Source of the DNA: Kiritimatiellia bacterium
GTDB lineage: Bacteria > Verrucomicrobiota > Kiritimatiellia > RFP12 > UBA1067
Length of the DNA stretch: 64,000 nucleotides
NCBI GenBank assembly: GCA_017450695.1
Contig: JAFSTA010000264.1
Span: 1 to 64,000, forward strand
Direction: 5' to 3'
The notes below the pieces were generated by a model. It did no database searches. It had not been told where the DNA came from and was given only the letters and a program-made list of their open reading frames with translations. A program made the position numbers and the translations under genes. Position 1 is the stretch's first letter, and each line of letters opens with the position of its first letter. Of the stretch, positions 1 to 64,000 are shown in pieces.

Positions 1-66
1 TGACGCGTTTACGGACATAGCGAAAAATGACGAAAGCAGAAGAAACCAGGTTGTTTTGGTCTTTCT

Positions 67-228
67 TCAGTCTGCAAGTGCCTGTTTTATGAACACATCA
101 AAGAAAGGTGCGCGCCCCGCGCGGTGCAGCAGCGCGCAGACATACGCCAGCGCGAGGGCGGCGAGCGCCCGCCCGCAGCCCCACGCCAGGCCTCTCCGGC
201 ACGCCTCTATGATTTCAGACGGATCCAT
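67..228 (-). CDS. small single-pass membrane protein, unknown function
   Basis: A 53-residue frame reading leftwards, beginning MDPSEIIEACRRGLAWGCGR and followed by an Ala/Leu-rich hydrophobic segment (about residues 20-36, ALAALALAYVCALLH), then a short basic and polar tail ending KQALAD. The start is supported by a GGAGG/GGAAAG purine run just upstream and by a plausible promoter (250-278). I recognise no family. The charge pattern, with Arg before the helix and Arg after it, fits a small inner-membrane protein. It lies close to the window edge, so its operon partners cannot be seen. It could be a chance frame, but the combination of Shine-Dalgarno, promoter and membrane segment argues for a real gene. 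Confidence 0.5.
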   Translation of the reverse strand: MDPSEIIEACRRGLAWGCGRALAALALAYVCALLHRAGRAPFFDVFIKQALAD

Positions 229-557
229 CGTTTTTCACTTTCCTCCCGCATTCTACCAAAATCCCGCGCCCAATGGAACAACATCCTCGCCGCGTCTTTC
301 CGGCCGACATGGGTACTCGAATCTCTTATTTCAACCACGGAACACACGGAATGCACGGAAAACAATCCAGAAAGCCTCAGTTGAAAGTCTCACGCGGAGA
401 ACTCGGAAAACACAATGAGGCGGTATGCACGATCTCGAAAAACAGGAAGAATGGCTTATGCTTTTTTGAATTCCAAGTTCTGGACGATCTGTGTCGCTAC
501 GGCTGGTGCACAGCGAAGGTGTTCCCGTCGTCGCATCTCTGTCCGAAAATCACAGGA
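229..557. other. intergenic stretch with nonamer minisatellite
   Basis: No convincing gene. Around 333-361 there is a short run of the nonamer ACACGGAAT-type repeat (CCACGGAACACACGGAATGC). A related inverted copy lies near 37205-37240. The rest shows no clear structure beyond the promoter noted separately. Confidence 0.5.
250..278 (-). promoter_or_regulatory. putative sigma-70 promoter for the small membrane protein
   Basis: On the minus strand, TTCCAT (273-278), a 17-bp spacer and TAGAAT (250-255) sit about 20 bp upstream of the start codon at 228. The spacing is ideal; the -35 box is weak. Confidence 0.4.
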
Positions 558-1730
558 CTAGCTGTTGCATTTGACTCGGTTATGGTGCCTGCACAACATC
601 TGGCAGTTTGCCTCGGACGTGTCTCCACCCTTTGTCCACGCCGTGACATGATCGGCCTCCATTTCATTGAAGGCGTAGATGCGTTTCGCGTTCGCGTTGT
701 GTGCCAACACGCAGTCGGGACAGTTTGAGACTCCCTTTGACTTCGCGTCTTCTGTCTGCATTGCATAAACCCGCTTTGCGATTTTTGGATCGAATAGTCT
801 CACCTTCAGGAGTTCATGTTTCGTTTCGCCGCCGAGTACGTATTCGAAGATATTGCGCTTGTTCTTTACGATACCGTTGTCCGCGTCGGCAAACAACGCC
901 TCGATACGTTCCCACACCTTGTCGATATCGTATCCTTTTGTATGGTACAGTTCGTAGAGCCGCCCCCACTCAAGACCGCACATTTCATCTTTCACTTCCT
1001 TGAATGTACCGTCGATCCAGGCGATGACGCTATCGAAATATGCGGTCAGTTCCGTAATGCCCGTATCGTAACGATGGTCTTTTAGGTACTCCTCGATATG
1101 CCCTTTCGACACCCAGTCAAGTGCCGTCGCCAGAACCGCCTGACGCTTCTCGTCGCCCGCGACAAACCGTTTCCACTTTTGCATGTTCGCGTTGGACGAA
1201 TTGCTGAACACCGCCTTTGCCGCCGTAATGAACGGTCCCGAATACGTTGCATTCAGGAACTCCTGCTCGGTCAGCTGCTTGCCCGCAATGTTGATGGTCT
1301 TGAACCACTCCTTGATCTCCCTTTCAGGATCGTCACCTTCGCCCTCGCAGATGTAGATTGTGAGTGGTCTCTTGAGGAGCCAACCATGAAGCGCGGGGTC
1401 GAACTTGTGCGGCATCCCGTTCGCGTCGAGAACATCCAGCTGACCGGAGACGAAACGTCCGAAGCTCGTGATGCGCTGTTGGCCGTCAAGGACCTCGTAC
1501 TCGTCGCCAACTTTCAGGAAGTAAAGCAATCCAATTGGATATTTCTTCAGCAGGGAATCCACCACCGCCACATCGTCCTTGCCATTCGCGTAGATGTAGT
1601 TCCTCTGGTATTCAGGCTGGATAATCAGTTTGCCGTTCCACCCGCGTACGCCCTTGCCTTCAAGCGTGTTGTAGTGGAATCCCTTGCAGATGTCTCCTAC
1701 CGTGATGTCTGTACGAAGTTCAGTTTTCAT
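558..1730 (-). CDS. DUF262 domain protein with C-terminal HNH nuclease
   Basis: 390 residues. The N-terminal half has DUF262 (ParB/GmrS-like) features: IQPEYQRNYIY near residue 37 and the nucleotide-binding-type motif DGQQRITSF near residue 82. The C-terminal ~60 residues form an HNH module with a Cys pair (CPDC), the core EADHVTAWTKGG, an Asn, and CQMLCRHHNR, giving the Zn-binding Cys and catalytic His. DUF262 with a C-terminal nuclease is known from GmrSD-type and related modification-dependent defence nucleases. Here the fused nuclease is a plain HNH rather than DUF1524. The gene overlaps the upstream adenine methyltransferase by ATGA (1727-1730), so the two are co-translated. Inference: the nuclease half of a two-gene modification/restriction-like system. 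Whether it cuts unmodified or modified DNA cannot be told. Confidence 0.85.
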   Translation of the reverse strand: MKTELRTDITVGDICKGFHYNTLEGKGVRGWNGKLIIQPEYQRNYIYANGKDDVAVVDSLLKKYPIGLLYFLKVGDEYEVLDGQQRITSFGRFVSGQLDVLDANGMPHKFDPALHGWLLKRPLTIYICEGEGDDPEREIKEWFKTINIAGKQLTEQEFLNATYSGPFITAAKAVFSNSSNANMQKWKRFVAGDEKRQAVLATALDWVSKGHIEEYLKDHRYDTGITELTAYFDSVIAWIDGTFKEVKDEMCGLEWGRLYELYHTKGYDIDKVWERIEALFADADNGIVKNKRNIFEYVLGGETKHELLKVRLFDPKIAKRVYAMQTEDAKSKGVSNCPDCVLAHNANAKRIYAFNEMEADHVTAWTKGGDTSEANCQMLCRHHNRVKCNS

Positions 1731-2821
1731 TTCGTGTTTCCTTTCCTGCGGCGGATGAATATACGTTTATAGATTCGTTCGCCAGCAATCAGCGGTTGCG
1801 CTACCCTACTTTGGGGATCCCATAAACCGGCAGAAAATCCTTTCCCCTCGCTTTCTGTTGCCCCCAATATCTCGAACTGCTCGGGACAGAATTTGTCGAG
1901 GAAGGAAATCGGGACTCCCATCACGCCATCGTAATCACTCGGTATCGCGTCTGTGAACGGAACTTCGATTGCGTCATAGTTGTCGTATTTTCGATAGCCG
2001 ATCCCCTTGACCTCCTCGTGCCGCGAATATTTTATGTTGTCTGCCGTTGACATGAGTTGCAACGGCTGGTGTCTGCGCCCATGTTCAATGTTCGTGAACC
2101 ACCGGACGCCGGGAACGCGGATAAAACCTTCCCGATAGTCGTGCGAGTTGTAGTAGCTAAGGTTCTTGTCAACTTCCATAGATGACCTGAAGTATCCCGC
2201 CCCACGGACGAACGGGTTGTCGAGCCATATCCTGTTGTCCCTGATCAGGGGAAACACCTCTTTGTAGGTGATCGCGTTGCGATTCCCTATGATGGAGAAT
2301 TTCTTGTCGGCTTCAATTATCCATGCAAGGAATTCACGGAACAGAGAAAACGGCGGATTGGTTACGACCATATCCGCCTCGTCGCGCAATCTTTTCACTT
2401 CGTCGCTACGAAAGTCTCCGTCGCCTTTGAGATAAGTCCACTCGATATCTTCGAAATTCACCTTGCCGTCGCCTGTCACGTCATGGTCAAGCACGAAAAT
2501 CTTACCGCGTTCGTTCTTCGGCGTCGCGTCGTTTTGCGATGCGGCATACTCGAAGAGTGCCCCATACTTGGCTGTCTTTGCCGCCGGCGCGTAACTGGTC
2601 GAGATGAGTTTTTTCAGACCGAGGGCGGAGAAGTTCTCCGCAAAGTACCGTGTGAAGTTGCTCCATTCCGGATCGTCGCACGGTAGGAGTACAGTCCTGC
2701 CGTGAAACGTGTCGGGATCGTATTCGAGATAGGCGTTCATCTCCGTCTGGATGTCGGCATACTGCGTATAGAACTCGTCCTGTTTGGCTTTCTTCGCGTC
2801 CGACAGACTTCTGTTTGCCAT
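1727..2821 (-). CDS. EcoRI-family adenine-specific DNA methyltransferase
   Basis: 364 residues from the chosen ATG at 2821, which begins MANRSLSDAKKAKQDEFYTQ. The frame stays open about 35 codons further upstream, but that extension is unlike protein. DEFYTQYADI near the N-terminus is typical of the EcoRI-methylase family. VVTNPPFSLFREFL carries the NPPF motif IV of N6-adenine methyltransferases, and a conserved substrate segment KFSIIGNRNAITY follows. It should methylate adenine in a specific DNA site using S-adenosylmethionine. It is the first gene of an operon with the DUF262-HNH protein (4-bp ATGA overlap). A long imperfect stem-loop (2910-2981) sits in its probable leader. No EcoRI-like endonuclease is adjacent, so the DUF262-HNH protein is the likely partner. 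Confidence 0.85.
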   Translation of the reverse strand: MANRSLSDAKKAKQDEFYTQYADIQTEMNAYLEYDPDTFHGRTVLLPCDDPEWSNFTRYFAENFSALGLKKLISTSYAPAAKTAKYGALFEYAASQNDATPKNERGKIFVLDHDVTGDGKVNFEDIEWTYLKGDGDFRSDEVKRLRDEADMVVTNPPFSLFREFLAWIIEADKKFSIIGNRNAITYKEVFPLIRDNRIWLDNPFVRGAGYFRSSMEVDKNLSYYNSHDYREGFIRVPGVRWFTNIEHGRRHQPLQLMSTADNIKYSRHEEVKGIGYRKYDNYDAIEVPFTDAIPSDYDGVMGVPISFLDKFCPEQFEILGATESEGKGFSAGLWDPQSRVAQPLIAGERIYKRIFIRRRKGNTK

Positions 2822-2909
2822 CGCCAGTATCGGTCGCGACAAGCGCGACCATCCCCATGCTGCCCCCTTGTTCTGTCGCCGGACACCGTACCCGATGCAA
2901 AAAAAGAGA

Positions 2910-2981
2910 GCGCATTTCCTTTTCATGCACTCTGGCGAAGCCCCACCACGGGCTTATACGGATACATGAAGGAAAATGCGC
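2910..2981. promoter_or_regulatory. long imperfect stem-loop in the leader of the methyltransferase operon
   Basis: An outer arm GCGCATTTCCTTTTCATG (2910-2927) pairs with CATGAAGGAAAATGCGC (2965-2981) with minor mismatches. An inner stem AAGCCC/GGGCTT (2938-2943 and 2950-2955) closes the loop. It lies 89-160 bp upstream of the methyltransferase start. Possible roles are an operator/cruciform or a structured 5' leader that controls modification-gene expression. Confidence 0.45.
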
Positions 2982-3153
2982 CCGGGTGGGCACACCTTCA
3001 CTCACATGTCGTCCGTATGTGAAAAAAGTGGTGGTATTTCGCCAGAACGACGTGTAGCTCAGATGCTACATTGTTTGTGTGTCCGAGGGGTGGAGAGGGA
3101 GGTCGGCTTCCATACGTCGCTTGACTCTCCCGGTCAGTTCCTCGAACTGTCTT

Positions 3154-3182
3154 GTTTTCAGTCGAATCACCGAACTGAAAAC
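3154..3182. repeat. 9-bp perfect inverted repeat
   Basis: GTTTTCAGT (3154-3162) and ACTGAAAAC (3174-3182) separated by 11 bp, in the gap between the divergently read methyltransferase and rhamnosidase-like genes. The spacing suits an operator for a dimeric regulator as well as a hairpin. No T-run follows on either strand, so a terminator is less likely. Confidence 0.4.
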
Positions 3183-3318
3183 GAGGTTAGGTTATCAGAT
3201 CCTATTTCCGGATTCAAGAACGAAACGGCTGATGAATGCGTCGCAGTTTGACTTCCGGTGGTATTGCATCACAGGATACGGATGCGACGTGGCGCGGAAC
3301 GCGGAACGGAAATCTGGA

Positions 3319-3347
3319 TTGTTCTCAAGGGTGAAAAGGATTATACT
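3319..3347 (+). promoter_or_regulatory. putative sigma-70 promoter for the rhamnosidase-like operon
   Basis: TTGTTC (3319-3324), 17-bp spacer, TATACT (3342-3347), about 90 bp upstream of the ATG at 3438. The same TTGTTt/c-17-TATACT form recurs at 37272-37300. Confidence 0.55.
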
Positions 3348-3437
3348 GTTGACTCGGTCTTGAGTGAACGAGGCGGTGATAGTGTCGAACCTTACGGGGG
3401 TACTCGGAAACAAGGCGGAAATGGAGGAAACGGAACG

Positions 3438-5126
3438 ATGAGACTGGGTAGTGGTTTGATTTTCGCGGCGGTTGCGCTGGCGGCAGTTCAGGGTTTTACC
3501 GCTGGTTCGGTGAAGGAGGCTTGCGGGCTTGGCGGCGATGCATTCGCGGCATGGCGAGAAACCTCTTTGGCCAGACGAAGCGGCTGGTATGCGAAAGCGG
3601 AACAGACGATGCCGAAACTTTTCAGCCGCGAGGTCAAGCCTGTCGGCGTGGTCAAGGTCGTGCAGGACGCCTCCGCCTTTCAGGGGTGGCGGGCGGTTTC
3701 TGAAGGGGAGGCTTCCAAGGCGTTGGGACAACCGATGAATCCCGGCGATTCGTTTACGCTTGATTTCGGCGAGCATCTGGTCGGGACGCTGGCGTTTTCG
3801 CTCGTCAAGACGCAGCCGGTTATCGACGCCCCGGTGCGCCTCAAGTTCATCTTCGCCGAAGTTCCCCTTGAATTGGGCGAGGATGCCCGCAAGATCGAGT
3901 CTTTGCCGACTCTCTCCAGATCCTGGCTCCAGCACGAGGTGGTGACGATCGATGTCGTGCCATCCGAGGTGCGGCTTCCCCGCCGCTACGCCTTCCGTTA
4001 CGTGAAGATTGAAGTCGTGGCGGCACCGGGCGGTGGACGATTCGGCATAGACGGCGTTTCTGCGACGGCAGTGACGTCGGCGGATGTTGCCACGCTTCGC
4101 GCTTGGACGGCACCGTCCCCCGCACTGGCGAAGATTGACGAGATTGCGCGTCGGACGCTCCGCAACTGTATGCAGACCGTCTTCGAAGACGGACCGAAAC
4201 GCGACCGCCGCCTGTGGTTGGGAGACCTGCGACTGGAGGCGCTGGCGGATTATGAGACGTACCGCAACTTTGCGACGGTGAAACGGTCGCTGTATGTGCT
4301 GGCGGGGACCGTCGATGATGACGCGCGTCTCTCCAGCGATGCCTACGAGCGTCCGCGCGTCCACCGTGGCGCGTGCTGCATCCTCGACTACACCGCGCTT
4401 TTCGCGGCGACGGTTCTGGAATACCTGGAGGCGAGCGGGGATCGCGAGACAGCCGAGGATCTGTGGCCCGTCTGTGTGCGGCAGCTCGATTTCCTGTTGG
4501 ATACGATCGGCGAGGACGGCGTCTTCCGGGATAACGGCAAGTGGTGGTGCTTCATCGACTGGCAAAGTGCGTTAAACCGCCAGACGCCCGAACAAGGCGC
4601 ACTCGCATACGGGTTCCGCCAGACGCTTCGGCTCGCCAAGGTTCTTGGGCGGGAGCGTGATGTCGCGTTCCTCGAAAACGTCCTCGCACACATGGAGAAG
4701 GGCGCGGAGGGACGTCTGTGGAACGAGGGTCGCGGTCTCTACGTGTGCGAGAAGGACGGGCAGTCCTCGTGGATGGGGCAGGCGTGGATGGTGATCGGGG
4801 GACTTGCGAAAGGGGAGCGGGCAAAACGTTGTCTCAAGTCCGTCATGGCTGACGCGAAAGCGGTTCGTCCCGTCACGCCCTACGCGAACCACTATTTCAC
4901 CGAGGCCTTGTATGAGGCGGGCTTGCGGAACGAGGCGGAGGCGCATCTCATCGGGTACTGGGGGCGCATGGTGGAGTTGGGCGCGGACACGTTCTGGGAA
5001 GTGTTCGTTCCCGGCGACCAGCAGGCGAGTCCCTACAAAACGCCGCTGATCAACAGCTATTGCCACGCATGGAGCTGTGCCCCCGCCTATTTCCTGCGGA
5101 ACGCGAAGTTCCGCGCTGCTCGGTAA
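3438..5126 (+). CDS. secreted alpha-L-rhamnosidase-like glycoside hydrolase (GH78-type six-hairpin)
   Basis: 562 residues from ATG 3438, chosen because GGAGG lies 10 bp upstream and the frame then starts with a signal peptide (MRLGSGLIFAAVALAAVQG). A beta-sandwich-like N-terminal part is followed from about residue 235 by an (alpha/alpha)6 region. The segment EDGPKRDRRLWLGDLR corresponds to the conserved catalytic-region motif of GH78 rhamnosidases (usually D-P-Q-R-D-E-R...W-x-G-D). Further typical pieces are FIDWQ, SSWMGQAWMVIGGLAK and the C-terminal NSYCHAWSCAPAYFL. The likely reaction is hydrolysis of terminal rhamnose or a related sugar from plant or algal polysaccharide, outside the cytoplasm. 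The next hydrolase gene follows after 20 bp, so the two probably form an operon. Exact substrate is uncertain. Confidence 0.75.
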   Translation: MRLGSGLIFAAVALAAVQGFTAGSVKEACGLGGDAFAAWRETSLARRSGWYAKAEQTMPKLFSREVKPVGVVKVVQDASAFQGWRAVSEGEASKALGQPMNPGDSFTLDFGEHLVGTLAFSLVKTQPVIDAPVRLKFIFAEVPLELGEDARKIESLPTLSRSWLQHEVVTIDVVPSEVRLPRRYAFRYVKIEVVAAPGGGRFGIDGVSATAVTSADVATLRAWTAPSPALAKIDEIARRTLRNCMQTVFEDGPKRDRRLWLGDLRLEALADYETYRNFATVKRSLYVLAGTVDDDARLSSDAYERPRVHRGACCILDYTALFAATVLEYLEASGDRETAEDLWPVCVRQLDFLLDTIGEDGVFRDNGKWWCFIDWQSALNRQTPEQGALAYGFRQTLRLAKVLGRERDVAFLENVLAHMEKGAEGRLWNEGRGLYVCEKDGQSSWMGQAWMVIGGLAKGERAKRCLKSVMADAKAVRPVTPYANHYFTEALYEAGLRNEAEAHLIGYWGRMVELGADTFWEVFVPGDQQASPYKTPLINSYCHAWSCAPAYFLRNAKFRAAR

Positions 5127-5146
5127 ACAACGAAAGGAGAATCACA

Positions 5147-6478
5147 ATGAATACTCAGATCGGAACCATTCTCGCGGGCGTGTGCCTCGCGGCAGCGATG
5201 ACGGCGGGCGCGGCGACGACGCCCCGCACGGTGCGGATGGACCGAACGAAACTGCTCATCGGCGCGTACTGCCTCCAGGCAAACGCCCGGACGGACGCGC
5301 ATGTGGCGGCGATTCGGGAGTGCGGTGTGGATTTCATCATCGGTATTCCGGCGAGCGACCGCGCCACGCTCGACCTCTTCGCCAAGCACGGCGTAGGCGC
5401 GATCGTGAACGGCGTGGTGCCGGGCTGGTGGGGCGGCGACGGCGAGCGTGGCGGCAAGTTGCGCGAGGTCAACCCGCCGGAGAAGTACGCGGCGGGGGCG
5501 GCGGCGTTCCAGGACCACCCTGCGATCTGGGCCATCGACATCGGCGATGAACCCTCCGCCCTCGATTTCCCGTACTACGGGGAGGTGGTGCGTCAGCTCA
5601 ACCGCGCGATTCCCGGTATGCCGCTCTACCTGAACCTCTACCCGAACTACGCGAGCGTGGCGCAGAACACCGGAAAGCAAACCGTCAACCAGCTCGGCAC
5701 GAAGACGTATGCCGAACACGTCGATGTCTATTGCCGGGAGGTGCCGCTCGACTACCTCTCCTACGACTTCTACCCCTACCTCGACGCGACCGGAACGGAT
5801 CGATTCCTGTCGAAGATGTACGACAACTTCCTCGTCGTCTCGGAGGCCTGCCGGAAAACGAAACGATCCTTCTGGTATATCCCGCAGGTGAACTCCCGCG
5901 ACAACCTTCCCCCGACAAGCGAAAACCGTCTCCGCTTTCAGGCGAATGCGGCGTTGAGCTTCGGCGCGGAGGCGATCACGTGGGCGTGTTGGTGCAAGGG
6001 GTGGTGGACGAACAACGTGCTGGACTCCGCCGGACGCCAGACCGAGCAGTATGCGAAGTTGCGCCGCGTCAACGCGGAGCTAAAACGGCTCTCCCCCGAA
6101 TACATGAAGTTCCGTAACGTGGCCACGAGATTCGTGGGCTTTTCCGAGACATCGCCGCAAAACCCGAAAGAGAGTTTCCGCCGCGCGGAGTCGCTGGACT
6201 CCGGTGCGTTCCGAAACCTGCGTGCGTCGAACGGTGCGCGGCTTCTGGTGGGCGAGATGGTGTCGCGCGATCCGGCAAGCAAGACGAGAGCGGTTTTCAT
6301 CACGGCGGCAGACGACCCTACCGACGAACATCCCGCCACCTTCGACATCCTGTTTGGAGCGAAGAATGGTAAGGCGTTCGGCGCGAATGGGCAAATCCCT
6401 ATGCAGAAACGCGGCGACTCCTTCGCCGTGCCGCTCGCCTCGTGTGGCGGAATCCTGTTGGTGGCAGGGGAGGAGTAG
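5147..6478 (+). CDS. secreted TIM-barrel glycoside hydrolase-like protein
   Basis: 443 residues. ATG 5147 has AAAGGAGA 6 bp upstream and opens a signal peptide (MNTQIGTILAGVCLAAAMTA, cleavage near AGA-ATT). The body is barrel-like: ECGVDFIIGIP, WAIDIGDEPSALDFPYY with a probable acid/base Glu in GDEPS, then DYLSYDFYPY, SFWYIPQV and LSFGAEAITWACWC. These resemble clan-A beta-glycosidase-like folds (GH42 or DUF4434-type), but I cannot assign a family. The C-terminal ~100 residues look like a small beta domain. It is co-directional with the rhamnosidase-like gene 20 bp upstream, suggesting joint action on the same polysaccharide. Confidence 0.65.
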   Translation: MNTQIGTILAGVCLAAAMTAGAATTPRTVRMDRTKLLIGAYCLQANARTDAHVAAIRECGVDFIIGIPASDRATLDLFAKHGVGAIVNGVVPGWWGGDGERGGKLREVNPPEKYAAGAAAFQDHPAIWAIDIGDEPSALDFPYYGEVVRQLNRAIPGMPLYLNLYPNYASVAQNTGKQTVNQLGTKTYAEHVDVYCREVPLDYLSYDFYPYLDATGTDRFLSKMYDNFLVVSEACRKTKRSFWYIPQVNSRDNLPPTSENRLRFQANAALSFGAEAITWACWCKGWWTNNVLDSAGRQTEQYAKLRRVNAELKRLSPEYMKFRNVATRFVGFSETSPQNPKESFRRAESLDSGAFRNLRASNGARLLVGEMVSRDPASKTRAVFITAADDPTDEHPATFDILFGAKNGKAFGANGQIPMQKRGDSFAVPLASCGGILLVAGEE

Positions 6479-6816
6479 GGGTTGGCTTGCCTAAGGCAAG
6501 GTTAGGTGGTTAGGTAGTTAGGTGGTTGGGTGGTGGCGCGTAGCGCCAGCTGAGAAGAGGGGAAGCTGAGAGGCTGAGAAGCCGGTGGGTATAAGTGGTT
6601 AGGTGGTTAAGTGGTTCATAGAGGCGCTGCGCGCCAGCGTGTTAAGTCGGTAAAGCTGGGCAAGCGAGTTAAGCCTGGGAGGCGTCGCGTCCGCTGCGTA
6701 GCGACGGCGCCCTCGCCGTCGGCTTTCGGGGAAGCGGCCGCTTTGGGAGGGTCGCGCCCCGTCGCGACCGCAATGCTGAACCGGCTAACTCATAGGCAAG
6801 GCAAGAAAGGTTTGAG
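6479..6816. repeat. intergenic repeat mosaic (GGTTAGGTG minisatellite, R1 double hairpin, GTCGCG hairpin)
   Basis: No gene. From about 6500 to 6620 there are clusters of GGTTAGGTG-type nonamers interspersed with GCTGAGAAGC units. R1 occupies about 6683-6750: GACGGC...GCCGTC hairpin, then TTTCGGGGAAGCGG and a second stem. A GGTCGCG/CGCGACC hairpin follows (about 6750-6772). The mosaic ends in ATAGGCAAGGCAAG just before the next gene. Confidence 0.75.
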
Positions 6817-7746
6817 GTGTTCGAAAGTCTGCTGGTGGTTGCACGTCAGGTGGGCGTACTGTTCGCACTGATGAGCGTAGGCGTCCTTTGTAACAGGTTC
6901 CGAATCCTCTCGGAAAAAGCTGTAAAAGGACTTGTTGAGTTGTTGATACTCGTGGTTACGCCTTGCGTGATCATGCAGGCGTTCCAGCGTCCGTTTGACC
7001 GTCATCTGCTGCAAGGACTGGAATGGGCGCTCGGCATCGCCCTGTTCACCCATGCGCTGGGCATTCTTGCTGCGATGGGATTCCGTACCAAGGATACGCG
7101 ACGCCGTAGCGTGTTGCGTTTCGCCACTACTTTTTCGAACGCCGGTTTCATGGGCATCCCGTTGGAGTATGCGCTTTTGGGGAACGACGGGGTCTTTTTC
7201 GGCGCCGTGTACGTGGCTGTCTTCAATGTCGTGTGCTGGAGCTGGGGACTTGTTACGATGTGCGGCAGCATGAGAGAGGTGCGCCTTCGTACGCTCCTCA
7301 TCAATCCCGGAACCGTGGGAATCGCACTTGGACTCCCGTTTTTCTTCTTTTCATTCTCCCTGCCGGGGGCGCTGGCGGATCCGGTACGGATGCTGGCGGA
7401 TCTGAACACGCCGCTGGCGATGTTGGTGATCGGGTATTACCTCGCGGAAACCTCATTCGGGGAAGTGCTCCGTTGCGGCGCGGCATACATGGCTGTCTTT
7501 CTGCGGCTGGTCGCATTGCCTTGCGCCGTTCTGGGGAGCGTGTGGTTGTGCCGTCCGGCAGACGGTACGATGGCTGTCGCTTTGGTGACAGCCGCGAGCG
7601 CTCCCGTGGCGGCGCTCACCACGGCGTTTGCGGCGAAGTACGAGCGCGACGTCTCGCTTTCCGTCGGACTCGTCTCCGGCAGCACGCTCCTTTCTCTTGT
7701 CACCATGCCGCCGATCATCGGACTCGCGATCTGGCTCTTCCGGTGA
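6817..7746 (+). CDS. AEC (auxin efflux carrier) family membrane transporter
   Basis: 309 residues with GTG start (6817); GAAAGG lies 6 bp upstream. About ten hydrophobic segments. Family-typical pieces are the N-terminal GVLFALMSVGVLCNRF, LILVVTPCVIMQAF, and TTFSNAGFMGIPLEYALLG (the conserved N-x-G-F-M-G-x-P motif of AEC carriers). The C-terminus has a further N-T-P-L-A-M motif at the second repeat (DLNTPLAMLVIGYYLAE). The family exports or imports small organic acids such as malate; the substrate here is unknown. It sits between repeat blocks with no operon partner. Confidence 0.88.
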   Translation: MFESLLVVARQVGVLFALMSVGVLCNRFRILSEKAVKGLVELLILVVTPCVIMQAFQRPFDRHLLQGLEWALGIALFTHALGILAAMGFRTKDTRRRSVLRFATTFSNAGFMGIPLEYALLGNDGVFFGAVYVAVFNVVCWSWGLVTMCGSMREVRLRTLLINPGTVGIALGLPFFFFSFSLPGALADPVRMLADLNTPLAMLVIGYYLAETSFGEVLRCGAAYMAVFLRLVALPCAVLGSVWLCRPADGTMAVALVTAASAPVAALTTAFAAKYERDVSLSVGLVSGSTLLSLVTMPPIIGLAIWLFR

Positions 7747-8044
7747 CGGCGGGCGGCGCTTCGCGCCAGCGTGTTGAGCCGGTTAAGCTGGGCAAGCGGG
7801 GTGGCCGCTACGCGTCAGCTGAGAGGCTGAGAAGCGGGGTGTGGGGAGGGACGCGCCCCGTCGCGTCCGCTGCGTAGCGACGGCACCCTCGCCGTCGGCT
7901 TTCGGGGAAGCGGCACTCTTGCCGCTTTGGGAGGATCGCGCTTGCTTGTCCTCCGTAGCTTTGCGCAGGATAGATCGCGACCCATCTCTGAACACGCTGA
8001 ACCGGTTTCACGCGCTGGTGGCGTAGCCGCCCGCCGCTCGCCCC
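7747..8044. repeat. intergenic repeat mosaic with R1 copy
   Basis: GCTTCGCGCCAGC and GCTGAGAGG units, then a full R1 copy (about 7861-7934). Its second stem is AAGCGGCA...TGCCGCTT (7908-7927), compared with AAGCGACA...TGTCGCTT in the copy near 20876-20895. A GGATCGCG-rich tail follows. No gene. Confidence 0.75.
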
Positions 8045-9142
8045 TTACCCTGCGAACCAGGGACCGATTTTCGGGATTTTCCGGAGAACGAGGATGACCA
8101 CGGCGGAACCGGTATAGGTTGCGGCGGCGGTTAATAGAATTGCGGAGGGCGTGTTGACATGCGGTCGGATGGCCTCGAAGACGGGAGTCAGGATCAGGAT
8201 GTGGACGAGGTACATTCCGTAACTCGCGAGGGAGATCGGCAAGACGACCCGACGGTAGAATCCGCCGTCCCAATTGAATTTTCGCAGGATCAGGAAGGAA
8301 GCGATTACGGTGAGCGCCACGCCGAGGGAGCAGTACTCGATACTCATTTCCAGATCGACGGCTTTCGCGTAGGGGGCGGAGTAGGGGAATGGTCCGGAAA
8401 TCCGGAAGAAGAAGAGGAGTCCAATGATGGCGACGCCTGTCAGCCAGAGCGGGGTTGCGACCGCCAGCGTCTTGCGCCATGTCAGGGCGGGGGCGAACTT
8501 GCGGAACCAGAATCCGAGCAGCATGTATCCGAGGAACCCGCTTACGTAGTGGAAGGTTCCGAAGAAATTCCACGGGCATTCGCCGTAGAGATAGGGGACT
8601 GCACCGAAAGGCGGGGCGCCGAACAGGGAACCCCAAATTCGACGAAGGAAGGGGAATAGAGTGGTCAGCAGCCAGAGGAGGAGCCAGCCGCGCAATTCCC
8701 GCTCCGAAACGTTCTCCGCCCAGGGCGAGAGGAGCGGCATGACGAGGTACACGCCGAGGATCATTGGCACGAACCAGAGATGTCCGCCCGCATCCGGGAA
8801 ATTGAACAGGATCATCGTCCAGTTCCCCCCGTACCACCAGACGTAGATGCACGCCCACAGGAGGAAGGGAATGAACACGCGGGCAAGGCGACGGCGGAGG
8901 AAAACGCCAGTCGGTTTTGCGACGGGGAAGAGAAGGTAGCTGGATGCCATGACGAACAACGGTACACACGCGCGACAGAGACATTCGACGAGCGTCACCC
9001 AAAATGCGTCGCCTCGCGTCGCGATGTAGGTGCCTTGCTCGCCTCCCAGATAGAACGGTTCACAGGCGTGGATCACCATCACCAAAAAACAGGCGAGGAC
9101 GCGAAGATAATCCAGAAACACAATTCTCGGAGTCTTTTCCAT
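8045..9142 (-). CDS. acyltransferase family 3 (OafA/YrhL-type) integral membrane protein
   Basis: 365 residues with about ten hydrophobic segments. The N-terminus RIVFLDYLRVLACFLVMVIH matches the acyltransferase_3 signature (D-x-L-R...H), followed by ACVPLFVMASSYLL and RRLARVFIPFLLW, all characteristic. The family transfers acetyl or other acyl groups to sugars of surface polysaccharides or peptidoglycan in the membrane. It lies downstream of the DUF1080 gene (116-bp gap, same strand) and may be its own transcription unit. Confidence 0.85.
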   Translation of the reverse strand: MEKTPRIVFLDYLRVLACFLVMVIHACEPFYLGGEQGTYIATRGDAFWVTLVECLCRACVPLFVMASSYLLFPVAKPTGVFLRRRLARVFIPFLLWACIYVWWYGGNWTMILFNFPDAGGHLWFVPMILGVYLVMPLLSPWAENVSERELRGWLLLWLLTTLFPFLRRIWGSLFGAPPFGAVPYLYGECPWNFFGTFHYVSGFLGYMLLGFWFRKFAPALTWRKTLAVATPLWLTGVAIIGLLFFFRISGPFPYSAPYAKAVDLEMSIEYCSLGVALTVIASFLILRKFNWDGGFYRRVVLPISLASYGMYLVHILILTPVFEAIRPHVNTPSAILLTAAATYTGSAVVILVLRKIPKIGPWFAG

Positions 9143-9258
9143 CGTTTTTACATCCGGTCGTTGATCCCGGTCGCATTCAAATGCAATCGAGAGTTGTCAC
9201 ATGATCAGACAAGCTCGCCGCCTGTGATCCTTTCTTGCACCTCATGCGGCGAATCTCG

Positions 9259-11076
9259 CTAGTCCCGGATACGCAGGTTCGTGAACTCAACGGTCATCGG
9301 CGGCCCTTGGTGAAGCTGCAGGGCGATTCTGCCCTTTGCGGGAAGGAATTCCTCCCGCGCATCCGTGACGGAGGTGGTACGGACACCGTTGATCCAGACC
9401 GTGATGGTGCGTCCTGCCACCTCAACACGAATCTGGTTCCACTGAAGCGGCTTGTAGAGCTTCTGCAACTCCTGGTTGTTCGAGAAGCGGACGACACTCT
9501 TGGCGCCGTTCTTCTCGATGGTCACATCCGCGCCGCGCTCGCCGATCAGGTGTTGGCGCGGATGATAGAGGTAGCCCACGTAGTTGCCGCCGCCGTTCAT
9601 GTCCGCCTGGTAGCCGTTGTCCCCCACGAACTGTTCCTGGCAGCGGAGCTGGATGCCGGAGTTCGCGCCGGCCGAGAGACGGAATTCCGCAAGCAGCTCG
9701 AAGTCCGAAAGTTCCTCCGCCGTATAGACGAGGTGATGGTTCGGCTTGCAGGGATGTTCTGGCGTCGATTCGCCGGTGATGATTCCGTCCTTCACGCGCC
9801 AGTAGCCGTCCTGCTGGCTCCATCCCGAAAGGTCCTTCTTGTTGAAGATGGAACGGAAGGAGACGCCCTTGGTATCGGGGACGTCCCCGCGCCGTTTCAG
9901 CTTGGCGAGAACATGGCGCAACGCCTTGCGCAACTCGCCCTTCGACTCCGCGTAGGCGGCGAAGAACGGTTCCGTAACGGAATCGGGAAGGCGAAGCTCG
10001 ACAAGCGTCATATCCTTCTGCTCTGCGGCGATCCGCGTCAAGTCCGGTTGACCGTCGATCGAATATGTCAAATGCAGTTCCTTGCGAAGTCCCGGCGCGG
10101 GATCGTGCGCAAATCCGCCCGCACCCGCCAAACGGCTGTTGACCAGAATGGAGATGGAACCCGCATCCACCATCGACTGCACCCGTGCCGTCACGTTCAC
10201 GACCTTGTTGCTCTCAAAGTTTCCGAACTTGGCACTTTTGATCACGATCTTGTTGCGGGGCGGGATGAACTCCTTGCCTAGGACACGGATGAGGATGCTG
10301 GAAAGTTCGTCATCCGTTGGATTGTCGCGGAGCAATCCCAGCAGAAGCGCGAAGTCCTCCTTTGCCTGGCAGATGGAGGCGAGTGCCTTGCAGGAGTCCC
10401 TGCGGAGCACTTCGTCTTTCGACTCCTTCACCAGACGGACGAGAGCGGGCAGGGCTTTCCGTGCGCGGCGTTCGCCCAGTACGGAGATCGCAAGACGCGC
10501 ACGGGGAGCCTCCTCCGAGAGCATGGCGACCAGTTGGTCGTCCAACGCCTCGTTCGGGAATCCGATCAGCGAGCGGACGGCAAGGCGGGACTCGCCGTTG
10601 TTTTGAAGGGCGTTTGCGATGAGTTCCGGCACGACCGCGAGGTCGCCGCGCTGCAGGGGCGTCAATTCCGTCTTGACAACCGGTGCCCCGTTGTAGTCGG
10701 CGGAGACGGGCTGTTTGCGGATGCGCAGCGAGGTCTGAACGGCATCCTTGCGTTTCGCCATGAGCCGTCCTTCCGCTTCGCAGAGGGCGGCATCTGCCGC
10801 CGCGCCCGGAATGTTTTGCAGTCCGTAACGGGCGGCGTGGAAGAGCGGCGCCTCGGTCTGGTCGGTCAGCAACGCGCCCAGCACCGGAACGGCGGCATCC
10901 GTTCCCTTGTGGCACAGCTCCTGACAGGCGGTGACGCGATCGTTCAGATTGGTCGATTCCGTCACGACGGCAAGCAGCTCCTTCTCCTCCATCTGGAAGG
11001 CGGGCTGCTTCATTTCGGCGGCGGTGGCGGCAAGGACAGCCGCCAGCGACAGGAAACTCGTCCATAGCGTTTTCAT
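9259..11076 (-). CDS. secreted HEAT-repeat protein with C-terminal DUF1080 (3-keto-disaccharide hydrolase-like) domain
   Basis: 605 residues with signal peptide (MKTLWTSFLSLAAVLAATAA). Residues about 30-300 form HEAT-like helical repeats (VTACQELCHKG.., AVPVLGALL, ALPALVRLVKESKDEVLRR). The C-terminal ~200 residues are DUF1080: FRSIFNKKDLSGWSQQDGYW, NHHLVYTAEELSDFELLAEF, SGIQLRC and GRIALQLHQGPPMTVEFTNL. DUF1080 is a concanavalin-like sandwich found in 3-keto-glycoside hydrolases. AAGGAG lies about 7 bp upstream of the ATG. It is directly downstream of a Gfo/Idh/MocA oxidoreductase (19-bp gap), a pairing typical of 3-keto-sugar pathways in this phylum: the oxidoreductase oxidises or reduces the 3-keto sugar and the DUF1080 protein cleaves it. 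Confidence 0.85.
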   Translation of the reverse strand: MKTLWTSFLSLAAVLAATAAEMKQPAFQMEEKELLAVVTESTNLNDRVTACQELCHKGTDAAVPVLGALLTDQTEAPLFHAARYGLQNIPGAAADAALCEAEGRLMAKRKDAVQTSLRIRKQPVSADYNGAPVVKTELTPLQRGDLAVVPELIANALQNNGESRLAVRSLIGFPNEALDDQLVAMLSEEAPRARLAISVLGERRARKALPALVRLVKESKDEVLRRDSCKALASICQAKEDFALLLGLLRDNPTDDELSSILIRVLGKEFIPPRNKIVIKSAKFGNFESNKVVNVTARVQSMVDAGSISILVNSRLAGAGGFAHDPAPGLRKELHLTYSIDGQPDLTRIAAEQKDMTLVELRLPDSVTEPFFAAYAESKGELRKALRHVLAKLKRRGDVPDTKGVSFRSIFNKKDLSGWSQQDGYWRVKDGIITGESTPEHPCKPNHHLVYTAEELSDFELLAEFRLSAGANSGIQLRCQEQFVGDNGYQADMNGGGNYVGYLYHPRQHLIGERGADVTIEKNGAKSVVRFSNNQELQKLYKPLQWNQIRVEVAGRTITVWINGVRTTSVTDAREEFLPAKGRIALQLHQGPPMTVEFTNLRIRD

Positions 11077-11095
11077 TCGGGTTCTCCTTTCTCCG

Positions 11096-12397
11096 TTAGA
11101 TGATCTGCCAACCTTCGCGCTGGGCGCGGGAAAGCATCCGGTCGGCCTCCGGATCGTTCACGAACTGCTCTTTGACCGGATCCCAGTTCAGGTCGCGCCC
11201 CAGCCACTGCGCGATGTTCGCGCAGTGTACCGTCGTCATGGAGCGGTGCATCAGCATCGGGTTCGCCACCGTCGCGGCGCGACTCTTCACGGAGTTAAGG
11301 AACTGCCGCATGTGGTTCTGTCCCGTATATCCCGTGCGGACGCAATAGTCCGCCAGGATTTTCTGATAGTCGGCAAGGAGCGACGGACGCGAAACCTCGG
11401 GCATCGAATAGCCGTCCGCGCAGGAGACCCAGCCCTCGCTGCCCACATAACGGACGCCGCAGGTGCCGCGCCAACCGTCCTGCTGCGCCACCAGCTCCAC
11501 GCCGTTGGCGAAGCGCATCCGCATCCGGTCGGGGACGGGCTTGTGGAGGCAGGGATAGAAGACGGGGGAAGTGGCTTCCATTCCGAGTGCCGCGTGGCAC
11601 TGCGCGAAGGTGTGGGAACCCCACTCGCCGATGATCGAGGTGTAGAAATCGTGGTGTGCGTGCCAGCCGCCTGTCAGGTAACTGGGGTGGTACGGACGCC
11701 AGGGGCAAGGTCCCAGCCAGGCATCCCAGTCCACCACCTCGCGCGCCGGCTCGGGTTCAGGCTTCAGCCATTTGCGTTGGAGGAAGACGCTACCGCCCGG
11801 TGCCAGGTGCGCATAGACGGTCTTGACTTCGCCCAACCGTCCCAGACGCAGCAGCTCGTTCGCCACGACGAAATTCGGTTCGCTCAACCGTTGCATACCC
11901 GCCTGATAGACGCGGCCGAAACGGGCGGCGGTTGCCACCACGGCCTGACCCTCGCGCACGGTCAAGCTGGCGGGTTTTTCCGTGTACACGTCCTTGCCCG
12001 CGCGCATGGCGAGAATGGAGGCAGAGGCATGCCAGCGGTCGGAAGTGGCGATCAACACCGCGTCGATGTCCTTCCGTTCCAACATCTCCTTCATGTCGAT
12101 GTACTGCTTGCAGTCATGGTTCCCGTAATGCTTGTCGGTCATCTCCTTGATCGCGTCGCGGCGAATCTTGCGGACGTCGCAGATGGCGACAAACTGCACA
12201 TCCTTCTCCGGAAGCACCCAGCTACACAGGTCACCCGTTCCGCGACCGCCCAGACCGATACCGGCCATCACGATTCGATTCGACGGCGCAACCGCTCCGT
12301 CACGTCCCAGTACCGAGGCCGGCACAACCAACGGAAACGCGACGGCTTCCCCCATGCGCCGCAAAAACGAGCGGCGCGAAAAAGAATTTGTCCTCAT
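11096..12397 (-). CDS. Tat-exported Gfo/Idh/MocA family oxidoreductase
   Basis: 433 residues from ATG 12397, chosen because the frame there starts with a twin-arginine signal (NSFSRRSFLRRMGEAVAFPL); upstream extension is repeat DNA. Then a Rossmann segment (VMAGIGLGGRG), the conserved substrate/NAD region VLIATSDRWHASASILAM and the EKPASLTV motif (Lys of E-K-P). The C-terminal part has the fold's beta-sheet domain with HDFYTSIIGEWGSHTF. Expected to oxidise or reduce a sugar ring with bound NAD(P) in the periplasm. It forms an operon with the DUF1080 gene. Confidence 0.88.
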   Translation of the reverse strand: MRTNSFSRRSFLRRMGEAVAFPLVVPASVLGRDGAVAPSNRIVMAGIGLGGRGTGDLCSWVLPEKDVQFVAICDVRKIRRDAIKEMTDKHYGNHDCKQYIDMKEMLERKDIDAVLIATSDRWHASASILAMRAGKDVYTEKPASLTVREGQAVVATAARFGRVYQAGMQRLSEPNFVVANELLRLGRLGEVKTVYAHLAPGGSVFLQRKWLKPEPEPAREVVDWDAWLGPCPWRPYHPSYLTGGWHAHHDFYTSIIGEWGSHTFAQCHAALGMEATSPVFYPCLHKPVPDRMRMRFANGVELVAQQDGWRGTCGVRYVGSEGWVSCADGYSMPEVSRPSLLADYQKILADYCVRTGYTGQNHMRQFLNSVKSRAATVANPMLMHRSMTTVHCANIAQWLGRDLNWDPVKEQFVNDPEADRMLSRAQREGWQII

Positions 12398-12685
12398 CAG
12401 AATACTCCGTGTGTGATAAATACGAAACCATTGTACCAATTTTTTCCCCGCTTGCCAAACAAGGAGTTTCGAGCTGCCGCCCGTCGCTACGCGCCAGCTG
12501 CGTAGCGACGGTGCCCTTGCCGTCGGCTTCCGAACAAGCACCGGCCGCGAAATAATGTCTGTTTCGTGATGTATGCACGATTCTCGGATGTCCCCAGACT
12601 TGCCGCAAACGAAGGCTAAAAGCTCGTCTATAGTTTGCGCATCTCGCGATTCATAGCCCGCAGGAATGGGTTTTGGCTGATTTCG
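12398..12685. repeat. intergenic: partial R1 hairpin plus unstructured DNA
   Basis: A degenerate R1 copy (about 12481-12535; GACGGTGCCCTTGCCGTC, where a C-to-T change in the left arm leaves a T opposite a G, a pair that survives as wobble in RNA). The remainder up to the methyltransferase shows no gene. The 12-mer AGCTCGTCTATA near 12627 recurs near 43581. Confidence 0.55.
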
Positions 12686-14086
12686 CTACACATCAAACAA
12701 TGTAGGTTCGTCTTTAATACGATTCCGCGCCAGTCGTTTTCTTGTAGGGGGAGTCATTTCACCTCGTTCAACTGCAAGCGTATATGCTCCTCGTGGCTGT
12801 ATTCTGGAAATACGCTCTATCTCATCATCATCCATTTGGGCGACGATACGCTCCATGACGGTTTGTAGTCTTGGGTTCATATTCGTACCTCGTTCGATAC
12901 TTCGGCGCAAAATACCTTTACAACCTACGGGCGAGATGAAAAGTTCCTCTTCCGCATCAATGTCAATTATATCGGCGATGTTTGAAGGAATAATGTTTTC
13001 TGGTCTTGCGGAAACATTGATCGTTATGCCGCCAGAAAGCCCAATTAGTTCATCGTTAAACAAATAAGTTTCTGTGCCAAAATGATCAGTGAAATATGGT
13101 AGTAGTGTAAAAGTATTTTTGTTAATATCGAAAACACTTCTTTTCCCATTGTCAAAAATCCTTTGCCCTAACCAACGTACTACGGGAACGGCCCAAGAGT
13201 TGCCTGTCCCTTGAAATCTGTTTGTACGCATCGCAAATGGTACGTCTGTATAGTTGTCTGGGAATCCCATAAGCCGTTCAGATTCAAGGGGTGTAATTCT
13301 GCGCAGACGGTCATTTTCCGCAATGTAAAGTGACCCGTTGTAAGCCGCCGCGTTACCATTCCATTTCGTGCCATACGCGGAATAGAGACAGTCGGTATAA
13401 GCCCTAAACACTTCAAACCGCTTCCCTGCTTTCGTGAAAGTCAGCGGAACATCTGGGAAATTGCCTAGTGGTGTGTTCCCGTGGCGTTCAAATAGGATGT
13501 TTTCTGGGTGGAAATCGAGTCCGCCGGCGATAACATAAAGCCGTTTCCTTTGTTGGGGGACACCAAAGAATTTTGCATCTAGCACCCTCCATGCAACATT
13601 CCGCAATGGACCACGTACAAGACCAGCATTCGGCCATTTGTCTTTGTGTATCACATCCTTGCATCCAGCTAGTGCGGAAACGAAACACCCGAAAGCGTTT
13701 GTTTTGTCCTTCAAAACCCCCTCTACATTTTCCCAAAAAACTATCGTCGGTTTGTTTTTTCTTTTCGCGTCATTTGCTTCTATGATTTCAATGAACTTAA
13801 GCGTAAGTTGCCCCCGCGCATCGGCAAGTCCCTTTTGATGTCCAGTCACGGAAAACGCCTGACACGGAGTACCTCCGCAAATAAGGTCCGGGGCGGGTAC
13901 TTCACCTGATGCGATACGCTCTGGTATGGCAGTCATGTCACCAAGATTGGGAGTGCTTGGGTAACGTGTCGCCAAAAACTTGGAAGGGAATGGGGCTATT
14001 TCTGAAAGCCAAAGAAAACGACTTCCCAAATCCATCCACGCCACACTCGCGGCTTCGATACCAGAACAGACACTTCCTATGGTCAT
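12686..14086 (-). CDS. C5-cytosine DNA methyltransferase (Dcm family)
   Basis: 466 residues. Motif I is IGSVCSGIEAASVAWMDLG, motif IV GGTPCQAFSVTGHQKGLADARG (catalytic Cys of PCQ), motif VI VFWENVEGVL (ENV), motif VIII FFGVPQQRKRLYVI and motif X GTGNSWAVPVV. All required motifs are present, so it should be active. The target-recognition region is short, and a ~140-residue C-terminal tail beyond motif X contains VERGTNMNPRLQTVMERIVAQ and may be an extra domain. It starts 3 bp after the endonuclease-like gene, so the two are an operon. Because the endonuclease looks broken, this may now be an orphan methyltransferase. Confidence 0.9.
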   Translation of the reverse strand: MTIGSVCSGIEAASVAWMDLGSRFLWLSEIAPFPSKFLATRYPSTPNLGDMTAIPERIASGEVPAPDLICGGTPCQAFSVTGHQKGLADARGQLTLKFIEIIEANDAKRKNKPTIVFWENVEGVLKDKTNAFGCFVSALAGCKDVIHKDKWPNAGLVRGPLRNVAWRVLDAKFFGVPQQRKRLYVIAGGLDFHPENILFERHGNTPLGNFPDVPLTFTKAGKRFEVFRAYTDCLYSAYGTKWNGNAAAYNGSLYIAENDRLRRITPLESERLMGFPDNYTDVPFAMRTNRFQGTGNSWAVPVVRWLGQRIFDNGKRSVFDINKNTFTLLPYFTDHFGTETYLFNDELIGLSGGITINVSARPENIIPSNIADIIDIDAEEELFISPVGCKGILRRSIERGTNMNPRLQTVMERIVAQMDDDEIERISRIQPRGAYTLAVERGEMTPPTRKRLARNRIKDEPTLFDV

Positions 14087-14089
14087 TGA

Positions 14090-14821
14090 TTATTTACTCC
14101 TAGTTTTTTTATGTAGCGCATTACGCCACGCAAGCATATCATACCAAAAACATCCGACACATCCAGCTTCGGCTTCCTTGCCCAATTTTGGTATTCGTTC
14201 GTCCCATAGTTCACCCCCCTTGTAGAAGAACTTGATACCGTTCAACATTCCCCGTTTCCCCGTCTGGAAACATTTTCTACATACCTCACGTTTTGCTTGA
14301 TTGATACTTTCAGGGACTATCTGGAACTTTGCCAACATATCCTTTTCCGTTAGGCTTTCGTTTGATTCTGGAGTATCCTTGTCCCAGCGGATTTCGGAAA
14401 ACTTGTGGTCGGGTAGGCACGACGTTGACGCAATTTCCCCCGTAAAAGCATTGATCCCCTTATGTACCGCAAATATACGCCTCCGTATAGGGGCGGGGAT
14501 TTGTTCGTAGGTAAACGATTTTATGGGGTCAAAAGGAAGCAACATGTGATAAGTTTTTCTTCCACTTTCAAACTTTGTGACGAGAGTAAAGCCGCTCTCT
14601 TTAATGTCTTGGATTCGCCTTTGCGGATTCTCGTTATGGAACACCTTATTACAAACCCATTCTCCGCAATGGTTGAGCAAACGTAAGAAAATCGGGATGG
14701 TCACGGTAGCCCCTGCACCAAATATCTTTTTGACCTGCGGTTTAATCCTTGCTTTGAATGCTACGATATTTGATTCTGACAGACAAAGTTTTGCCTTGCG
14801 TATTAATTCAATCAACCCCAT
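14090..14821 (-). CDS. Eco31I/Alw26I-like restriction endonuclease, C-terminal part
   Basis: 243 residues from ATG 14821. Features of an HNH-like catalytic end: CLPDHKFSEIRWD with the metal-finger Asp-His, then FQIVPESINQAKREVCRKC, TGKRG, GIKFFYKGG and CVGCFWYDML with a second Cys pair. From memory this pattern matches the Alw26I/Eco31I/Esp3I type IIS family, whose members are roughly twice this length. Reading upstream in the same frame past ATG 14821 still gives protein-like sequence (REWVLPYQYRRTNTFIDDR) until a TAA at 14879. This gene is therefore probably the 3' part of a larger gene broken by that stop. No clear Shine-Dalgarno precedes 14821. It ends 3 bp before the C5 methyltransferase. 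Confidence 0.55.
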   Translation of the reverse strand: MGLIELIRKAKLCLSESNIVAFKARIKPQVKKIFGAGATVTIPIFLRLLNHCGEWVCNKVFHNENPQRRIQDIKESGFTLVTKFESGRKTYHMLLPFDPIKSFTYEQIPAPIRRRIFAVHKGINAFTGEIASTSCLPDHKFSEIRWDKDTPESNESLTEKDMLAKFQIVPESINQAKREVCRKCFQTGKRGMLNGIKFFYKGGELWDERIPKLGKEAEAGCVGCFWYDMLAWRNALHKKTRSK

Positions 14822-14878
14822 CCTATCGTCAATGAAAGTGTTTGTTCGCCGATACTGGTATGGTAAAACCCATTCACG

Positions 14879-15151
14879 TTACGACCTTGCCCTAGCAATG
14901 GAGATAACAACGTATTTTTCACTGGCCTTGGAATGGGTATAGAAACCCAATACCCTGACTTGATTATCTGATATTGCTTTTGTCAATTCAGATGCGCTTT
15001 CTGACTTTGTTTCGTTTTCGAGATAAACAACTTGTCCCAGTATCATGTCCTTCGTACCTTTCTGAAAGAAGGACACGCCTTGCCCGAATCTCGTGGAGGC
15101 TTGCGACAGCCCGTGGAAATAAGACCAAGACGTGTCCCGTATTGGCAACAC
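14879..15151 (-). pseudogene. probable N-terminal fragment of the broken restriction endonuclease
   Basis: A 90-codon open frame in the same frame as the downstream endonuclease-like gene, separated from it only by one TAA (14879-14881). Its end, SKASEKYVVISIARARS, reads naturally into the REWVLPYQY segment beyond the stop. A further possible piece (CALKALWKLRLSDVETLSE, around 15150-15215) lies in another frame and suggests an additional frameshift near 15100-15150. No Shine-Dalgarno supports any start here. I do not recognise the domain; the assignment rests on frame continuity. Confidence 0.4.
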
Positions 15152-15402
15152 ATCCTGTCTCGCTCAAAGTTTCCACATCAGAAAGTCGCAATTTCCACAA
15201 GGCTTTAAGCGCACACTATATGCTTGCTACATCATGCATTCACCTCTTTTGAGAGTTCGTCAATTGAATCCTCATCAGCAACGTGAACAACTTTACCTTG
15301 AATCGTTTCCGTATTCAAGGCGAGGCATGACACGAGGATTGACACTATAAGGATGAATGACATGAGATTGATTCTAACAGATTGGGGCTTGGTTTGTAAA
15401 GG

Positions 15403-15777
15403 ATGGGTTACAACAATCCTGACAAACTCTGGGTATGCGTGGAGGCATTGTATGCGGATGAGTGTGTGACCGAAAAGAAGGGAATCTTCGAGTATGTTCT
15501 CGGTCGCGAAACAGATGTAAAACTCTTGAATGTTCGTGTCTTCGACAAGAAGACAGCTAATACGGTTTACGCAAAACAGACCGCCGAGGCGAAAGCGAAT
15601 GGACACTCGAACTGCCCACTCTGCGCGATTGGTTCCGACGCGAATAGGACGAGAATCTGGACGATCGAGGAAATGGACGCCGATCACGTGGAGGCATGGA
15701 GCAAGGGTGGCGCAACGGACATCCCGAACTGCCAGATGCTCTGTAAAACGCATAACCGCGCGAAGGGGAACAGGTAG
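15403..15777 (+). pseudogene. 5'-truncated DUF262-HNH nuclease remnant (HNH end only)
   Basis: 124 codons that align end to end with the C-terminal ~120 residues of the protein at 558-1730. Shared stretches include IFEYVLG, SNCP.C, DADHVEAWSKGG (EADHVTAWTKGG in the full copy) and NCQMLC..HNR. HNH residues and both Cys pairs are intact, but the whole DUF262 half is missing. A TAA sits two codons before the ATG (TAA-AGG-ATG), so the remnant cannot extend. AAGG directly abuts the ATG, so expression of a free HNH domain is possible but unlikely. It lies just beyond the second R-M locus, on the opposite strand. Confidence 0.75.
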
Positions 15778-16241
15778 TCATGCAGGCGGATAAGTGGCGG
15801 CTGCACCGCCTAAGTGACCCTACGGGCCTAAATGGGGCTTCGCCCCTAAGTTGACTTGGCGGGGAATGGGGGACATACGACAAGCGACTGGCGACACACG
15901 TGTCGGAAAGTCGGGGTGTCGTCGCGCATATCGCACGTCTCACGCAGGGTGGGAGACGCGCCCCGTCGCGACCGATGTAGTCGCGACCGATGTTGTATGC
16001 AGAACGCGCAGCTTGCGCGTTCCCTGCGACGCAAACGCACCCAATGAAGCGACAGGAGTGTCGCTTCCCCGAATCGTGAGACGGTTGGTAGGGTGGGCTG
16101 CCAGCCCGTTCGCGATAAGGGTGTAAACGCGCAAGCTCCACGTTCTACTATGCGTCGTTTACGTATTATAAGTTGTTCAGCAGAAGAATTTCGGATGGGC
16201 GAGGCGAACCTACGCGAATCAGCGTGTGCTGAAAAGCTTGG
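15778..16241. repeat. intergenic repeat mosaic (R2 triple hairpin, R3, inverted R1 stem)
   Basis: R2 at about 15790-15860 (three consecutive hairpins), then R3 (about 15868-15955), GTCGCGACC units, and an inverted copy of the R1 second stem (AAGCGACA...TGTCGCTT, about 16046-16068). The remaining ~140 bp before the promoter at 16242 shows nothing clear. Confidence 0.75.
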
Positions 16242-16271
16242 TTGCGGGGGACGCACGGATTTTGTTATACT
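16242..16271 (+). promoter_or_regulatory. putative sigma-70 promoter
   Basis: TTGCGG (16242-16247), 18-bp spacer, TATACT (16266-16271), about 50 bp upstream of the hydrolase start at 16323. Confidence 0.5.
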
Positions 16272-16322
16272 GGACGCGCAGTCCGGGATGCGCTTCGGAT
16301 GTGAGAAGGGGAGTGTGGCGGA

Positions 16323-18806
16323 ATGAAAGGGAAAATGGGAATCGGATGTTGGCTTTGCCTGGCTTTGTTGCCGTGTGTTGCGGCTGCGGATCCGGACTTG
16401 GACGTGTCGTGCGTTGTTCATGCCCAGGCGCCGGGAACCGTCTTTGCCCGGGGGGAGCCGCTCGCGTTCAACCTCGATTCCAACGCGATGCAGACCGTGA
16501 CCTGGACTTGCCGCGACTGGCACGGGAAGTCGGTACAGTCGGGGGACTGGCCGAAGGACGGGAAGGATACGCTGGTGCTTACCGCGTTGCCGGAGGGGTA
16601 TTATACGCTCACGCTCCATTCTCCCTACGCGACCTATCGTGGAGAGCGCAGTTTCGTGGTGGTGCCGCCACCGGGGAAACGCGCCCGTAACGCGAACCAG
16701 TATTATGCGGTTGATACCGCACAGAGTTGGCTGCTTCGTTCCGGGAAGGAAACCCGGCGTTACCCCGCCAACGCATCTGCGGTCCTTTCCGAGATCGCGC
16801 GGCGTGCGGGTATGGAGATCGTGCGGGAACGGTTGTCCTGGAGCGAGTGCGAGAAGCAACCGGGGGCGTTCACGTGGGGACAGTACCAAGTCAATGCCGA
16901 CGAACTTTCGCAGCGGGGTGTCCGCATTTCGGGGATGTTCCACGATGCGCCGGACTGGGCTGTGTCGGGAGAAAATGTCAAGCTTCCGTCCGATCTCCTT
17001 GCCACCTATCGCTTCACGAAACAGCTGGCGGAGCATTTCCGCGGGAAGATGACGGACTGGGAGTTCTGGAACGAGCAGGACATCACCTCGTTTTCGCCGG
17101 AATCCGCCTGGGAGTATGCCTCCGCGATGAAGGCCGCGTATCTCGGTTTCAAGGCGGGCGACACGAACGTGGCGGTTGCGCTGGGCGGTTTGGCGATTAC
17201 CCGCCCGAGCCGATACAGCGAGGTGATGATGCGGAACGGGTTGCGCGACTACATCGACATCATGAACATCCACACCTACCTGTCGCTCGCGACGTTCCCA
17301 AAAAACATCGGCGAGATCCACGACTACATGAAACGCCACGGCCTGCAGGATCGTCCGCTCTGGTTCACGGAGAACGGTTCCGCGCAGGCGGAGGGAAACA
17401 CGGAGAAGGAGAGTTTCATTCCCGGTATCGGGATGCACTCCGGGCGACAGGAGATGATCGTCGCGGAGTATCTGCCCAAGTCCATGTTGCTTCTCCAGAA
17501 TCTCGGTGTGGACCGCGACTTCTATTTCGTCCTGCCCCCGTACAACGAGGGCGGCGGGAAAAAGGACTGGGGTTTGATGCGGCGCGACTTCTCCGTCAAG
17601 CCCGCGTACGCGGCACTCTCCACGCTGACGATGCAACTGGGAAACGCCACGCTGGAGGGGGAGTTGGCGGTCGGCACGAATGTGCGCTGTTTCCTCTTCC
17701 GGCAGGCGGACGGTTCGCAGACGCTCGCCTACTGGAGCGTCTCCGAACTGGATAAGGGAACCGCTATCCCGGAACGGGTGGATCGTTTGCCGTGCGGGTT
17801 CCGCCTGACCGTCGAGGACGGGGTGTACAAGGGTACGGACTGTTTCGGGATGCCGTTCCAGCAAGTCGTGCGGAAAGGCGGACTGTGGTTGACCGCCGAG
17901 CGGATGGTCTCTTACCTGAACGGTCTGAAGGGACTTCGCGCGACGAAGCCCTTCCGGCATCGGGAGAAGAAATGGGCGCCCGCCGAGACGGCTTACGACC
18001 GGTCGATCGTTTTCCGAACGGAACTGGCAAACGGTTGTTACCTCCCCCCGGAGAAAAACGTGGTTGATCTGAAGGGGAAGACAGCCTCCATTCTCCTGCA
18101 GGTCTGGAATCTTTCGGAGACCGCCAAGACGGGGAGTGTCGCGGTGGCTGGCGCGAAGGTGATGGGACTGCCGCAATGGTTCCAGTTGCCCCCCTTCGGA
18201 CGTGAGGAGTGCGTTCTCACCTTCGAGCCGAAACTCAACGATGACTTCAAGGGGGAACTCGCCGTGACGGGGTCCTTCAACGGATTGCCGGCAAGTGAAC
18301 TGCGTATGCCGCTTCACTCGATTGAACAGTTGATCGCGTCGGCGAAACGTGTCGAGTTGAAACGGGCGGAACGGGCGGACGCTTGGCAGAAAAATTCTTC
18401 GGGCGAGATGGTGATTGCCGACGACGCCAAGGAGCAGGGGGTTCGTTTCCACGTCCGATTCGTAGATGCGTGGGACTTCTGGGTCTATCCCGAACTGCAT
18501 CTCCAGTTGCCGCAGGAATCGCTGGAGGATGCGATCGGTTTCTCTTTCGAGACCAAGATCGCCTCGCTCGACAAGTTCAAGCAGATGTTGCTGATGGTTG
18601 TGCCGGATGGTGCGCCGTCCGCCTTTCTCGGCGTGACGAAACCGTCGCTGGAGTGGGAGCCGCGTACCGTCTTGTTCGGCGAACGGAAGGCCGAACTGGA
18701 GAAAGCGCCGTTGATCCGGTTCGGACTCAACACGGACGCACGCGAAGCCACCTTCTGGATTCGCCGTATCAGGATCTTGAAGAAGAACACGCAAACGAAG
18801 AAATAG
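16323..18806 (+). CDS. large secreted glycoside hydrolase (clan A TIM barrel, GH39/GH5-like)
   Basis: 827 residues with signal peptide (GIGCWLCLALLPCVAAAD). Start 16323 follows AAGGGGAG; an alternative ATG at 16335 would also keep the signal. After an N-terminal beta domain, the barrel runs from about residue 130 to 470. DWEFWNEQD near residue 247 holds the N-E acid/base pair and PLWFTENG near residue 350 the nucleophile Glu; VRERLSWSECEKQPGAFTWG and IDIMNIHTYLS are also typical. The C-terminal ~350 residues look like beta-sandwich domains. Likely acts on a xyloside, uronoside or related polysaccharide outside the cell. Single gene with its own promoter; R1 and R2 repeats start directly after its stop. 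Confidence 0.75.
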   Translation: MKGKMGIGCWLCLALLPCVAAADPDLDVSCVVHAQAPGTVFARGEPLAFNLDSNAMQTVTWTCRDWHGKSVQSGDWPKDGKDTLVLTALPEGYYTLTLHSPYATYRGERSFVVVPPPGKRARNANQYYAVDTAQSWLLRSGKETRRYPANASAVLSEIARRAGMEIVRERLSWSECEKQPGAFTWGQYQVNADELSQRGVRISGMFHDAPDWAVSGENVKLPSDLLATYRFTKQLAEHFRGKMTDWEFWNEQDITSFSPESAWEYASAMKAAYLGFKAGDTNVAVALGGLAITRPSRYSEVMMRNGLRDYIDIMNIHTYLSLATFPKNIGEIHDYMKRHGLQDRPLWFTENGSAQAEGNTEKESFIPGIGMHSGRQEMIVAEYLPKSMLLLQNLGVDRDFYFVLPPYNEGGGKKDWGLMRRDFSVKPAYAALSTLTMQLGNATLEGELAVGTNVRCFLFRQADGSQTLAYWSVSELDKGTAIPERVDRLPCGFRLTVEDGVYKGTDCFGMPFQQVVRKGGLWLTAERMVSYLNGLKGLRATKPFRHREKKWAPAETAYDRSIVFRTELANGCYLPPEKNVVDLKGKTASILLQVWNLSETAKTGSVAVAGAKVMGLPQWFQLPPFGREECVLTFEPKLNDDFKGELAVTGSFNGLPASELRMPLHSIEQLIASAKRVELKRAERADAWQKNSSGEMVIADDAKEQGVRFHVRFVDAWDFWVYPELHLQLPQESLEDAIGFSFETKIASLDKFKQMLLMVVPDGAPSAFLGVTKPSLEWEPRTVLFGERKAELEKAPLIRFGLNTDAREATFWIRRIRILKKNTQTKK

Positions 18807-19115
18807 GGGCGCTACGCGTCCGCTGCGTAGCGACGGCGCCCTCGCCGTCAGGTTTCGGGGAGGCTAGATAAGTGACTGCTGTGCCGCCTAAAGTGGCCCG
18901 ATGGCCTAAATGGGGCTGGCGCCCCTAAGTTGACTTGAAGAATCTGAGAAGAAGGGACATGCGACACGCGTGACCGCAACGCCTACCCGGAATATCCGGA
19001 ATATCCGGTTTAACACACCCAACCACCCAAGTAAAACCTAACCACCTGCCCTTGGACTGATCGACAAGCTGGACAAGGTAATCCGCGAAACGCGCCGAGA
19101 ACCGAATTCAAGTCC
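18807..19115. repeat. intergenic repeat mosaic (R1, R2, nonamers)
   Basis: R1 (about 18812-18864) and R2 (about 18867-18938, with altered first and second hairpins) are followed by CCGGAATAT nonamers (about 18990-19010) and CACCCAACC nonamers. No gene. Confidence 0.7.
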
Positions 19116-20705
19116 TCACAGGCTGGCGGCGTCAGCCGCCCGCCTTGCTTCACAGTCTTTCAGCTGGCGGGTTTCGCCGTCGAAGACGAGCGCGACGGTC
19201 CAGACGGGCTTACCGGATGCGAGGTGGGGTTTCGCGTAGCCTTTCTTTTCGATCTGCGCGAACGCGTCATCGGTCGTGCCATCTTTCTTCAGCTCGAAAA
19301 TAAACACGCCCAGTTTGTGCTCGGCCACGACGTCCGCGCGTCCGTCCGCACTTTGCACCTCTTGGAGAATACCGATCCCCTGCGCCCTAAGCAGAATGAC
19401 CAGGCCGCGCGCATAGGGGCTTTCATGGACGCTCGTCTCGGTTGATCCGTAACACAGGCCGGCGTAGAGCGCTTTCAACCCATTAAAGAAACTCGGCCAC
19501 TCGGCGTGGATCAGGTTACTCCCCAAATACGACACCCATGTAGCGGGTTCGTTCGCCGCCACGCTGGCGACGAGCTTGTTGATGTCACGGCGGATTTCCT
19601 CGTCCGGCACGTGAAGCGAATATTCGCCCGTCTCCCGGTCATAGTCCTTGATGGTCAGGTAGCCGGTCTGGAAAAGAAGCCCCTTCGCGTTAATTCGGTC
19701 GATGTCAAACACATCGAATACGTCGTCCGTCACGTTCTTCACGTTCTCCGTGTCGAGTGACAGGAATTCCTCTCGTTCCATGTAGTTCATCAGCATGGAG
19801 GGACGTCCCGTCTCTGTCCAGGTCGCCCGGAACTGGTCCTCGGGTTCAGCGAGCGTCATTGAGATGGAGATCGGGTTGTAGAGCGTCGCCGGGTTCTTTC
19901 GCGTGAACCGGAAGCCGTTGTACCACCACTTGAGACTGCGGCGGTACTCGCCCCAGTCGAGCCCCATCAGGTCCGCCTGGACGCGCATCTGTTCGCAGAA
20001 ATAGACGTCCAGCTCGTCATCTGTGTAGCCGAGCATCGTCGCGTACCTGTCGTCGAAGGTGATGTCGGTCATGTTGGAGAGCGTGGAGAAGACCGACAGC
20101 TTCGTGAACTTCGACACCCCCGTGATCATCAGGAAGCGCACGGCGTCGGTACGGTCCTTCAGCTGCGCGTAGAAGTCGCCCAGCTGGTCGCGCACCGCCT
20201 TCGCCTGGGCGATGTCCTTCAGCGACCTCGCCACCGGGTCGTCGTACTCGTCAACCAGCACGGCCACCTGTCCCGCTTCGCTCTTCGCCGCGAGCGTGTC
20301 GATGGCCCGCCCGAAGTTCCAGCTCGCGCTTTTCTCCGGGATGTAATTATCGTAGCCCGCCTTTTCCAGGAAGCTCCGCACGCAGGACGGGAACGACCGG
20401 TCGAACGCGTCGAACGTCGAGGCGTCCACCTGCCCGAAGTTGAAAGCCAGCACCGGACACCTCTTCCAGCCGTAGTCCGTCGCATCGATGGCCAGCCCCG
20501 CGAACAGCTCGCGTCGCCCCTCAAAGATCGCCTTCAGGGTGGAGACCATGAGCGTCTTTCCGAACCGGCGCGGCCGCGCCCGGAAAAAGTACTTGTGCTG
20601 CCGGTCGGTGACAAGCGCGTGAAAATACGCCGTCTTGTCCACATAGATCTGCTCGTCCCGGATGATGGACGGGAAGTCGTTCGAATTGACGGCTATCGGT
20701 TTCAT
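19116..20705 (-). CDS. AAA-ATPase-like / PD-(D/E)XK nuclease-superfamily fusion (PF09820-DUF1703 type)
   Basis: 529 residues from ATG 20705, beginning MKPIAVNSNDFPSIIRDEQI; this start matches the family's usual N-terminus (...DF..lr....YVDKT). YVDKTAYFHAL and FFRARPRRFGKTLMVSTLKA form the P-loop-like region (RPRRFGKTL), followed by VAVLVDEYDDPV (Walker B-like) and FLMITGVSKFTKLSVFS. The C-terminus is DUF1703-like: GRADVVAEHKLGVFIFELKKDG, the D...E-x-K nuclease core. Very common in Bacteroidetes, Kiritimatiellota and similar genomes in many copies; function unknown, possibly selfish or defence-linked. No operon partner. Confidence 0.85.
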   Translation of the reverse strand: MKPIAVNSNDFPSIIRDEQIYVDKTAYFHALVTDRQHKYFFRARPRRFGKTLMVSTLKAIFEGRRELFAGLAIDATDYGWKRCPVLAFNFGQVDASTFDAFDRSFPSCVRSFLEKAGYDNYIPEKSASWNFGRAIDTLAAKSEAGQVAVLVDEYDDPVARSLKDIAQAKAVRDQLGDFYAQLKDRTDAVRFLMITGVSKFTKLSVFSTLSNMTDITFDDRYATMLGYTDDELDVYFCEQMRVQADLMGLDWGEYRRSLKWWYNGFRFTRKNPATLYNPISISMTLAEPEDQFRATWTETGRPSMLMNYMEREEFLSLDTENVKNVTDDVFDVFDIDRINAKGLLFQTGYLTIKDYDRETGEYSLHVPDEEIRRDINKLVASVAANEPATWVSYLGSNLIHAEWPSFFNGLKALYAGLCYGSTETSVHESPYARGLVILLRAQGIGILQEVQSADGRADVVAEHKLGVFIFELKKDGTTDDAFAQIEKKGYAKPHLASGKPVWTVALVFDGETRQLKDCEARRAADAASL

Positions 20706-21082
20706 CGTCTGCCGCTGGTGGAACTCTCCCAATCGCGTCGCGAGGCGCGTGCCCCGCCCGCAAGAACGGCACTATGATGCCAGAATCCCCTGCGTGGCGC
20801 AAGGAGGAAATCGCGGGCGCAGGATGGATCGCGTCCGCTGCGTAGCGACGGCGCCCTCGCCGTCAGGTTTCAGGGAAGCGACACTCCTGTCGCTTTTCGG
20901 GGGTGAGTGTGGGGCAAAAGGGACGAAAGGAACAGAAGGGACAAAAGCGAGATCAAAGAGATTTAGTCGCCTCGTGTGTCGCGTGTCGGTATGTTGCTTG
21001 TCCGCCGTTTCATTTCTTTCCGCGAAGATGCAGAGAATGGTCACACCCCGTCGTGACCGCAATGCTCACCACCCCCAACCAA
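20706..21082. repeat. intergenic repeat mosaic with R1 and AAGGGACAA minisatellite
   Basis: R1 copy (about 20829-20901) whose second stem is AAGCGACA...TGTCGCTT, then AAGGGAC-type nonamers (about 20915-20950), then a GTCGCGTGTCG stretch related to R3. No gene. Confidence 0.65.
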
Positions 21083-21197
21083 CTTGAACTGATAGGAAAG
21101 GTGAGGAATTTCAGGTTTTACCCGAACGATAAAAATGGCACGAAAAGACACAAATGTTCATTTCGTGCCATTTTTGAACCTTGCCTATCAGTTCAAG
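21083..21197. repeat. nested double inverted repeat
   Basis: Outer arms CTTGAACTGATAGGAAAGG (21083-21101) and CCTTGCCTATCAGTTCAAG (21179-21197) pair with one mismatch. Inner arms AAAAATGGCACGAAA (21131-21145) and TTTCGTGCCATTTTT (21161-21175) pair perfectly over 15 bp. The 115-bp unit has the look of a MITE or a structured RNA. The inner stem ends in a T-run on both strands, so it could also be a bidirectional terminator. Confidence 0.75.
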
Positions 21198-21221
21198 GGT
21201 AGCCGGTGCATAGCGCCCCGC

Positions 21222-21422
21222 CTACGGGCCGGTGCGGATTGTCATGCTCCACGTGTGCCCGCAATTGTTGCATTTTATGTCCAGGATCGTCGGAGCATCC
21301 CTGACGATTCGGCTCAATGGCTCTTTCTTCCGGCTCTTCACATCCTCACTCCCGCACACCGAGCAAGGTCCCGACAACCGGGGCTTCCCCATTCCGCCAA
21401 ACCATTTTGTAAAATCAAGCAT
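21222..21422 (-). CDS. small zinc-ribbon protein, unknown function
   Basis: 66 residues with two Cys pairs, CSVCGSEDV and CNNCGHTW, spaced about 30 residues apart as in a zinc ribbon. The C-terminal half resembles other small ribbon proteins (PTILDIKCNNCGHTWSM). It starts 11 bp beyond the stop of the broken sulfatase-modifying-factor gene on the same strand, but no Shine-Dalgarno is visible. Could be real or a leftover of the decayed neighbourhood. Confidence 0.45.
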   Translation of the reverse strand: MLDFTKWFGGMGKPRLSGPCSVCGSEDVKSRKKEPLSRIVRDAPTILDIKCNNCGHTWSMTIRTGP

Positions 21423-21433
21423 TGATCGTGACT

Positions 21434-22113
21434 TTAAGGTGTACGTTGTTCAGCAAGGAGCCGGAATCCTTGATCATCGTATCTGGAGAACTGCCGATTT
21501 GCACTATTGACAAAACCAGCCGCACAATGTTCTTCCGGAGACCGAAATCCGCCCCCAGTCCGTTCGCGAAAATCGCCTCCGCACATGGGACTCACGTCCG
21601 AACACCATTCCTAGACATTACCATGCATATCGAAGAATCCCCAGGCGTTCGGTTTCTTTCGCGCAACGGGAGATTTCTCTCGTCCGCAATTTCTGGCGTA
21701 CCACCCCATCGTATCCAATGTCCCCGCTGTCTTTTCTGAAAGTTTTCCCCAATGACCTCTTCCACCCGCTCTACAGACATAAGTCCATTCACGAACGGTA
21801 GGCAACCGAAATTTCAGACCTGCGTTCCGCACTTCTTCTGTTTCGTTCAACTTTTTGAACAATTGTCCCAGCTTACGCCGCTAACAGGCATCTCGTTGTC
21901 TGCTGCCGAGGTGACTTCCTGTTTCACGACGGCCTTCCATACCCCGACCGTCACCTCTGTTCGCTCCATGAGGAAGGTACGCCCCGGAACAGGCTTCATG
22001 TCTGTGAGAAGGCGTTTGACAACTTCGTTCCACGAAGACGATTCAGCACCAAGGTTGGAAACCGTCAAAATGGAAAACATGACGGTTATGCATTTGATTG
22101 ATCTTGAAATCAT
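21434..22113 (-). pseudogene. formylglycine-generating enzyme / sulfatase-modifying factor domain protein, broken
   Basis: Starts well (AAGGAG 9 bp before ATG 22113; signal-like start) and shows FGE-sulfatase hallmarks: PVPGRTFLMERTEVTVGVWK and MPVSGVSWDNC. A one-base loss near 21855 shifts the frame; the domain resumes as FKKLNETEE..LKFRLPTVREWTY. It runs to KPNAWGFFDMHGNV, where TAG (21611-21613) stands in place of the expected Trp of the H-G-N-V-W-E-W motif. After the stop the same frame continues with EWCSD and ends YDDQGFRLLAEQRTP at 21434. Two small lesions only, so inactivation looks recent. It lies downstream of a truncated CsgG-like gene on the same strand, across a probable terminator. 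Confidence 0.8.
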
Positions 22114-22138
22114 CTATATTGTCTCCTTGTAGTTTTAA

Positions 22139-22175
22139 AGCCAGACACCGCTCCTAATGAGCGCGGTATCTGGCT
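22139..22175 (-). terminator. stem-loop after the CsgG-like gene
   Basis: AGCCAGACACCGC (22139-22151) and GCGGTATCTGGCT (22163-22175) form a 13-bp stem with one mismatch. On the minus strand it is followed by TTTAAAACT, a weak T-run. It separates the CsgG-like and sulfatase-modifying-factor genes. Confidence 0.55.
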
Positions 22176-22196
22176 TATGGATCGAACCGTTCGATG

Positions 22197-22784
22197 TCAG
22201 AACGGAGTAGCACCGTTATCGGTAATCGGCGCGGGTGTTACTGGAGGTGGCGGCTCCAGGACAGCACCCTCGTTGATTTTAACGATATACGGGGCGTATT
22301 GGGTATCCTCGTCGTCTCCAATCGGCGGAATCTCGCCGGAAAGGATTTTCGCTGAGCATGAATCCTCACCGACGGATGTAATACCGATTATAGCAACCTG
22401 TTTTTCAGAACGAGTAACTTTGCCCGTTCGCTGGCTTTTTTTGCCTTTGCCCATATTGGACACGACAAACTGTGTGCCAGGCTTCACGGGATGTCCCATA
22501 ACTTTAAGCGAACCGGGAACATCGATTAAAACTACGCCATTCTCGATGTCTAAAACACCGAATGGTGTCAGTTTGACCAGTTCGTAAACGATCTTCTCGC
22601 ACGCCTTTTTTGTGGCGGCTTGATGAACTTGTTCGCTAAGGTAACTCGCTGCGTCGGTGACTTGCCCAACGGCAGATCCGTCGATGTTTTTCGACTTCAC
22701 CGTTTCCGCCGTACGGGCATCGATGATTTTGAGAATCAACTCTACTTTCGCCGTCACTGTTCCGGAGGAAGACCCTTTTTGCGA
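22197..22784 (-). pseudogene. CsgG/FlgT-like envelope protein, 5'-truncated
   Basis: The readable part starts near 22784 with SSSGTVTAKVELILKIIDARTAETV, the conserved strand of CsgG-type proteins (L-x-I-I-D-A-x-T). A helical segment (YLSEQVHQAATKKACEKIVYELV) follows. The C-terminal domain GTQFVVSNMGKGKK..RTGKVTRSEKQVAIIGITSV..CSAKILSG resembles FlgT-like C-domains. The N-terminal half, including the signal peptide, is missing: the coding signal stops at about 22784, where an opposite-strand DUF4143 fragment begins. Ends in a Pro-rich tail. Function if whole: outer-membrane assembly or secretion-channel lipoprotein. Confidence 0.6.
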
Positions 22785-23787
22785 GGATAGGCCCGATCTC
22801 CACGTCATAGCCGCCGGATCGCTTCTTGGCCTGACGTACAGGGACGATTTGTCGGACAATGTGACCGGGGATGGATGGAATGACCGGGATGGTACCGGTT
22901 TCCCGGTCGGCAAAGTCAATATGATTCCCGTCTATCCTTTTTCCTTCACCGAATATCTGACGGCTACTGGCGAATATCGCCTCGCAGAGGAGATCCGCAA
23001 CAGAAATTGGACGGTGCTTCGGGATTTACATGAAGCCCTGGTGGAGAAGTTGCGCTATTATTACGTTGTGGGCGGTATGCCTGAGGCCGTTTCCGTCTAT
23101 CTTGAAACGCGAAATTTCATCGATGTCCATGCCGTACACCGTGAAATCCTCGATGGATATCGGCGTGACGTTTCCAAACATGCTCCGAAAGCGGATGTGT
23201 GCAAAATCGAGATGTGCTGGATGTCCGTCCCGGTTCAACTTGCCAAGAAATTTACCTACTCCACGCTCAGAAAGGGGGCGAGAAGATCGGATTTCCGCGA
23301 TCCTCTTGCTTGGCTGGAGGATGCCGGGCTGATTTACCTGAATAGGCGAATCACCGCTCCGTACCTGCCGCTGGATGCCTATTCCCAGAAAGAGTTTAAG
23401 GTCTATGCGCTTGATGTCGGTCTTCTGTCAACGATGTCCGGGCCCGCGCCGGAAGTCATACTGGAGGGAACGCGTGTGTTTCGTGAGTTCAAGGGTGCGT
23501 TGACCGAGCAATATGTCTGCCAGCAGATGCTCGCCGAAACGGATTTCAAGCCGTGTTACTGGAGCACCTCGGATTCACGGATAGACTTTGTTTTCCAGAA
23601 AGGGATGGAGGTTTGTCCGTTGGAAGTGAAGTCGGGAGGGAATGTCAGGTCGCAAAGCCTGAAATCCTATATCCAAAGATTCCGCCCTGTGACGGCGTAT
23701 CGTATGTCGATGCTTTCCTACACGGAACAGGAAATAACAATGGTTGATACCTTCATTGCGTTCGTCAAAAGCTGGACATTTCCTTGA
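22777..23787 (+). pseudogene. DUF4143 ATPase, 5'-truncated (P-loop part missing)
   Basis: From 22777 the frame reads FCEDRPDLHVIAAGSLLGLT, the sensor region that in full-length DUF4143 ATPases lies about 100 residues after the Walker A motif. Then FPVGKVNMIPVYPFSFTEYL, YYYVVGGMPEAVSVYLE, LAWLEDAGLIYLNRRITAPYLPL, KVYALDVGLLSTM and the C-terminal PD-(D/E)XK-like DFVFQKGMEVCPLEVKSGG. Everything upstream, including Walker A and B, is absent and replaced by the opposite-strand CsgG-like gene. No Shine-Dalgarno. A different, intact member of the family lies at 24062. Confidence 0.8.
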
Positions 23788-23937
23788 GGGTGTGGGGTTC
23801 TGAGGTGTGGGGCTGTTCCGTCCCGTTCCCGGAAGCGAAGCCCGTCCCTGGTACGGCGCGTGGTGACAACGCGCCAGGCCACCGCAAGGCCAAAACATGT
23901 TCACCGCGACACAGGCGCGGCGGGCGTGAAAGCTTTG

Positions 23938-24023
23938 CCAAGTTCCACAACGAAAATGCGCCAAGTTCCACAACGAAAACGCGCCATGTTCCACAACGAA
24001 AACGCGCCAGGTTTCACAACGCG
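23938..24023. repeat. 3.7 direct repeats of a 23-bp unit
   Basis: Units at 23938-23960, 23961-23983 and 23984-24006 plus a 17-bp partial at 24007-24023; consensus CCAAGTTCCACAACGAAAAC followed by GCG. The units differ at few positions. The array ends 1 bp before the -35 box of the promoter for the ATPase gene, so it may be an operator array. Confidence 0.85.
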
Positions 24024-24024
24024 A

Positions 24025-24054
24025 TTGACATCCAATATGAGGTTATGATAGAAT
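24025..24054 (+). promoter_or_regulatory. strong sigma-70 promoter, apparently leaderless
   Basis: TTGACA (24025-24030, consensus), 18-bp spacer, TAGAAT (24049-24054). The ATG of the ATPase is at 24062, about where transcription should start, and no Shine-Dalgarno fits between, so the mRNA is probably leaderless. Confidence 0.7.
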
Positions 24055-24061
24055 ATCTACC

Positions 24062-25348
24062 ATGCAAACCTACAAAAACAGAGTTTTTGACGAAATCATT
24101 CGCGATGCGCTGGATGCCAAAGGCGCAGTGCTGATTGAGGGCGCCAAGTGGTGCGGTAAAACCACGACCGCCGAACAAGCGGCCAAGAGCGTCATCTACG
24201 TCAACGATCCGAAACATCGTGAGCAATATGTCATGACGGCGCAGACGAATCCGCAACGTCTGCTTGCAGGGGATAATCCGCGTCTGATTGACGAGTGGCA
24301 GATTGCACCGGAACTTTGGGACGCGATTCGCTTTGACGTCGATCATTCCGACAAGGACGGAAAGTACATCCTAACGGGAAGCGCCGTGCCGTTGGACGAA
24401 GAGGCAAAAAAGAAGATACATCATTCCGGGACCGGTCGTTTCGCATGGATACGGATGCGCCCCATGTCCTTGTATGAGAGCCTGGAATCTTCGGGGAGCG
24501 TTTCGCTTTCCGATTTGTTCGCCGGGAGACGGACGCTTGGAGACGCAATGCCGCACACTCTCGAGGAGATGGCATATCTTACGTGTCGCGGCGGGTGGCC
24601 CAAGGCGACCGGGAAAAGTGGCAAGGCCGCGCTGCGCCAGGCGTTCGACTATGTCGATGCGATAGTCAACACCGACATTTCAAGGGTGGACGAAGTGCAG
24701 CGCGATCCTGACCTTGCGATGAGGATAATGACATCTCTCGCCAGACTGCAGGGCACGCAGTCGTCCGTTACGGCGATAAGGTCCGATCTCGCGCCGAATG
24801 TCTGCGGCGGCGGAGTTCATGAGAATACGGTCTATTCATACGTCGGGGCACTCAAGAAGATTTTTGTGGTCGAGGACATGCCCGCGTGGTGTCCTAACCT
24901 CCGTTGCAAGACGCCCATCCGCACGATGGACACAAGGTATTTCACGGATCCATCCATCGCGACGGCGGCGCTTGGACTCGGTCCCGGGAACCTGATGGAT
25001 GACTTGAAGACTTTCGGACTCTTGTTCGAGACCTTGGTCGCGAGGGACTTGCGGACATACGCGGCGGCGAACGACGGCAGGGTCAGCCACTATCGCGACA
25101 AGAACGGACTGGAGTGCGACGCAGTGATGCACTTGAGGGATGGTCGCTACGGCCTCATCGCGGTGAAGATTGGAGGGGCCTCGCTGATAGCCGATGGCAG
25201 GGCGAAACTGCAGCGGCTTGCGAACGAGATCGACACCAGGAAGATGAAGGAGCCGGCGTTTAGGATGATCGTCGTGGCTGAAGGTGATTTCGCTTATGAA
25301 GAGCCGGACGGGACGCTGATTTGTCCTATCGGGTGCCTAAAGCCATGA
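24062..25348 (+). CDS. AAA ATPase with DUF4143 domain
   Basis: 428 residues, complete. AVLIEGAKWCGKTTTAEQAA is the Walker A segment (G-A-K-W-C-G-K-T-T), PRLIDEWQIAPELWD the Walker B-like part, KYILTGSAVPLD the sensor. RPMSLYESLESSGSVSLSDLF and LTCRGGWPKAT lead into DUF4143 (DAIVNTDISRVDEVQRDPDL; YVGALKKIFVVEDMPAW). The C-terminal domain HYRDKNGLECDAVMHLRDGRY..IAVKIGG keeps a PD-(D/E)XK-like layout, though the usual E-x-K reads A-V-K, so catalytic activity is doubtful. Function of the family is unknown. Expressed from its own leaderless promoter under a 23-bp repeat array. Confidence 0.87.
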   Translation: MQTYKNRVFDEIIRDALDAKGAVLIEGAKWCGKTTTAEQAAKSVIYVNDPKHREQYVMTAQTNPQRLLAGDNPRLIDEWQIAPELWDAIRFDVDHSDKDGKYILTGSAVPLDEEAKKKIHHSGTGRFAWIRMRPMSLYESLESSGSVSLSDLFAGRRTLGDAMPHTLEEMAYLTCRGGWPKATGKSGKAALRQAFDYVDAIVNTDISRVDEVQRDPDLAMRIMTSLARLQGTQSSVTAIRSDLAPNVCGGGVHENTVYSYVGALKKIFVVEDMPAWCPNLRCKTPIRTMDTRYFTDPSIATAALGLGPGNLMDDLKTFGLLFETLVARDLRTYAAANDGRVSHYRDKNGLECDAVMHLRDGRYGLIAVKIGGASLIADGRAKLQRLANEIDTRKMKEPAFRMIVVAEGDFAYEEPDGTLICPIGCLKP

Positions 25349-25634
25349 GATGATAGGTGCGCTACTCTCCACTCGCCATGAATCGTCTGTACGATTTCAG
25401 CCGCCGCCTTGCCAGCGACAGGATAAGTGCGGGGTGCTTCGCGCCAGCTGAGATGCTGTGATGCTGAGAAGCAAGGGGATAAGTGGCGGCTGCGCCGCCT
25501 TGTGTCTCGTGTGAGGAAAAGTTTGCGCTTAGATGGCGGGGGTGTTTGTGGTACACTTCGATCCTGTCAAGATGAGTGCGGCGGGAGTTGCGGTTGGATG
25601 GTTGGCGGAACCGGACCGCTTGGCGGGGAAGACC
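25349..25634. repeat. intergenic with a one-hairpin R2 fragment
   Basis: GCTTCGCGCCAGCTGAGATG and GCTGAGAAGC units, then only the first hairpin of R2 (25478-25500, GGCGGCTGCGCCGCC). The last ~130 bp, before the kinase remnant, shows nothing clear. Confidence 0.55.
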
Positions 25635-26562
25635 ATGATGGATGTGAAAGTAGAAGCGGGGAAACAGCTTGACGCGTATCGCGTGTGCCGTCTGCTGGGA
25701 AGCGGCGGCATGGGGGCCGTGTATGAGGTGGAGGATGCCTCCGGCAAACGGTTTGCGCTGAAGCTTTTTACGGTAACCGAGAAGAACCGCGCGTTTTTGG
25801 CAAAACGTTTTCTCGCGGAGGCGAAACTGCTCACCACCTTGGATCATCCTCGCCTTGTGAAGGTGCATGATGCCGGGGAGCTGGACGGTGCCCCTTTCTT
25901 TACGATGGACCTTGTGCTGAATGCGCAGGGTGAGCCGGAAACGCTGGAGACCGCGCGGCGTCGCGGCGGCATCTTGGTTCCTCGCTACGCCCAACTCGCC
26001 GGAGGAATTCCCGCCGGGGCCGGGCGCGCTGCAAGTTTCAGGTCCGGCGGACCTGGACGGGGTGGATATCGGGAGCGTGACCTCGCTGGCCGTGAAAGGA
26101 AAACTGGGTGAGGTCGCGCACAATCAGTTCGGCAAGTAGCCGAATCTCCGGCAGATGACGGTGGAGGAGGGCGTGTGGCGAATCGGTGACGCGGCGTTTT
26201 TCGGTTGTACAAACTTGGAATCGGTGGCGTTTCCCGACTCGCTCACCAGCATCCGTCCCTGCGCTTTCGGCGATTGCGTGAGGTTGCGCCGGGTCTGGTG
26301 CGGAACAGGGTTGGCGGAAGTTGGGCAGGCGGCTTTCGGCGGATGCAAGAACCTGCAAAACATCTATTTCAACGGGGATGCGCCGAAGCAGCTCGGTACG
26401 CGCATCCTGGTGCGGACGCCTGCGACACTCGTGAACCATGTCCGGTCCGGCGCGAAGGGCTGGGGTGTACGCTGGCCCGCCAACGATGACTTTTCCCGTC
26501 CCGTCGCGGTGGTGGAGCCGCAGGCTTTGACGAACCTTTGGAAGGAGACGTTGCGCAGATGA
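25635..26562 (+). pseudogene. Ser/Thr protein kinase fused to BspA-type leucine-rich repeats, decayed
   Basis: GGGGAAG precedes ATG 25635 (or 25638). The kinase N-lobe is clear: YRVCRLLGSGGMGAVYEVED (Gly-rich loop), FALKLF (ATP-binding Lys), RFLAEAKLLTTLDHPRLVKV (C-helix), then a hinge-like FFTMDLVL. Near 25985 the frame shifts and the C-lobe, including H-R-D and D-F-G, is missing. The other frame continues FPPGPGALQVSGPADLDGVD, meets TAG at 26137-26139, then gives LRR_5 repeats: VWRIGDAAFFGCTNLESVAF, SIRPCAFGDCVRLR, VGQAAFGGCKNLQNIYF. The last part is open from 26155 and its TGA overlaps the sigma-factor ATG (ATGA, 26559-26562). A kinase-LRR protein next to an ECF sigma factor is a known PVC arrangement. 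Confidence 0.7.
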
Positions 26563-27155
26563 TTCCGAATACGCCACAGACCTTGCTTCGCAAGATTGCC
26601 GAACACGCGAACGGCGACGATGCCGCCGAATGGGAGCGTTGTGTGGAACTCTACACGCCGGTGATCCGCCAGTTCGTCTCGGAGAAGGGAAGGCAGAAGA
26701 AGGCCGACGTGGATGACATGGTGCAGGACATTTTCGTCCGTCTGGTGGAAGTGTTGCGGGAGAAGGCATACCGGTCGGAGAAGGGGCGCTTCCGGACTTA
26801 CCTGGCGACAATGGTCCGGCATCTGTTGATCGACCGTTACCGTCGCGCGCTCGTTCGCGGGGCGGAGCGCGAGGTTTCCCTGGACGGGTCCTGCGCGTCG
26901 TTGGTCGGGGGCGATGACGACGTGGTTGTCCAGATCGATCTGCGCCTGCGGTTCGCGCGCCATGCCGCCGCCGTGGAACACGTCTTGGGCAAGACGATGC
27001 TCGACCCCAGGACGGTGGCGGCCTACCGCGAATACGCGCTCAACGAAGAGCCGGCAACGGAAGTCGCGGCGCGTCACGGTCTCACGCTCAACGCGCTCCG
27101 CCAGATCAAATTCCGCGTGAACAAAATGATCGCCGCGCTGGAAGCCAGTTTGTAG
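26559..27155 (+). CDS. ECF-type RNA polymerase sigma factor
   Basis: 198 residues from ATG 26559 (AAGGAG 11 bp upstream). Region 2: ELYTPVIRQFV...DVDDMVQDIFVRLVEVL..KGRFRTYLATMVRHLLIDRYRRA, with the typical D-D-M-V-Q-D-I-F and F-R-x-Y-L motifs. Region 4: YALNEEPATEVAARHGLTLNALRQIKFRVNKMI, a helix-turn-helix. It is intact although the upstream kinase-LRR gene, with which it overlaps, is broken. Regulation through that kinase has probably been lost; what now controls it is unknown. Target promoters cannot be inferred here. Confidence 0.85.
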   Translation: MIPNTPQTLLRKIAEHANGDDAAEWERCVELYTPVIRQFVSEKGRQKKADVDDMVQDIFVRLVEVLREKAYRSEKGRFRTYLATMVRHLLIDRYRRALVRGAEREVSLDGSCASLVGGDDDVVVQIDLRLRFARHAAAVEHVLGKTMLDPRTVAAYREYALNEEPATEVAARHGLTLNALRQIKFRVNKMIAALEASL

Positions 27156-27470
27156 TTCGCCCCCGCCCACGCTTGCAAGGGAATAGGAAACTAGGATGAT
27201 ACAGCCGATGCCATTGGTAGTGTTAAATACCTGAAGCGACTACAACCGCCTGAACCCCGAATTCTTCTCCCTTGCCTAGAGGTTCAAGGTTGGGTGGTTA
27301 GGTGGTTGGTTTGGTGGTGAAGGATAGGAACTTATCCTCATTTCCATTCCCGTGCGCGCGCTTAACATTTGGAACTGGCGCGTAACGTCTGAGATTTTTT
27401 CGAAATTTGGCGAGTGAAAGATGGTTGGAATTATGGTACACTGGCGTCAATCTTAACGGAGGATGTACGG
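27156..27470. other. intergenic, weak repeats and leader of the mannosidase gene
   Basis: GGTTGGGTGGTTAGGTGG nonamers near 27290-27318 and a TTGCCTAGAGGTTCAAGG element related to the outer arm of the 21083 inverted repeat. No gene. GGAGG at about 27459 is the Shine-Dalgarno of the next gene; I could not place a convincing promoter. Confidence 0.5.
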
Positions 27471-30005
27471 ATGAAACAGGTTTGTTTGTTGGCGGGGATG
27501 CTTTGCGCGGCATGTGCCGCGTTCGGTTTTCAGAAGGTCGGGTTGTCGGGTACGTGGAAACTGTGTCAGGCGGATGGCGATTCTACCGTGTATGACATGA
27601 CCATTCCGGGGGGTATCCACACGGCGTTGCTGGATGCGAAGAAGATCCCGGATCCGTTCTTTGGAAGAAACGAGCTGGATGTACAGTGGGTCGGGCAGAA
27701 GGATTGGATCGTCGAGCGTTCGTTCCATGTCGATGCGAGTCTGCTGTCGCATGATTCGGTCATCCTGCGTCTGGAGCACGTCGATACCTTCTGCGAGATT
27801 TCGATCAACGGAGAGAGGGTGGGGGAGACGGCGAACTATTTCCGTCGGTATGATTTTGACGTGAAGCGGTTTCTGAAGCCTGGCGTGAACACGTTCACCG
27901 CGCTGTTCCGTTCCGCCGACAACAAGACGGAAGAGCTGGGCGAGATGTTGCCGTATGAGATCCCGATGGTCAACAACGGAATCGTGCCGCACATGAACCT
28001 GATCCGCAAGCCGATCTGCCACGGTGGCTGGGACTGGGGTCTGGCGTTGATGGTCACGGGGTTCGCGGACGAGCCGCTGCTGATCGCCACCGACACGGCG
28101 CGGATCGACTACGTGTATTGCGACCAGCAGCACGAGAAGGATGTCGTGAAGCTCACCGTCCATGCGGATGTCACCTCGCCGAACGGCGGCGACACCAAGA
28201 TGCGCGTCTCGGTGGAGGAGACGGGCGAGACGGTCGAGGGAACGGTCACGCTCGATCCCGGAAAGAACAGTCTCTCGGCGCCGGTCGAGATCGAGAACCC
28301 GAAGCTGTGGTGGCCGTCCGGTTCGGGCGAGCAGAACCTTTACACGATCACGGTCACGGTGGGCGATTCCTCCTTCACGCGCAAGATCGGCCTGCGCACG
28401 GTCGAGGTGATCAACAAGCCGGACCAGTGGGGGACGAGCATGTCCTTCCGGATCAACGGCAGGGACGTCTTCTGCAAGGGCGCGAACTGGATTCCCTGCG
28501 ACGCGTTCATCAATCGCCAGACGCCGGAGAAGATCCGCGACCTGCTCCAATCGGCGAAGGACGCGAACATGAACATCGTCCGGTTGTGGGGCGGCGGGCA
28601 GTTCGAGAGCGACGCCTTTTACCAGATTTGCGACGAGCTGGGCATCATGATCTGGCACGACTTCATGTTCTCCTGCGCGCTCTATCCTGCGACGCAGGAG
28701 TTCCTCGATGAGATCCATGCGGAACTACAGCACCAGATCCGTCGGTTGCGCGACTACGCCTCCATCATCTTGTGGTGCGGCGACAACGAGTGCATCGGCG
28801 CGTTGGGCTGGTTCGAGGCGAGCCGCAAGAGCCGCGACCGCTACTTGCTGAACTACGACCACCTGAACCAGGTGCTGGCGGCAGCTTGCAAGCAGTTGGA
28901 TCCCTCCCGCGTCTTTTGGCCTTCCTCGCCGTGCGGCGGTCCTGGGGACTTCGGCGACGGCTGGCACAATGACCGTACCGGCGACATGCACTTTTGGGAG
29001 GTGTGGCACAGCAACAAGGAGTTCGCGAAGTACTACAGCGTGAAGCCTCGCTTCTGCTCCGAGTTCGGTTTCCAGTCTTTCTCGTCCCGCGAGGTTGCCC
29101 TGAAATTCTGCAAGGAGGAAGACCTGAATCCCTTGGCGCCGGACTTTGAGTACCACCAGAAGAACGTGGGCGGCAACACGCGCATCCTCTCCACGATGGC
29201 GAACTACTTCCGTTTTCCGGAAGGGACGGATTCGGTACTCTACCTCTCCCAGGTGCAGCAGGCGATGGCGATCCGTACCGCCGTCGAGGCGTGGCGGCAC
29301 CTGCAGCCGCGCTGCATGGGTACGATCTTCTGGCAGCTCAACGACAACTGGCCGGTCGCCTCCTGGTCGAGCATTGAGTACGGCGGTAAGTGGAAGCACC
29401 TCCAGTACCACGCCAAGCGGTTCTACGCGCCGCTGGCGATCTGCGCCACGCCCTCCGACTACGATCCGGGCCTGATCGAGATCTGGGCGGTCAACGACCA
29501 CGACGAGACGTTGACCTGCGCCGCGCGGGTGGATTTGTGGCAGGTAGATGGCGAACGCGCGATCCAGCGTTTCGACCTCTCCACGGAAATCGATCCCCGT
29601 TCCGCGAAGCAGCTGAAGAGCGTACGCGTCTCCGACTTCGGCGACGACAAGGAACGTCTCGCCCGCTTCCTCGCGCTGGAGATCAGCGCGGTTGTCGATG
29701 GCAAGCGCGAAATCTCGCGGAACGAGTGGGTCTTTCCGAAGTACAAGACGCTCAACTTGGCCAAGGCGGACGTGAAAGTCGAGGCGGCGGAACGGAATGG
29801 AGAGTGGACGGTCGAGGTATCGACAGATCGTCCGGCGTTCTTCGTCTGGCTGAACACCTCCGTGCGGGGCGAGTTCAGCGACAACAGCTTCCTGTTGCTG
29901 CCGGGGCAGTCAAGGTTGCTCACCTTCAAGCGGAAGGGCGAGGGTACTTTCGACGAGTTCAAGAAGAGCCTGAGCCTGATGCACCTGCGTCAGACTTACC
30001 GGTAA
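27471..30005 (+). CDS. secreted beta-mannosidase-like glycoside hydrolase (GH2)
   Basis: 844 residues. ATG 27471 follows GGAGG and opens a signal peptide (MKQVCLLAGMLCAACAAFGF). Sugar-binding jelly roll (LSGTWKLCQADGD...VERSFHVD), immunoglobulin-like domain, then TIM barrel: FCKGANWIPCDAFINR, MNIVRLWGGGQFESDAFYQI, LGIMIWHDFMFSCALYP, WCGDNECIGAL with the N-E acid/base, and CSEFGFQSFSS with the nucleophile Glu. FWQLNDNWPVASWSSIEYGG is typical of the mannosidase subgroup. Hydrolyses terminal beta-mannose, from outside the cytoplasm given the signal. The ABC transporter genes follow 128 bp downstream but are separated by repeat DNA, so linkage is weak. Confidence 0.88.
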   Translation: MKQVCLLAGMLCAACAAFGFQKVGLSGTWKLCQADGDSTVYDMTIPGGIHTALLDAKKIPDPFFGRNELDVQWVGQKDWIVERSFHVDASLLSHDSVILRLEHVDTFCEISINGERVGETANYFRRYDFDVKRFLKPGVNTFTALFRSADNKTEELGEMLPYEIPMVNNGIVPHMNLIRKPICHGGWDWGLALMVTGFADEPLLIATDTARIDYVYCDQQHEKDVVKLTVHADVTSPNGGDTKMRVSVEETGETVEGTVTLDPGKNSLSAPVEIENPKLWWPSGSGEQNLYTITVTVGDSSFTRKIGLRTVEVINKPDQWGTSMSFRINGRDVFCKGANWIPCDAFINRQTPEKIRDLLQSAKDANMNIVRLWGGGQFESDAFYQICDELGIMIWHDFMFSCALYPATQEFLDEIHAELQHQIRRLRDYASIILWCGDNECIGALGWFEASRKSRDRYLLNYDHLNQVLAAACKQLDPSRVFWPSSPCGGPGDFGDGWHNDRTGDMHFWEVWHSNKEFAKYYSVKPRFCSEFGFQSFSSREVALKFCKEEDLNPLAPDFEYHQKNVGGNTRILSTMANYFRFPEGTDSVLYLSQVQQAMAIRTAVEAWRHLQPRCMGTIFWQLNDNWPVASWSSIEYGGKWKHLQYHAKRFYAPLAICATPSDYDPGLIEIWAVNDHDETLTCAARVDLWQVDGERAIQRFDLSTEIDPRSAKQLKSVRVSDFGDDKERLARFLALEISAVVDGKREISRNEWVFPKYKTLNLAKADVKVEAAERNGEWTVEVSTDRPAFFVWLNTSVRGEFSDNSFLLLPGQSRLLTFKRKGEGTFDEFKKSLSLMHLRQTYR

Positions 30006-30133
30006 AGCTGTTCGCCCGGCTGAGAAGCGGGGGAGCTGAGAGGCTGAGAAGTGGCACTTCCGCTTATGAGTGACGAACGAAAAGCTAACAGCCACCAGCT
30101 AAAAGCAAACAGCCAGCATAAAGGAGATTGGAT

Positions 30134-30880
30134 GTGTCGGGGGAAGTGCGACCAGATGACGGGCAGGCGGCTCGTCTGCCGGAGAGCGATGTAGTACGGC
30201 TGGAGGATGTCAAGCGGCATTATCTGGTTGGAGACGAGACCGTGCGCGCGCTGGACGGCGTTTCGTTCAGCATCGAGAAGGGCGGGTACTGGGCGATCAT
30301 GGGACCGTCCGGTTCCGGCAAGAGCACGATGCTGAACATCCTCGGTTGCCTCGACCAGCCCACATCGGGTGCCTACTGGTTGAACGGCGAGAACGTGGCG
30401 GAGATGGATGACGACGAGTTGAGCGACCACCGCCTGAAAAACCTCGGTTTCGTCTTCCAGAGCTTCAACCTGATCTCGCAACTGACGGTGTGCGAGAACA
30501 TCGAGGTGCCGATGATGTACCTCGGCGTTTCCCCGTCCGAGCGTCGCGCCCGTGCGGAGGCGCTGGCAGAGCGTGTCGGCATGTCCCATCGTCTGCGCCA
30601 CCTCCCCGCCGAACTCTCCGGCGGCCAGCGCCAGCGCGTGGCCATCGCGCGCGCGCTGGCCAACGATCCGCCCGTGATTCTCGCCGATGAGCCGACGGGA
30701 AACCTCGACACCGCCACCAGCATCCAGATCATGGAGCTTTTCCAGGAACTTTACGAGCAGGGCAAGACGATCATCCTTGTCACCCACGAACCGGACATCG
30801 CCGCCTACGCGAAATCCAGCATTGTCCTCAAAGACGGCAAGCTGATGTCCATCAGCAGAAACGACGGGAAGAAGGTATGA
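30134..30880 (+). CDS. ABC transporter ATP-binding protein (LolD/MacB type)
   Basis: 248 residues. GTG 30134 chosen: AAGGAG at 30121-30126 sits 7 bp before it, while the earlier TTG (30128) would be too close. Walker [11 protein letters not shown]-loop [14 protein letters not shown], signature [15 protein letters not shown], Walker [17 protein letters not shown]-loop VTHEP. Typical of the ATPase of MacB/LolD exporters or lipoprotein-extraction systems. Its permease partner is at 33536, 2.65 kb away, because a restriction-modification pair lies between. The stop overlaps the methyltransferase ATG (ATGA, 30877-30880). Confidence 0.92.
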
Positions 30881-30884
30881 ATAA
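30872..30884 (+). repeat. left copy of a flanking direct repeat of the inserted R-M pair
   Basis: AAGG-T-ATGAATAA here matches AAGG-ATGAATAA at 33532-33543, just at the start of the permease gene. The two copies bracket the R-M genes exactly. Confidence 0.5.
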
Positions 30885-32412
30885 ACGGAAACAAACTGTG
30901 ATGGATATTGGTAGCACAGTCGTGAAACGTTGCGATGCTGAACTCCGTGTTGTGCTGGTCGGTCTATCTGGTAGTAACAGAGTAGCAGATATGCCAGGGT
31001 ACTACGCTTATCGCGTAACCCGTGATGACAAAATCACCGAGGAAGATGCAAAGCGGATTAACGAAATTTGGCTCTTTGATGATGCGCTGGAGTCGAATAC
31101 TTATCGAGCGGAATTCCTCGGGATGAAGACCGGCAAGGAACTGGTCAAGGATTACGGTTATCCAGCAAAAGGAAAGGCGCATGGCGGCAAATACCTTCTC
31201 TTCAAGACGATGACTCGTTATCCGTTTGTTGCGGAAGATGCGTTGGGTGAGGTGGGCAAGGTGATTGTACGGCTTAAAGATTTCTCCCATTCCCCGAATG
31301 TCCGTAAGCAACTGAAGGCATTTCTTGAATCGCCAGAGCGCAATGATCCGTCCCTTTTGAATAAACTGCCCAACATGATTACCGTTCTGCATCCTGAACA
31401 GCTATGTGTCTGCGAGGGTGCGATCCAGATGGATTTATTCGATGCGATTGTGCAAGATACCGTCAAGCAATACGCAAAGCCCCAGCAGGCATCATACCGA
31501 ATTGTTTCCCTCTTTTCAGGTTGCGGCGGATTAGACCTTGGTTTTGTGGGAGGTTTCAATTTCCTTGGGAGAGAGTTCGGCAGAAACAATTTTGACATCG
31601 TCTGGGCGAATGAGTTGAATCCGAACGCCTGCAAGACTTACGAGCGGAATTTCGGTACGCATATTGTGTGTGGAGACATAACGGACGCAATCAAATCCAT
31701 GCCGACGGATGTCGATGTGGTCATGGGAGGTTTCCCGTGCCAAGACATTTCCATCAATGGAAAGATGCTTGGCATAAAGGGCAAACGAAGCGGTTTGTAT
31801 TCCTACATAGTGGAAGCGGTGAAGAGATGCCGTCCGAAGGTATTTCTTGCGGAGAATGTCGGAAGCCTTATGCTCAGGCAAAACGAGTATTCCTTCAAAA
31901 CGATCCTTTCTGACTTCGAGTCCCTTGACTACCATGTTACGTATAAGGTTTATCATGCAGAACAATATGGAGTTCCGCAGACGCGAGAGAGGGTGATTTT
32001 CGTCGGTACGCGAAAGGATTTGCCAAGGTTCACACCCCCAGAACCCGTTTCGGGTAGGCCTATCACGTGTGGGGAAGCTTTGCGCGATCTTGAATGCATG
32101 TCCGCTGACAAAGAGTTTTCGCACATCTGGAGTAGGGCAGCACCCTCTGGTGAGCAAGGTAGTCGCAAAATGGTCGAAGACCGTCCCGGTTACACGATCC
32201 GTGCGGAGTGCCACGGGAACATCCAATTCCACTACAGGTTACCTCGACGGCTCTCGATGCGAGAGGCGGCGCGCATACAGTCGTTTCCAGATTCTTTTGT
32301 CTTTCCGTGTGGCATTCGCGAGACGGAGCGACAGATCGGTAACGCGGTTCCTCCTGTGCTGGCGTGGTACATCGCACGCGAGGTGCAGAAAGTGCTGGAA
32401 GTAACGAAATGA
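30877..32412 (+). CDS. C5-cytosine DNA methyltransferase with ~200-residue N-terminal extension
   Basis: 511 residues. Motif I IVSLFSGCGGLDLGFVGG appears only near residue 210; then VVMGGFPCQDISINGK (catalytic PCQ), VFLAENVGSL (ENV), YGVPQTRERVIFVG and QIGNAVPPVLAWYIA (motif X). The first ~200 residues (VLVGLSGSNRVADMPGYYAY.., KGKAHGGKYLLFKTMTRYPF) are not part of the standard fold and may add target recognition or self-regulation. A second ATG at 30901 could be the real start. It overlaps the ABC ATPase stop by ATGA upstream and the endonuclease start by ATGA downstream (32409-32412), so it is translated from the host operon's message. Confidence 0.9.
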   Translation: MNKRKQTVMDIGSTVVKRCDAELRVVLVGLSGSNRVADMPGYYAYRVTRDDKITEEDAKRINEIWLFDDALESNTYRAEFLGMKTGKELVKDYGYPAKGKAHGGKYLLFKTMTRYPFVAEDALGEVGKVIVRLKDFSHSPNVRKQLKAFLESPERNDPSLLNKLPNMITVLHPEQLCVCEGAIQMDLFDAIVQDTVKQYAKPQQASYRIVSLFSGCGGLDLGFVGGFNFLGREFGRNNFDIVWANELNPNACKTYERNFGTHIVCGDITDAIKSMPTDVDVVMGGFPCQDISINGKMLGIKGKRSGLYSYIVEAVKRCRPKVFLAENVGSLMLRQNEYSFKTILSDFESLDYHVTYKVYHAEQYGVPQTRERVIFVGTRKDLPRFTPPEPVSGRPITCGEALRDLECMSADKEFSHIWSRAAPSGEQGSRKMVEDRPGYTIRAECHGNIQFHYRLPRRLSMREAARIQSFPDSFVFPCGIRETERQIGNAVPPVLAWYIAREVQKVLEVTK

Positions 32413-33431
32413 AAAAAAGCGATTTTGAAAGATTGCTGGATGTCTGCTGTGGTACGCTTACCCATGAGGCACGTAAAGAAGGTTTCAAGACTTCACAACA
32501 GTTCGAGAACCGAGTGCGCGAAGTATTGAATGATTTGCTGAGAGATGAAAACGACTTGAACGTCGATTTCTCGCCACCACCTCAGGCTTTTCCTGATATA
32601 GCGATTGGAGAGTATGGCGTTGAGGTGAAGTTTACGCTTTCGGATACTTGGAAAAGCATAGCTAATAGCATACAGGAATCACAACGAGTTGACAGTGTAA
32701 AATACATTTATATCGTGTTTGGGAAAATGGGCGGGAAGCCAGAGGTTCGGTGGGGAGACTATGAAAAGAGTGTCATCCATGTGCGTACATCCCACGTGCC
32801 GCGATTTGAAGTCGAGCTGCCTCCGAAAGGTGCCGTGGGGAAACCCTCGTTATTTGACTTGATGGGCGTGTCTTATGATACGTTTTCGAAATTGGACATT
32901 TCCGAAAAAATGAAGTTTGTACGGGCATACGCGCGAAAAATCCATCCGAACGAGCGTCTTTGGTGGATGGGAGATGATGCTGGTGACGAACACTCTTTGC
33001 CGCTGAATATTCGACTGTACACGAATCTGACAGACGAGGAGAAGATTCGTTACCGTGCGGAAGCGTTGTTGCTCTGTCCCATGGTTCTCAAGTCTGGCCG
33101 TGTGAGGGACAAATACAACGATGTTGTCATGTTTATGCTGTCGTACCACGGTGTACTGTGCCATCAGGCGCGGGATTTGTTTTCCGCCGGAAGTGTGGCA
33201 AATCCTGACAATGATGACAACGGTGGTTTGTACATAGAGCGGGCTGTGAAACTTCTCGAAAATGCGATGCTGGCGGCATCCGCCGAGATGGAAGATGCGC
33301 TTTTTGTTGAATACTGGGGCGAGAGCGTCAAGCCGGAAGACCGCATACGAAAATGGCTTGAGAAAGCTGACGCAGTAGCGTCTGGGTGGAAACCTTCGGT
33401 TTCGCTATTTGGGGGGAGATATGCGAAATAA
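32409..33431 (+). CDS. type II restriction endonuclease-like protein (PD-(D/E)XK)
   Basis: 340 residues from ATG 32409 (ATGA overlap with the methyltransferase). The catalytic core is clear: FPDIAIGEYGVEVKFT gives P-D...E-V-K with the right spacing, preceded by an N-terminal helical region (TSQQFENRVREVLNDLL). Later parts (DLMGVSYDTFSKLDISEKMKF, RKIHPNERLWWMGDD) do not match a family I can name. Its tight coupling to a C5 methyltransferase makes it the cognate endonuclease. It should cut DNA that lacks the partner's methylation. It appears complete. Confidence 0.75.
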   Translation: MKKSDFERLLDVCCGTLTHEARKEGFKTSQQFENRVREVLNDLLRDENDLNVDFSPPPQAFPDIAIGEYGVEVKFTLSDTWKSIANSIQESQRVDSVKYIYIVFGKMGGKPEVRWGDYEKSVIHVRTSHVPRFEVELPPKGAVGKPSLFDLMGVSYDTFSKLDISEKMKFVRAYARKIHPNERLWWMGDDAGDEHSLPLNIRLYTNLTDEEKIRYRAEALLLCPMVLKSGRVRDKYNDVVMFMLSYHGVLCHQARDLFSAGSVANPDNDDNGGLYIERAVKLLENAMLAASAEMEDALFVEYWGESVKPEDRIRKWLEKADAVASGWKPSVSLFGGRYAK

Positions 33432-33531
33432 AGATTGTGAAGAACTATTCTCTATCGGTCTAGCTACGAGGATTCCACGGAGGGGGTGTTCCAGTATGGA
33501 AAGTCCACTATCATGCGAGCAGGGAAATGGT

Positions 33532-33543
33532 AAGGATGAATAA
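33532..33543 (+). repeat. right copy of the flanking direct repeat
   Basis: AAGG-ATGAATAA, covering the permease Shine-Dalgarno and start codon; see 30872-30884. Confidence 0.5.
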
Positions 33544-34807
33544 GCTTTCGTATCTGATGCCGTTCGTCAAGCTGGGATTGACGGACATTTGGCGGCACAA
33601 GACGCGGTCGCTGTTGACGATGTTGGGCATCGTTTTCGGCGTCGGCAGCGTGGTGGCGATGCTCGCCGTGGGCGAGGGCGCGAGCCAGCAGTCGATTGAC
33701 TCGATCAAGAAACTGGGTAGCGAGAACATCATGGTCACCTCCATCAAGCCGTCTAGCGAGGAGGGCGGGAACACCGGCGAGTCGCGCGGGAGCCTGGCGG
33801 TTTACGGTTTGCTCTACGAGGATGCCAAGCGCATTCAGGAGACGGTTCCGGGCATCCGGACGATTGTCCCCGCGCGTATGACACAACGGGTCGGGCGTGT
33901 GCGTGAGCGGCAGCTGGAGATGCGGGTGGTGGAGACAATCCCGAAGTGGTTTGACGTGGTGCGCCGTCCGCTACTGGACGGCCGCGTACTGACGGAGACC
34001 GATCTGCAAATGTACGCCAATGTCTGTGTGTTGACCGAACACGGGGTGCGTCGGCTGTTGGCGACGGAGGGTATGGTCGGCGAGCGGATCCGGTTGGCTT
34101 CCGGCGTCTTCGAGGTGGTCGGGATTGTGCAGAACGAATCGGGCGGGGCGGTACGCGCACCGGACAGCGAGGCGGATGTGTACATTCCGCTTTCGACGGG
34201 AACGAAGCTTTTCGGCGAGGCGAACATCCGGTATTCTGCGGGCGGTATGGAAGGGGAACGCGTGGAGTTAAGCGAGATCATCGTCTGCATGAACGGCGTG
34301 GAGCGGGTGGAGGCGGGAAGCAAGGCGATCGAAGCCGTTTTGCGCCGGTTCCACAAGAAGGTGGATTACAAGATCGATGTGCCGCTCGCCTTGTTGCGCG
34401 AAACCGAACGCAGCAAGAAGACCTACAACATCGTGCTGGGCGCGATCGCGGGAATCAGTCTGCTGGTCGGCGGCATCGGCATCATGAATATCATGCTGGC
34501 ATCCGTGACGGAGCGCACGAAGGAGATCGGAATCCGCCGCGCGATCGGGGCAAGGCGTTCCCTGATCGTGGTGCAGTTCCTGATCAACACGTGCGTACTG
34601 TCGATCACGGGCGGGATTCTGGGGCTGATTGTCGGGGTGTCGATCCCGTTGCTGATCACGCTCTTCACGGCGATGCCGACGCTGGTCCAGCCGTACAGCC
34701 TGATTTTGGCGTTCGGGATCAGCGTGGGAATCGGTATCATCTTTGGACTCTATCCCGCAATGCGCGCGGCGGACCTAGACCCCATCGTCGCCCTCCGGCA
34801 TGAGTAG
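33536..34807 (+). CDS. MacB/FtsX-type ABC transporter permease
   Basis: 423 residues from ATG 33536 (MNKLSYLMPF), with AAGG directly upstream; an alternative ATG at 33527 adds three residues. N-terminal membrane helix (TRSLLTMLGIVFGVGSVVAM), large periplasmic MacB-type domain (GENIM..S.KP-like start, residues about 45-270), then three C-terminal helices of the FtsX fold: GAIAGISLLVGGIGIMNIML, TEIGIRRAIGAR-type coupling loop (ERTKEIGIRRAIGARR), GGILGLIVGVSIPLLITLF, and a final ...GLYPAMRAADLDPIVALRHE. Partner of the ATPase at 30134. No membrane-fusion protein gene is adjacent. Confidence 0.9.
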   Translation: MNKLSYLMPFVKLGLTDIWRHKTRSLLTMLGIVFGVGSVVAMLAVGEGASQQSIDSIKKLGSENIMVTSIKPSSEEGGNTGESRGSLAVYGLLYEDAKRIQETVPGIRTIVPARMTQRVGRVRERQLEMRVVETIPKWFDVVRRPLLDGRVLTETDLQMYANVCVLTEHGVRRLLATEGMVGERIRLASGVFEVVGIVQNESGGAVRAPDSEADVYIPLSTGTKLFGEANIRYSAGGMEGERVELSEIIVCMNGVERVEAGSKAIEAVLRRFHKKVDYKIDVPLALLRETERSKKTYNIVLGAIAGISLLVGGIGIMNIMLASVTERTKEIGIRRAIGARRSLIVVQFLINTCVLSITGGILGLIVGVSIPLLITLFTAMPTLVQPYSLILAFGISVGIGIIFGLYPAMRAADLDPIVALRHE

Positions 34808-35074
34808 CGGCGGCGGATAAGTGGAGGCTGCGCCGCCTAAGTGGCCCTGCGGGCCTAAATGGGACTGCGTCCTTAAGTTGACTTGAAGAAGCTGAGAAGC
34901 GAAAGGAAGGAAATCGAAAGTAGGTGCGGCTAACACAGAGTCTGCGGGGAACGGGAGGGGCAACGTCTTCGTTGCCCGAATTGGGAGGGTCGAGTTTTGT
35001 CGTGACCGCAATGCTTATCCGTCATCTGTCCGGCTTAACCACCCATCTTTGAATTTATAGGCAAGGAATTTAGG
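34808..35074. repeat. intergenic repeat mosaic (R2, R5, GTCGTGACC)
   Basis: R2 at about 34816-34885, whose third hairpin reads GGGAC-TGC-GTCCT instead of GGGGC...GCCCC (a compensatory pair change). R5 follows at about 34951-34988 (GGGCAACG.. with CGTTGCCC). It ends in TATAGGCAAGG just before the next gene. Confidence 0.8.
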
Positions 35075-35860
35075 ATGAGAGTCGTATCCATTTGCAAGTG
35101 TCGTTATCATCTTGTTGTTTTTGCTTTGGTGTTGCTCGTTCTGATCTATTCTGTGGTCTTGGGCGTTTGGGAAATCCGTCGTGCGTCGGTCATTGCGGAA
35201 GTGAAGGAACATCGTGACCAGATTTATTCGACGCTGGTTGTGTATTTCGGACGCCCCCTGCGGAAGAGTCCGGTTGACAAGGATGAGACCTTGCGGCGTT
35301 TCAAGCGGTACAGTGATACATTGCATGGCGAGATAGACGCGAGTCATCGAGGACTCTTTGCTGTTTTTCCGCCGATTTGTATTTTTAGCCTGTTTATTTG
35401 CTATGCCGCATACAAGCCTCGTCGAGTCAAAACGGCGCTGGATACGCAAATCGGTACGACCTCGGCTGATGTGGCGGGAAGCTTTTGGAAGCGTGTCGCT
35501 CGAATCGCGCGAATTCCGTTTTGGCATGTCGCTTACAGTTGTATTTATACTGTATTCGGGATTGCTTTGATTTCATTGTCATGGAGTTTTTCATGTACAA
35601 TATTTGACCTCATGCGAAAGAAAGAGTCGGCGGCTTTGTCGATGTTAAGCAATGCCGTTGAGATGCTGGACGCCAATGCGAATGTTACTGACGATTTCGC
35701 CGGGATATTGCGGGAGATTTCCTTCTGGCTAGAAGACTGTTATCAGTTGATGCGGTCGATAAATTTAGACATATTTGTTTTTCTTTTCGTAACTGGTATC
35801 GTGATGATTGTGATTGGAATGGTGGTGTTGAAAGGGAGAAAATATCATGAATCCCAGTAA
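35075..35860 (+). CDS. integral membrane protein, unknown function
   Basis: 261 residues with four hydrophobic segments: about 12-30 (LVVFALVLLVLIYSVVLGV), 94-110 (FAVFPPICIFSLFICYA), 155-175 (FGIALISLSWSF) and 232-252 (DIFVFLFVTGIVMIVIGMVV). Two soluble stretches separate the pairs. No family recognised. TTTAGG lies just before the ATG. Overlaps the following Sel1-repeat gene by 14 bp, so the two are co-translated and may work together. Confidence 0.75.
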   Translation: MRVVSICKCRYHLVVFALVLLVLIYSVVLGVWEIRRASVIAEVKEHRDQIYSTLVVYFGRPLRKSPVDKDETLRRFKRYSDTLHGEIDASHRGLFAVFPPICIFSLFICYAAYKPRRVKTALDTQIGTTSADVAGSFWKRVARIARIPFWHVAYSCIYTVFGIALISLSWSFSCTIFDLMRKKESAALSMLSNAVEMLDANANVTDDFAGILREISFWLEDCYQLMRSINLDIFVFLFVTGIVMIVIGMVVLKGRKYHESQ

Positions 35861-36674
35861 CCCAACCATACAGTTACCGTGCGGTTCTGTAGGAATCAAA
35901 AAAATGACTGACAAGAGTAATCAGGTCCGATTGGATCGGTTGAAGTCACAAGCCAGAAAAGGGGATGCGGAGCTGGCATGGGTAATCGGCGAGGGATATC
36001 TGGATGGGCGTATTTGCATCCCCGGTGAGGTACTTCCTGTGAGGAAGAACCGGAAGGTCGCCGAGTACTGGTTGCGTATCGCATCCGAACAGGGGAATGC
36101 AGATGCGATGCTTGAGCTTTCGTCTGTTATCACGACGTATGGGGAACCCCGATGGAAAGAGGCTTTCGCATGGGAAGTGAAAGCAATGGAATTGGGTGCT
36201 TCGTTCGCGGAATACGATGCGGCGATCACCGCCTCCGCGCTGGGAAGACGAAAGGTGGCCTATCGACTGTTGACGGCTTCATTCCCGAAACATCCCGGCG
36301 AAACGAGTCTGCTTCTTGGAATCTGTCTCTACGCCGGGTACGGTTGCCACCGTGACTTGGAACAGGCACAACGTTATTTTCTTCGTGCGGCGGCATCTTG
36401 TGCGAATCTGGACAAAGACAGGGTGGATGCGCTTTTCTTTGTCAATGCAATTCGGCATGGGGTTTCCTTTTCCGTGGAAAAACATATCGGAATCGCGCGT
36501 CCCAAAAAGATTTTTGACCAGGATAGTGCCAGTCTTTTCAAGAGACTTTCTCGGAACCCCGCATTGTCATCTCCCGCCAAACAGGCGCTTGCGGAGACAC
36601 TGGATAGCGAGGCGTGGCAGCGGCAAAGCCGCTGCCAGCTGAGAAGCGGGGAGGCTGAGAAGCGGGGAGGCTGA
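35847..36674 (+). CDS. Sel1-like repeat protein
   Basis: 275 residues from ATG 35847 (GGGAGA 7 bp upstream; start lies inside the previous gene). Sel1-type helical pairs: GDAELAWVIGEGYLDG, AEYWLRIASEQGNADAMLEL, AFAWEVKAMELGASFAEYDA, SLLLGICLYAGYGCHRDLEQAQRYFLRAAA. Such repeats are protein-binding scaffolds. The last ~20 residues (QRQSRCQLRSGEAEKRGG) are encoded by the GCTGAGAAGC intergenic repeat, so repeat DNA appears to have replaced the original 3' end. No signal peptide, so probably cytoplasmic, possibly tethered through the membrane protein upstream. Confidence 0.75.
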   Translation: MNPSNPTIQLPCGSVGIKKMTDKSNQVRLDRLKSQARKGDAELAWVIGEGYLDGRICIPGEVLPVRKNRKVAEYWLRIASEQGNADAMLELSSVITTYGEPRWKEAFAWEVKAMELGASFAEYDAAITASALGRRKVAYRLLTASFPKHPGETSLLLGICLYAGYGCHRDLEQAQRYFLRAAASCANLDKDRVDALFFVNAIRHGVSFSVEKHIGIARPKKIFDQDSASLFKRLSRNPALSSPAKQALAETLDSEAWQRQSRCQLRSGEAEKRGG

Positions 36675-36981
36675 GAAGCGGGGAGACTGAGAAGCAGATA
36701 GGTGGCGGCTGCGCCGCCTAAGTGGCCTTGTGGGCCTACATGGGGCTACGCCCCTAAGTTGCCGGGGGCAAGGAATGGGACGTGCGACAAGCGACGCACG
36801 ACACGCATGTCGGAAAGTCGGGGTGTTGTCGCGGATGTCGCGTGTAGATCGGGAGGGTCGCGCCCCGTCGCGACCGTAACGCCTACCCGGAATATCCGGA
36901 ATGTCCGGATTGTCCGGAAAATCTGGCATACCCAGACACCTACCCAACCACCGAACCACCTAACCTCCCAACTAAAAGGCA
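36639..36981. repeat. intergenic repeat mosaic (tandem GCTGAGAAGC, R2, R3, nonamers)
   Basis: Three near-perfect tandem units of GCTGAGAAGCGGGGAG (36639-36695) run from inside the Sel1 gene. Then R2 (36697-36761), R3 (about 36777-36850), GGTCGCG hairpin, CCGGAATAT nonamers (about 36890-36930) and CACCGAACC-type nonamers, ending in AAGGCAAGG where element R4 begins. Confidence 0.8.
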
Positions 36982-37113
36982 AGGAAACAACGGGGACAAC
37001 ATCGAGAACAACTTGAATCGGGGCGGCTCGCAACCGCGAGCCGGATGGGCACCGTCGTGCGGTTGCGCGACGACCGCCTGTGTGTTGTTTATCAGTTGTT
37101 CGAATGGTTTCCT
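36982..37113. repeat. R4 element, copy 1
   Basis: Begins GGAAACAACGGGGACAA and ends TTGTTCGAATGGTTTCC (partly complementary arms). Inside are CGGCTCGC-AACC-GCGAGCCG (37024-37043) and CGTCGTGC-GGTT-GCGCGACG (37053-37072). In the second hairpin one pair is T opposite G, which stays paired as wobble in RNA. Confidence 0.8.
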
Positions 37114-37271
37114 TTTTCAGTGACAAAAATTCCGAATGTCGTTGTGCGTGTCGCGTGTCGCATGTCCGCCGTTCCATTTCCTCATGTGCGAAGTGCCCCC
37201 GGCGGCAAATTCCGTGAGTTCCGTGTATTCAGTGGTTTTTCATGTTATCCAACAGAGAAAGGATAAATGGC
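37114..37271. other. intergenic after R4: R3-related and nonamer repeats
   Basis: A GTCGCGTGTCGC stretch as in R3 (about 37136-37175) and an inverted copy of the CACGGAAT nonamer run (about 37205-37240). No gene. Confidence 0.55.
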
Positions 37272-37300
37272 TTGTTTCCGGGGCAGAAAGCGTGTATACT
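37272..37300 (+). promoter_or_regulatory. putative sigma-70 promoter for the Gfo/Idh/MocA gene
   Basis: TTGTTT (37272-37277), 17-bp spacer, TATACT (37295-37300); transcription would start about 60 bp before ATG 37367. Confidence 0.6.
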
Positions 37301-37366
37301 AGGGTGGATTTACGGAAACGGTTCCGTTTGTACGAAGGATTGTTTTGGGGAAGAAGGGAGATTGCG

Positions 37367-38731
37367 ATGGAGATCAGCAGAAGGTCGTTTATGATGAGCG
37401 CGGTGGCTGCGGGCGCGATGGGAAGTTTCGCGCAGCCGTTCCGGGCGCGGCGGCAGGTCGCTGCCAATGAGAAACTGTGCCACGCCTGTATCGGCGTGGG
37501 CGGAATGGGGGGAGTGGATATCCGCAACTTCCATTCGCATCCGGGGACGGAGATTGTCGCCATCTGCGATGTGGATCAGAACCACTTGAACGCCGCCGCC
37601 CAGCTGGTGCCGAATGCGCGGAAATACACCGACTGGCGCACGATGCTGGAGAAGGAGGGAGACCGGATTGATTCCGTGAACATCGCCATTCCCGACCACA
37701 TGCACGCGCTGGTCGCCACGACCGCGTTGGAGCACGGCAAAAGTGTCTATTGCCAGAAGCCGCTCTGTCACGATGTCGCCGAGTGCCGCAAGCTGGCGGA
37801 GACGGTGAAGCGCACGGGGCTTGTTTCGCAGCTGGGTACGCAATACGCGGCGGGCATCGGCGACCGTCTGGCGGTGGCGTGGTTGCGCCAGGGCGCGATC
37901 GGTCAGGTGAAGAAGGTGTATCTCTGCTCCAACCGTCCGGCGGCGATCGAGACATACCGCCTTCTCGGTCCGCGTCCGGCGAAGGGCGAGACGCCGCCAT
38001 CCACGCTGGCGTGGGATCTCTGGCTGGGGACCGCCCCGGCGCGCGAGTTCTCCCCGAAAATCTACCATCCGATGTTGTGGCGCGCGTGGCAGGATTTCGG
38101 GACCGGGTGGTCCGGCGACATCGGGTGCCACATTTTCGACGCGGTCTGGAAAGGACTGAATATGGGTGCCCAGGCGCCGTTGACGGTCAAGGCCGAGGTG
38201 CAGGAGTCGTGGAAGAAGGATGCGGCGCGTTTCGCCGACACCTGGCCGCAGAGCGACCACATCACCTGGACCTTTGCCGGGAACGCGGCGAGCGGCGGCA
38301 AGCCCTTCACGATGGAATGGTTCGACGGGCTGATCTTCCCGCCGGAAGACGGGCAGAAGATCGCGCGCGAGGTCGGATTTGACCATTTCCCGGATGAGGG
38401 CATGATGGTCTTCGGCACGGAAGGCGCACTGGTGTTGCCGCATACGTCCGGTCCCCGGCTCTGGCCGGTGGAGAAGTTCAAGGACTACCCGAAACCGAAA
38501 CTGGAGGGACGAAACCATTACCACCACTTCCTGGACGCCTGTCTGGGGAAGGAGATGTGCGAGTCCCACTTCGTGCAGACGGGACCGATGGCGGAGACGA
38601 TCATCCTCGGTACCGTCGCCATCCGTGCGCCCGACCGCGAGCTGGCGTGGGACGCCCCCGCGCTTGCGTTCAAGGGCGACGGCGCGGACGTGAACCGCTT
38701 CCTTCGCCGCACCTACCGCACGGGATGGTAG
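37367..38731 (+). CDS. Tat-exported Gfo/Idh/MocA family oxidoreductase
   Basis: 454 residues. ATG 37367 follows GGGAG at 7 bp and starts a twin-arginine signal (MEISRRSFMMSAVAAGAMGS). Rossmann part CIGVGGMGGVDIRNF, AICDVD, the VNIAIPDHMHALVATTALEHG region and YCQKPLCHDV (Lys-Pro motif, Q replacing the usual E). Domain 2 has RAWQDFGTGWSGDIGCHIFD and the FDHFPDEGMMVFGTEGALVL part. Periplasmic sugar oxidoreductase; substrate unknown. Same strand as the DUF4091 and uxaB genes but 79 bp upstream of the former. Confidence 0.88.
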   Translation: MEISRRSFMMSAVAAGAMGSFAQPFRARRQVAANEKLCHACIGVGGMGGVDIRNFHSHPGTEIVAICDVDQNHLNAAAQLVPNARKYTDWRTMLEKEGDRIDSVNIAIPDHMHALVATTALEHGKSVYCQKPLCHDVAECRKLAETVKRTGLVSQLGTQYAAGIGDRLAVAWLRQGAIGQVKKVYLCSNRPAAIETYRLLGPRPAKGETPPSTLAWDLWLGTAPAREFSPKIYHPMLWRAWQDFGTGWSGDIGCHIFDAVWKGLNMGAQAPLTVKAEVQESWKKDAARFADTWPQSDHITWTFAGNAASGGKPFTMEWFDGLIFPPEDGQKIAREVGFDHFPDEGMMVFGTEGALVLPHTSGPRLWPVEKFKDYPKPKLEGRNHYHHFLDACLGKEMCESHFVQTGPMAETIILGTVAIRAPDRELAWDAPALAFKGDGADVNRFLRRTYRTGW

Positions 38732-38810
38732 GGGGATTCGAGGATCGGAGGGGACGGATGTTCCCTCCGATTTACATGAGATGGAAATCCGTGGAAAGGG
38801 AATTGGAGAG

Positions 38811-41348
38811 ATGAAGAAGCTGCTGGGGATTGTATCCGTGCAGGTGTGTTGCGCGGTTTCGGCGTTCGCGGCGGTCACACTGTTTGACTTTGAGACGGAG
38901 GCGGAACGGAAGTCCGTGCCGAAGAGTTGGGACAAGAAATCGTTCCAGGTCTGCGTGACCAACCACTTCGCCAGTTCGGGCGAAACCTCGTTGCATTTCA
39001 GCGCGGTGCCGTGGCGGAAGGGGTTGCCGCAATGGCCGTCGTTTACCCTGACGACCCAACCGACAGACTGGACGAAGTATGACCGTCTCGTGGTGGATCT
39101 GGTCAGCGTGGGTGAGAACCCGCAGGGCCTCTCCTCTTTCTTCACCGATCCTCCCGGACGCATCCAGAACGGACTTTCGCGCCACATCATGCTGCCGGCG
39201 AAAGGGTATCTGCAGTGGGTCATCCAGTTGGACAAGTGGCCGAAAACCTGCAACCCGAAACAGATTTCGCGCCTCCACTTTTTCGCGAGTGAACCGCAAT
39301 GTCTGGATGTTTTTCTGGACCGTATCACGCTGCTGAAGAAGGGCGAGCCGCTGCCAACCCCCTCTCCGGCGTTGGTGAAGGAACTGGTGCCGTTCACGCG
39401 CGACCAGTTCGAAATCGCCAGCCGCGAGGTCGAGAGCCTGAAGGCGGAGACGGAACCGTTTTGCGTCACGGGGCAGATCCGCAAGGAGCGCGATTATTTC
39501 CTGTCGAAGTTTCGGGAGGAGATGGACGCCTTCCGGAAAAAGCTCGATGGCGAGATTCGCGAACTCTCCCTCTTGATCTCGCTGCAGGATGCGGTCGCGC
39601 AACTTCAGAGAAAACGCGATTCCGTCATCTCCCGTTTCCGTTTCTGGGCCGACTGCGTTCGCGCCGGGCAGAAGACGGAGGGAATGCTGGTCGGGACTGC
39701 CACCACGATGGAGCAGGTCATGCCGCGTGGCGCGGCATACACGCTCAAGCCCGCCACGGATTTGGCGATTCGCTTGGCGCGGAACGAGACGGAAGGCTTG
39801 CAGCTGGCGGTTACGCCGACGGAGGGTAAGCTGCAGAACGTGACAGTCTCCGTTTCGGCTTTGAAGCACACCGGTTTTTTCACGTGGGCGAAAATTCCCG
39901 CATCCGCCGTCACCTGCGACATCGTGGGGTATGTGGATACGAAGAAAGCCCCGCCGTACCGCGTTGGGTACAATGTTGCCACCAACGAAGCTCCGTTCTA
40001 TGCGAAGAAGAGCCGCGCGGCTTTCGTCGGCTGGTGGCCTGACCCGATCTTGAACTTCCTGAAGGGGACGGATATCGCCGAGCAGGACGTCCAGAGTTTT
40101 TGGATCAATATCCGTTGCCCGGAGGATCAAAAGGCCGGCACCTATCGCGGAAAGGTGGAGATCACGGCGGATAACGCGCCGGCCGTCACGATCCCGTTCA
40201 CCGTGCGCGTCAACGATTTCACGTTGCCGCGCGAATCGCCGTTGCCGTTGGCGATCACCTTCTCGCCGGGCGTCAACCGCTACAACGAGTTTGCGGCGCA
40301 GGTCGATGCCGTCAAGAAAAACCCGGATTCGCCCGTCAACAGCTGGAAACGCCACAAGCAGGAATGGGGCGATTTCCTCGCCGATCATTACATCACGATG
40401 GATAGCCTCTATCACCACGGCGGCGAGTATCCGCACTTCGACGTGTTGCGGCGGCTCCGGGAACAGGGACGCCTCGGCATTTTCAACCTCGGCTACTGGG
40501 GATACCCGAAAGACCTCTCGGAGGAATCTGTTAAGAAATGGCGCGAATACACGATCCCGAAATTAAAGAAGGCGTATGACGGCGCGAAGGAAAACGGAAT
40601 GCTCGATCATGCCTATGTGTACGGATGCGACGAGATCAGCGCGCAGTACTTCACCAACATCCAGTATGCCGTCTCCGTCCTGAAAAAAGAACTCCCCGGC
40701 GTACCGATCGCGACGACCGCTTACGACCACGAGTTCGGCGTCGGTTCCCCGCTGGCGAACATGGACGTGTTCACCCCGCTCACGCCGAAGTTCGACTGCG
40801 AAAAGGCGGAAAAGGCGCGTGCCGAAGGCCGTAAGGTCTGGTGGTACATCTGTTGCGGCCCGCATACGCCGCACGCGAATATGTTCGTGGAATGCCCCGC
40901 CATCGAAGGGCGCATCCTTATGGGCGCGATGACCACGCGGATGCGTCCCGACGGATTCCTCTACTACGAGATCACGATCTGGAACTCGATGAACTGCATC
41001 ACCTCCGGGCCATTCACCGAGTGGGACGCGCGGAGTTGGACGACCTATCACGGCGACGGCGCGTGGACGTGCGTCGGTCCGGACGGGACGCCGTTGACCA
41101 CCCAGCGGCTGGAAAACTTCCGCGACGGTCTGGAAGACTTCGCCTACGCGAAGATTTTGGAGGAGCGGCTCAAGGCCTGTCCGCGCCCGGATTGCGAATG
41201 GGCGAAAGCCGCGAAGGAACAGCTCGCCGTCCCGATCTCCGTCATGCAGGACATGAAAACCTTTACCTACGATCCTGCCGCCGTGTACCAGTGGCGCGAC
41301 GCGATGGCGGACTTGATCGAGCGTGCGCCGGTCAAGAAAGGGGAGTAG
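38811..41348 (+). CDS. secreted DUF4091 glycoside hydrolase-like protein
   Basis: 845 residues. ATG 38811 with GGAGAG just upstream opens a signal peptide (MKKLLGIVSVQVCCAVSAFA). N-terminal beta-sandwich (TLFDFETEAERKSVPKSWD...YDRLVVDLVS), a helical segment around residues 200-280, an immunoglobulin-like domain (AGTYRGKVEITADNAPAVTI), then the barrel (LPLAITFSPGVNRYNEFAAQ; HAYVYGCDEISAQYF) ending in the DUF4091 tail: RPDGFLYYEITIWN and QRLENFRDGLEDFAYAKILE. Proteins with this tail occur in polysaccharide-degradation loci of Planctomycetes and Verrucomicrobia. Probably an exo-acting hydrolase; substrate unknown. Confidence 0.8.
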   Translation: MKKLLGIVSVQVCCAVSAFAAVTLFDFETEAERKSVPKSWDKKSFQVCVTNHFASSGETSLHFSAVPWRKGLPQWPSFTLTTQPTDWTKYDRLVVDLVSVGENPQGLSSFFTDPPGRIQNGLSRHIMLPAKGYLQWVIQLDKWPKTCNPKQISRLHFFASEPQCLDVFLDRITLLKKGEPLPTPSPALVKELVPFTRDQFEIASREVESLKAETEPFCVTGQIRKERDYFLSKFREEMDAFRKKLDGEIRELSLLISLQDAVAQLQRKRDSVISRFRFWADCVRAGQKTEGMLVGTATTMEQVMPRGAAYTLKPATDLAIRLARNETEGLQLAVTPTEGKLQNVTVSVSALKHTGFFTWAKIPASAVTCDIVGYVDTKKAPPYRVGYNVATNEAPFYAKKSRAAFVGWWPDPILNFLKGTDIAEQDVQSFWINIRCPEDQKAGTYRGKVEITADNAPAVTIPFTVRVNDFTLPRESPLPLAITFSPGVNRYNEFAAQVDAVKKNPDSPVNSWKRHKQEWGDFLADHYITMDSLYHHGGEYPHFDVLRRLREQGRLGIFNLGYWGYPKDLSEESVKKWREYTIPKLKKAYDGAKENGMLDHAYVYGCDEISAQYFTNIQYAVSVLKKELPGVPIATTAYDHEFGVGSPLANMDVFTPLTPKFDCEKAEKARAEGRKVWWYICCGPHTPHANMFVECPAIEGRILMGAMTTRMRPDGFLYYEITIWNSMNCITSGPFTEWDARSWTTYHGDGAWTCVGPDGTPLTTQRLENFRDGLEDFAYAKILEERLKACPRPDCEWAKAAKEQLAVPISVMQDMKTFTYDPAAVYQWRDAMADLIERAPVKKGE

Positions 41349-41397
41349 GCGAGGCGAGAGGCGTGGGGGCTAGGCGGACGAGGTGGAACCGCTGGAA

Positions 41398-41434
41398 CCG
41401 CGCCGTTTCCGGCGCGGCACAAAACAGCAGGGGG
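41398..41434. repeat. hairpin-plus-CACARAACA element, single copy
   Basis: CCGCGCCG-TTTC-CGGCGCGG stem (8 bp) followed by CACAAAACAGCAGGGGG. The tail matches that of the elements at 46001, 46051 and 60819, while the stem sequence differs. Confidence 0.65.
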
Positions 41435-41492
41435 CGCAATGCTTAACCGGCTTAACACGCGTAACCGGCCAACTTACTAACAAGGAAAAGAG

Positions 41493-43010
41493 ATGAAAAT
41501 CCTGCAATTCGGTACGGGGTGTTTCCTTCGCGCGTTTCTCGACTGGATGATTCAGCGGATGAACGAACGGTGCGGTTTGAACGCGGAGGTCACGGTCGTG
41601 CAATCCACTCCGTCCGGTACGGGGAAGTTGCTCAAGGAGGCAGACGGACGTTATCCGCTGTTGATACGCGGCGTGGTGGACGGAGAGGTCGTCGAAGAAC
41701 TGTCGGAAGTCTCCTGCATCCGGGTCTGCTATTCCGCCGAGACGGAATGGAACGAGGTCGTTCGCGCCGCGCTGGATCCCGATTTGAGCTGCGTCTTTTC
41801 CAACACGACGGAGGCGGGAATCGCCTATCTCGCGGAGGAACCGCCAGCCGATATTTTCCAGCCTCACGCGGATCCGCTGAACCGTAGCGCGTGTGAGGGA
41901 ATGGACGAGGCGGGGGTAGGGGATGCCCCCTCCCCAAGTCCGCGCTCCTTTCCCGGAAAACTGGCCTCCCTGCTCTGGTATCGGTTTTGCGCCCGACTGC
42001 CCGGCGTGACCGTCTTTCCGTGCGAGCTGATCGACCGTAACGGCGCAACCCTGAAGCGGATTGTGCAGCGAGTTTCAGACGAATGGAGGTTGCCTTCCGC
42101 TTTCTTCAACTGGCTGGACGACGAATGCGAGTTCTGCAACACGCTCGTCGATCGGATTGTTCCGGGGGTGCCGAAAACGGAGGCGGAACGAGAAGCGATC
42201 CGCGTCAAGCACGGGGTTGATTCCCCCTTGCTCGTCTGTGCGGAACCATTCCATTTCCTCGCCGTGGAGGGAAGCGAAAAGGCGAAGGCGCTTCTGCCGC
42301 TGGAAGCGGCGGGATTGAATGTCCGCTTCGTGCCGGACATCCGTCCCTACCGCGAGCGCAAGATACGACTGCTCAACGGGACGCATACAGGGAGTGTCGC
42401 GATCGCGCTGCTGTCCGGTTTGACCGAGGTCGGGGAGATGACGCGCGACCGACTCTTCACCGCGTTCCTTCACAGGTTGATGTTCCGTGAAATCCTGCCG
42501 ACCGTTCCGCTCCCGATGGACGAGAAACGCGGCTTCGCGGATGCCGTCTGGGAACGCTTCTCCAATCCATTCCTGCACCATCGGCTGGAGAGTATCGCGC
42601 TCAACTCCATTTCCAAGTGGCGCGTACGGGACTGGCCGGTCTTACTCGACTGGGCGAAACGAAACGGAGGGATGCCCGCGCCGCTTCTGACGCTCTCGCT
42701 GGCGGCACTGCTCGTGCTCTATGTCGAGAACGAATCCGTCGATACCGGGAAAAAGCCGCTCGTCACCCTCCGCGATGACGAAACGGCGCTCGCTTTCTTC
42801 CGCGCCTGGCGGACGGACGCGTTCCGCTCGCAAGATGCCACCGTGCGCTTTGTTCGGGAAACGCTGGCGAACGCCGCGCTGTGGGGAACGCCGTTGACCG
42901 ACAGCCAGCCCGAAGGTTTCGCCGGGGAAGTCGCGTCGTTCATCGGCTGGATACGCGCATCCGGAATGCGCCGGACCGTGGCCAAAGTCCTCGATGACGA
43001 TTCTTGCTGA
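41493..43010 (+). CDS. uxaB: tagaturonate reductase / altronate oxidoreductase (mannitol dehydrogenase family)
   Basis: 505 residues. AAGGAAAAG precedes ATG 41493. N-terminal Rossmann motif KILQFGTGCFLRAFLDW is typical of UxaB-type enzymes. VFSNTTEAGIAY, PGVTVFPCELIDRNGATLKRI and the catalytic-region KIRLLNGTHTGSVAIALLSG (conserved K...N-G-x-H-T) follow; C-terminal MRRTVAKVLDD. Reduces tagaturonate to altronate with NADH in galacturonate catabolism, in the cytoplasm. Near the DUF4091 and other hydrolase genes, consistent with pectin-type polysaccharide use. A mannitol or fructuronate activity is less likely. Confidence 0.85.
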   Translation: MKILQFGTGCFLRAFLDWMIQRMNERCGLNAEVTVVQSTPSGTGKLLKEADGRYPLLIRGVVDGEVVEELSEVSCIRVCYSAETEWNEVVRAALDPDLSCVFSNTTEAGIAYLAEEPPADIFQPHADPLNRSACEGMDEAGVGDAPSPSPRSFPGKLASLLWYRFCARLPGVTVFPCELIDRNGATLKRIVQRVSDEWRLPSAFFNWLDDECEFCNTLVDRIVPGVPKTEAEREAIRVKHGVDSPLLVCAEPFHFLAVEGSEKAKALLPLEAAGLNVRFVPDIRPYRERKIRLLNGTHTGSVAIALLSGLTEVGEMTRDRLFTAFLHRLMFREILPTVPLPMDEKRGFADAVWERFSNPFLHHRLESIALNSISKWRVRDWPVLLDWAKRNGGMPAPLLTLSLAALLVLYVENESVDTGKKPLVTLRDDETALAFFRAWRTDAFRSQDATVRFVRETLANAALWGTPLTDSQPEGFAGEVASFIGWIRASGMRRTVAKVLDDDSC

Positions 43011-43334
43011 TTCCACTGCGCGGTACATTCAGGGGCTGAGAAGCTGAGAGGCTGAGAAGCGAGTGTCGCGTCCGCTGCGTAGCGACGGCGCCAACGCCGT
43101 CGGCTTTCGGGGAAGGAGATAAGTGGCGCTGCGCCGCCTAAGTGGCCCTGCGGGCCTAAATGGGGCTACGCCCCTAAGTTGACTTGGCGGGGAAGAAGGG
43201 ACTTGCGACGCGCATGTCGCACGTCGCGTGTAGATCGGGAGGGTCGCGCCCCGTCGCGACCGCAACGCCTATCCGGAATATCCGGAATATCCGGCTCAAC
43301 CACCTAGCTATCCAACCTGCCAACTTTTCGGCAA
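43011..43334. repeat. intergenic repeat mosaic (R1, R2, R3, nonamers)
   Basis: GCTGAGAAGC units, R1 (about 43066-43116, loop CCAA instead of CCCT), R2 (43118-43187), a short R3, GGTCGCG hairpin, CCGGAATAT nonamers (about 43272-43293), then CGGCAAGG where R4 begins. No gene. Confidence 0.8.
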
Positions 43335-43463
43335 GGAAACAACAGGGACAATTTAGAACACAACTGAAAATGGACGGCTCGCAACCGCGAGCCGGAAACG
43401 AACCGTCGCGCGGTTGCGCGACGACCGCCAGTGTGTTGTTGATCCGTTGTCCAAGTTGTTTCC
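43335..43463. repeat. R4 element, copy 2 (best preserved)
   Basis: Outer arms GGAAACAACAGGGACAA (43335-43351) and TTGTCCAAGTTGTTTCC (43447-43463) pair except at two positions. Inside: CGGCTCGC-AACC-GCGAGCCG (43375-43394) and CGTCGCGC-GGTT-GCGCGACG (43404-43423). The two loops are reverse complements. Confidence 0.85.
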
Positions 43464-43749
43464 TTTTCCAGCGACAAAAAGTCGGGGTGTCGTTGCGCAT
43501 GTTGCGTGTCGCGTGTCGCTTGTCCTATGCGGCGGACGCGACGGGGCGCGTCCCCAAAAACAAAACCCGCTCACCTAACAGCTCGTCTATAACTTCAACC
43601 TCCGGCGTGTAGCATAGCAAGTTATCTGAATAGAATCACTCACGCAACGCCTGAGCGAGGGGCTAACAGCTACCACCCAACCACCGAACCGCCCAACCAC
43701 CCACGCTTACTCGGCTGAACACGCCTTCCAACATCGGTGTTGTTTCTCC
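43464..43749. other. intergenic after R4
   Basis: R3-related GTCGCGTGTCGC stretch (about 43480-43530), a 12-mer shared with 12627 (AGCTCGTCTATA), and CACCCAACC nonamers (about 43675-43705). No gene. Confidence 0.5.
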
Positions 43750-43779
43750 TTGACCGTTCACTCCTAAAGGGAGTATAAT
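43750..43779 (+). promoter_or_regulatory. sigma-70 promoter for the TPR-rlmB operon
   Basis: TTGACC (43750-43755), 18-bp spacer, TATAAT (43774-43779, consensus). Transcription would start about 24 bp before the ATG, leaving room for GAGG. Confidence 0.7.
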
Positions 43780-43809
43780 CGGTTCTTCGATTTTGTTGAG
43801 GGTTGAATT

Positions 43810-45219
43810 ATGGATACACCGAAAAGTGATGTGGTACAGCAGCAGGCTCAGAATTTCTTTGCGAAAGGACAGACCGCGTTTCAGCGGCACAATTGGGATA
43901 TCGCCGTCGATCTTCTCACGCAGTGCGTGAAACTGGTCCCCGGTTTTTCGAAGGCGCGGAAGGTTTTGCGCGACGCCCAGATCGCCCGTTTCCGTTCCGA
44001 GCGGAAGGGGAGCTTCGCGCTGCAGGTTCTGGATTTCAAGTGCAAGATGCTGCGCGTGAAGATTCAGGGATATCTCAAGGCCGGCAAGAAAGAGACCGCC
44101 CTGTTCGAGTGCGAGAAGCTGATGGCGATGAACCCGTTGCTGGCGGACAATGTGAATCTGGCTATCGAATGCGCGGAGGCGTGCGATATGCCGGACGCGG
44201 CGCTCTTTACGGTGGAGGCGGCGTATGAGAACAATCCGAACGACATGGACATGCTCCTGCGCGTGGCGGATTTCTATATGCGCGTCGGCGAATACGCCAA
44301 GGCCCGCGACGCCTACGTGAAACTGAACGCCAGCCGTCCGATGGATCAGGACATCCTGAAGAAGCTGAAGGACGCGGAGGCGCGCAGCACCATGAAGGAC
44401 GGAGGCTGGGAAGACGCCGCCGGAAAGAAGGGCGGGTACCGCGACCTGATCCGCGACAAGGAAAAGGCCGCGAAACTGGACGCGAAGAACAAGCAGATCG
44501 CCGCGGGCGATGACGCCGAGGCGTTGATCGCCGAGGCGAAGGAGAAGGTGGAGAAGGAACCGGGCAACCTGAACCTGTACCGCGCGTTGGCGCGTATTTA
44601 CTCGCAGAACAAGCGGTATGCGGAGGCGATCGAGACGTTGGAGGCGGCCCGCAAGGTCAACCCCACCGACCCGGAACTGGACCGCAACTTGACCGCGACG
44701 AAGATCAACTTTTTCAACCAGGAGATCGAGCGCCTGCAGGCGACGGGCGACGAGAATGCGGTTGTGGAAAAGATGCAGGAGCGCGACCAGTTTATCTTCG
44801 ACGACCTGCTGGACCGCGTGCAGCGTTACCCCAACGACCTGCGCCTCCATTTCGAGCTGGGGCAGCAGTACTACAAGTACGAGTATTACGACGACGCGAT
44901 TTCGCAGTTCCAGATTTCGCAGCGCAGCCCGAAGGATCGTCTCGATTCGCTGTACTACATCGGCATGTGCTTCGCCAAGAAGGGACAGCCGGACATGGCG
45001 GTCATGCAGCTGGAAACGGCGTACGATTCCATCGACATCATGAACGACCTCAAGAAGCAGATTTGCTACGAGCTGGGTGAACTGGCGGAGCAGGCCGGAG
45101 ACCTCACGAAAGCCGCGAACTACTACAAGGAAGTGTATGTTGCGGATATCGGCTTCGAGGACATCCAGAACCGGTATATGCGCGTCTATCAGCTCGTGAA
45201 GGGACAGCAGCAGGGATAA
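43810..45219 (+). CDS. tetratricopeptide-repeat protein
   Basis: 469 residues, no signal peptide. TPR-like units occur at about 12-50 (AQNFFAKGQTAFQRHNWDIA), 85-180 (GYLKAGKKETALFECEKLMA; ARDAYVKLNASRP), 245-290 (LNLYRALARIYSQNKRYAEA) and 330-450 (LRLHFELGQQYYKYEYYDDA, YYIGMCFAKKGQPDMAVMQL, AANYYKEVYVADIG). A charged, Lys-rich linker (residues about 195-240) splits the array. Expected to be a cytoplasmic scaffold. It is one base upstream of rlmB and shares its promoter. Confidence 0.85.
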   Translation: MDTPKSDVVQQQAQNFFAKGQTAFQRHNWDIAVDLLTQCVKLVPGFSKARKVLRDAQIARFRSERKGSFALQVLDFKCKMLRVKIQGYLKAGKKETALFECEKLMAMNPLLADNVNLAIECAEACDMPDAALFTVEAAYENNPNDMDMLLRVADFYMRVGEYAKARDAYVKLNASRPMDQDILKKLKDAEARSTMKDGGWEDAAGKKGGYRDLIRDKEKAAKLDAKNKQIAAGDDAEALIAEAKEKVEKEPGNLNLYRALARIYSQNKRYAEAIETLEAARKVNPTDPELDRNLTATKINFFNQEIERLQATGDENAVVEKMQERDQFIFDDLLDRVQRYPNDLRLHFELGQQYYKYEYYDDAISQFQISQRSPKDRLDSLYYIGMCFAKKGQPDMAVMQLETAYDSIDIMNDLKKQICYELGELAEQAGDLTKAANYYKEVYVADIGFEDIQNRYMRVYQLVKGQQQG

Positions 45220-45220
45220 C

Positions 45221-45991
45221 ATGAAACCGAGCGGACGCGGCAGCGAGTGGATTTACGGGCGTCGCCCGGTAATGGAGGTTTTGCGCGCGGAACGCCGTCA
45301 GGTCTATGAGGCGGTTCTTCCGCCGCTTTCCGCCCATTCCAGCGACGACCTCGACGAGATCCGCGCCCTGCTCCGGGAACGGCGCGTCGTCTGCAAGACG
45401 ATGGAGCGGAACCAGATGGATCGCCTCTGCCACGGCGGTAACCACCAGTCTGTCGCGTTGCGCACGGATCCATACCCGTATGTCGCGATGGAAGAGGCTC
45501 TGGCGCAGGGCAGGGAGGTCAAGAACCCGATTTATCTGGTGCTGGATCATCTGGAGGACCCGCAGAATGTCGGGTCCTTACTGCGAACCGCAGATGCCGC
45601 CGGGGTAACCGCCGTGATCCTGCCCGGCGATCGCTCTTCCGGTGTCACGCCCGCCGCAGTCCGTGCCTCCGCGGGTGCTTCCGAACACCTGTGCGTGGCG
45701 CGTGTCGTCAATGTCACGCGCGCCATGCAGCTCCTGAAGGAGGAGGGGGTCTGGTTGACGGGACTCGACATGGAAGGCCCCAAGTCCCAGCCCTATTCGC
45801 AAATCGATTTCACGGGACCGGTCGGCCTCGTCATCGGCGCGGAAGGGAACGGGCTTTCCCGCCTCGTCCGCGACTCCTGCGATTTCATCGCGACGCTTCC
45901 GATGAACGGCGCCGTCGCCTCTTTGAACGCGGCCATCGCCGGTGCCATCACCCTCTACGAAATCGTTCGCCAGCGCGGCGCGAAGCGGTAG
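45221..45991 (+). CDS. rlmB: 23S rRNA (guanosine-2'-O-)-methyltransferase, SpoU/TrmH family
   Basis: 256 residues. N-terminal substrate-binding domain (WIYGRRPVMEVLRAERRQVY). The SpoU knot has motif 1 ILDH-like LVLDHLEDPQNVGSLLRTAD, motif 2 PVGLVIGAEGNGLSRLV and motif 3 LPMNGAVASLNAAIAGAITL with the conserved Asn/Ser. Methylates a ribose of rRNA (or tRNA) using S-adenosylmethionine. Start ATG is 1 bp after the TPR gene's stop, so translation is coupled. Length and all three motifs are normal. Confidence 0.88.
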   Translation: MKPSGRGSEWIYGRRPVMEVLRAERRQVYEAVLPPLSAHSSDDLDEIRALLRERRVVCKTMERNQMDRLCHGGNHQSVALRTDPYPYVAMEEALAQGREVKNPIYLVLDHLEDPQNVGSLLRTADAAGVTAVILPGDRSSGVTPAAVRASAGASEHLCVARVVNVTRAMQLLKEEGVWLTGLDMEGPKSQPYSQIDFTGPVGLVIGAEGNGLSRLVRDSCDFIATLPMNGAVASLNAAIAGAITLYEIVRQRGAKR

Positions 45992-46000
45992 TTTTTTGCG

Positions 46001-46086
46001 CGGCAATTATGCCGCGCCACAGAACAGGCCACGGGAGGGGAGCGGGCTGGCGGCGATTATGCCGCGCCACAGAACAGGCCACGGGA
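46001..46086. repeat. tandem pair of hairpin-plus-CACAGAACA elements (50-bp period)
   Basis: Copy 1 at 46001-46036 and copy 2 at 46051-46086 both read CGGC-RATTAT-GCCGCGCCA followed by CAGAACAGGCCACGGGA. In copy 1 the stem extends to GCGCGGC/GCCGCGC; in copy 2 only the inner part pairs. Confidence 0.75.
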
Positions 46087-46176
46087 CCGGAGTGCGCGGG
46101 TGGTCATAATAGCCGTGTGTAACATACTGGCGCGTAGCATTTTACGATTTTTCTAGAAAGAGGGAAGGAAATTTGT

Positions 46177-46182
46177 TATATT
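46177..46182 (+). promoter_or_regulatory. putative -10 box of a leaderless rtcR mRNA
   Basis: TATATT sits 6 bp before the ATG at 46189, so transcription would begin at about the start codon. A TTTCTAGAAA palindrome (46150-46159) covers the -35 area, and no consensus -35 is present, which suits a repressed or activator-dependent promoter. Confidence 0.4.
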
Positions 46183-46188
46183 GGTATC

Positions 46189-47793
46189 ATGAAAACAACA
46201 GTCATATCAGTTTTAGGAACCCAGAAAGACGCGCATGGCGGGGCTGGGCCGCAGCGCTGGGATACATGGCGTCCAACGATCGGACTCGTCCAACAGGAGG
46301 ATCTTCCGATCGACGAGTTGCATCTAATTTTCAACGAGGAGTTCAGGGAACTTGCCGAGCGTATTCAGGCGGACATCAAACTGGTGTCGCCCAAGACAAC
46401 GGTCATCTTTGACATTATCGAGCTGGTGAACCCGTGGGATTTCGAGGAGGTGTTCGAGAAGTTTTACGACTACATTCAGTCGCGCTGTTTCCATGACGAC
46501 AAGCGCCAGTACTACATCCACATGTCAACTGGTTCGCATGTCGAGCAGATCTGTCTCTTCCTGCTCGCGGAGTCCCACTGCATTCGCGCGAAACTTGTGC
46601 AGACGACTCCGAAGGAAGGACATGTCCGCCACTCGAACGATCCGAAGGGGATCTGCACCATCATCGACCTCGACCTTTCGCGGTACGACAAGCTCGCCAA
46701 GCGTTTTGAACGTGACCGGTTGAACGATCTCTCGTTCCTCAAGCAGGGCATCGAGACCCGTAACGCCGCGTTCAACAAGTTGATCGAGACCATCGAGCGC
46801 GTGGCGGTCCGTTCCTCCGACCCGATCCTGCTGACTGGTCCGACCGGCGCGGGAAAGAGCCAGCTCGCGAAGCAGATCTACCAGCTCAAAAAGAAACCGC
46901 CAAACGGGAAGGTGAAAGGAAAATTCGTTGCCGTCAACTGCGCCACGCTGGGCGGCGATCTGGCGAAGTCCGCGTTGTTCGGACACAAGAAGGGGGCTTT
47001 TTCAGGGGCAGGCGCGGAACATGTCGGCTTCCTGAAAGAGGCGGACGGAGGCATCATCTTCCTCGATGAAATCGGGGAACTGCCGATGGAGGCGCAGACG
47101 ATGCTCCTCAAGGCGATCGAGGAAAAAAGATTCCGTCCGCTCGGAGCAGTGGAGGACGAAGAAAGCAACTTCCAGCTGATCTGCGGTACGAATCGCGATT
47201 TGGCGGAGGACGTCGAGTCGGGCAAGTTCCGTCGCGACCTGCTCGCGCGTATCAACCTGTGGAGTTTCCGTTTACCCGGTCTTGCCGACAGGCGGGAGGA
47301 CATCGAACCGAATCTGGATTACGAGCTGCAGAAGTATTTTCAGCGCACGGGGAAGAATGTCTCGTTCAACCGGGAGGCGCGCGCCCGTTTCCTCGCCTTC
47401 GCATTCGATCCCGCGAACAACTGGGAGGGGAATTTCCGCGACCTCAACGCGATGGTCGTGCGAATGGCGACGCTTTCCGAAGGCGGCCGTATCACCGCGC
47501 CTTTGGTCGGTGAGGAAATCGAACGTTTTCGGAACGATCCTTCGCGTTCCCGTTCCGCCCTGGGCGCTTCTGATCTGGAGCCGCTTCTCGGTGCCGGATA
47601 CGAGAATCGCTTTGATGCCTTCGACTTGGCGCAGCTCGCCTACGTCGTCTCGGTCTGCCGCGAATCAGCCTCGATGTCGGAAGCCGCGAAGAAGCTCTTC
47701 GCCGTCTCCCGGAAGGCAAAGAAATCCGTCAACGATTCAGACCGCCTCTCCAAGTACCTGGCAAAGTTCGGTTTGAAATTCAAGCAGTTGTAG
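46189..47793 (+). CDS. rtcR: RtcR-like sigma-54-dependent transcriptional regulator
   Basis: 534 residues. The N-terminal ~180 residues are the RtcR regulatory (CARF-related) domain: TVISVLGTQKDAHGGAGPQR, LHLIFNEEFRELAERI, HMSTGSHVEQICLFLLAES. The AAA+ domain follows: LTGPTGAGKSQLAKQI (Walker A), LFGHKKGAFSGA, GGIIFLDEIGELPMEAQ (Walker B), DLLARINLWSFRLPGL. The C-terminus is helical (ESASMSEAAKKLFAVSRKAK). The sigma-54-contacting motif reads GAFSGA instead of GAFTGA. In other bacteria RtcR senses an RNA-end-derived signal and activates rtcBA for RNA repair, usually from the neighbouring divergent position. No rtcB or rtcA is adjacent here. Confidence 0.88.
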   Translation: MKTTVISVLGTQKDAHGGAGPQRWDTWRPTIGLVQQEDLPIDELHLIFNEEFRELAERIQADIKLVSPKTTVIFDIIELVNPWDFEEVFEKFYDYIQSRCFHDDKRQYYIHMSTGSHVEQICLFLLAESHCIRAKLVQTTPKEGHVRHSNDPKGICTIIDLDLSRYDKLAKRFERDRLNDLSFLKQGIETRNAAFNKLIETIERVAVRSSDPILLTGPTGAGKSQLAKQIYQLKKKPPNGKVKGKFVAVNCATLGGDLAKSALFGHKKGAFSGAGAEHVGFLKEADGGIIFLDEIGELPMEAQTMLLKAIEEKRFRPLGAVEDEESNFQLICGTNRDLAEDVESGKFRRDLLARINLWSFRLPGLADRREDIEPNLDYELQKYFQRTGKNVSFNREARARFLAFAFDPANNWEGNFRDLNAMVVRMATLSEGGRITAPLVGEEIERFRNDPSRSRSALGASDLEPLLGAGYENRFDAFDLAQLAYVVSVCRESASMSEAAKKLFAVSRKAKKSVNDSDRLSKYLAKFGLKFKQL

Positions 47794-48075
47794 GCGAGAA
47801 GCAGATAAGTGGCGGCTGCGCCGCCTAAGTGGTCCTGCGGGCCTAAATGGGGCGGCGCCCCTAAGTTGACTTGACGGGGAAGAAGGGACGTGCGACACGC
47901 ATGTTGGAAAGTCGGTGTGTTGTCGCGCGTGTCGCGCGTCGCTTGTCTCACGCAGAGAACGGGAGGGGCAACGTCCTCGTTGCCCGAATTGGGAGGGTCG
48001 CGCTGCCTGTCCTCCGTAGTCTTGCGTAGGAAGGGGCGCGACCGCAGCGCGGAACAAGCCAACTGATCGGCGAGC
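47794..48075. repeat. intergenic repeat mosaic (R2, R3, R5)
   Basis: R2 (47803-47873), R3 (about 47884-47955), R5 (about 47960-47997), then a GTCGCGCTG stretch like the one at 7935. No gene. No T-rich terminator follows rtcR. Confidence 0.8.
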
Positions 48076-48909
48076 TTAGAAATTGCCGTTGATCAGCGGC
48101 AGGAAGGGGACTGCTTCATTGTTCGCGATGAAATTGAGAAGCCCGATCTGAAGGCCGCCGTTCATCATTCGCGAGTAGTTGATCACGCCGAGTTGCAGGC
48201 CGCTCGTTTTCCCGTCGTACACTACGTTCAGGCAACCGGCCTGGACGCCGCTCAGGTTTTTCGCGCAGTTGATGGCGCCGATCTGAACTCCGCCTTCCAT
48301 CGTTCTCGTGTAGTTGATGGCACCGAGCTGTAGGCCGCGAGCCTTCCCTTCATCCACAACCATGTTCCAGGCACCAATCTGGAGGCCGTCCAATTCTTTC
48401 GCGCAGTTGATGGCGCCGAGTTGCAGACCGATATCCATCGTGCCCACGTAGTTGATCGCGCTCCACTGTAGTCCGCTCGCCTTTCCGTCGTCTGCCACAC
48501 TTATGCCGCCGAGCTGGATGCCAGCCATGTTTTTCGTGCAGTTGACGCCGCCCAGCTGGACTCCCTCGAACTCTTCATTCGCGAGGTTCAGGGCGGAAAG
48601 CTGGAGACCGTAGAAAGTCTGCGCATAGTTGACGGCTCCCAGCTGTATGCCGTAGAGTTTGTTGTCCGCGATGTTCCCGGCACTGATCGAAACGCCGGCA
48701 AAATCGCCCAGCGTGCGATTGACGAACCCGATATCCAAGCCCGCGAAATCGTTGCACTCTCCGTAAATCAGCGAGAGACGCAACCCGGTGACGTCATAGT
48801 CGGGAATCGGCTCTTGGAGAGGTGTGATGAACGAGACCATCAACGGCGTCGTTTCCGCAAAACAAAAACCCGTAACGCCCAGAAGCAGGGCCGCAAGCAA
48901 CTTTTTCAT
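48076..48909 (-). CDS. LA_2272-type surface repeat protein
   Basis: 277 residues with signal peptide (MKKLLAALLLGVTGFCFAET). The body is about nine repeats of roughly 22-30 residues built on G-x-Q-L-G-x-x-N: LYGIQLGAVNYAQTFYGLQL, FEGVQLGGVNCTKNMAGIQL, IGLQLGAINCAKELDGLQIG, RGLQLGAINYTRTMEGGVQI, SGLQLGVINYSRMMNGGLQI. This pattern matches the LA_2272 surface-repeat family and suggests a beta-solenoid on the cell surface. Function unknown. It has its own promoter (48990-49018) with an ~80-base leader. Confidence 0.8.
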   Translation of the reverse strand: MKKLLAALLLGVTGFCFAETTPLMVSFITPLQEPIPDYDVTGLRLSLIYGECNDFAGLDIGFVNRTLGDFAGVSISAGNIADNKLYGIQLGAVNYAQTFYGLQLSALNLANEEFEGVQLGGVNCTKNMAGIQLGGISVADDGKASGLQWSAINYVGTMDIGLQLGAINCAKELDGLQIGAWNMVVDEGKARGLQLGAINYTRTMEGGVQIGAINCAKNLSGVQAGCLNVVYDGKTSGLQLGVINYSRMMNGGLQIGLLNFIANNEAVPFLPLINGNF

Positions 48910-48989
48910 GGCAAAACCTTATTCTTGATTTGTATCGGCCGATTCCGCATGAGCCCTGCGGAACACCCACAGTCGATAGAACGGAGAAT

Positions 48990-49018
48990 ATTGTAACAGA
49001 TAAAAGGCAAGGGGACAA
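48990..49018 (-). promoter_or_regulatory. sigma-70 promoter for the surface repeat protein
   Basis: Minus strand TTGTCC (49013-49018), 17-bp spacer, TACAAT (48990-48995). The -35 lies in a GGCAAGGGGACAA string that resembles the left arm of R4. Confidence 0.6.
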
Positions 49019-49022
49019 TGGA

Positions 49023-49261
49023 AAAGTGGCGGCTGCGCCGGGCCTAAGTGGCCTTGCGGTCTAAATGGGGCTGCGCCCCTAAGTTGACTTGGCCAGAAAT
49101 TGGGGACGTGCGACACGCGACGGGCGACACGCATGTCGGAAAGGCGAAATGTCGTCGCGCATGTCGTATGTCGCTTGTCTCACGCAGGGGATGCGACGGG
49201 GCGCGTCCCCCACTCTGTGAGGCAAAACAAAACCCACCCAACCACCGAACCGCTACCCATC
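49023..49261. repeat. intergenic repeat mosaic (R2, R3, nonamers)
   Basis: R2 (49023-49092, degenerate first and second hairpins), R3 (about 49104-49190) and CACCCAACC nonamers (about 49230-49255), followed directly by the R4 half-copy. Confidence 0.75.
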
Positions 49262-49374
49262 TAATGGACGGGGCGCAACCGCGAGCCGGATGAGAACCGT
49301 CGCGCGGTTGCGCGACGACCGCCGGTGTGTTGTTGATCCGTTGTACAAGTTGTTTCCGTTTCAGCGACAAAAAA
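49262..49374. repeat. R4 element, copy 3 (left arm missing or displaced)
   Basis: CGGGGCGC-AACC-GCGAGCCG (49268-49287, two mismatches in the stem) and a perfect CGTCGCGC-GGTT-GCGCGACG (49297-49316), then TTGTACAAGTTGTTTCCG as the right arm. A left-arm-like GGCAAGGGGACAA occurs ~250 bp earlier (about 49006-49018), as if R2/R3 had inserted into R4. Confidence 0.7.
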
Positions 49375-49401
49375 CGCATCCGCAACGAGGTTGCGGATGC
49401 G
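49375..49401 (-). terminator. strong rho-independent terminator
   Basis: Perfect 12-bp stem CGCATCCGCAAC/GTTGCGGATGCG with loop GAG, followed on the minus strand by TTTTTTG. It ends the operon whose last gene stops at 49425. Confidence 0.9.
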
Positions 49402-49424
49402 TCTGTCAGCGAGTGGGAATCGCG

Positions 49425-50795
49425 TTACACCAGAGGTTCAAATCCGGCGCGCTTGGAGCCTTTCAGCATCGCGGTCGCTTCCGGTTTGTTGAACTCTTGC
49501 TTCGCGTTGTCCCAGGAGAGCGTCTCGTTCGGGAAGTGCTGCGCGATGCAGCCGAAGAGAAGCGCCTCGGTCAATTTCGCCGCGTACTCGAAACGGCTGC
49601 CGCATTTCTTGGTGTCGCCCGCCTTGCAGGCATCGACCCATTCCTTGTAGTGGTTGTACTGCCACTTGCCGGGATCCTTGAGCAGGTCGTTTCCGAACTT
49701 CTCCATCTCCTTCGTTTCGGGGCCGAACGCCTTGCCGGGGAGGGCGATGCAGCGTGGCTTGTTGGCGTGCGAGCCGCCGAGCGTCGTGGCCTTGGAACCT
49801 TCGATGATCAGGCCGTTGCCGCCGACGTCGAGCTTCTGGTGCGAACCGGCTGGCGGTTTCGGCAGCAGCTTGCTCTCGTACCAATAGACGTTCACGCCCT
49901 TCGGGCAGACCGGGGTCGGGCCGAAGTTGAAGTCAATCGTGGAGATCAGCGGGAATCCGAACTTCGCCGGACTGTCCACCCACGCCCTGACCGTCAGCGG
50001 AAGGTCGAGCTGGAGCACCCAGAACGCCGGGTCGAAATTGTGTACGGCCATGTCGCCGATCGCGCCGCAGCCGAAGTCGCACCAGCCGCGCCACTTGAAC
50101 GGGGTGTAGGCGGAAGAGTAGGGGCGCATCTGCGCGGGGCCGAGCCACGCATCCCAGTTGTATCCGTCGGGGATCTTCTCCTCTTTCGCGGGACCGGTCA
50201 TGCCCTGCGGCCACCAGCCCTTGGCGCGGTCCGTCCAGGAATGGACGGAGAGAATTTCACCCCAGAAATTGTTTTGCAGCAGACGCTCGTAGCGATAGAC
50301 GCCCGGATGGCCCTGGTTGCCCATCTGCGTCACGACGCCGTACTTCTTGGCGGCGGCGATCAGCATCTCGCATTCCTCGTAGGTGTGCGCGAGCGGCTTC
50401 TGCACATAGACATGCTTCTTCAGGCGCATCGCGGCGAGGGCGATCGTCGCGTGGGTGTGGTCGGCGGTGGAGACGCAGACCGCGTCATACGTCGAGGGAT
50501 TGATCGTAGAGAGCATCTTGCGGTAATCCGAGAAGGTCGGGATGCCGGGGAATTTCTTCTTCCGGTTTTCCAGTTCGTACGGATTCACGTCGCAGATGCC
50601 CGTGATGATTCCGCCGTTCCCGATGAGCGAGTTGATGTCGCCGCCGCCCATGCCGCCTGAACCGACTTTCAGAATGCGGAGTTTGTCGTCACCGGCTTTG
50701 ACGGCCTGCCCGTAGATCGAGCTGGCGCTGATAAAGAAACCCGCCATCGCACTGGAGGCCAGAAACGAACGGCGTGTAGTACCCTGATTATTCAT
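49425..50795 (-). CDS. Tat-exported Gfo/Idh/MocA family oxidoreductase
   Basis: 456 residues. ATG 50795 with AAGGAG upstream starts a twin-arginine-type signal (MNNQGTTRRSFLASSAMAGF). Rossmann part ILKVGSGGMGGGDINSL, GICDVN, then VCVSTADHTHATIALAAMRL and VQKPLAHTYEECEMLI (K-P motif, Q for E). Domain 2: KWRGWCDFGCGAIGDMAVHN. Periplasmic sugar oxidoreductase. It lies 34 bp after the FHA-MoxR gene and ends at a strong terminator, so it is the last gene of that operon; the functional link to MoxR is not obvious. Confidence 0.88.
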   Translation of the reverse strand: MNNQGTTRRSFLASSAMAGFFISASSIYGQAVKAGDDKLRILKVGSGGMGGGDINSLIGNGGIITGICDVNPYELENRKKKFPGIPTFSDYRKMLSTINPSTYDAVCVSTADHTHATIALAAMRLKKHVYVQKPLAHTYEECEMLIAAAKKYGVVTQMGNQGHPGVYRYERLLQNNFWGEILSVHSWTDRAKGWWPQGMTGPAKEEKIPDGYNWDAWLGPAQMRPYSSAYTPFKWRGWCDFGCGAIGDMAVHNFDPAFWVLQLDLPLTVRAWVDSPAKFGFPLISTIDFNFGPTPVCPKGVNVYWYESKLLPKPPAGSHQKLDVGGNGLIIEGSKATTLGGSHANKPRCIALPGKAFGPETKEMEKFGNDLLKDPGKWQYNHYKEWVDACKAGDTKKCGSRFEYAAKLTEALLFGCIAQHFPNETLSWDNAKQEFNKPEATAMLKGSKRAGFEPLV

Positions 50796-50829
50796 GGAGT
50801 TCTCCTTGTTTTGAGTGAATGAAAATCGG

Positions 50830-52278
50830 TTAGGCTGGATAATCCTCTTCGCCCGGCTGCGGGATTTCCTTGACCAGTCGGTTGACGAGGTCAATGGTGG
50901 AGATCCCTTCGGAGTCGGCGGCGAAGTTGGACTGGATGCGGTGACGCAGAACCGGAATCGCGGCCTTGATCACATCGTTGCACGAGACGTGGATGCGCCC
51001 TTCCAGCACGGCGCGCGCCTTCGCGGCCAGGACGAGATACTGTCCGGCACGGGGACCGGCTCCGTTCTGCACGTACTTCTTGATGAAGTCGGGACTCTTC
51101 TCGTCCTGCGGGCGCGTGGCGCGCACTAGACGGACGGCGTACTTGATCACATGGTCGGAGACCGGGATCTTGCGCACGACCGACTGCAGCTGCAACAGCT
51201 GTTCCTGCGAGAGTACCTTTTCGGGCGTGCTGTGCTTGCCCGAAGTGGTCGATTTGATGACGGTGACCTCTTCATCCTCCTGCGGGTAATCGACCCAGAG
51301 GTTGAACATGAAACGGTCCTGCTGCGCTTCCGGCAGGGGATAGGTTCCTTCCTGTTCCACCGGGTTCTGCGTGGCGAGCACGAAGAACGGCGGCTCCAGC
51401 TTGTAGGTCTGGTTGCCGACGGTCACGCACTTCTCCTGCATCGCCTCCAGCAGGGAGGCCTGCGTCTTCGGCGGGGTACGGTTGATTTCGTCGGCGAGCA
51501 ACATGTTCGTGAAGATCGGTCCCTTGATGAAGCGGAAGGACTTCTTGTCGGTCACGGGATCGTGTTCGAGGATTTCGGATCCGGTGATGTCGGTCGGCAT
51601 CAGGTCCGGCGTGAACTGCACGCGCTTGAACTCCATGTCCAGCACCTTCGCGATGGTCGAGCAGAGCGTGGTTTTCGCCATGCCGGGCATCCCGACGAGC
51701 AGGCCGTGGCCGCCGGCGATGATGACCATCATCACCTGGTTGATGATTTCCACCTGGCCCACGATCACCTTCGCGATCTCTTCGCGGATCTTGTTCGACA
51801 ACTTGGCCATGGACTGCACGAGCGCGAGGTCTTCTGCCGAGGCGCCTGCGACGGCGGAGGAACGCTTCCCTTTCTTCGCCGGCTCCGCCGCTGCTTCGGT
51901 GGCGGGTTCCGCTTCCGGCGCGGGTTCGGCCTCGGCGGGTGCCGCCCCCGCTTCCCCCTCTTGCGGGAATTCCGCCGCGTCGTCCTGGAAGATGAGTCCG
52001 ACCTGTTCGCCCAGCACGATCTGGAGTCCGTCCGCGAGCAGCACGGGCTGGTTCGGTTCGAGCGCCTGTCCGTTGATCGTGCTGCCGTTGGAACTGCCCA
52101 GATCCTGCGCCGCCCACCCTTGTTCGGTGAAGAGCAGTTCCAGATGGTGTCCGGAAATCGCGTCTGCCTGAATCGGGATGATGCAGTCTTCGGCGCGTCC
52201 GATCACATACGTTTGCGCGGTGTCAAGCTCCGCCAGGAGCTGGTCGCCTTCGGGTTGCTGGAGAAACAGTTTCGCCAT
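50830..52278 (-). CDS. MoxR-type AAA+ ATPase with N-terminal FHA domain
   Basis: 482 residues. Residues about 1-95 are FHA: TYVIGRAEDCIIP (G-R), SGHHLELLF (H), AAQDLGSSNGSTINGQ (D-L-x-S-x-N-G). An acidic Ala/Pro/Glu linker (about 105-145) follows. The MoxR AAA+ core has GMPGMAKTTLCSTIAKVL (Walker A), NMLLADEINRTPPKTQASLL (Walker B), VLATQNPVEQEGTYPLPEAQ (sensor) and the C-terminal lid. FHA domains bind phospho-threonine peptides, so ATPase activity may be recruited or switched by a Ser/Thr kinase. MoxR ATPases act as chaperones for metal or protein-complex assembly. Second-last of four genes reading leftwards; no DUF58 or VWA partner is nearby. Confidence 0.9.
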   Translation of the reverse strand: MAKLFLQQPEGDQLLAELDTAQTYVIGRAEDCIIPIQADAISGHHLELLFTEQGWAAQDLGSSNGSTINGQALEPNQPVLLADGLQIVLGEQVGLIFQDDAAEFPQEGEAGAAPAEAEPAPEAEPATEAAAEPAKKGKRSSAVAGASAEDLALVQSMAKLSNKIREEIAKVIVGQVEIINQVMMVIIAGGHGLLVGMPGMAKTTLCSTIAKVLDMEFKRVQFTPDLMPTDITGSEILEHDPVTDKKSFRFIKGPIFTNMLLADEINRTPPKTQASLLEAMQEKCVTVGNQTYKLEPPFFVLATQNPVEQEGTYPLPEAQQDRFMFNLWVDYPQEDEEVTVIKSTTSGKHSTPEKVLSQEQLLQLQSVVRKIPVSDHVIKYAVRLVRATRPQDEKSPDFIKKYVQNGAGPRAGQYLVLAAKARAVLEGRIHVSCNDVIKAAIPVLRHRIQSNFAADSEGISTIDLVNRLVKEIPQPGEEDYPA

Positions 52279-52280
52279 AG

Positions 52281-53132
52281 TTACTTTCCTTCTTCTTCTT
52301 TTTTCAACGAGATGGTTCCGAGGTCTTTCACCTTGCCGGTGATGCGGATGCCCTGCAGGTCGGGACGGAAGAATCCGGGGATCAGCCCCTTGGTTTCCGG
52401 CGGTCCCAGTTCCTGACGGGTGATCTCACGCGTTTTGCGGATGTCCCAATGTGTGCCGAGCGAACCGCCGCCGACACTGTCCACCAGGCAGAGCTTGATG
52501 CTGCGGATCTGGACGTTCTTGTGGACGTTCGCGCCTTGGTCGGTGACGGGGCGCGTGCGCACCTCCTGCTCCAATACCCGCGCCCGTCCGAAACGTCCGG
52601 TCTGTCCCTCGATGCGGTGCTGGTGCTTCAGGTCGAAGAACGGGTTGGACTCGACCAGCTTCGCCTTGATGGACTGGCGGTCGGAGTCGGTCAGGGACTC
52701 CTCTTCGCGGTTGAGTTTCAGCCCCTCGTAGAAACAGTTCTCGCACATGATGAAGAGGTCGTATTTCCCGGACGGAAGCCCGTAAAACTCGAAACGGTTG
52801 TCATCGGAGAGCTGCGCCAGATAACACTGGTTCGTCATGTCGGTGTTGACATTGCCCGCGTTCTTCGCGGAGGTGCCGCCTTCGACGAACTGGAGGGAAC
52901 GGATGTTCGGGAATTTCTGCGGCATGCAGATGACGCCCAGCACTTTGGAGGGCGCGTCTGTCAGCGCACCCTTGATTCCCCCTGTCGCGGAGTAGTCGGG
53001 CTTGGTGTAGAGGTTGATGCCCACGTGCGTTTTCGTGTAGGGCGACATATTACCCGGTACGATTTTGATGCCGGGTTCGGCGAATCCCGAAAACGCGGCG
53101 AACAGGCACAGGACGGAGAGCGTTTGCTTCAT
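52281..53132 (-). CDS. secreted protein of unknown function
   Basis: 283 residues with signal peptide (MKQTLSVLCLFAAFSGFAEP). Mostly beta-prone; a segment GLPSGKYDLFIMCENCFYEG looks like a carboxypeptidase-regulatory-like or SpaA-type strand pair. Otherwise no family recognised. The start overlaps the stop of the upstream PA14/TPR gene by ATGA (53129-53132), and only 2 bp separate it from the FHA-MoxR gene. The tight packing suggests a common envelope complex. Confidence 0.8.
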   Translation of the reverse strand: MKQTLSVLCLFAAFSGFAEPGIKIVPGNMSPYTKTHVGINLYTKPDYSATGGIKGALTDAPSKVLGVICMPQKFPNIRSLQFVEGGTSAKNAGNVNTDMTNQCYLAQLSDDNRFEFYGLPSGKYDLFIMCENCFYEGLKLNREEESLTDSDRQSIKAKLVESNPFFDLKHQHRIEGQTGRFGRARVLEQEVRTRPVTDQGANVHKNVQIRSIKLCLVDSVGGGSLGTHWDIRKTREITRQELGPPETKGLIPGFFRPDLQGIRITGKVKDLGTISLKKEEEGK

Positions 53133-55399
53133 TGCGCGATTCCTTTCATCTCTTCTTCAAACGGATGCCCCGGGAAACGCTTGAGGAAATCCTTCGCCAG
53201 CTTGCGCTGCCGTTCGGTGTCGTTCAGTTCACCGAGACATTCGACCTCCAGCTTGATGGCGTCCGGCAACTGCGCGGACATTCCCGTGTTGCGGGTGTAG
53301 AGGTCGAGGATGTTCGCCGCCCTCCGGAAATCTTTCGCCTTCTGATAGACCCGCGCCGCCGCGATCGGGTATTCGCCCTCCAGCTTGGAGGTGGGTGATT
53401 CGCTTTCCCAGTTCGCCATTTCCTGCAACGCTTCGGGCAACGCGTCCTGCTCCAGCAGGGAGGAGACGGTCGCGTAGCGGGAGGAGTTGCGGACGGTGTA
53501 GATCTTCCACTCTTCTCCCTTCGGCGCGGTCGGCAGCTTGAACTTGGCGGATGCCGTGTTCTTCTCCGCTTGCGGATAGCGGCTCTCCTTCGCGCTCGCC
53601 TTTTTCGGCACGTCGTTGGTGGAGGCGCGGGCCTTGCGTCCGCCGACATACGAGAGGCGTCCGCCCGCCATGCCGGTCTTGTTGCGGGAACGGTACCGGT
53701 CTTCGGCATCCTTGTAGTGTTTCAGCGCCGCTTCCAAATCGCCCGTCGCATACGCCACGTCGCCCGCGCGGAGCGCGGCGTACTGCAACTGGTCGGGCGA
53801 GGCAGCGTTGTCCTTCAGCGAGGAGATTTCGCGCTTCGCCTGTTCCGGCGCGTTGAGGTCGAACAGGTACGTCGCAATCCGTTCCTCCTTCCAGTGGAAC
53901 TTGCGCGCGTTGTTATGCTCGGCCTTTTCGAATGTCGCGATCCACTCCAGCAGTTCTTTGTCCTTGCGCGCCACACGCAGAAACTCGATCAGCCGGTCCT
54001 GCATCATCCAGCGTTCTTTGTCGGGACGCTTCTGGATGGAGGCGAAGCCGCGCGTGAAGAGGTCGGTGAGAATCGTACCGGACTTGTAGGGTTCCAGCAA
54101 CTCGCAGAAGAGTCCCCAGAAATCGTTCGACCAGTCGGCGCACGGATCGTTCGGCGCAGGTACCGCCTTTACCAGGTCGTAGAATGCCTTGCGGTATTCC
54201 AGACGGTCGTCGGGGTTGTCGATGGAGGCCGCGTTCGGCGTCCAGGGCGACTGGAGAAGGCGCGTCGTTTTCGCGGTCCCTGCGGCGTTTTCCAACGCCA
54301 GCGTGATCGGATACGCCATCGGGTCGTGCTGTCCGGAAACCAGACAGGCGAACTCGTGTCCCGGCAGCCGCTTCCCTTTTCCGAACTCCCAGAAAACCTT
54401 TTCATCCCGCTGGAACGGTCCCGCCGTCAGCTTGAAAAGGGTGATCGGCTGGTCGCCGAACCAGAAGTAGCTTGCGGCTTGCGGAACGGAGGCGAAGCCC
54501 GATTTGCCAAGCCCCGAGATGTTGATGGTGGTGCAGGCCCTTCCGTCCTTCAGCTCGATACGCTCGATGTCGCCCACGCCCGATTTCGCGATCGAATCCA
54601 CCAGTTCGGGTAGCCCGCTCTTGGTTTCGATACCGGGACGCTTCCAGACGAGCTGTGCCTCTTGCTTGCCGGTCATTTCAAACTGGTAGTAATCGAAACG
54701 GTGCAGCCCTTTGCCCAACTGCACGTGGTCGCCATGCTGGCCCTTGGCGCCGCCATCGCGGGTGTGCTTGCCGGGCCACGCGGCGACCTTTTTGCCGTCG
54801 ATGGAAAACTCCGATCCTTCATCGGAGACGGTGGCGAAGTAAATCTTCTCCGGCTTTTCCAAAATGAACGCGCCGACAAACCAGAGGTTGTAGTTGTCGT
54901 CCGGGCCGAAGGGATTGACCATGCTGCCCGCCCAGTCCCAGCTGGCGAAGAAGGCGCCTTGCGCGGGCGGGTACTGCGTGGACATCGCCTTCGCGTTGTC
55001 GAGTCCCGGACGCCCGTTCTTCGTGTAGAGGATCAGGCTCGGAAAGATTTTCGCGTTGGCGGGTTTCGCCGGCACGCGTTGCGAAGGCGAGAAGTAAACA
55101 AACGCGCGGTCGTTCTTCGGCGGCTCGAAAAGGACGCCGACGCCGTCTTTCTGGTTGTAGCCGACGAGAACCGTCTCCAACTGCTTGCCCTCGTCATCGA
55201 AGGCTTGGGGAACGGCCCAGGGGGATGGCAGGAGTCCGCCGTCCGGAACTTTTACAAAGACGCCGAGCTGGGGGTCTTCGGGGGAATGGCCGACGCTCAC
55301 GGTCACGCGCACCGCCGCGTTCGGCACGTGCCAATCAGCGGCGGACGCCAAGAGGCAAAGACCGCAGACCGCCCAGGATAAAGCAACTAACTCTCTCAT
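53129..55399 (-). CDS. secreted protein with PA14-like domain and C-terminal TPR-like repeats
   Basis: 756 residues from ATG 55399 (AGGA 6 bp upstream; an in-frame ATG at 55405 is possible). Signal peptide MRELVALSWAVCGLCLLASA. Around residues 180-270 the segment KIYFATVSDEGSEFSIDGKK..GKGLHRFDYYQFEMTGKQEAQL matches the PA14 pattern (glycan- or protein-binding). Residues about 540-756 hold helical repeats (AALRAGDVAYATGDLEAALK, YPIAAARVYQKAKDFRRAAN, LGELNDTERQRKLAKDFLKR). First of four co-oriented genes, so it probably anchors or presents something in the periplasm together with the MoxR ATPase. Confidence 0.8.
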   Translation of the reverse strand: MRELVALSWAVCGLCLLASAADWHVPNAAVRVTVSVGHSPEDPQLGVFVKVPDGGLLPSPWAVPQAFDDEGKQLETVLVGYNQKDGVGVLFEPPKNDRAFVYFSPSQRVPAKPANAKIFPSLILYTKNGRPGLDNAKAMSTQYPPAQGAFFASWDWAGSMVNPFGPDDNYNLWFVGAFILEKPEKIYFATVSDEGSEFSIDGKKVAAWPGKHTRDGGAKGQHGDHVQLGKGLHRFDYYQFEMTGKQEAQLVWKRPGIETKSGLPELVDSIAKSGVGDIERIELKDGRACTTINISGLGKSGFASVPQAASYFWFGDQPITLFKLTAGPFQRDEKVFWEFGKGKRLPGHEFACLVSGQHDPMAYPITLALENAAGTAKTTRLLQSPWTPNAASIDNPDDRLEYRKAFYDLVKAVPAPNDPCADWSNDFWGLFCELLEPYKSGTILTDLFTRGFASIQKRPDKERWMMQDRLIEFLRVARKDKELLEWIATFEKAEHNNARKFHWKEERIATYLFDLNAPEQAKREISSLKDNAASPDQLQYAALRAGDVAYATGDLEAALKHYKDAEDRYRSRNKTGMAGGRLSYVGGRKARASTNDVPKKASAKESRYPQAEKNTASAKFKLPTAPKGEEWKIYTVRNSSRYATVSSLLEQDALPEALQEMANWESESPTSKLEGEYPIAAARVYQKAKDFRRAANILDLYTRNTGMSAQLPDAIKLEVECLGELNDTERQRKLAKDFLKRFPGHPFEEEMKGIAQ

Positions 55400-56060
55400 T
55401 TTCATTCCTATAATTTTACCGATTTTCCACCACATTGTCGAGTACGCATTTCGGAAAACAGCGGGGCGCTGCAGGGCGCTTCGCGCCAGCTGAGAGGCGG
55501 GGAAGCTGAGAGGTTGAGAGGTTGAGAAGCTGAAAAGAAGGGACACGCGACAGGCGACGGGCGCGTGTCTTATCCCTCACGCAGAGAACGGGAGGGGCAA
55601 CGTCCTCGTTGCCTGAATTGGGAGACGCGCTTCGTCGCGTCCGCTTGCGCAGGTCGGACATTGCTTTCACCGCGGGAGGTCTCGGGGTTTCGGAGACGGG
55701 GGCTGCTTTACTACAAGCCACCCAAACTCCCGGTACCGAAAGGAATGGTGATTTGTGGCATTGTCGGCATTGGCAACGCCGCCGTTCTGCACGGGAAATT
55801 CGGGGAGGCGGCACTCCTGCCGCTTCACGCGGTGCGGTCGCGACGGGGCGCGACCACTCTGCGTGAGACATGCGACACGCGACATGCGCGACGACTTTCC
55901 GACATGCGTGTCGCTCGTCGCGTGTCGCTTGTCCCTTCTTCGCCAAATCAAACTCAGGGGCGCAGCCGCCACTTCTCAGCTTCCCCGCTTCTCAGCCTCT
56001 CAGCTGGTGCGAAGCACCTCCCGCTTCTCAGCTGGCGCGAAGCGCCTGTCGCGTTTCGCC
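55400..56060. repeat. intergenic repeat mosaic, partly inverted
   Basis: GCTTCGCGCCAGCTGAGAGG units (about 55475-55535), R3-like (about 55548-55585), R5 (about 55589-55625), an R1-type second stem with GCGGCACTCCTGCCGC (about 55798-55815), then inverted R3 (about 55861-55935) and an inverted, internally deleted R2 (about 55943-55974). Inverted GCTGAGAAGC units run up to the cassette gene's stop. The mosaic thus reads outward in both directions. Confidence 0.75.
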
Positions 56061-59000
56061 CTACTCTTGCGCGGAGAGGGTGCGCCAGGAAGTGATGGCC
56101 CAGCGGCCGGTATAGGCGTCACGGAGGATGGTGGCGGCGGCACGTTGTTCGGAGAGGACAACGGGATGCGCGGGCGTCGAACCGGTCGCCAGCGTCTGCG
56201 CGGCGACGATCACGGTCAGGACATTCTGACGGAACGAGAGCTTGTCGATGAGAGCTGCCGCCACGTCTTCGTCGTAGTCGTGCATCGGGTGCAGTTGCGC
56301 GTTGGCGTTCAGCCACGGATCTTTCATCTGGTTCGCGTGGTCGGAGGCTTCGTTGTACCGGTTGGTCAACAGTTCCGGCATCATGTCGGCGAAGCAGCGC
56401 CAGCCCGCGTTGTCGAGGCGGTTGGTCAACGCCTCGCGATAGACCTGCGACCAGTTTTCGCGCAGGGTCTTATCGGTTTCGAAAGTCGGCATGGTTCCGC
56501 TTTCGTTCTCGGCTGCGATGCCGTCCCAGGCGTTCGTCCAGCCGGGATGGACATCGGCGAGCAACGCCTGCACGACGGCGTTATGCGGCGTGTTCGCCTG
56601 CACCAGGCCACGGATGGGCGGGTTGTTGGTGGGGGCGACGGTGAAGACATCGAGCAGGGAGGCGCCGGCGCGCGTGGAGAAGGTGATGGTATCGTACCGG
56701 TCGCGTTTTCCTTCCTCCTCTTCTTCAGGCTTGTTGCTGGCGAGGTAGGAGGCGAAGAGGTTGCCGATTTCGCCGATTTTCTCCATCGGTCGGTCGGTGA
56801 GGATAAAGGGCAGTTCGCACACGGCGGTGAGGTTCGTGCTGCGGATGCTCTCGCCCGTCCAGTCCAGTTCGGTCGGGAAACCGCGCCACTGCGTGTAGTG
56901 GGCATTGCGGCGAGGATCGGGTGCGTAGAGGTTGGTGACGGAGGTAAAACCGAGTACCTTCAGTCCGTCCGAGGTGAGCAGGGCCTCATCGACAATCTGA
57001 TCCTGGTCGTAGTCGGAACCGTTCGGGAGTACGGTCGTGACCGGGCGCACCCAGATGGTAGGTTTCGTGTCGCCGGGGAATTTCGGGTCGCCGAGCGCGT
57101 AGTAGTTGGTGACGACCTCAATGACGGTCGATTCGTTCGCGGGATCTTTGATTTCTTCGACCACCATGAAGTTGACAGTTTGCTTGGGATAGACAGTCCA
57201 GAAGTAACCTTGGAAATCTTTGTCGGCACGGACGCGCGTATCGTCGAAGACGTTCAGTCCGCCATCCTCGTTTCCGTTGTCCGTTCCTTCACGCAGGTAG
57301 AAGCGATCCTTGTCGGTCAGGTTGCCGAGCGTCGGCTCTTGCAAGGACGGAAAGACCTTGTTCATCTGGCGGGGGAACTGGGAGAATACGCGCAGGAGAT
57401 CATCCCAGTTCAGATCGTCCTCCGGGGTCGCCATCAGCGCCATATAGAGCGCGTCGGGCGAGTTTGTCGGCAGCAGGTAGAAGAGTTCGTCCAGGACGAG
57501 TCCCATTTCCAGCGACATCGGAAGCGGCTTGACGCGCTGCACCTCCGTGGCCGTCATGATCGAGTTGGTCGTCAGATACCACTCGTTGGTCGTGCCGGTC
57601 TCCTGCAAGGTCAATCCGATGACAACGTTGGTCACCATTTCATAGGTGGTCTCCACGGTCTCGTCCTCGTTGGTGACGGAGTGCTCGACTGCCGTGACCG
57701 TGACCAGCACCTGGTTCGTCTCGTCGAGCCAGAACTCGGAGAACTGGTTGGTCGAAGTGAAGGGGATCTCCGTGCCGAAGACATCGGTGAGAGAGATGAC
57801 ATCGTTGGTGAGGAAGCTGCCGTCCTCCGCCTCCCAGAGCGTCCAGGTGGCGGGGTGATCCTTGCTGGGATTCTCGGCATAGCGCAGACGGTAGGAATTC
57901 TCCTCGTCGGGAAGCCAGGTGATGATGGGGTTGGTGACGGTCAGGTAGGTGTACTCGTTGGTGACGGTGACGACTTGTTCCACCAGGTTCGATGCGGTCT
58001 CCTCCCAGAAGAGGTTGGTGATCGCGATTTCCGCCTCATGTCCTTCCACGAGCGCGTTCGTGGTGATGACGTTCTCCAGCTCATTGGATTCCGTGACTAC
58101 CCAGACCAGGTTCGTTTCGAGTTCGACGATATTCGTGGTGGCGGGATGGAAGGCGAGCCACATCGGAGTCTGCGTGATATCGAAGGTGCCGTTGGTATCG
58201 ACGATCGGCCACTGTTCGAGACCGAGCGGGGTGAAGAACTGCTCCACGTAGGGGGCGAACATACCGTTCGTGTCGGCAGAAGGCCAATAGGCGTGGTTGG
58301 TCATGGAGGAGGTGAACCAGAGATCCTGCTGGAAGTTCGCCGCCAGCCAAAGCGGGTTGGAATAGACGGAGGGACCGACCTCATCCAGATAGGCGTTTTT
58401 CCACGTGTTGAAGAAGGTCTGCAAGACCGTCTCGCTGTTGTCGGTGTAGTTCCACCGGAGCCAGTCGCGCAACAGGCTGGAGTTCCACGGACGGTTGGTG
58501 GTGGTGACGACATCGTTCTCGTTGGTGTAGATGCCGACGTAGGCGGCGAAGTTCAGTTCCGAACCGTCCGAGTCGCGGAACGGTGACTGCGGGGTGAAGG
58601 GATACCAGTATTCGATGGCGACGGCGTAATGGTTGCTTAGCGTGGGGTCGATGTCGTAGTCGTTGAACTTCACGTCTTCGGGCAGTTTCGGATTCTCTTT
58701 CCCGCCTTCGGGCGCGAAGATGTTGAAGATCGAGATCTTGTTGATGAGCGGGACGGCCTCGACCGCGTAATCGACGCGGGTAGCGAGCAGCTGTGCCGCG
58801 TTGTCGCCATCGCCGTCCGTCTCGAAATAGGAGATTTGCGGGATGCGGTCGGAGTCCAGCGCATTGGCGAGTGTATAGGGAATGGCGTGGCCTTCCGGCA
58901 TCCGGTAACTGGTGTCTGGCGGCTGTGATCCCGCCATGCGGTTGATGTAGGAGGTGACGGGGTCGAGCCATTCGGATTTGAACTGGGCGTCGTTGAACCA

Positions 59001-60080
59001 AGGGGAGACCTCGTTGTTGCCCTCCTCGTATTGCGTGATCGTCCAGCTGTCGATGTTGGTGACGCTGTTGAGGTTGAATTTCGGGGTGCGCGTATTGAAC
59101 GCGGCGGTGCCTAGCGTATTGGCAACGGCATTGCTGGTCCCGCCGAGCGGAATCACGTTCGGGGTCGGGTCGTAGGAAAGCGTGCCGAAGGGGCAATCGG
59201 CATCGAGGTCTGTAGATTCTTCCAGCAACTTGATGAGGTCGTCCGTCTTCTTGCCGCGAATCGAGCTTTCCGCATTGTGCATCCAGTTGCTCACGTCGCT
59301 CTGGAAAAAGAGGCGGCGGGAGTGCTGGAAGTCGGTCGGACCCGAATCAAGGTAGTTGGCGTCGAGGAAGCCCGAACAATCGACAACCGTAAAGGCGATG
59401 CGGTGGTACTTGTTTCCGAGTCCCGTCGATGGTTTGGTGAGCCAAGACCAGCCGCTGAGCATCCGGTGTTCGTCGGTGGGATCCAGCACGAGATCATTCG
59501 TGACGGCGGTCGGGAGCAGCTTGAGTACCTCCGGCGTCAACAGATTCACATAATCGCCATCCTGTTCGCTGGACGAGGGGGATGCCAGAAAACTTCCCGA
59601 CTGGAAGGCGTACTCCTTGCCTCCCTCTTTCCGCCACTTTTCATCGCGCGCATGACGCTCGGAGAACCAGACGCCGACGGGGGCGACGCGGCGCCCGCTG
59701 ACCGACTCTTTGGATTGGGACTCCGACTGTTGCACGGCCTCTTCCGATTCCGCGTTGGTCACGACCATCGCGTCTTCGACATACTTCATCGCCAGCCAGA
59801 GGGCGAGATTCAGTTCCTGTCTCGCGTCGAACTGTTCATACTGCGTCCTCACCGTTCGCTTGTTTTGCGTGGTGACGGTGAAGAACGCGACCGCCGCAAT
59901 CGTTACGAGCGACAACACGCTGAGGACGATGATCAGCGCGGCTCCGCGGACGTTCGCTTCGGGCGAAGTTGCGGAATGGGAAACCGAACGCAATCGAATA
60001 CAATCGAATGCATTCGAGAGCTTGCAGGAACGGTCAAACCGCTGCTTGTGATTGGCACGTTTGAAAAGGGGAATGGTCAT
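56061..60080 (-). CDS. giant pseudopilin-like protein, Verru_Chthon cassette protein A-like
   Basis: 1339 residues. A ~45-residue cytoplasmic leader precedes a single hydrophobic helix (residues about 46-68, GAALIIVLSVLSLVTIAAVA) and an amphipathic continuation, as in GspK/PilX-type minor pseudopilins. There is no G-F-T-L-x-E site; instead R-G-A-A-L-I. The long external part is rich in Thr, Asn and Trp, with repeated W-x-x-E-T segments (residues about 690-900). The family fits the Verru_Chthon cassette A group by length and helix. Overlaps the upstream cassette C-like gene by ATGA (60077-60080). Probable role: large minor subunit of a pseudopilus or of secreted surface assemblies. Confidence 0.75.
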   Translation of the reverse strand: MTIPLFKRANHKQRFDRSCKLSNAFDCIRLRSVSHSATSPEANVRGAALIIVLSVLSLVTIAAVAFFTVTTQNKRTVRTQYEQFDARQELNLALWLAMKYVEDAMVVTNAESEEAVQQSESQSKESVSGRRVAPVGVWFSERHARDEKWRKEGGKEYAFQSGSFLASPSSSEQDGDYVNLLTPEVLKLLPTAVTNDLVLDPTDEHRMLSGWSWLTKPSTGLGNKYHRIAFTVVDCSGFLDANYLDSGPTDFQHSRRLFFQSDVSNWMHNAESSIRGKKTDDLIKLLEESTDLDADCPFGTLSYDPTPNVIPLGGTSNAVANTLGTAAFNTRTPKFNLNSVTNIDSWTITQYEEGNNEVSPWFNDAQFKSEWLDPVTSYINRMAGSQPPDTSYRMPEGHAIPYTLANALDSDRIPQISYFETDGDGDNAAQLLATRVDYAVEAVPLINKISIFNIFAPEGGKENPKLPEDVKFNDYDIDPTLSNHYAVAIEYWYPFTPQSPFRDSDGSELNFAAYVGIYTNENDVVTTTNRPWNSSLLRDWLRWNYTDNSETVLQTFFNTWKNAYLDEVGPSVYSNPLWLAANFQQDLWFTSSMTNHAYWPSADTNGMFAPYVEQFFTPLGLEQWPIVDTNGTFDITQTPMWLAFHPATTNIVELETNLVWVVTESNELENVITTNALVEGHEAEIAITNLFWEETASNLVEQVVTVTNEYTYLTVTNPIITWLPDEENSYRLRYAENPSKDHPATWTLWEAEDGSFLTNDVISLTDVFGTEIPFTSTNQFSEFWLDETNQVLVTVTAVEHSVTNEDETVETTYEMVTNVVIGLTLQETGTTNEWYLTTNSIMTATEVQRVKPLPMSLEMGLVLDELFYLLPTNSPDALYMALMATPEDDLNWDDLLRVFSQFPRQMNKVFPSLQEPTLGNLTDKDRFYLREGTDNGNEDGGLNVFDDTRVRADKDFQGYFWTVYPKQTVNFMVVEEIKDPANESTVIEVVTNYYALGDPKFPGDTKPTIWVRPVTTVLPNGSDYDQDQIVDEALLTSDGLKVLGFTSVTNLYAPDPRRNAHYTQWRGFPTELDWTGESIRSTNLTAVCELPFILTDRPMEKIGEIGNLFASYLASNKPEEEEEGKRDRYDTITFSTRAGASLLDVFTVAPTNNPPIRGLVQANTPHNAVVQALLADVHPGWTNAWDGIAAENESGTMPTFETDKTLRENWSQVYREALTNRLDNAGWRCFADMMPELLTNRYNEASDHANQMKDPWLNANAQLHPMHDYDEDVAAALIDKLSFRQNVLTVIVAAQTLATGSTPAHPVVLSEQRAAATILRDAYTGRWAITSWRTLSAQE

Positions 60081-60991
60081 GGCAGGGCACCTCCTCCAAA
60101 GGCCGGCAGGTCGATCATGCGGGAACGCGAGACGCCCAGCGTCTTTTTGCGACGGACCGCTTCGTCGCTTGTCTTGTCGTAGAGCTGGAGAAAGGTTGCC
60201 CAGTCATCTTCGCTGAATACGGTGAGCGAGAGATTGACCGCCATCGGTGGCAGGTTGGTTTCGAGCGGGAGGACGACGGCGTTGGTGTAGGTGCAGCCGA
60301 TCGCCGTCAGGCAGACGCGTTCCGCCAGCAGGGAGGAGATGGTGGAACCTTCGGTTCCCGTGGCGGAGATTTTTTTCAGCAGGTCGCCCATTGTTTCGTT
60401 GTCTTCGACTTTCGGGGGACGCAGTACGGTCACGGAACGGTAGAGCATTCCCGTCGCAAGGGAGTAAGTCACGCAGTCCAGCGAGAGTCGGCTTTCCGAT
60501 GTCTGGATCGGCAGATGGGGTGAAGCGGGACGCAGGAAACGCAAGATGGGATGGACGGTCGCCAGGTCCGGGCGTTCGGGGGGATCCCAGGCGAAGAAGA
60601 CGCCGTTGGTGATGTTCGCGCCGTCGCCGACGGCCTGGCGGAGATCGGCGGCGAGGGTGTCCAGCACCTGTTCGGCCGCCGCGAGGTTGTTCTGGTCGGA
60701 GGCGGGGCGCTGCCAGAGCTGGGTGGTGGCCTCCAGCACGGAGAAGAGGATGAGCGCGATCATCGAGAAAATCGAGAGCGCGGCAATCAGTTCGACGAGC
60801 GTCATGCCGGAACGCGAGGCTGCCGCCTCGCGCACAGAACAAGACGCGGGGCGGGGGGGGCGCGGAGCTGCCGCCTCGCGCACAGAACAAGACGCGGGGC
60901 GGGGGGGGCGCGGAGCTGCCGCCTCGCGCACAGAACAAGGCGCGGCGGGTGCGGAGCGGGGCGAAGTGCGGAGGAAAGGATAGGCGGTCAT
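60077..60991 (-). CDS. prepilin-type protein, Verru_Chthon cassette C-like
   Basis: 304 residues. The prepilin peptidase site is RSG-MTLVE (Gly at about residue 62), followed by the hydrophobic helix LIAALSIFSMIALILFSVLE and an R-Q-A...Q-N-N-L-A-A-A-E-Q pattern. The leader is 62 residues instead of the usual 6-20, because of two and a half copies of a 16-residue repeat (CSVREAAAPRPPRPAS) encoded by a 48-bp tandem repeat (60819-60941) with two G8 runs. Chosen start ATG 60991 overlaps the upstream gene's stop (ATGA). A GTG inside the repeat could be an alternative start. Confidence 0.75.
   Translation of the reverse strand: MTAYPFLRTSPRSAPAAPCSVREAAAPRPPRPASCSVREAAAPRPPRPASCSVREAAASRSGMTLVELIAALSIFSMIALILFSVLEATTQLWQRPASDQNNLAAAEQVLDTLAADLRQAVGDGANITNGVFFAWDPPERPDLATVHPILRFLRPASPHLPIQTSESRLSLDCVTYSLATGMLYRSVTVLRPPKVEDNETMGDLLKKISATGTEGSTISSLLAERVCLTAIGCTYTNAVVLPLETNLPPMAVNLSLTVFSEDDWATFLQLYDKTSDEAVRRKKTLGVSRSRMIDLPAFGGGALP
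60819..60941. repeat. 48-bp tandem repeat (2.5 copies) inside the cassette C-like gene
   Basis: Units start at 60819, 60867 and 60915 with GCTGCCGCCTCGCGCACAGA and carry the CACAGAACAAG tail of the hairpin element. The first unit is preceded by CGCGAGG, giving a perfect CGCGAGGC-TGCC-GCCTCGCG hairpin (60813-60832). Each complete unit ends in a run of eight G (60853-60860 and 60901-60908), a slippage-prone tract. Confidence 0.85.
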
Positions 60992-61578
60992 GGCAGGCCT
61001 CCCGTGAAGAGGAGGACGGTTGAATAGGTACGCCCATCACTGGAATAGGTGTTGCCGTCCGGATAGATGACCAGTGAGGCATTGAGGTAGTTGACGCCCC
61101 GTGCGACGGTGGAAGAGTTCCCCTGGGTGAGGGAGAGCTTGTAGTAGGGGTTCCACTCCAGGAGGGAGATGTCGTTCGGATCGAAAGCGGGATAGAGAAT
61201 GGTGTCGCCCGCGCTGGAGATTTTCAGCCGCATGATGTTGGTGCTGTTGTTGATTCCCGCAATCTCGGGGAAGTCCAATCCCTCTTGGATCGCCTCGCGC
61301 CAGATGCGCTGCCAGTGATAGGTGCGGTTGTTCGCATTGGTACAGGCGTACTGGATGAACGAGGTGTTGTAGCTCTGGAGCGTCGAGAAAACGGTGTCGG
61401 CGAACTGCTGGCAGCGCGTCTCGTTCACCACTTCGCGCGAATTCTCCAGCCCTTGGTTTCCCAGCCCGAAAATCGTGACCAGTCCCAGCCCGATGGCGAG
61501 CAGGGCGATGGCGATTTCTACGAGCGTGAACCCGGAAGAGGAGCTGCGCGGTGTTGTTGGATTCGAAAGTTTCATCAT
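60988..61578 (-). CDS. prepilin-type protein, Verru_Chthon cassette B-like
   Basis: 196 residues. ATG 61578 overlaps the previous stop (ATGA); a second ATG follows directly at 61575. Normal prepilin leader (MMKLSNPTTPRSSSSG) then FTLVEIAIALLAIGLGLVTI with the Glu at +5. The helix continues into GNQGLENSREVVNETRCQQF. The C-terminal domain is beta-rich and Asn/Tyr-rich. Minor pseudopilin of the GspI/J type. Part of the co-translated cassette. Confidence 0.8.
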   Translation of the reverse strand: MMKLSNPTTPRSSSSGFTLVEIAIALLAIGLGLVTIFGLGNQGLENSREVVNETRCQQFADTVFSTLQSYNTSFIQYACTNANNRTYHWQRIWREAIQEGLDFPEIAGINNSTNIMRLKISSAGDTILYPAFDPNDISLLEWNPYYKLSLTQGNSSTVARGVNYLNASLVIYPDGNTYSSDGRTYSTVLLFTGGLP

Positions 61579-62312
61579 GGCGGAGGCACCTCCTCCGAGG
61601 TCACGATCCCCGTGATGGGATCGATGCAGATGTGGACGAACATACTTCTGGACCAACCGCTTTTATCCCGGAGCGAGGTTTTGGTGAGCAAGGCGATCTG
61701 GTACGGATCCGTCTGGTTGGTCGAATAGAACTGGAGCAGGGTCCCGTCCGGACGGAAGAAGAAGTACGGTTCGATTTCGTCGGTCAGGACGGAGGAATGC
61801 AACGTGGCGTCGTAATTGTCCATGTGGTGCATCGAGACTTCCCCGTTCAGACGCTGCGTGGGAGACGCGGGATAGCTCATCTGGATCAACTCTTGGGGCG
61901 GGTAGTTTGCCTTGCCGAGCGACTCGATCACGTCGGAGCGGTTGGTGCAGACGAGGATCCGGAAGGCATGCTGCACCTTGATGTTATTCGTATAGATGTT
62001 GCCGAAGGTAAAGCAAACGTATTTGCCCTGCGACATGGCGAGGGTACGTGCCGCGCGGATCCCGGAGACAACAACCTTCTCCGCCCCGTTGATGGCGCGT
62101 ATCGCGTTCCAGTAACGGAAGGACCCGAGCGTGATGGCAAGCACCATCCCGATAACCGTCAAGACCGCCAACAGCTCGAAGATGGAATAACCTTTCTTTA
62201 GCTGAGAGGTTGAGAAGCTAGGAGGCTGAGAGGTCGGCTGAGAAGCTGAGAAGCTGGGAAGCTGAGAGGTCGGCTGACGGCGGGAGTTGGTTGTCTGCTG
62301 CGTGTGTTTCAT
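61575..62312 (-). CDS. prepilin-type protein, Verru_Chthon cassette D-like, with repeat-derived leader
   Basis: 245 residues. The cleavage site is KKG-YSIFE (Gly at residue 41) followed by LLAVLTVIGMVLAITLGSF. The preceding leader (PTSQLPSFSASQPTSQPPSF and so on) is encoded by the CTGAGAAGCTGAGAGG minisatellite (62200-62276), so the intergenic repeat has been incorporated in frame. No alternative start exists between the repeat and the cleavage site, so translation must cross it. GspH-like minor pseudopilin. Start ATG 62312 overlaps the upstream stop (ATGA). Confidence 0.8.
   Translation of the reverse strand: MKHTQQTTNSRRQPTSQLPSFSASQPTSQPPSFSTSQLKKGYSIFELLAVLTVIGMVLAITLGSFRYWNAIRAINGAEKVVVSGIRAARTLAMSQGKYVCFTFGNIYTNNIKVQHAFRILVCTNRSDVIESLGKANYPPQELIQMSYPASPTQRLNGEVSMHHMDNYDATLHSSVLTDEIEPYFFFRPDGTLLQFYSTNQTDPYQIALLTKTSLRDKSGWSRSMFVHICIDPITGIVTSEEVPPP
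62200..62276. repeat. GCTGAGAAGCTGAGAGG minisatellite inside the cassette D-like gene
   Basis: Eight or so degenerate copies of the 9-11 bp unit GCTGAGAGG/GCTGAGAAG. The same unit is scattered in most intergenic gaps of the window (for example 36639-36695, 55490-55535). Confidence 0.8.
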
Positions 62313-63034
62313 TTTGCCACCCCCGCGCTGAAAAGGTAATTGGTGTATTGCAGTTCGGGCGGCCCCATGGAGAAGGCCATCGCGGTGACGTTGGATGCCG
62401 CCGTGATGATGGAACCCGTAACCTTGTTGCGAAGGAAGAAGGAAGAGCGGGGGTTCAGCCCCATGATCAGGATGTACGGGTTGTCCCACGGATCTTTCTT
62501 ATAGACGCGATTCCAATCCAGTTCTTCGGAGAGTTCGATGAACGAGATGCCTTTCGGATTCAGCGGGTTCTGGTGATCTTGGGTGGCCTGCTGCATATTG
62601 ACTCGTGCGAAGCAGCGGTAAACCTCGTTCGTGTCCAATTCCAGGCATCCCGTCTGCGTCGAATTGCCCGACCCGGAAGAGGTGTTGAAATTTTCAAGGA
62701 AGGATGCGGGGGCGGAGATGATGCAGGAGAGAAACCCATTCGCGCCGAGTGAAGACTGCGTTTTCGTATGGAGCCGCACAGACTTGTCGGATGGCGACTG
62801 GAGGACAACCTGTCCGGGCCAGAAGCCGTACTCGCCTTTGTAGCGGATGGCCGCCTGCGCGAGTGCGGTCGCATCCGCTTGGGCGCGGCGCTTGAGCGCG
62901 GCGGTGCGGGCGGCGCGGATCGACGGCAGGACGATCGCGAACAGAACGGCGAGTACGCTGATGGCGACCAGGAGTTCCAGCAAGGTAAACCCTTGGTTTC
63001 CGCCGTGCCCAACGCTCTGTGCCCTTGTTTTCAT
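62309..63034 (-). CDS. prepilin-type pseudopilin (GspG-like)
   Basis: 241 residues. Prepilin leader MKTRAQSVGHGGNQG then FTLLELLVAISVLAVLFAIV (Glu at +5). Helical continuation RAARTAALKRRAQADATALA, and a GspG-like GEYGFWPG segment. The C-terminal domain includes YKKDPWDNPYILIMGLNP, the D-P-W-x-x-P-Y motif typical of major pseudopilins. Overlaps its neighbours by ATGA on both sides. Confidence 0.85.
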   Translation of the reverse strand: MKTRAQSVGHGGNQGFTLLELLVAISVLAVLFAIVLPSIRAARTAALKRRAQADATALAQAAIRYKGEYGFWPGQVVLQSPSDKSVRLHTKTQSSLGANGFLSCIISAPASFLENFNTSSGSGNSTQTGCLELDTNEVYRCFARVNMQQATQDHQNPLNPKGISFIELSEELDWNRVYKKDPWDNPYILIMGLNPRSSFFLRNKVTGSIITAASNVTAMAFSMGPPELQYTNYLFSAGVAK

Positions 63035-63672
63035 TTGACGCTAAACTTATCCCATGTGCCGACCACCTCATCCGGCACGGTATCGTTCTGGTCCTCTTGG
63101 TTCGAGGTCCCCTTGCGCGTGCCGGGGATAATCGTCCAGATGGCGATGTCGGCGATGATGTTGGTGGAGAAATTGGGCATGTCGGGGTCTTTGCTGACCG
63201 TCAGCTGGTGGTCGCCGTTCGTGTCGAACAGGACCTTGTAGGCGCGCAGGGTCTCGCTCGGCTCGCGCGCGGAGAACGCGTTGACGGGGATCCCGTTGCG
63301 GAGGCGGGAGAACTCGATGAAGGGGATCATCTCCGGGTTGAACCGCCAGTTCGCCTCGGCCTGCGACTCGTTCACGCCGCGCAGGAGCTTGCCGATCAAC
63401 TCGTTGATGGCGAATCCCTCATCGTCTCCCGTGGCGCCGGATGTTCCCGAAACGGTGATTTTCGTGGTCGCCAGCTCGTTGGTCGGCCAGCAGTGGTAAT
63501 GCGCGTAGTACTGGCGGAAGGCGGCTTCCAGGTTCTTCATTTCGGTGAAGACGATGACGCGCTTGCTGAATTTGCGGGAGCGGTCCAACGCGCCGTACAG
63601 CAAGGCGAGCAGGGTACTGATGATGGCGATCACGACCAGCATCTCGATCAGTGTGAAACCTTTCCTCTTCAT
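63031..63672 (-). CDS. prepilin-type pseudopilin (GspG-like)
   Basis: 213 residues from ATG 63672. Very short leader MKRKG then FTLIEMLVVIAIISTLLALL (Glu at +5). RKFSKRVIVFTEMKNLEAAF and QYYAHYHCWPTNEL follow the usual GspG helix. FDTNGDHQLTVSKDPDM may be a calcium-binding loop, as major pseudopilins have. The frame stays open upstream, but that part is the shifted end of the preceding gene. Starts 4 bp after that gene's stop. Confidence 0.85.
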   Translation of the reverse strand: MKRKGFTLIEMLVVIAIISTLLALLYGALDRSRKFSKRVIVFTEMKNLEAAFRQYYAHYHCWPTNELATTKITVSGTSGATGDDEGFAINELIGKLLRGVNESQAEANWRFNPEMIPFIEFSRLRNGIPVNAFSAREPSETLRAYKVLFDTNGDHQLTVSKDPDMPNFSTNIIADIAIWTIIPGTRKGTSNQEDQNDTVPDEVVGTWDKFSVK

Positions 63673-63676
63673 CGTC

Positions 63677-64000
63677 TTACCTCTCCAAATGAATGTCGTC
63701 CAGCGAGGAATAACGCCCGTCGTTGAACTCCTCCGTCTTCCGGTCCGGACCGCAGGAGAACAGCTGGTACGATTGGAATCCCACTTCGGGGATGTACACG
63801 TAGGGGACGCCCCACGGGTCGAACAGGTTGGCCTTCGGCTGCAGGTAGTAGCGGAAAAGGTCGTTGGTGTTGGGCAGCTGGACACCGGCTTCCAGCAGCA
63901 GGTTCGAGAGATTGAAGCGCGCCTGCCTTCCGTCATAGAAGGTGATTTCCGAGCCGTTGTTGCCGTTGAAGTGCGGATACTCGCCGTACCGTTCGCGCCA
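63677..64000 (-). CDS. pseudopilin-like protein, C-terminal part (cut by the window edge)
   Basis: 107 residues readable, N-terminus outside the window. ERYGEYPHFNGNNGSEITFY and LLLEAGVQLPNTNDLFRYYL lead to LFDPWGVPYVYIPEVG, the D-P-W-G-x-P-Y motif of major pseudopilins, and a D-D-I-H-L-E-R end. Co-oriented with the rest of the cassette, so the operon extends beyond the window. Confidence 0.75.
   Translation of the reverse strand, partial: WRERYGEYPHFNGNNGSEITFYDGRQARFNLSNLLLEAGVQLPNTNDLFRYYLQPKANLFDPWGVPYVYIPEVGFQSYQLFSCGPDRKTEEFNDGRYSSLDDIHLER

Follow-up and report, generated by a model that had tools for sequence, protein, structure and literature searches.

REPINs are doublets of REP sequences that form hairpins (PMC3116915), CGTC-tagged palindromic repeats carry CGTC at one end and A-T as their first stem pairs (PMC3733652), and the bacterial MITEs ERIC, Correia/NEMIS and RUP have been reviewed together (PMC2229807). 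The GxxExxY protein family is known through curated sequence models and is scarcely mentioned in the literature searched; no description of hairpin elements bearing a GxxExxY gene was found there, an absence that is not proof of novelty.

The element considered here, R4, was found in a window of 64,000 nucleotides (the whole stretch of DNA that was analysed) within contig C177 of the 5.0-Mb draft genome of a rumen Kiritimatiellia bacterium. R4 is best explained, with a probability of roughly three in four, as a gene-less miniature (MITE- or REPIN-like) derivative of a small mobile DNA element that bears a GxxExxY gene. This reading is supported by the common anatomy of the two kinds of element, covariation of the hairpin stems, the linkage of the hairpins to a single clade of GxxExxY genes and target duplications in relatives.

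R4 in the window and in its genome

R4 had been recognised in an earlier note as two hairpins enclosed by arms in three places of the window (36982, 43335 and 49262). All three are present: the window contains the core pattern CGCAACCGCGAGCCGGA-N(3-12)-CCGTCG three times, whereas none of 100 shuffles of it does. The copies and the parts of copy 2 are as follows.

36983-37112, + strand: R4 copy 1, full; hairpin 1 at 37024-37043, hairpin 2 at 37053-37072, T-G pair at 37058
43335-43463, + strand: R4 copy 2, a full, near-palindromic miniature element and the best template for the family
43335-43364, + strand: left arm of copy 2; ACAAC at 43339-43343 and 43360-43364, mutated ACAAT at 43348-43352
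43375-43394, + strand: hairpin 1 of copy 2; loop AACC at 43383-43386
43404-43423, + strand: hairpin 2 of copy 2; loop GGTT at 43412-43415
43435-43463, + strand: right arm of copy 2; three GTTGT motifs, final GTTGTTTCC at 43455-43463
43435-43459 of C177, - strand: right arm of copy 2 as an ACAAC arm, from the arm-pattern search
49263-49357, + strand: R4 copy 3, left arm missing; hairpin 1 at 49269-49288, hairpin 2 at 49298-49317, right-arm end at 49357

Enclosing arms had been ascribed to all three copies, but the left one is absent from copy 3, and copy 1 has an imperfect outer arm (GGTTTCC); two pairs are also broken in hairpin 1 of copy 3, CGGGGCGC-AACC-GCGAGCCG. As in MITEs, the ends of R4 are terminal inverted repeats, GGAAACAAC...GTTGTTTCC, here together with the ACAAC arrays. 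Part of the left arm resembles a protein-coding stretch, but coding potential was set aside because, by inspection, the frame is broken by one-base insertions among the copies.

Two further repeats of the window lie close to R4 or to its relatives. A 15-mer like AACTTATAGGCAAGG occurs seven times in the window (0.04 expected), at 36970-36984, at 43322-43336 and in five other places; it abuts R4 copies 1 and 2, and the same word also adjoins R4-like elements in related genomes. The sequence CGGGAATGGAAATGAGGATAAG, at 27331-27352 on the - strand, is a window copy of a module that is located directly to the left of R4-like elements in three other genomes (G001, G002 and G015).

In the whole genome R4 forms a large family. 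A BLAST search with the element returned 44 matches in the window's genome, and a covariance model built from 28 R4 copies returned 132 matches with both strands counted, which correspond to 98 distinct places, or 82 under stricter filters. All 98 places are between predicted genes and none is inside one, so that R4, 130 bp long and non-coding, has the size and copy number of a MITE. This dispersal over many intergenic places, with bias neither in strand nor in orientation, speaks for the preferred reading. Each arm carries three ACAAC motifs, with the two arms as inverted repeats of each other, and this pattern is family-wide, being found 146 times in the window's genome compared to a single occurrence of the reversed control. 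Four intermediate forms of 157-185 bp in the same genome (L076, L078, L079 and L147) combine the same arms with other stems, namely GCGGGC, and with AAC and GTT loops in the form TAACYC and AGGTTG, and shorter forms with R4 arms have one hairpin or none. The GH123-family protein of the window is 88% identical to one encoded in a sheep-rumen Kiritimatiellae MAG; an empty-site comparison with RGIG6996, an 88%-identical relative, gave no alignment, the intergenic sequence being too diverged.

Gene-bearing relatives and outer inverted repeats

Among the 41 genomes compared, all draft MAGs, matches to the covariance model are present in nine, which represent six genera of one family. The elements of these relatives share the plan of R4, with three ACAAC motifs per arm and two hairpins with the loops AAC and GTT, and in one genome (G004) some of them continue into an open reading frame at contig ends. 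Gene-bearing loci were located through a search for the PF13366 family and a subsequent search with one member protein. In these relatives the open reading frame sits inside the arms, between hairpin 1 and hairpin 2, and the resulting element of about 570-620 bp, with GxxExxY as its single gene, consists of inward-facing ACAAC arms, the AAC-loop hairpin, the gene, the GTT-loop hairpin and the GTTGT arms. Both hairpins were recognised in most of these loci, and some of the members are fragments or contain a stop codon. In one case (L269, genome G143), a GxxExxY element has the right half of an R4-like element nested within its 3′ end.

The association with the gene is restricted to one lineage of the family: arms flank GxxExxY in 9 of the 9 members of a single clade and in none of the 10 next-closest genes tested, and the six full-length arm-flanked proteins form one clade in the maximum-likelihood tree (100/99 support). 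The proteins of this clade match the TIGR04256 GxxExxY model with 110.9-124 bits, far above the curated cut-off of 35, and retain the invariant residues D71, E81 and K83, that is, the D..ExK signature of PD-(D/E)XK enzymes. The predicted structure is confident (pLDDT 92), and its best fold matches in the PDB are PD-(D/E)XK nucleases of the Cas4-like and lambda-exonuclease-like kinds; a sequence search of solved structures with GxxExxY gave no match. The clade members are 82-85% identical across genera, with one copy per genome, which fits horizontal movement. In the window's genome no intact arm-flanked GxxExxY gene was found, and the two GxxExxY genes present there fall on other branches and lack the arms.

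In G057, G004, G068 and other genomes, arm-bearing units lie inside inverted repeats of the form GGGCGCATCT..GT..TTCACC. Target duplications, counted as direct repeats of 9 bases of which 8 or 9 agree, accompany 14 of the 29 complete elements with these terminal inverted repeats (TIRs), against 1 of 812 mismatched pairings, and 7 of the 14 TIR elements with R4-type arms on both sides; the arm-bearing TIR units of the relatives are thus genuine insertions. The window's genome contains 65 outer TIR ends. One of them (L338) runs into GGGATTTGGAAACAAC together with arms, in agreement with the left edge that is conserved in R4. R4 itself keeps only the inner GGGATTKG edge. In the window's genome the R4 copies lack the outer inverted repeat, their flanks scoring as shuffled flanks do, and among 89 copies no target duplication was detected at a consistent offset for lengths of 5-10 bp; both observations count against the preferred reading. 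Outside the window, the same genome harbours a second miniature family (L330, L333, L335, L113 and L086), often located at contig ends. Its members measure about 207-226 bp and have inverted repeats GGGCGCATCTGCGTTTTTCACC as well as 9-bp target duplications in which 8-9 of the 9 positions agree.

Which enzyme would act on these elements can be considered in two ways within the preferred reading. In one variant, tentative but worth serious consideration, a conventional DDE transposase moves R4 in trans via inverted repeats and GxxExxY is a passenger or an accessory. Duplications of 9 bp are typical of several families of DDE transposases, and elements with the same outer TIR and 9-bp duplications but without arms or gene are known, among them four members of the second miniature family in the window's genome (L330, L333, L335 and L113), which are about 207 bp long and have perfect duplications. 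However, no transposase with these outer ends was found; the flanks of the candidate owner, the one intact ISAs1-type transposase (PF13808) of G057, contain no GGGCGCATCT ends, the outer TIR is missing from R4 in the window's genome, and the confinement of the gene-hairpin linkage to one clade exceeds what would be expected of a random passenger. The gene of this intact ISAs1-type transposase (L298) has GC-rich hairpins around the word GGCATCGAGCC on its flanks, a further example of a mobile gene with hairpins next to it.

The second variant, which appears rather unlikely as it stands, is that GxxExxY itself is the mobilising enzyme, a PD-(D/E)XK protein that would recognise the ACAAC arms and the AAC/GTT tips on folded DNA. 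The larger element carries no other gene, and the fold of GxxExxY is that of a nuclease, but it is no less likely that a transposase acts in trans on the outer repeats, and the GxxExxY gene could be a passenger. If GxxExxY is the mobiliser, the larger element would be a single-gene transposition system of a kind not described before, and R4 would be the non-autonomous miniature of it.

R4 could also be regarded as a site of chromosomal architecture or protein binding that is kept for the benefit of the host and is spread by conversion rather than by transposition. The conserved ACAAC arrays and loops and the intergenic placement are in line with such a role, which is nonetheless improbable given that the number of R4 copies varies widely among close species, some of which have none, that the copies freely decay, truncate and lose arms or hairpins, and that related elements, complete with target duplications, are common to several genera.

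Hairpin stems, loop tips and the RNA alternative

As a single strand, R4 is predicted to fold strongly: for the + strand of copy 2, z = -7.3 as RNA and -6.9 as DNA relative to shuffled sequence, and the - strand folds nearly as well. Covariation was assessed in 11 core types from eight genomes (that of the window and seven relatives). In this set 96% of the stem cells are paired, and changes on both sides occur at 13 of the 16 stem pairs, a value reached by none of 500 shuffles; the signal is lost when the pairing partners are slid. The compensatory changes anticipated for functional stems are therefore present, and such strong covariation indicates that the hairpin folds are under selection. 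The stems of the relatives are unrelated in sequence, and nearly all of them combine a first loop AACN with a second loop NGTT; among elements chosen by their arms alone, without the model, 30 of the 34 core readings (a total that includes both strands) still showed AAC and GTT loops. Selection thus acts on the hairpins as shapes whose tip is constant.

The loops, described at the outset as invariant in every copy, are nearly but not strictly so, with 93-99% conservation per base in the 73 full copies of the window's genome. Their complementarity had suggested a kissing-loop RNA or an element with two alternative folds, and neither proposal is supported by the comparison. The fourth loop base is non-complementary in 4 of the 11 core types, and the match between AAC and GTT follows automatically from the layout of the whole element as an inverted repeat; AAC and GTT are nearly invariant, and their complementarity is thus not kept by covariation, as it would be in a kissing loop. 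The CAAC word of the loop also recurs in the arms. The long pairing between hairpins 1 and 2, on which the second fold would depend, is 74.5% paired, compared to 72.4% after shuffling. Identity with integron attC sites was likewise set aside, the AAC and GTT ends of attC being in the opposite order to those of R4.

More generally, R4 might act as an RNA, be it a kissing-loop or two-state element, a 3′-end stabiliser or a terminator, transcribed from both strands of intergenic regions. The strong predicted RNA folds speak for this possibility, as does the genuine stem covariation, although the latter does not on its own separate RNA from single-stranded DNA. RNA as the working form is nevertheless quite improbable. 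No bias in orientation relative to genes was detected: in tandem gene contexts R4 runs in the same direction as the genes in 17 cases and in the opposite direction in 22, and the other gaps that contain it are convergent in 19 cases and divergent in 18. Copy 1 does have a T opposite G, previously taken as a sign of RNA pairing, but selection on a one-strand RNA should favour G-T over A-C mismatches, and the stems of the 73 full copies include 45 of the former and 35 of the latter; the lack of a clear excess argues against an RNA form. A scan of the window against Rfam yielded no match above the gathering threshold. Since the fuller relatives in neighbouring rumen bacteria have a nuclease-like gene between the same two hairpins, the hairpins of R4 probably serve the movement of DNA rather than a kissing RNA.

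Under the preferred reading of R4 as a miniature of the GxxExxY-bearing element, R4 would have arisen by loss of the gene, and not the larger form by its acquisition; the loss would leave no more than about 10 bp between the two hairpins. A protein supplied in trans, putatively the GxxExxY nuclease or a transposase, may recognise the arms and the hairpin tips on folded or cruciform DNA, and the R4 copies would have spread through the genome by past transposition of this kind.

Comparison with known systems

The weakest alternative, that R4 is a REP/BIME/REPIN element mobilised by a RAYT (Y1 transposase), has in its favour an inverted pair of short hairpins in about 100 intergenic copies, together with the presence of a RAYT-like gene (L046, the one such gene of the genome), but is very improbable because neither a GTAG nor a CGTC tag is conserved, the stems of related species starting with CGCC, CCGG or other sequences, and because L046 (PF01797), tried as the owner of R4, carries a different, GTAG-tagged repeat and no R4. 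A GTAG-tagged REP (GTAGCGACGGCG..CGCCGTCG) is present in the window at 6698-6721 and 43079-43102, and the same repeat lies inside or beside the RAYT-like Y1 transposase gene, elsewhere in the genome; it appears to represent the RAYT-type REP family of this genome.

R4 resembles REPINs and BIMEs in being a short, non-coding, intergenic doublet of inverted hairpins present in tens to hundreds of copies; it folds as such a doublet, and REPINs have been proposed to move in trans, as is suggested for R4. It differs from them in that neither R4 nor its relatives have a GTAG tag at the hairpin foot, no RAYT gene flanked by R4 is found, and long ACAAC arms are present; the gene of its larger relatives is PD-(D/E)XK-like, whereas the REPIN system relies on a Y1 transposase. 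The 8-bp stems, 4-base loops, inverted dimers and lack of a known dedicated transposase are shared with the CGTC-tagged repeats. In R4, however, the CGTC start is seen only in some copies of hairpin 2 and is not conserved across species, the species-level cores starting with CGCC, CCGG, CGGC and so on; the first stem pairs are not A-T, and ACAAC arms enclose the element.

With ERIC, Correia/NEMIS and RUP, R4 has in common a length of 100-200 bp, the absence of coding capacity, inverted-repeat ends, strong predicted folds and intergenic location, and it is distinguished from them by a GC-rich core, the lack of TA termini and of a target duplication detected for R4 itself. R4 shares arms and hairpins with the GxxExxY elements; unlike in MITE systems, the larger relatives encode GxxExxY, the role of which as a transposase is putative, and not an identified transposase. 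The gene between their hairpins is a full member of the GxxExxY family (TIGR04256, PF13366), in which only one clade is flanked by arms. This hairpin-boxed clade, together with the abundant gene-less miniatures, offers a concrete and testable role in DNA mobility for the family, and suggests a second possible route, besides that of RAYTs and REPINs, by which hairpin doublets may spread in bacterial genomes.
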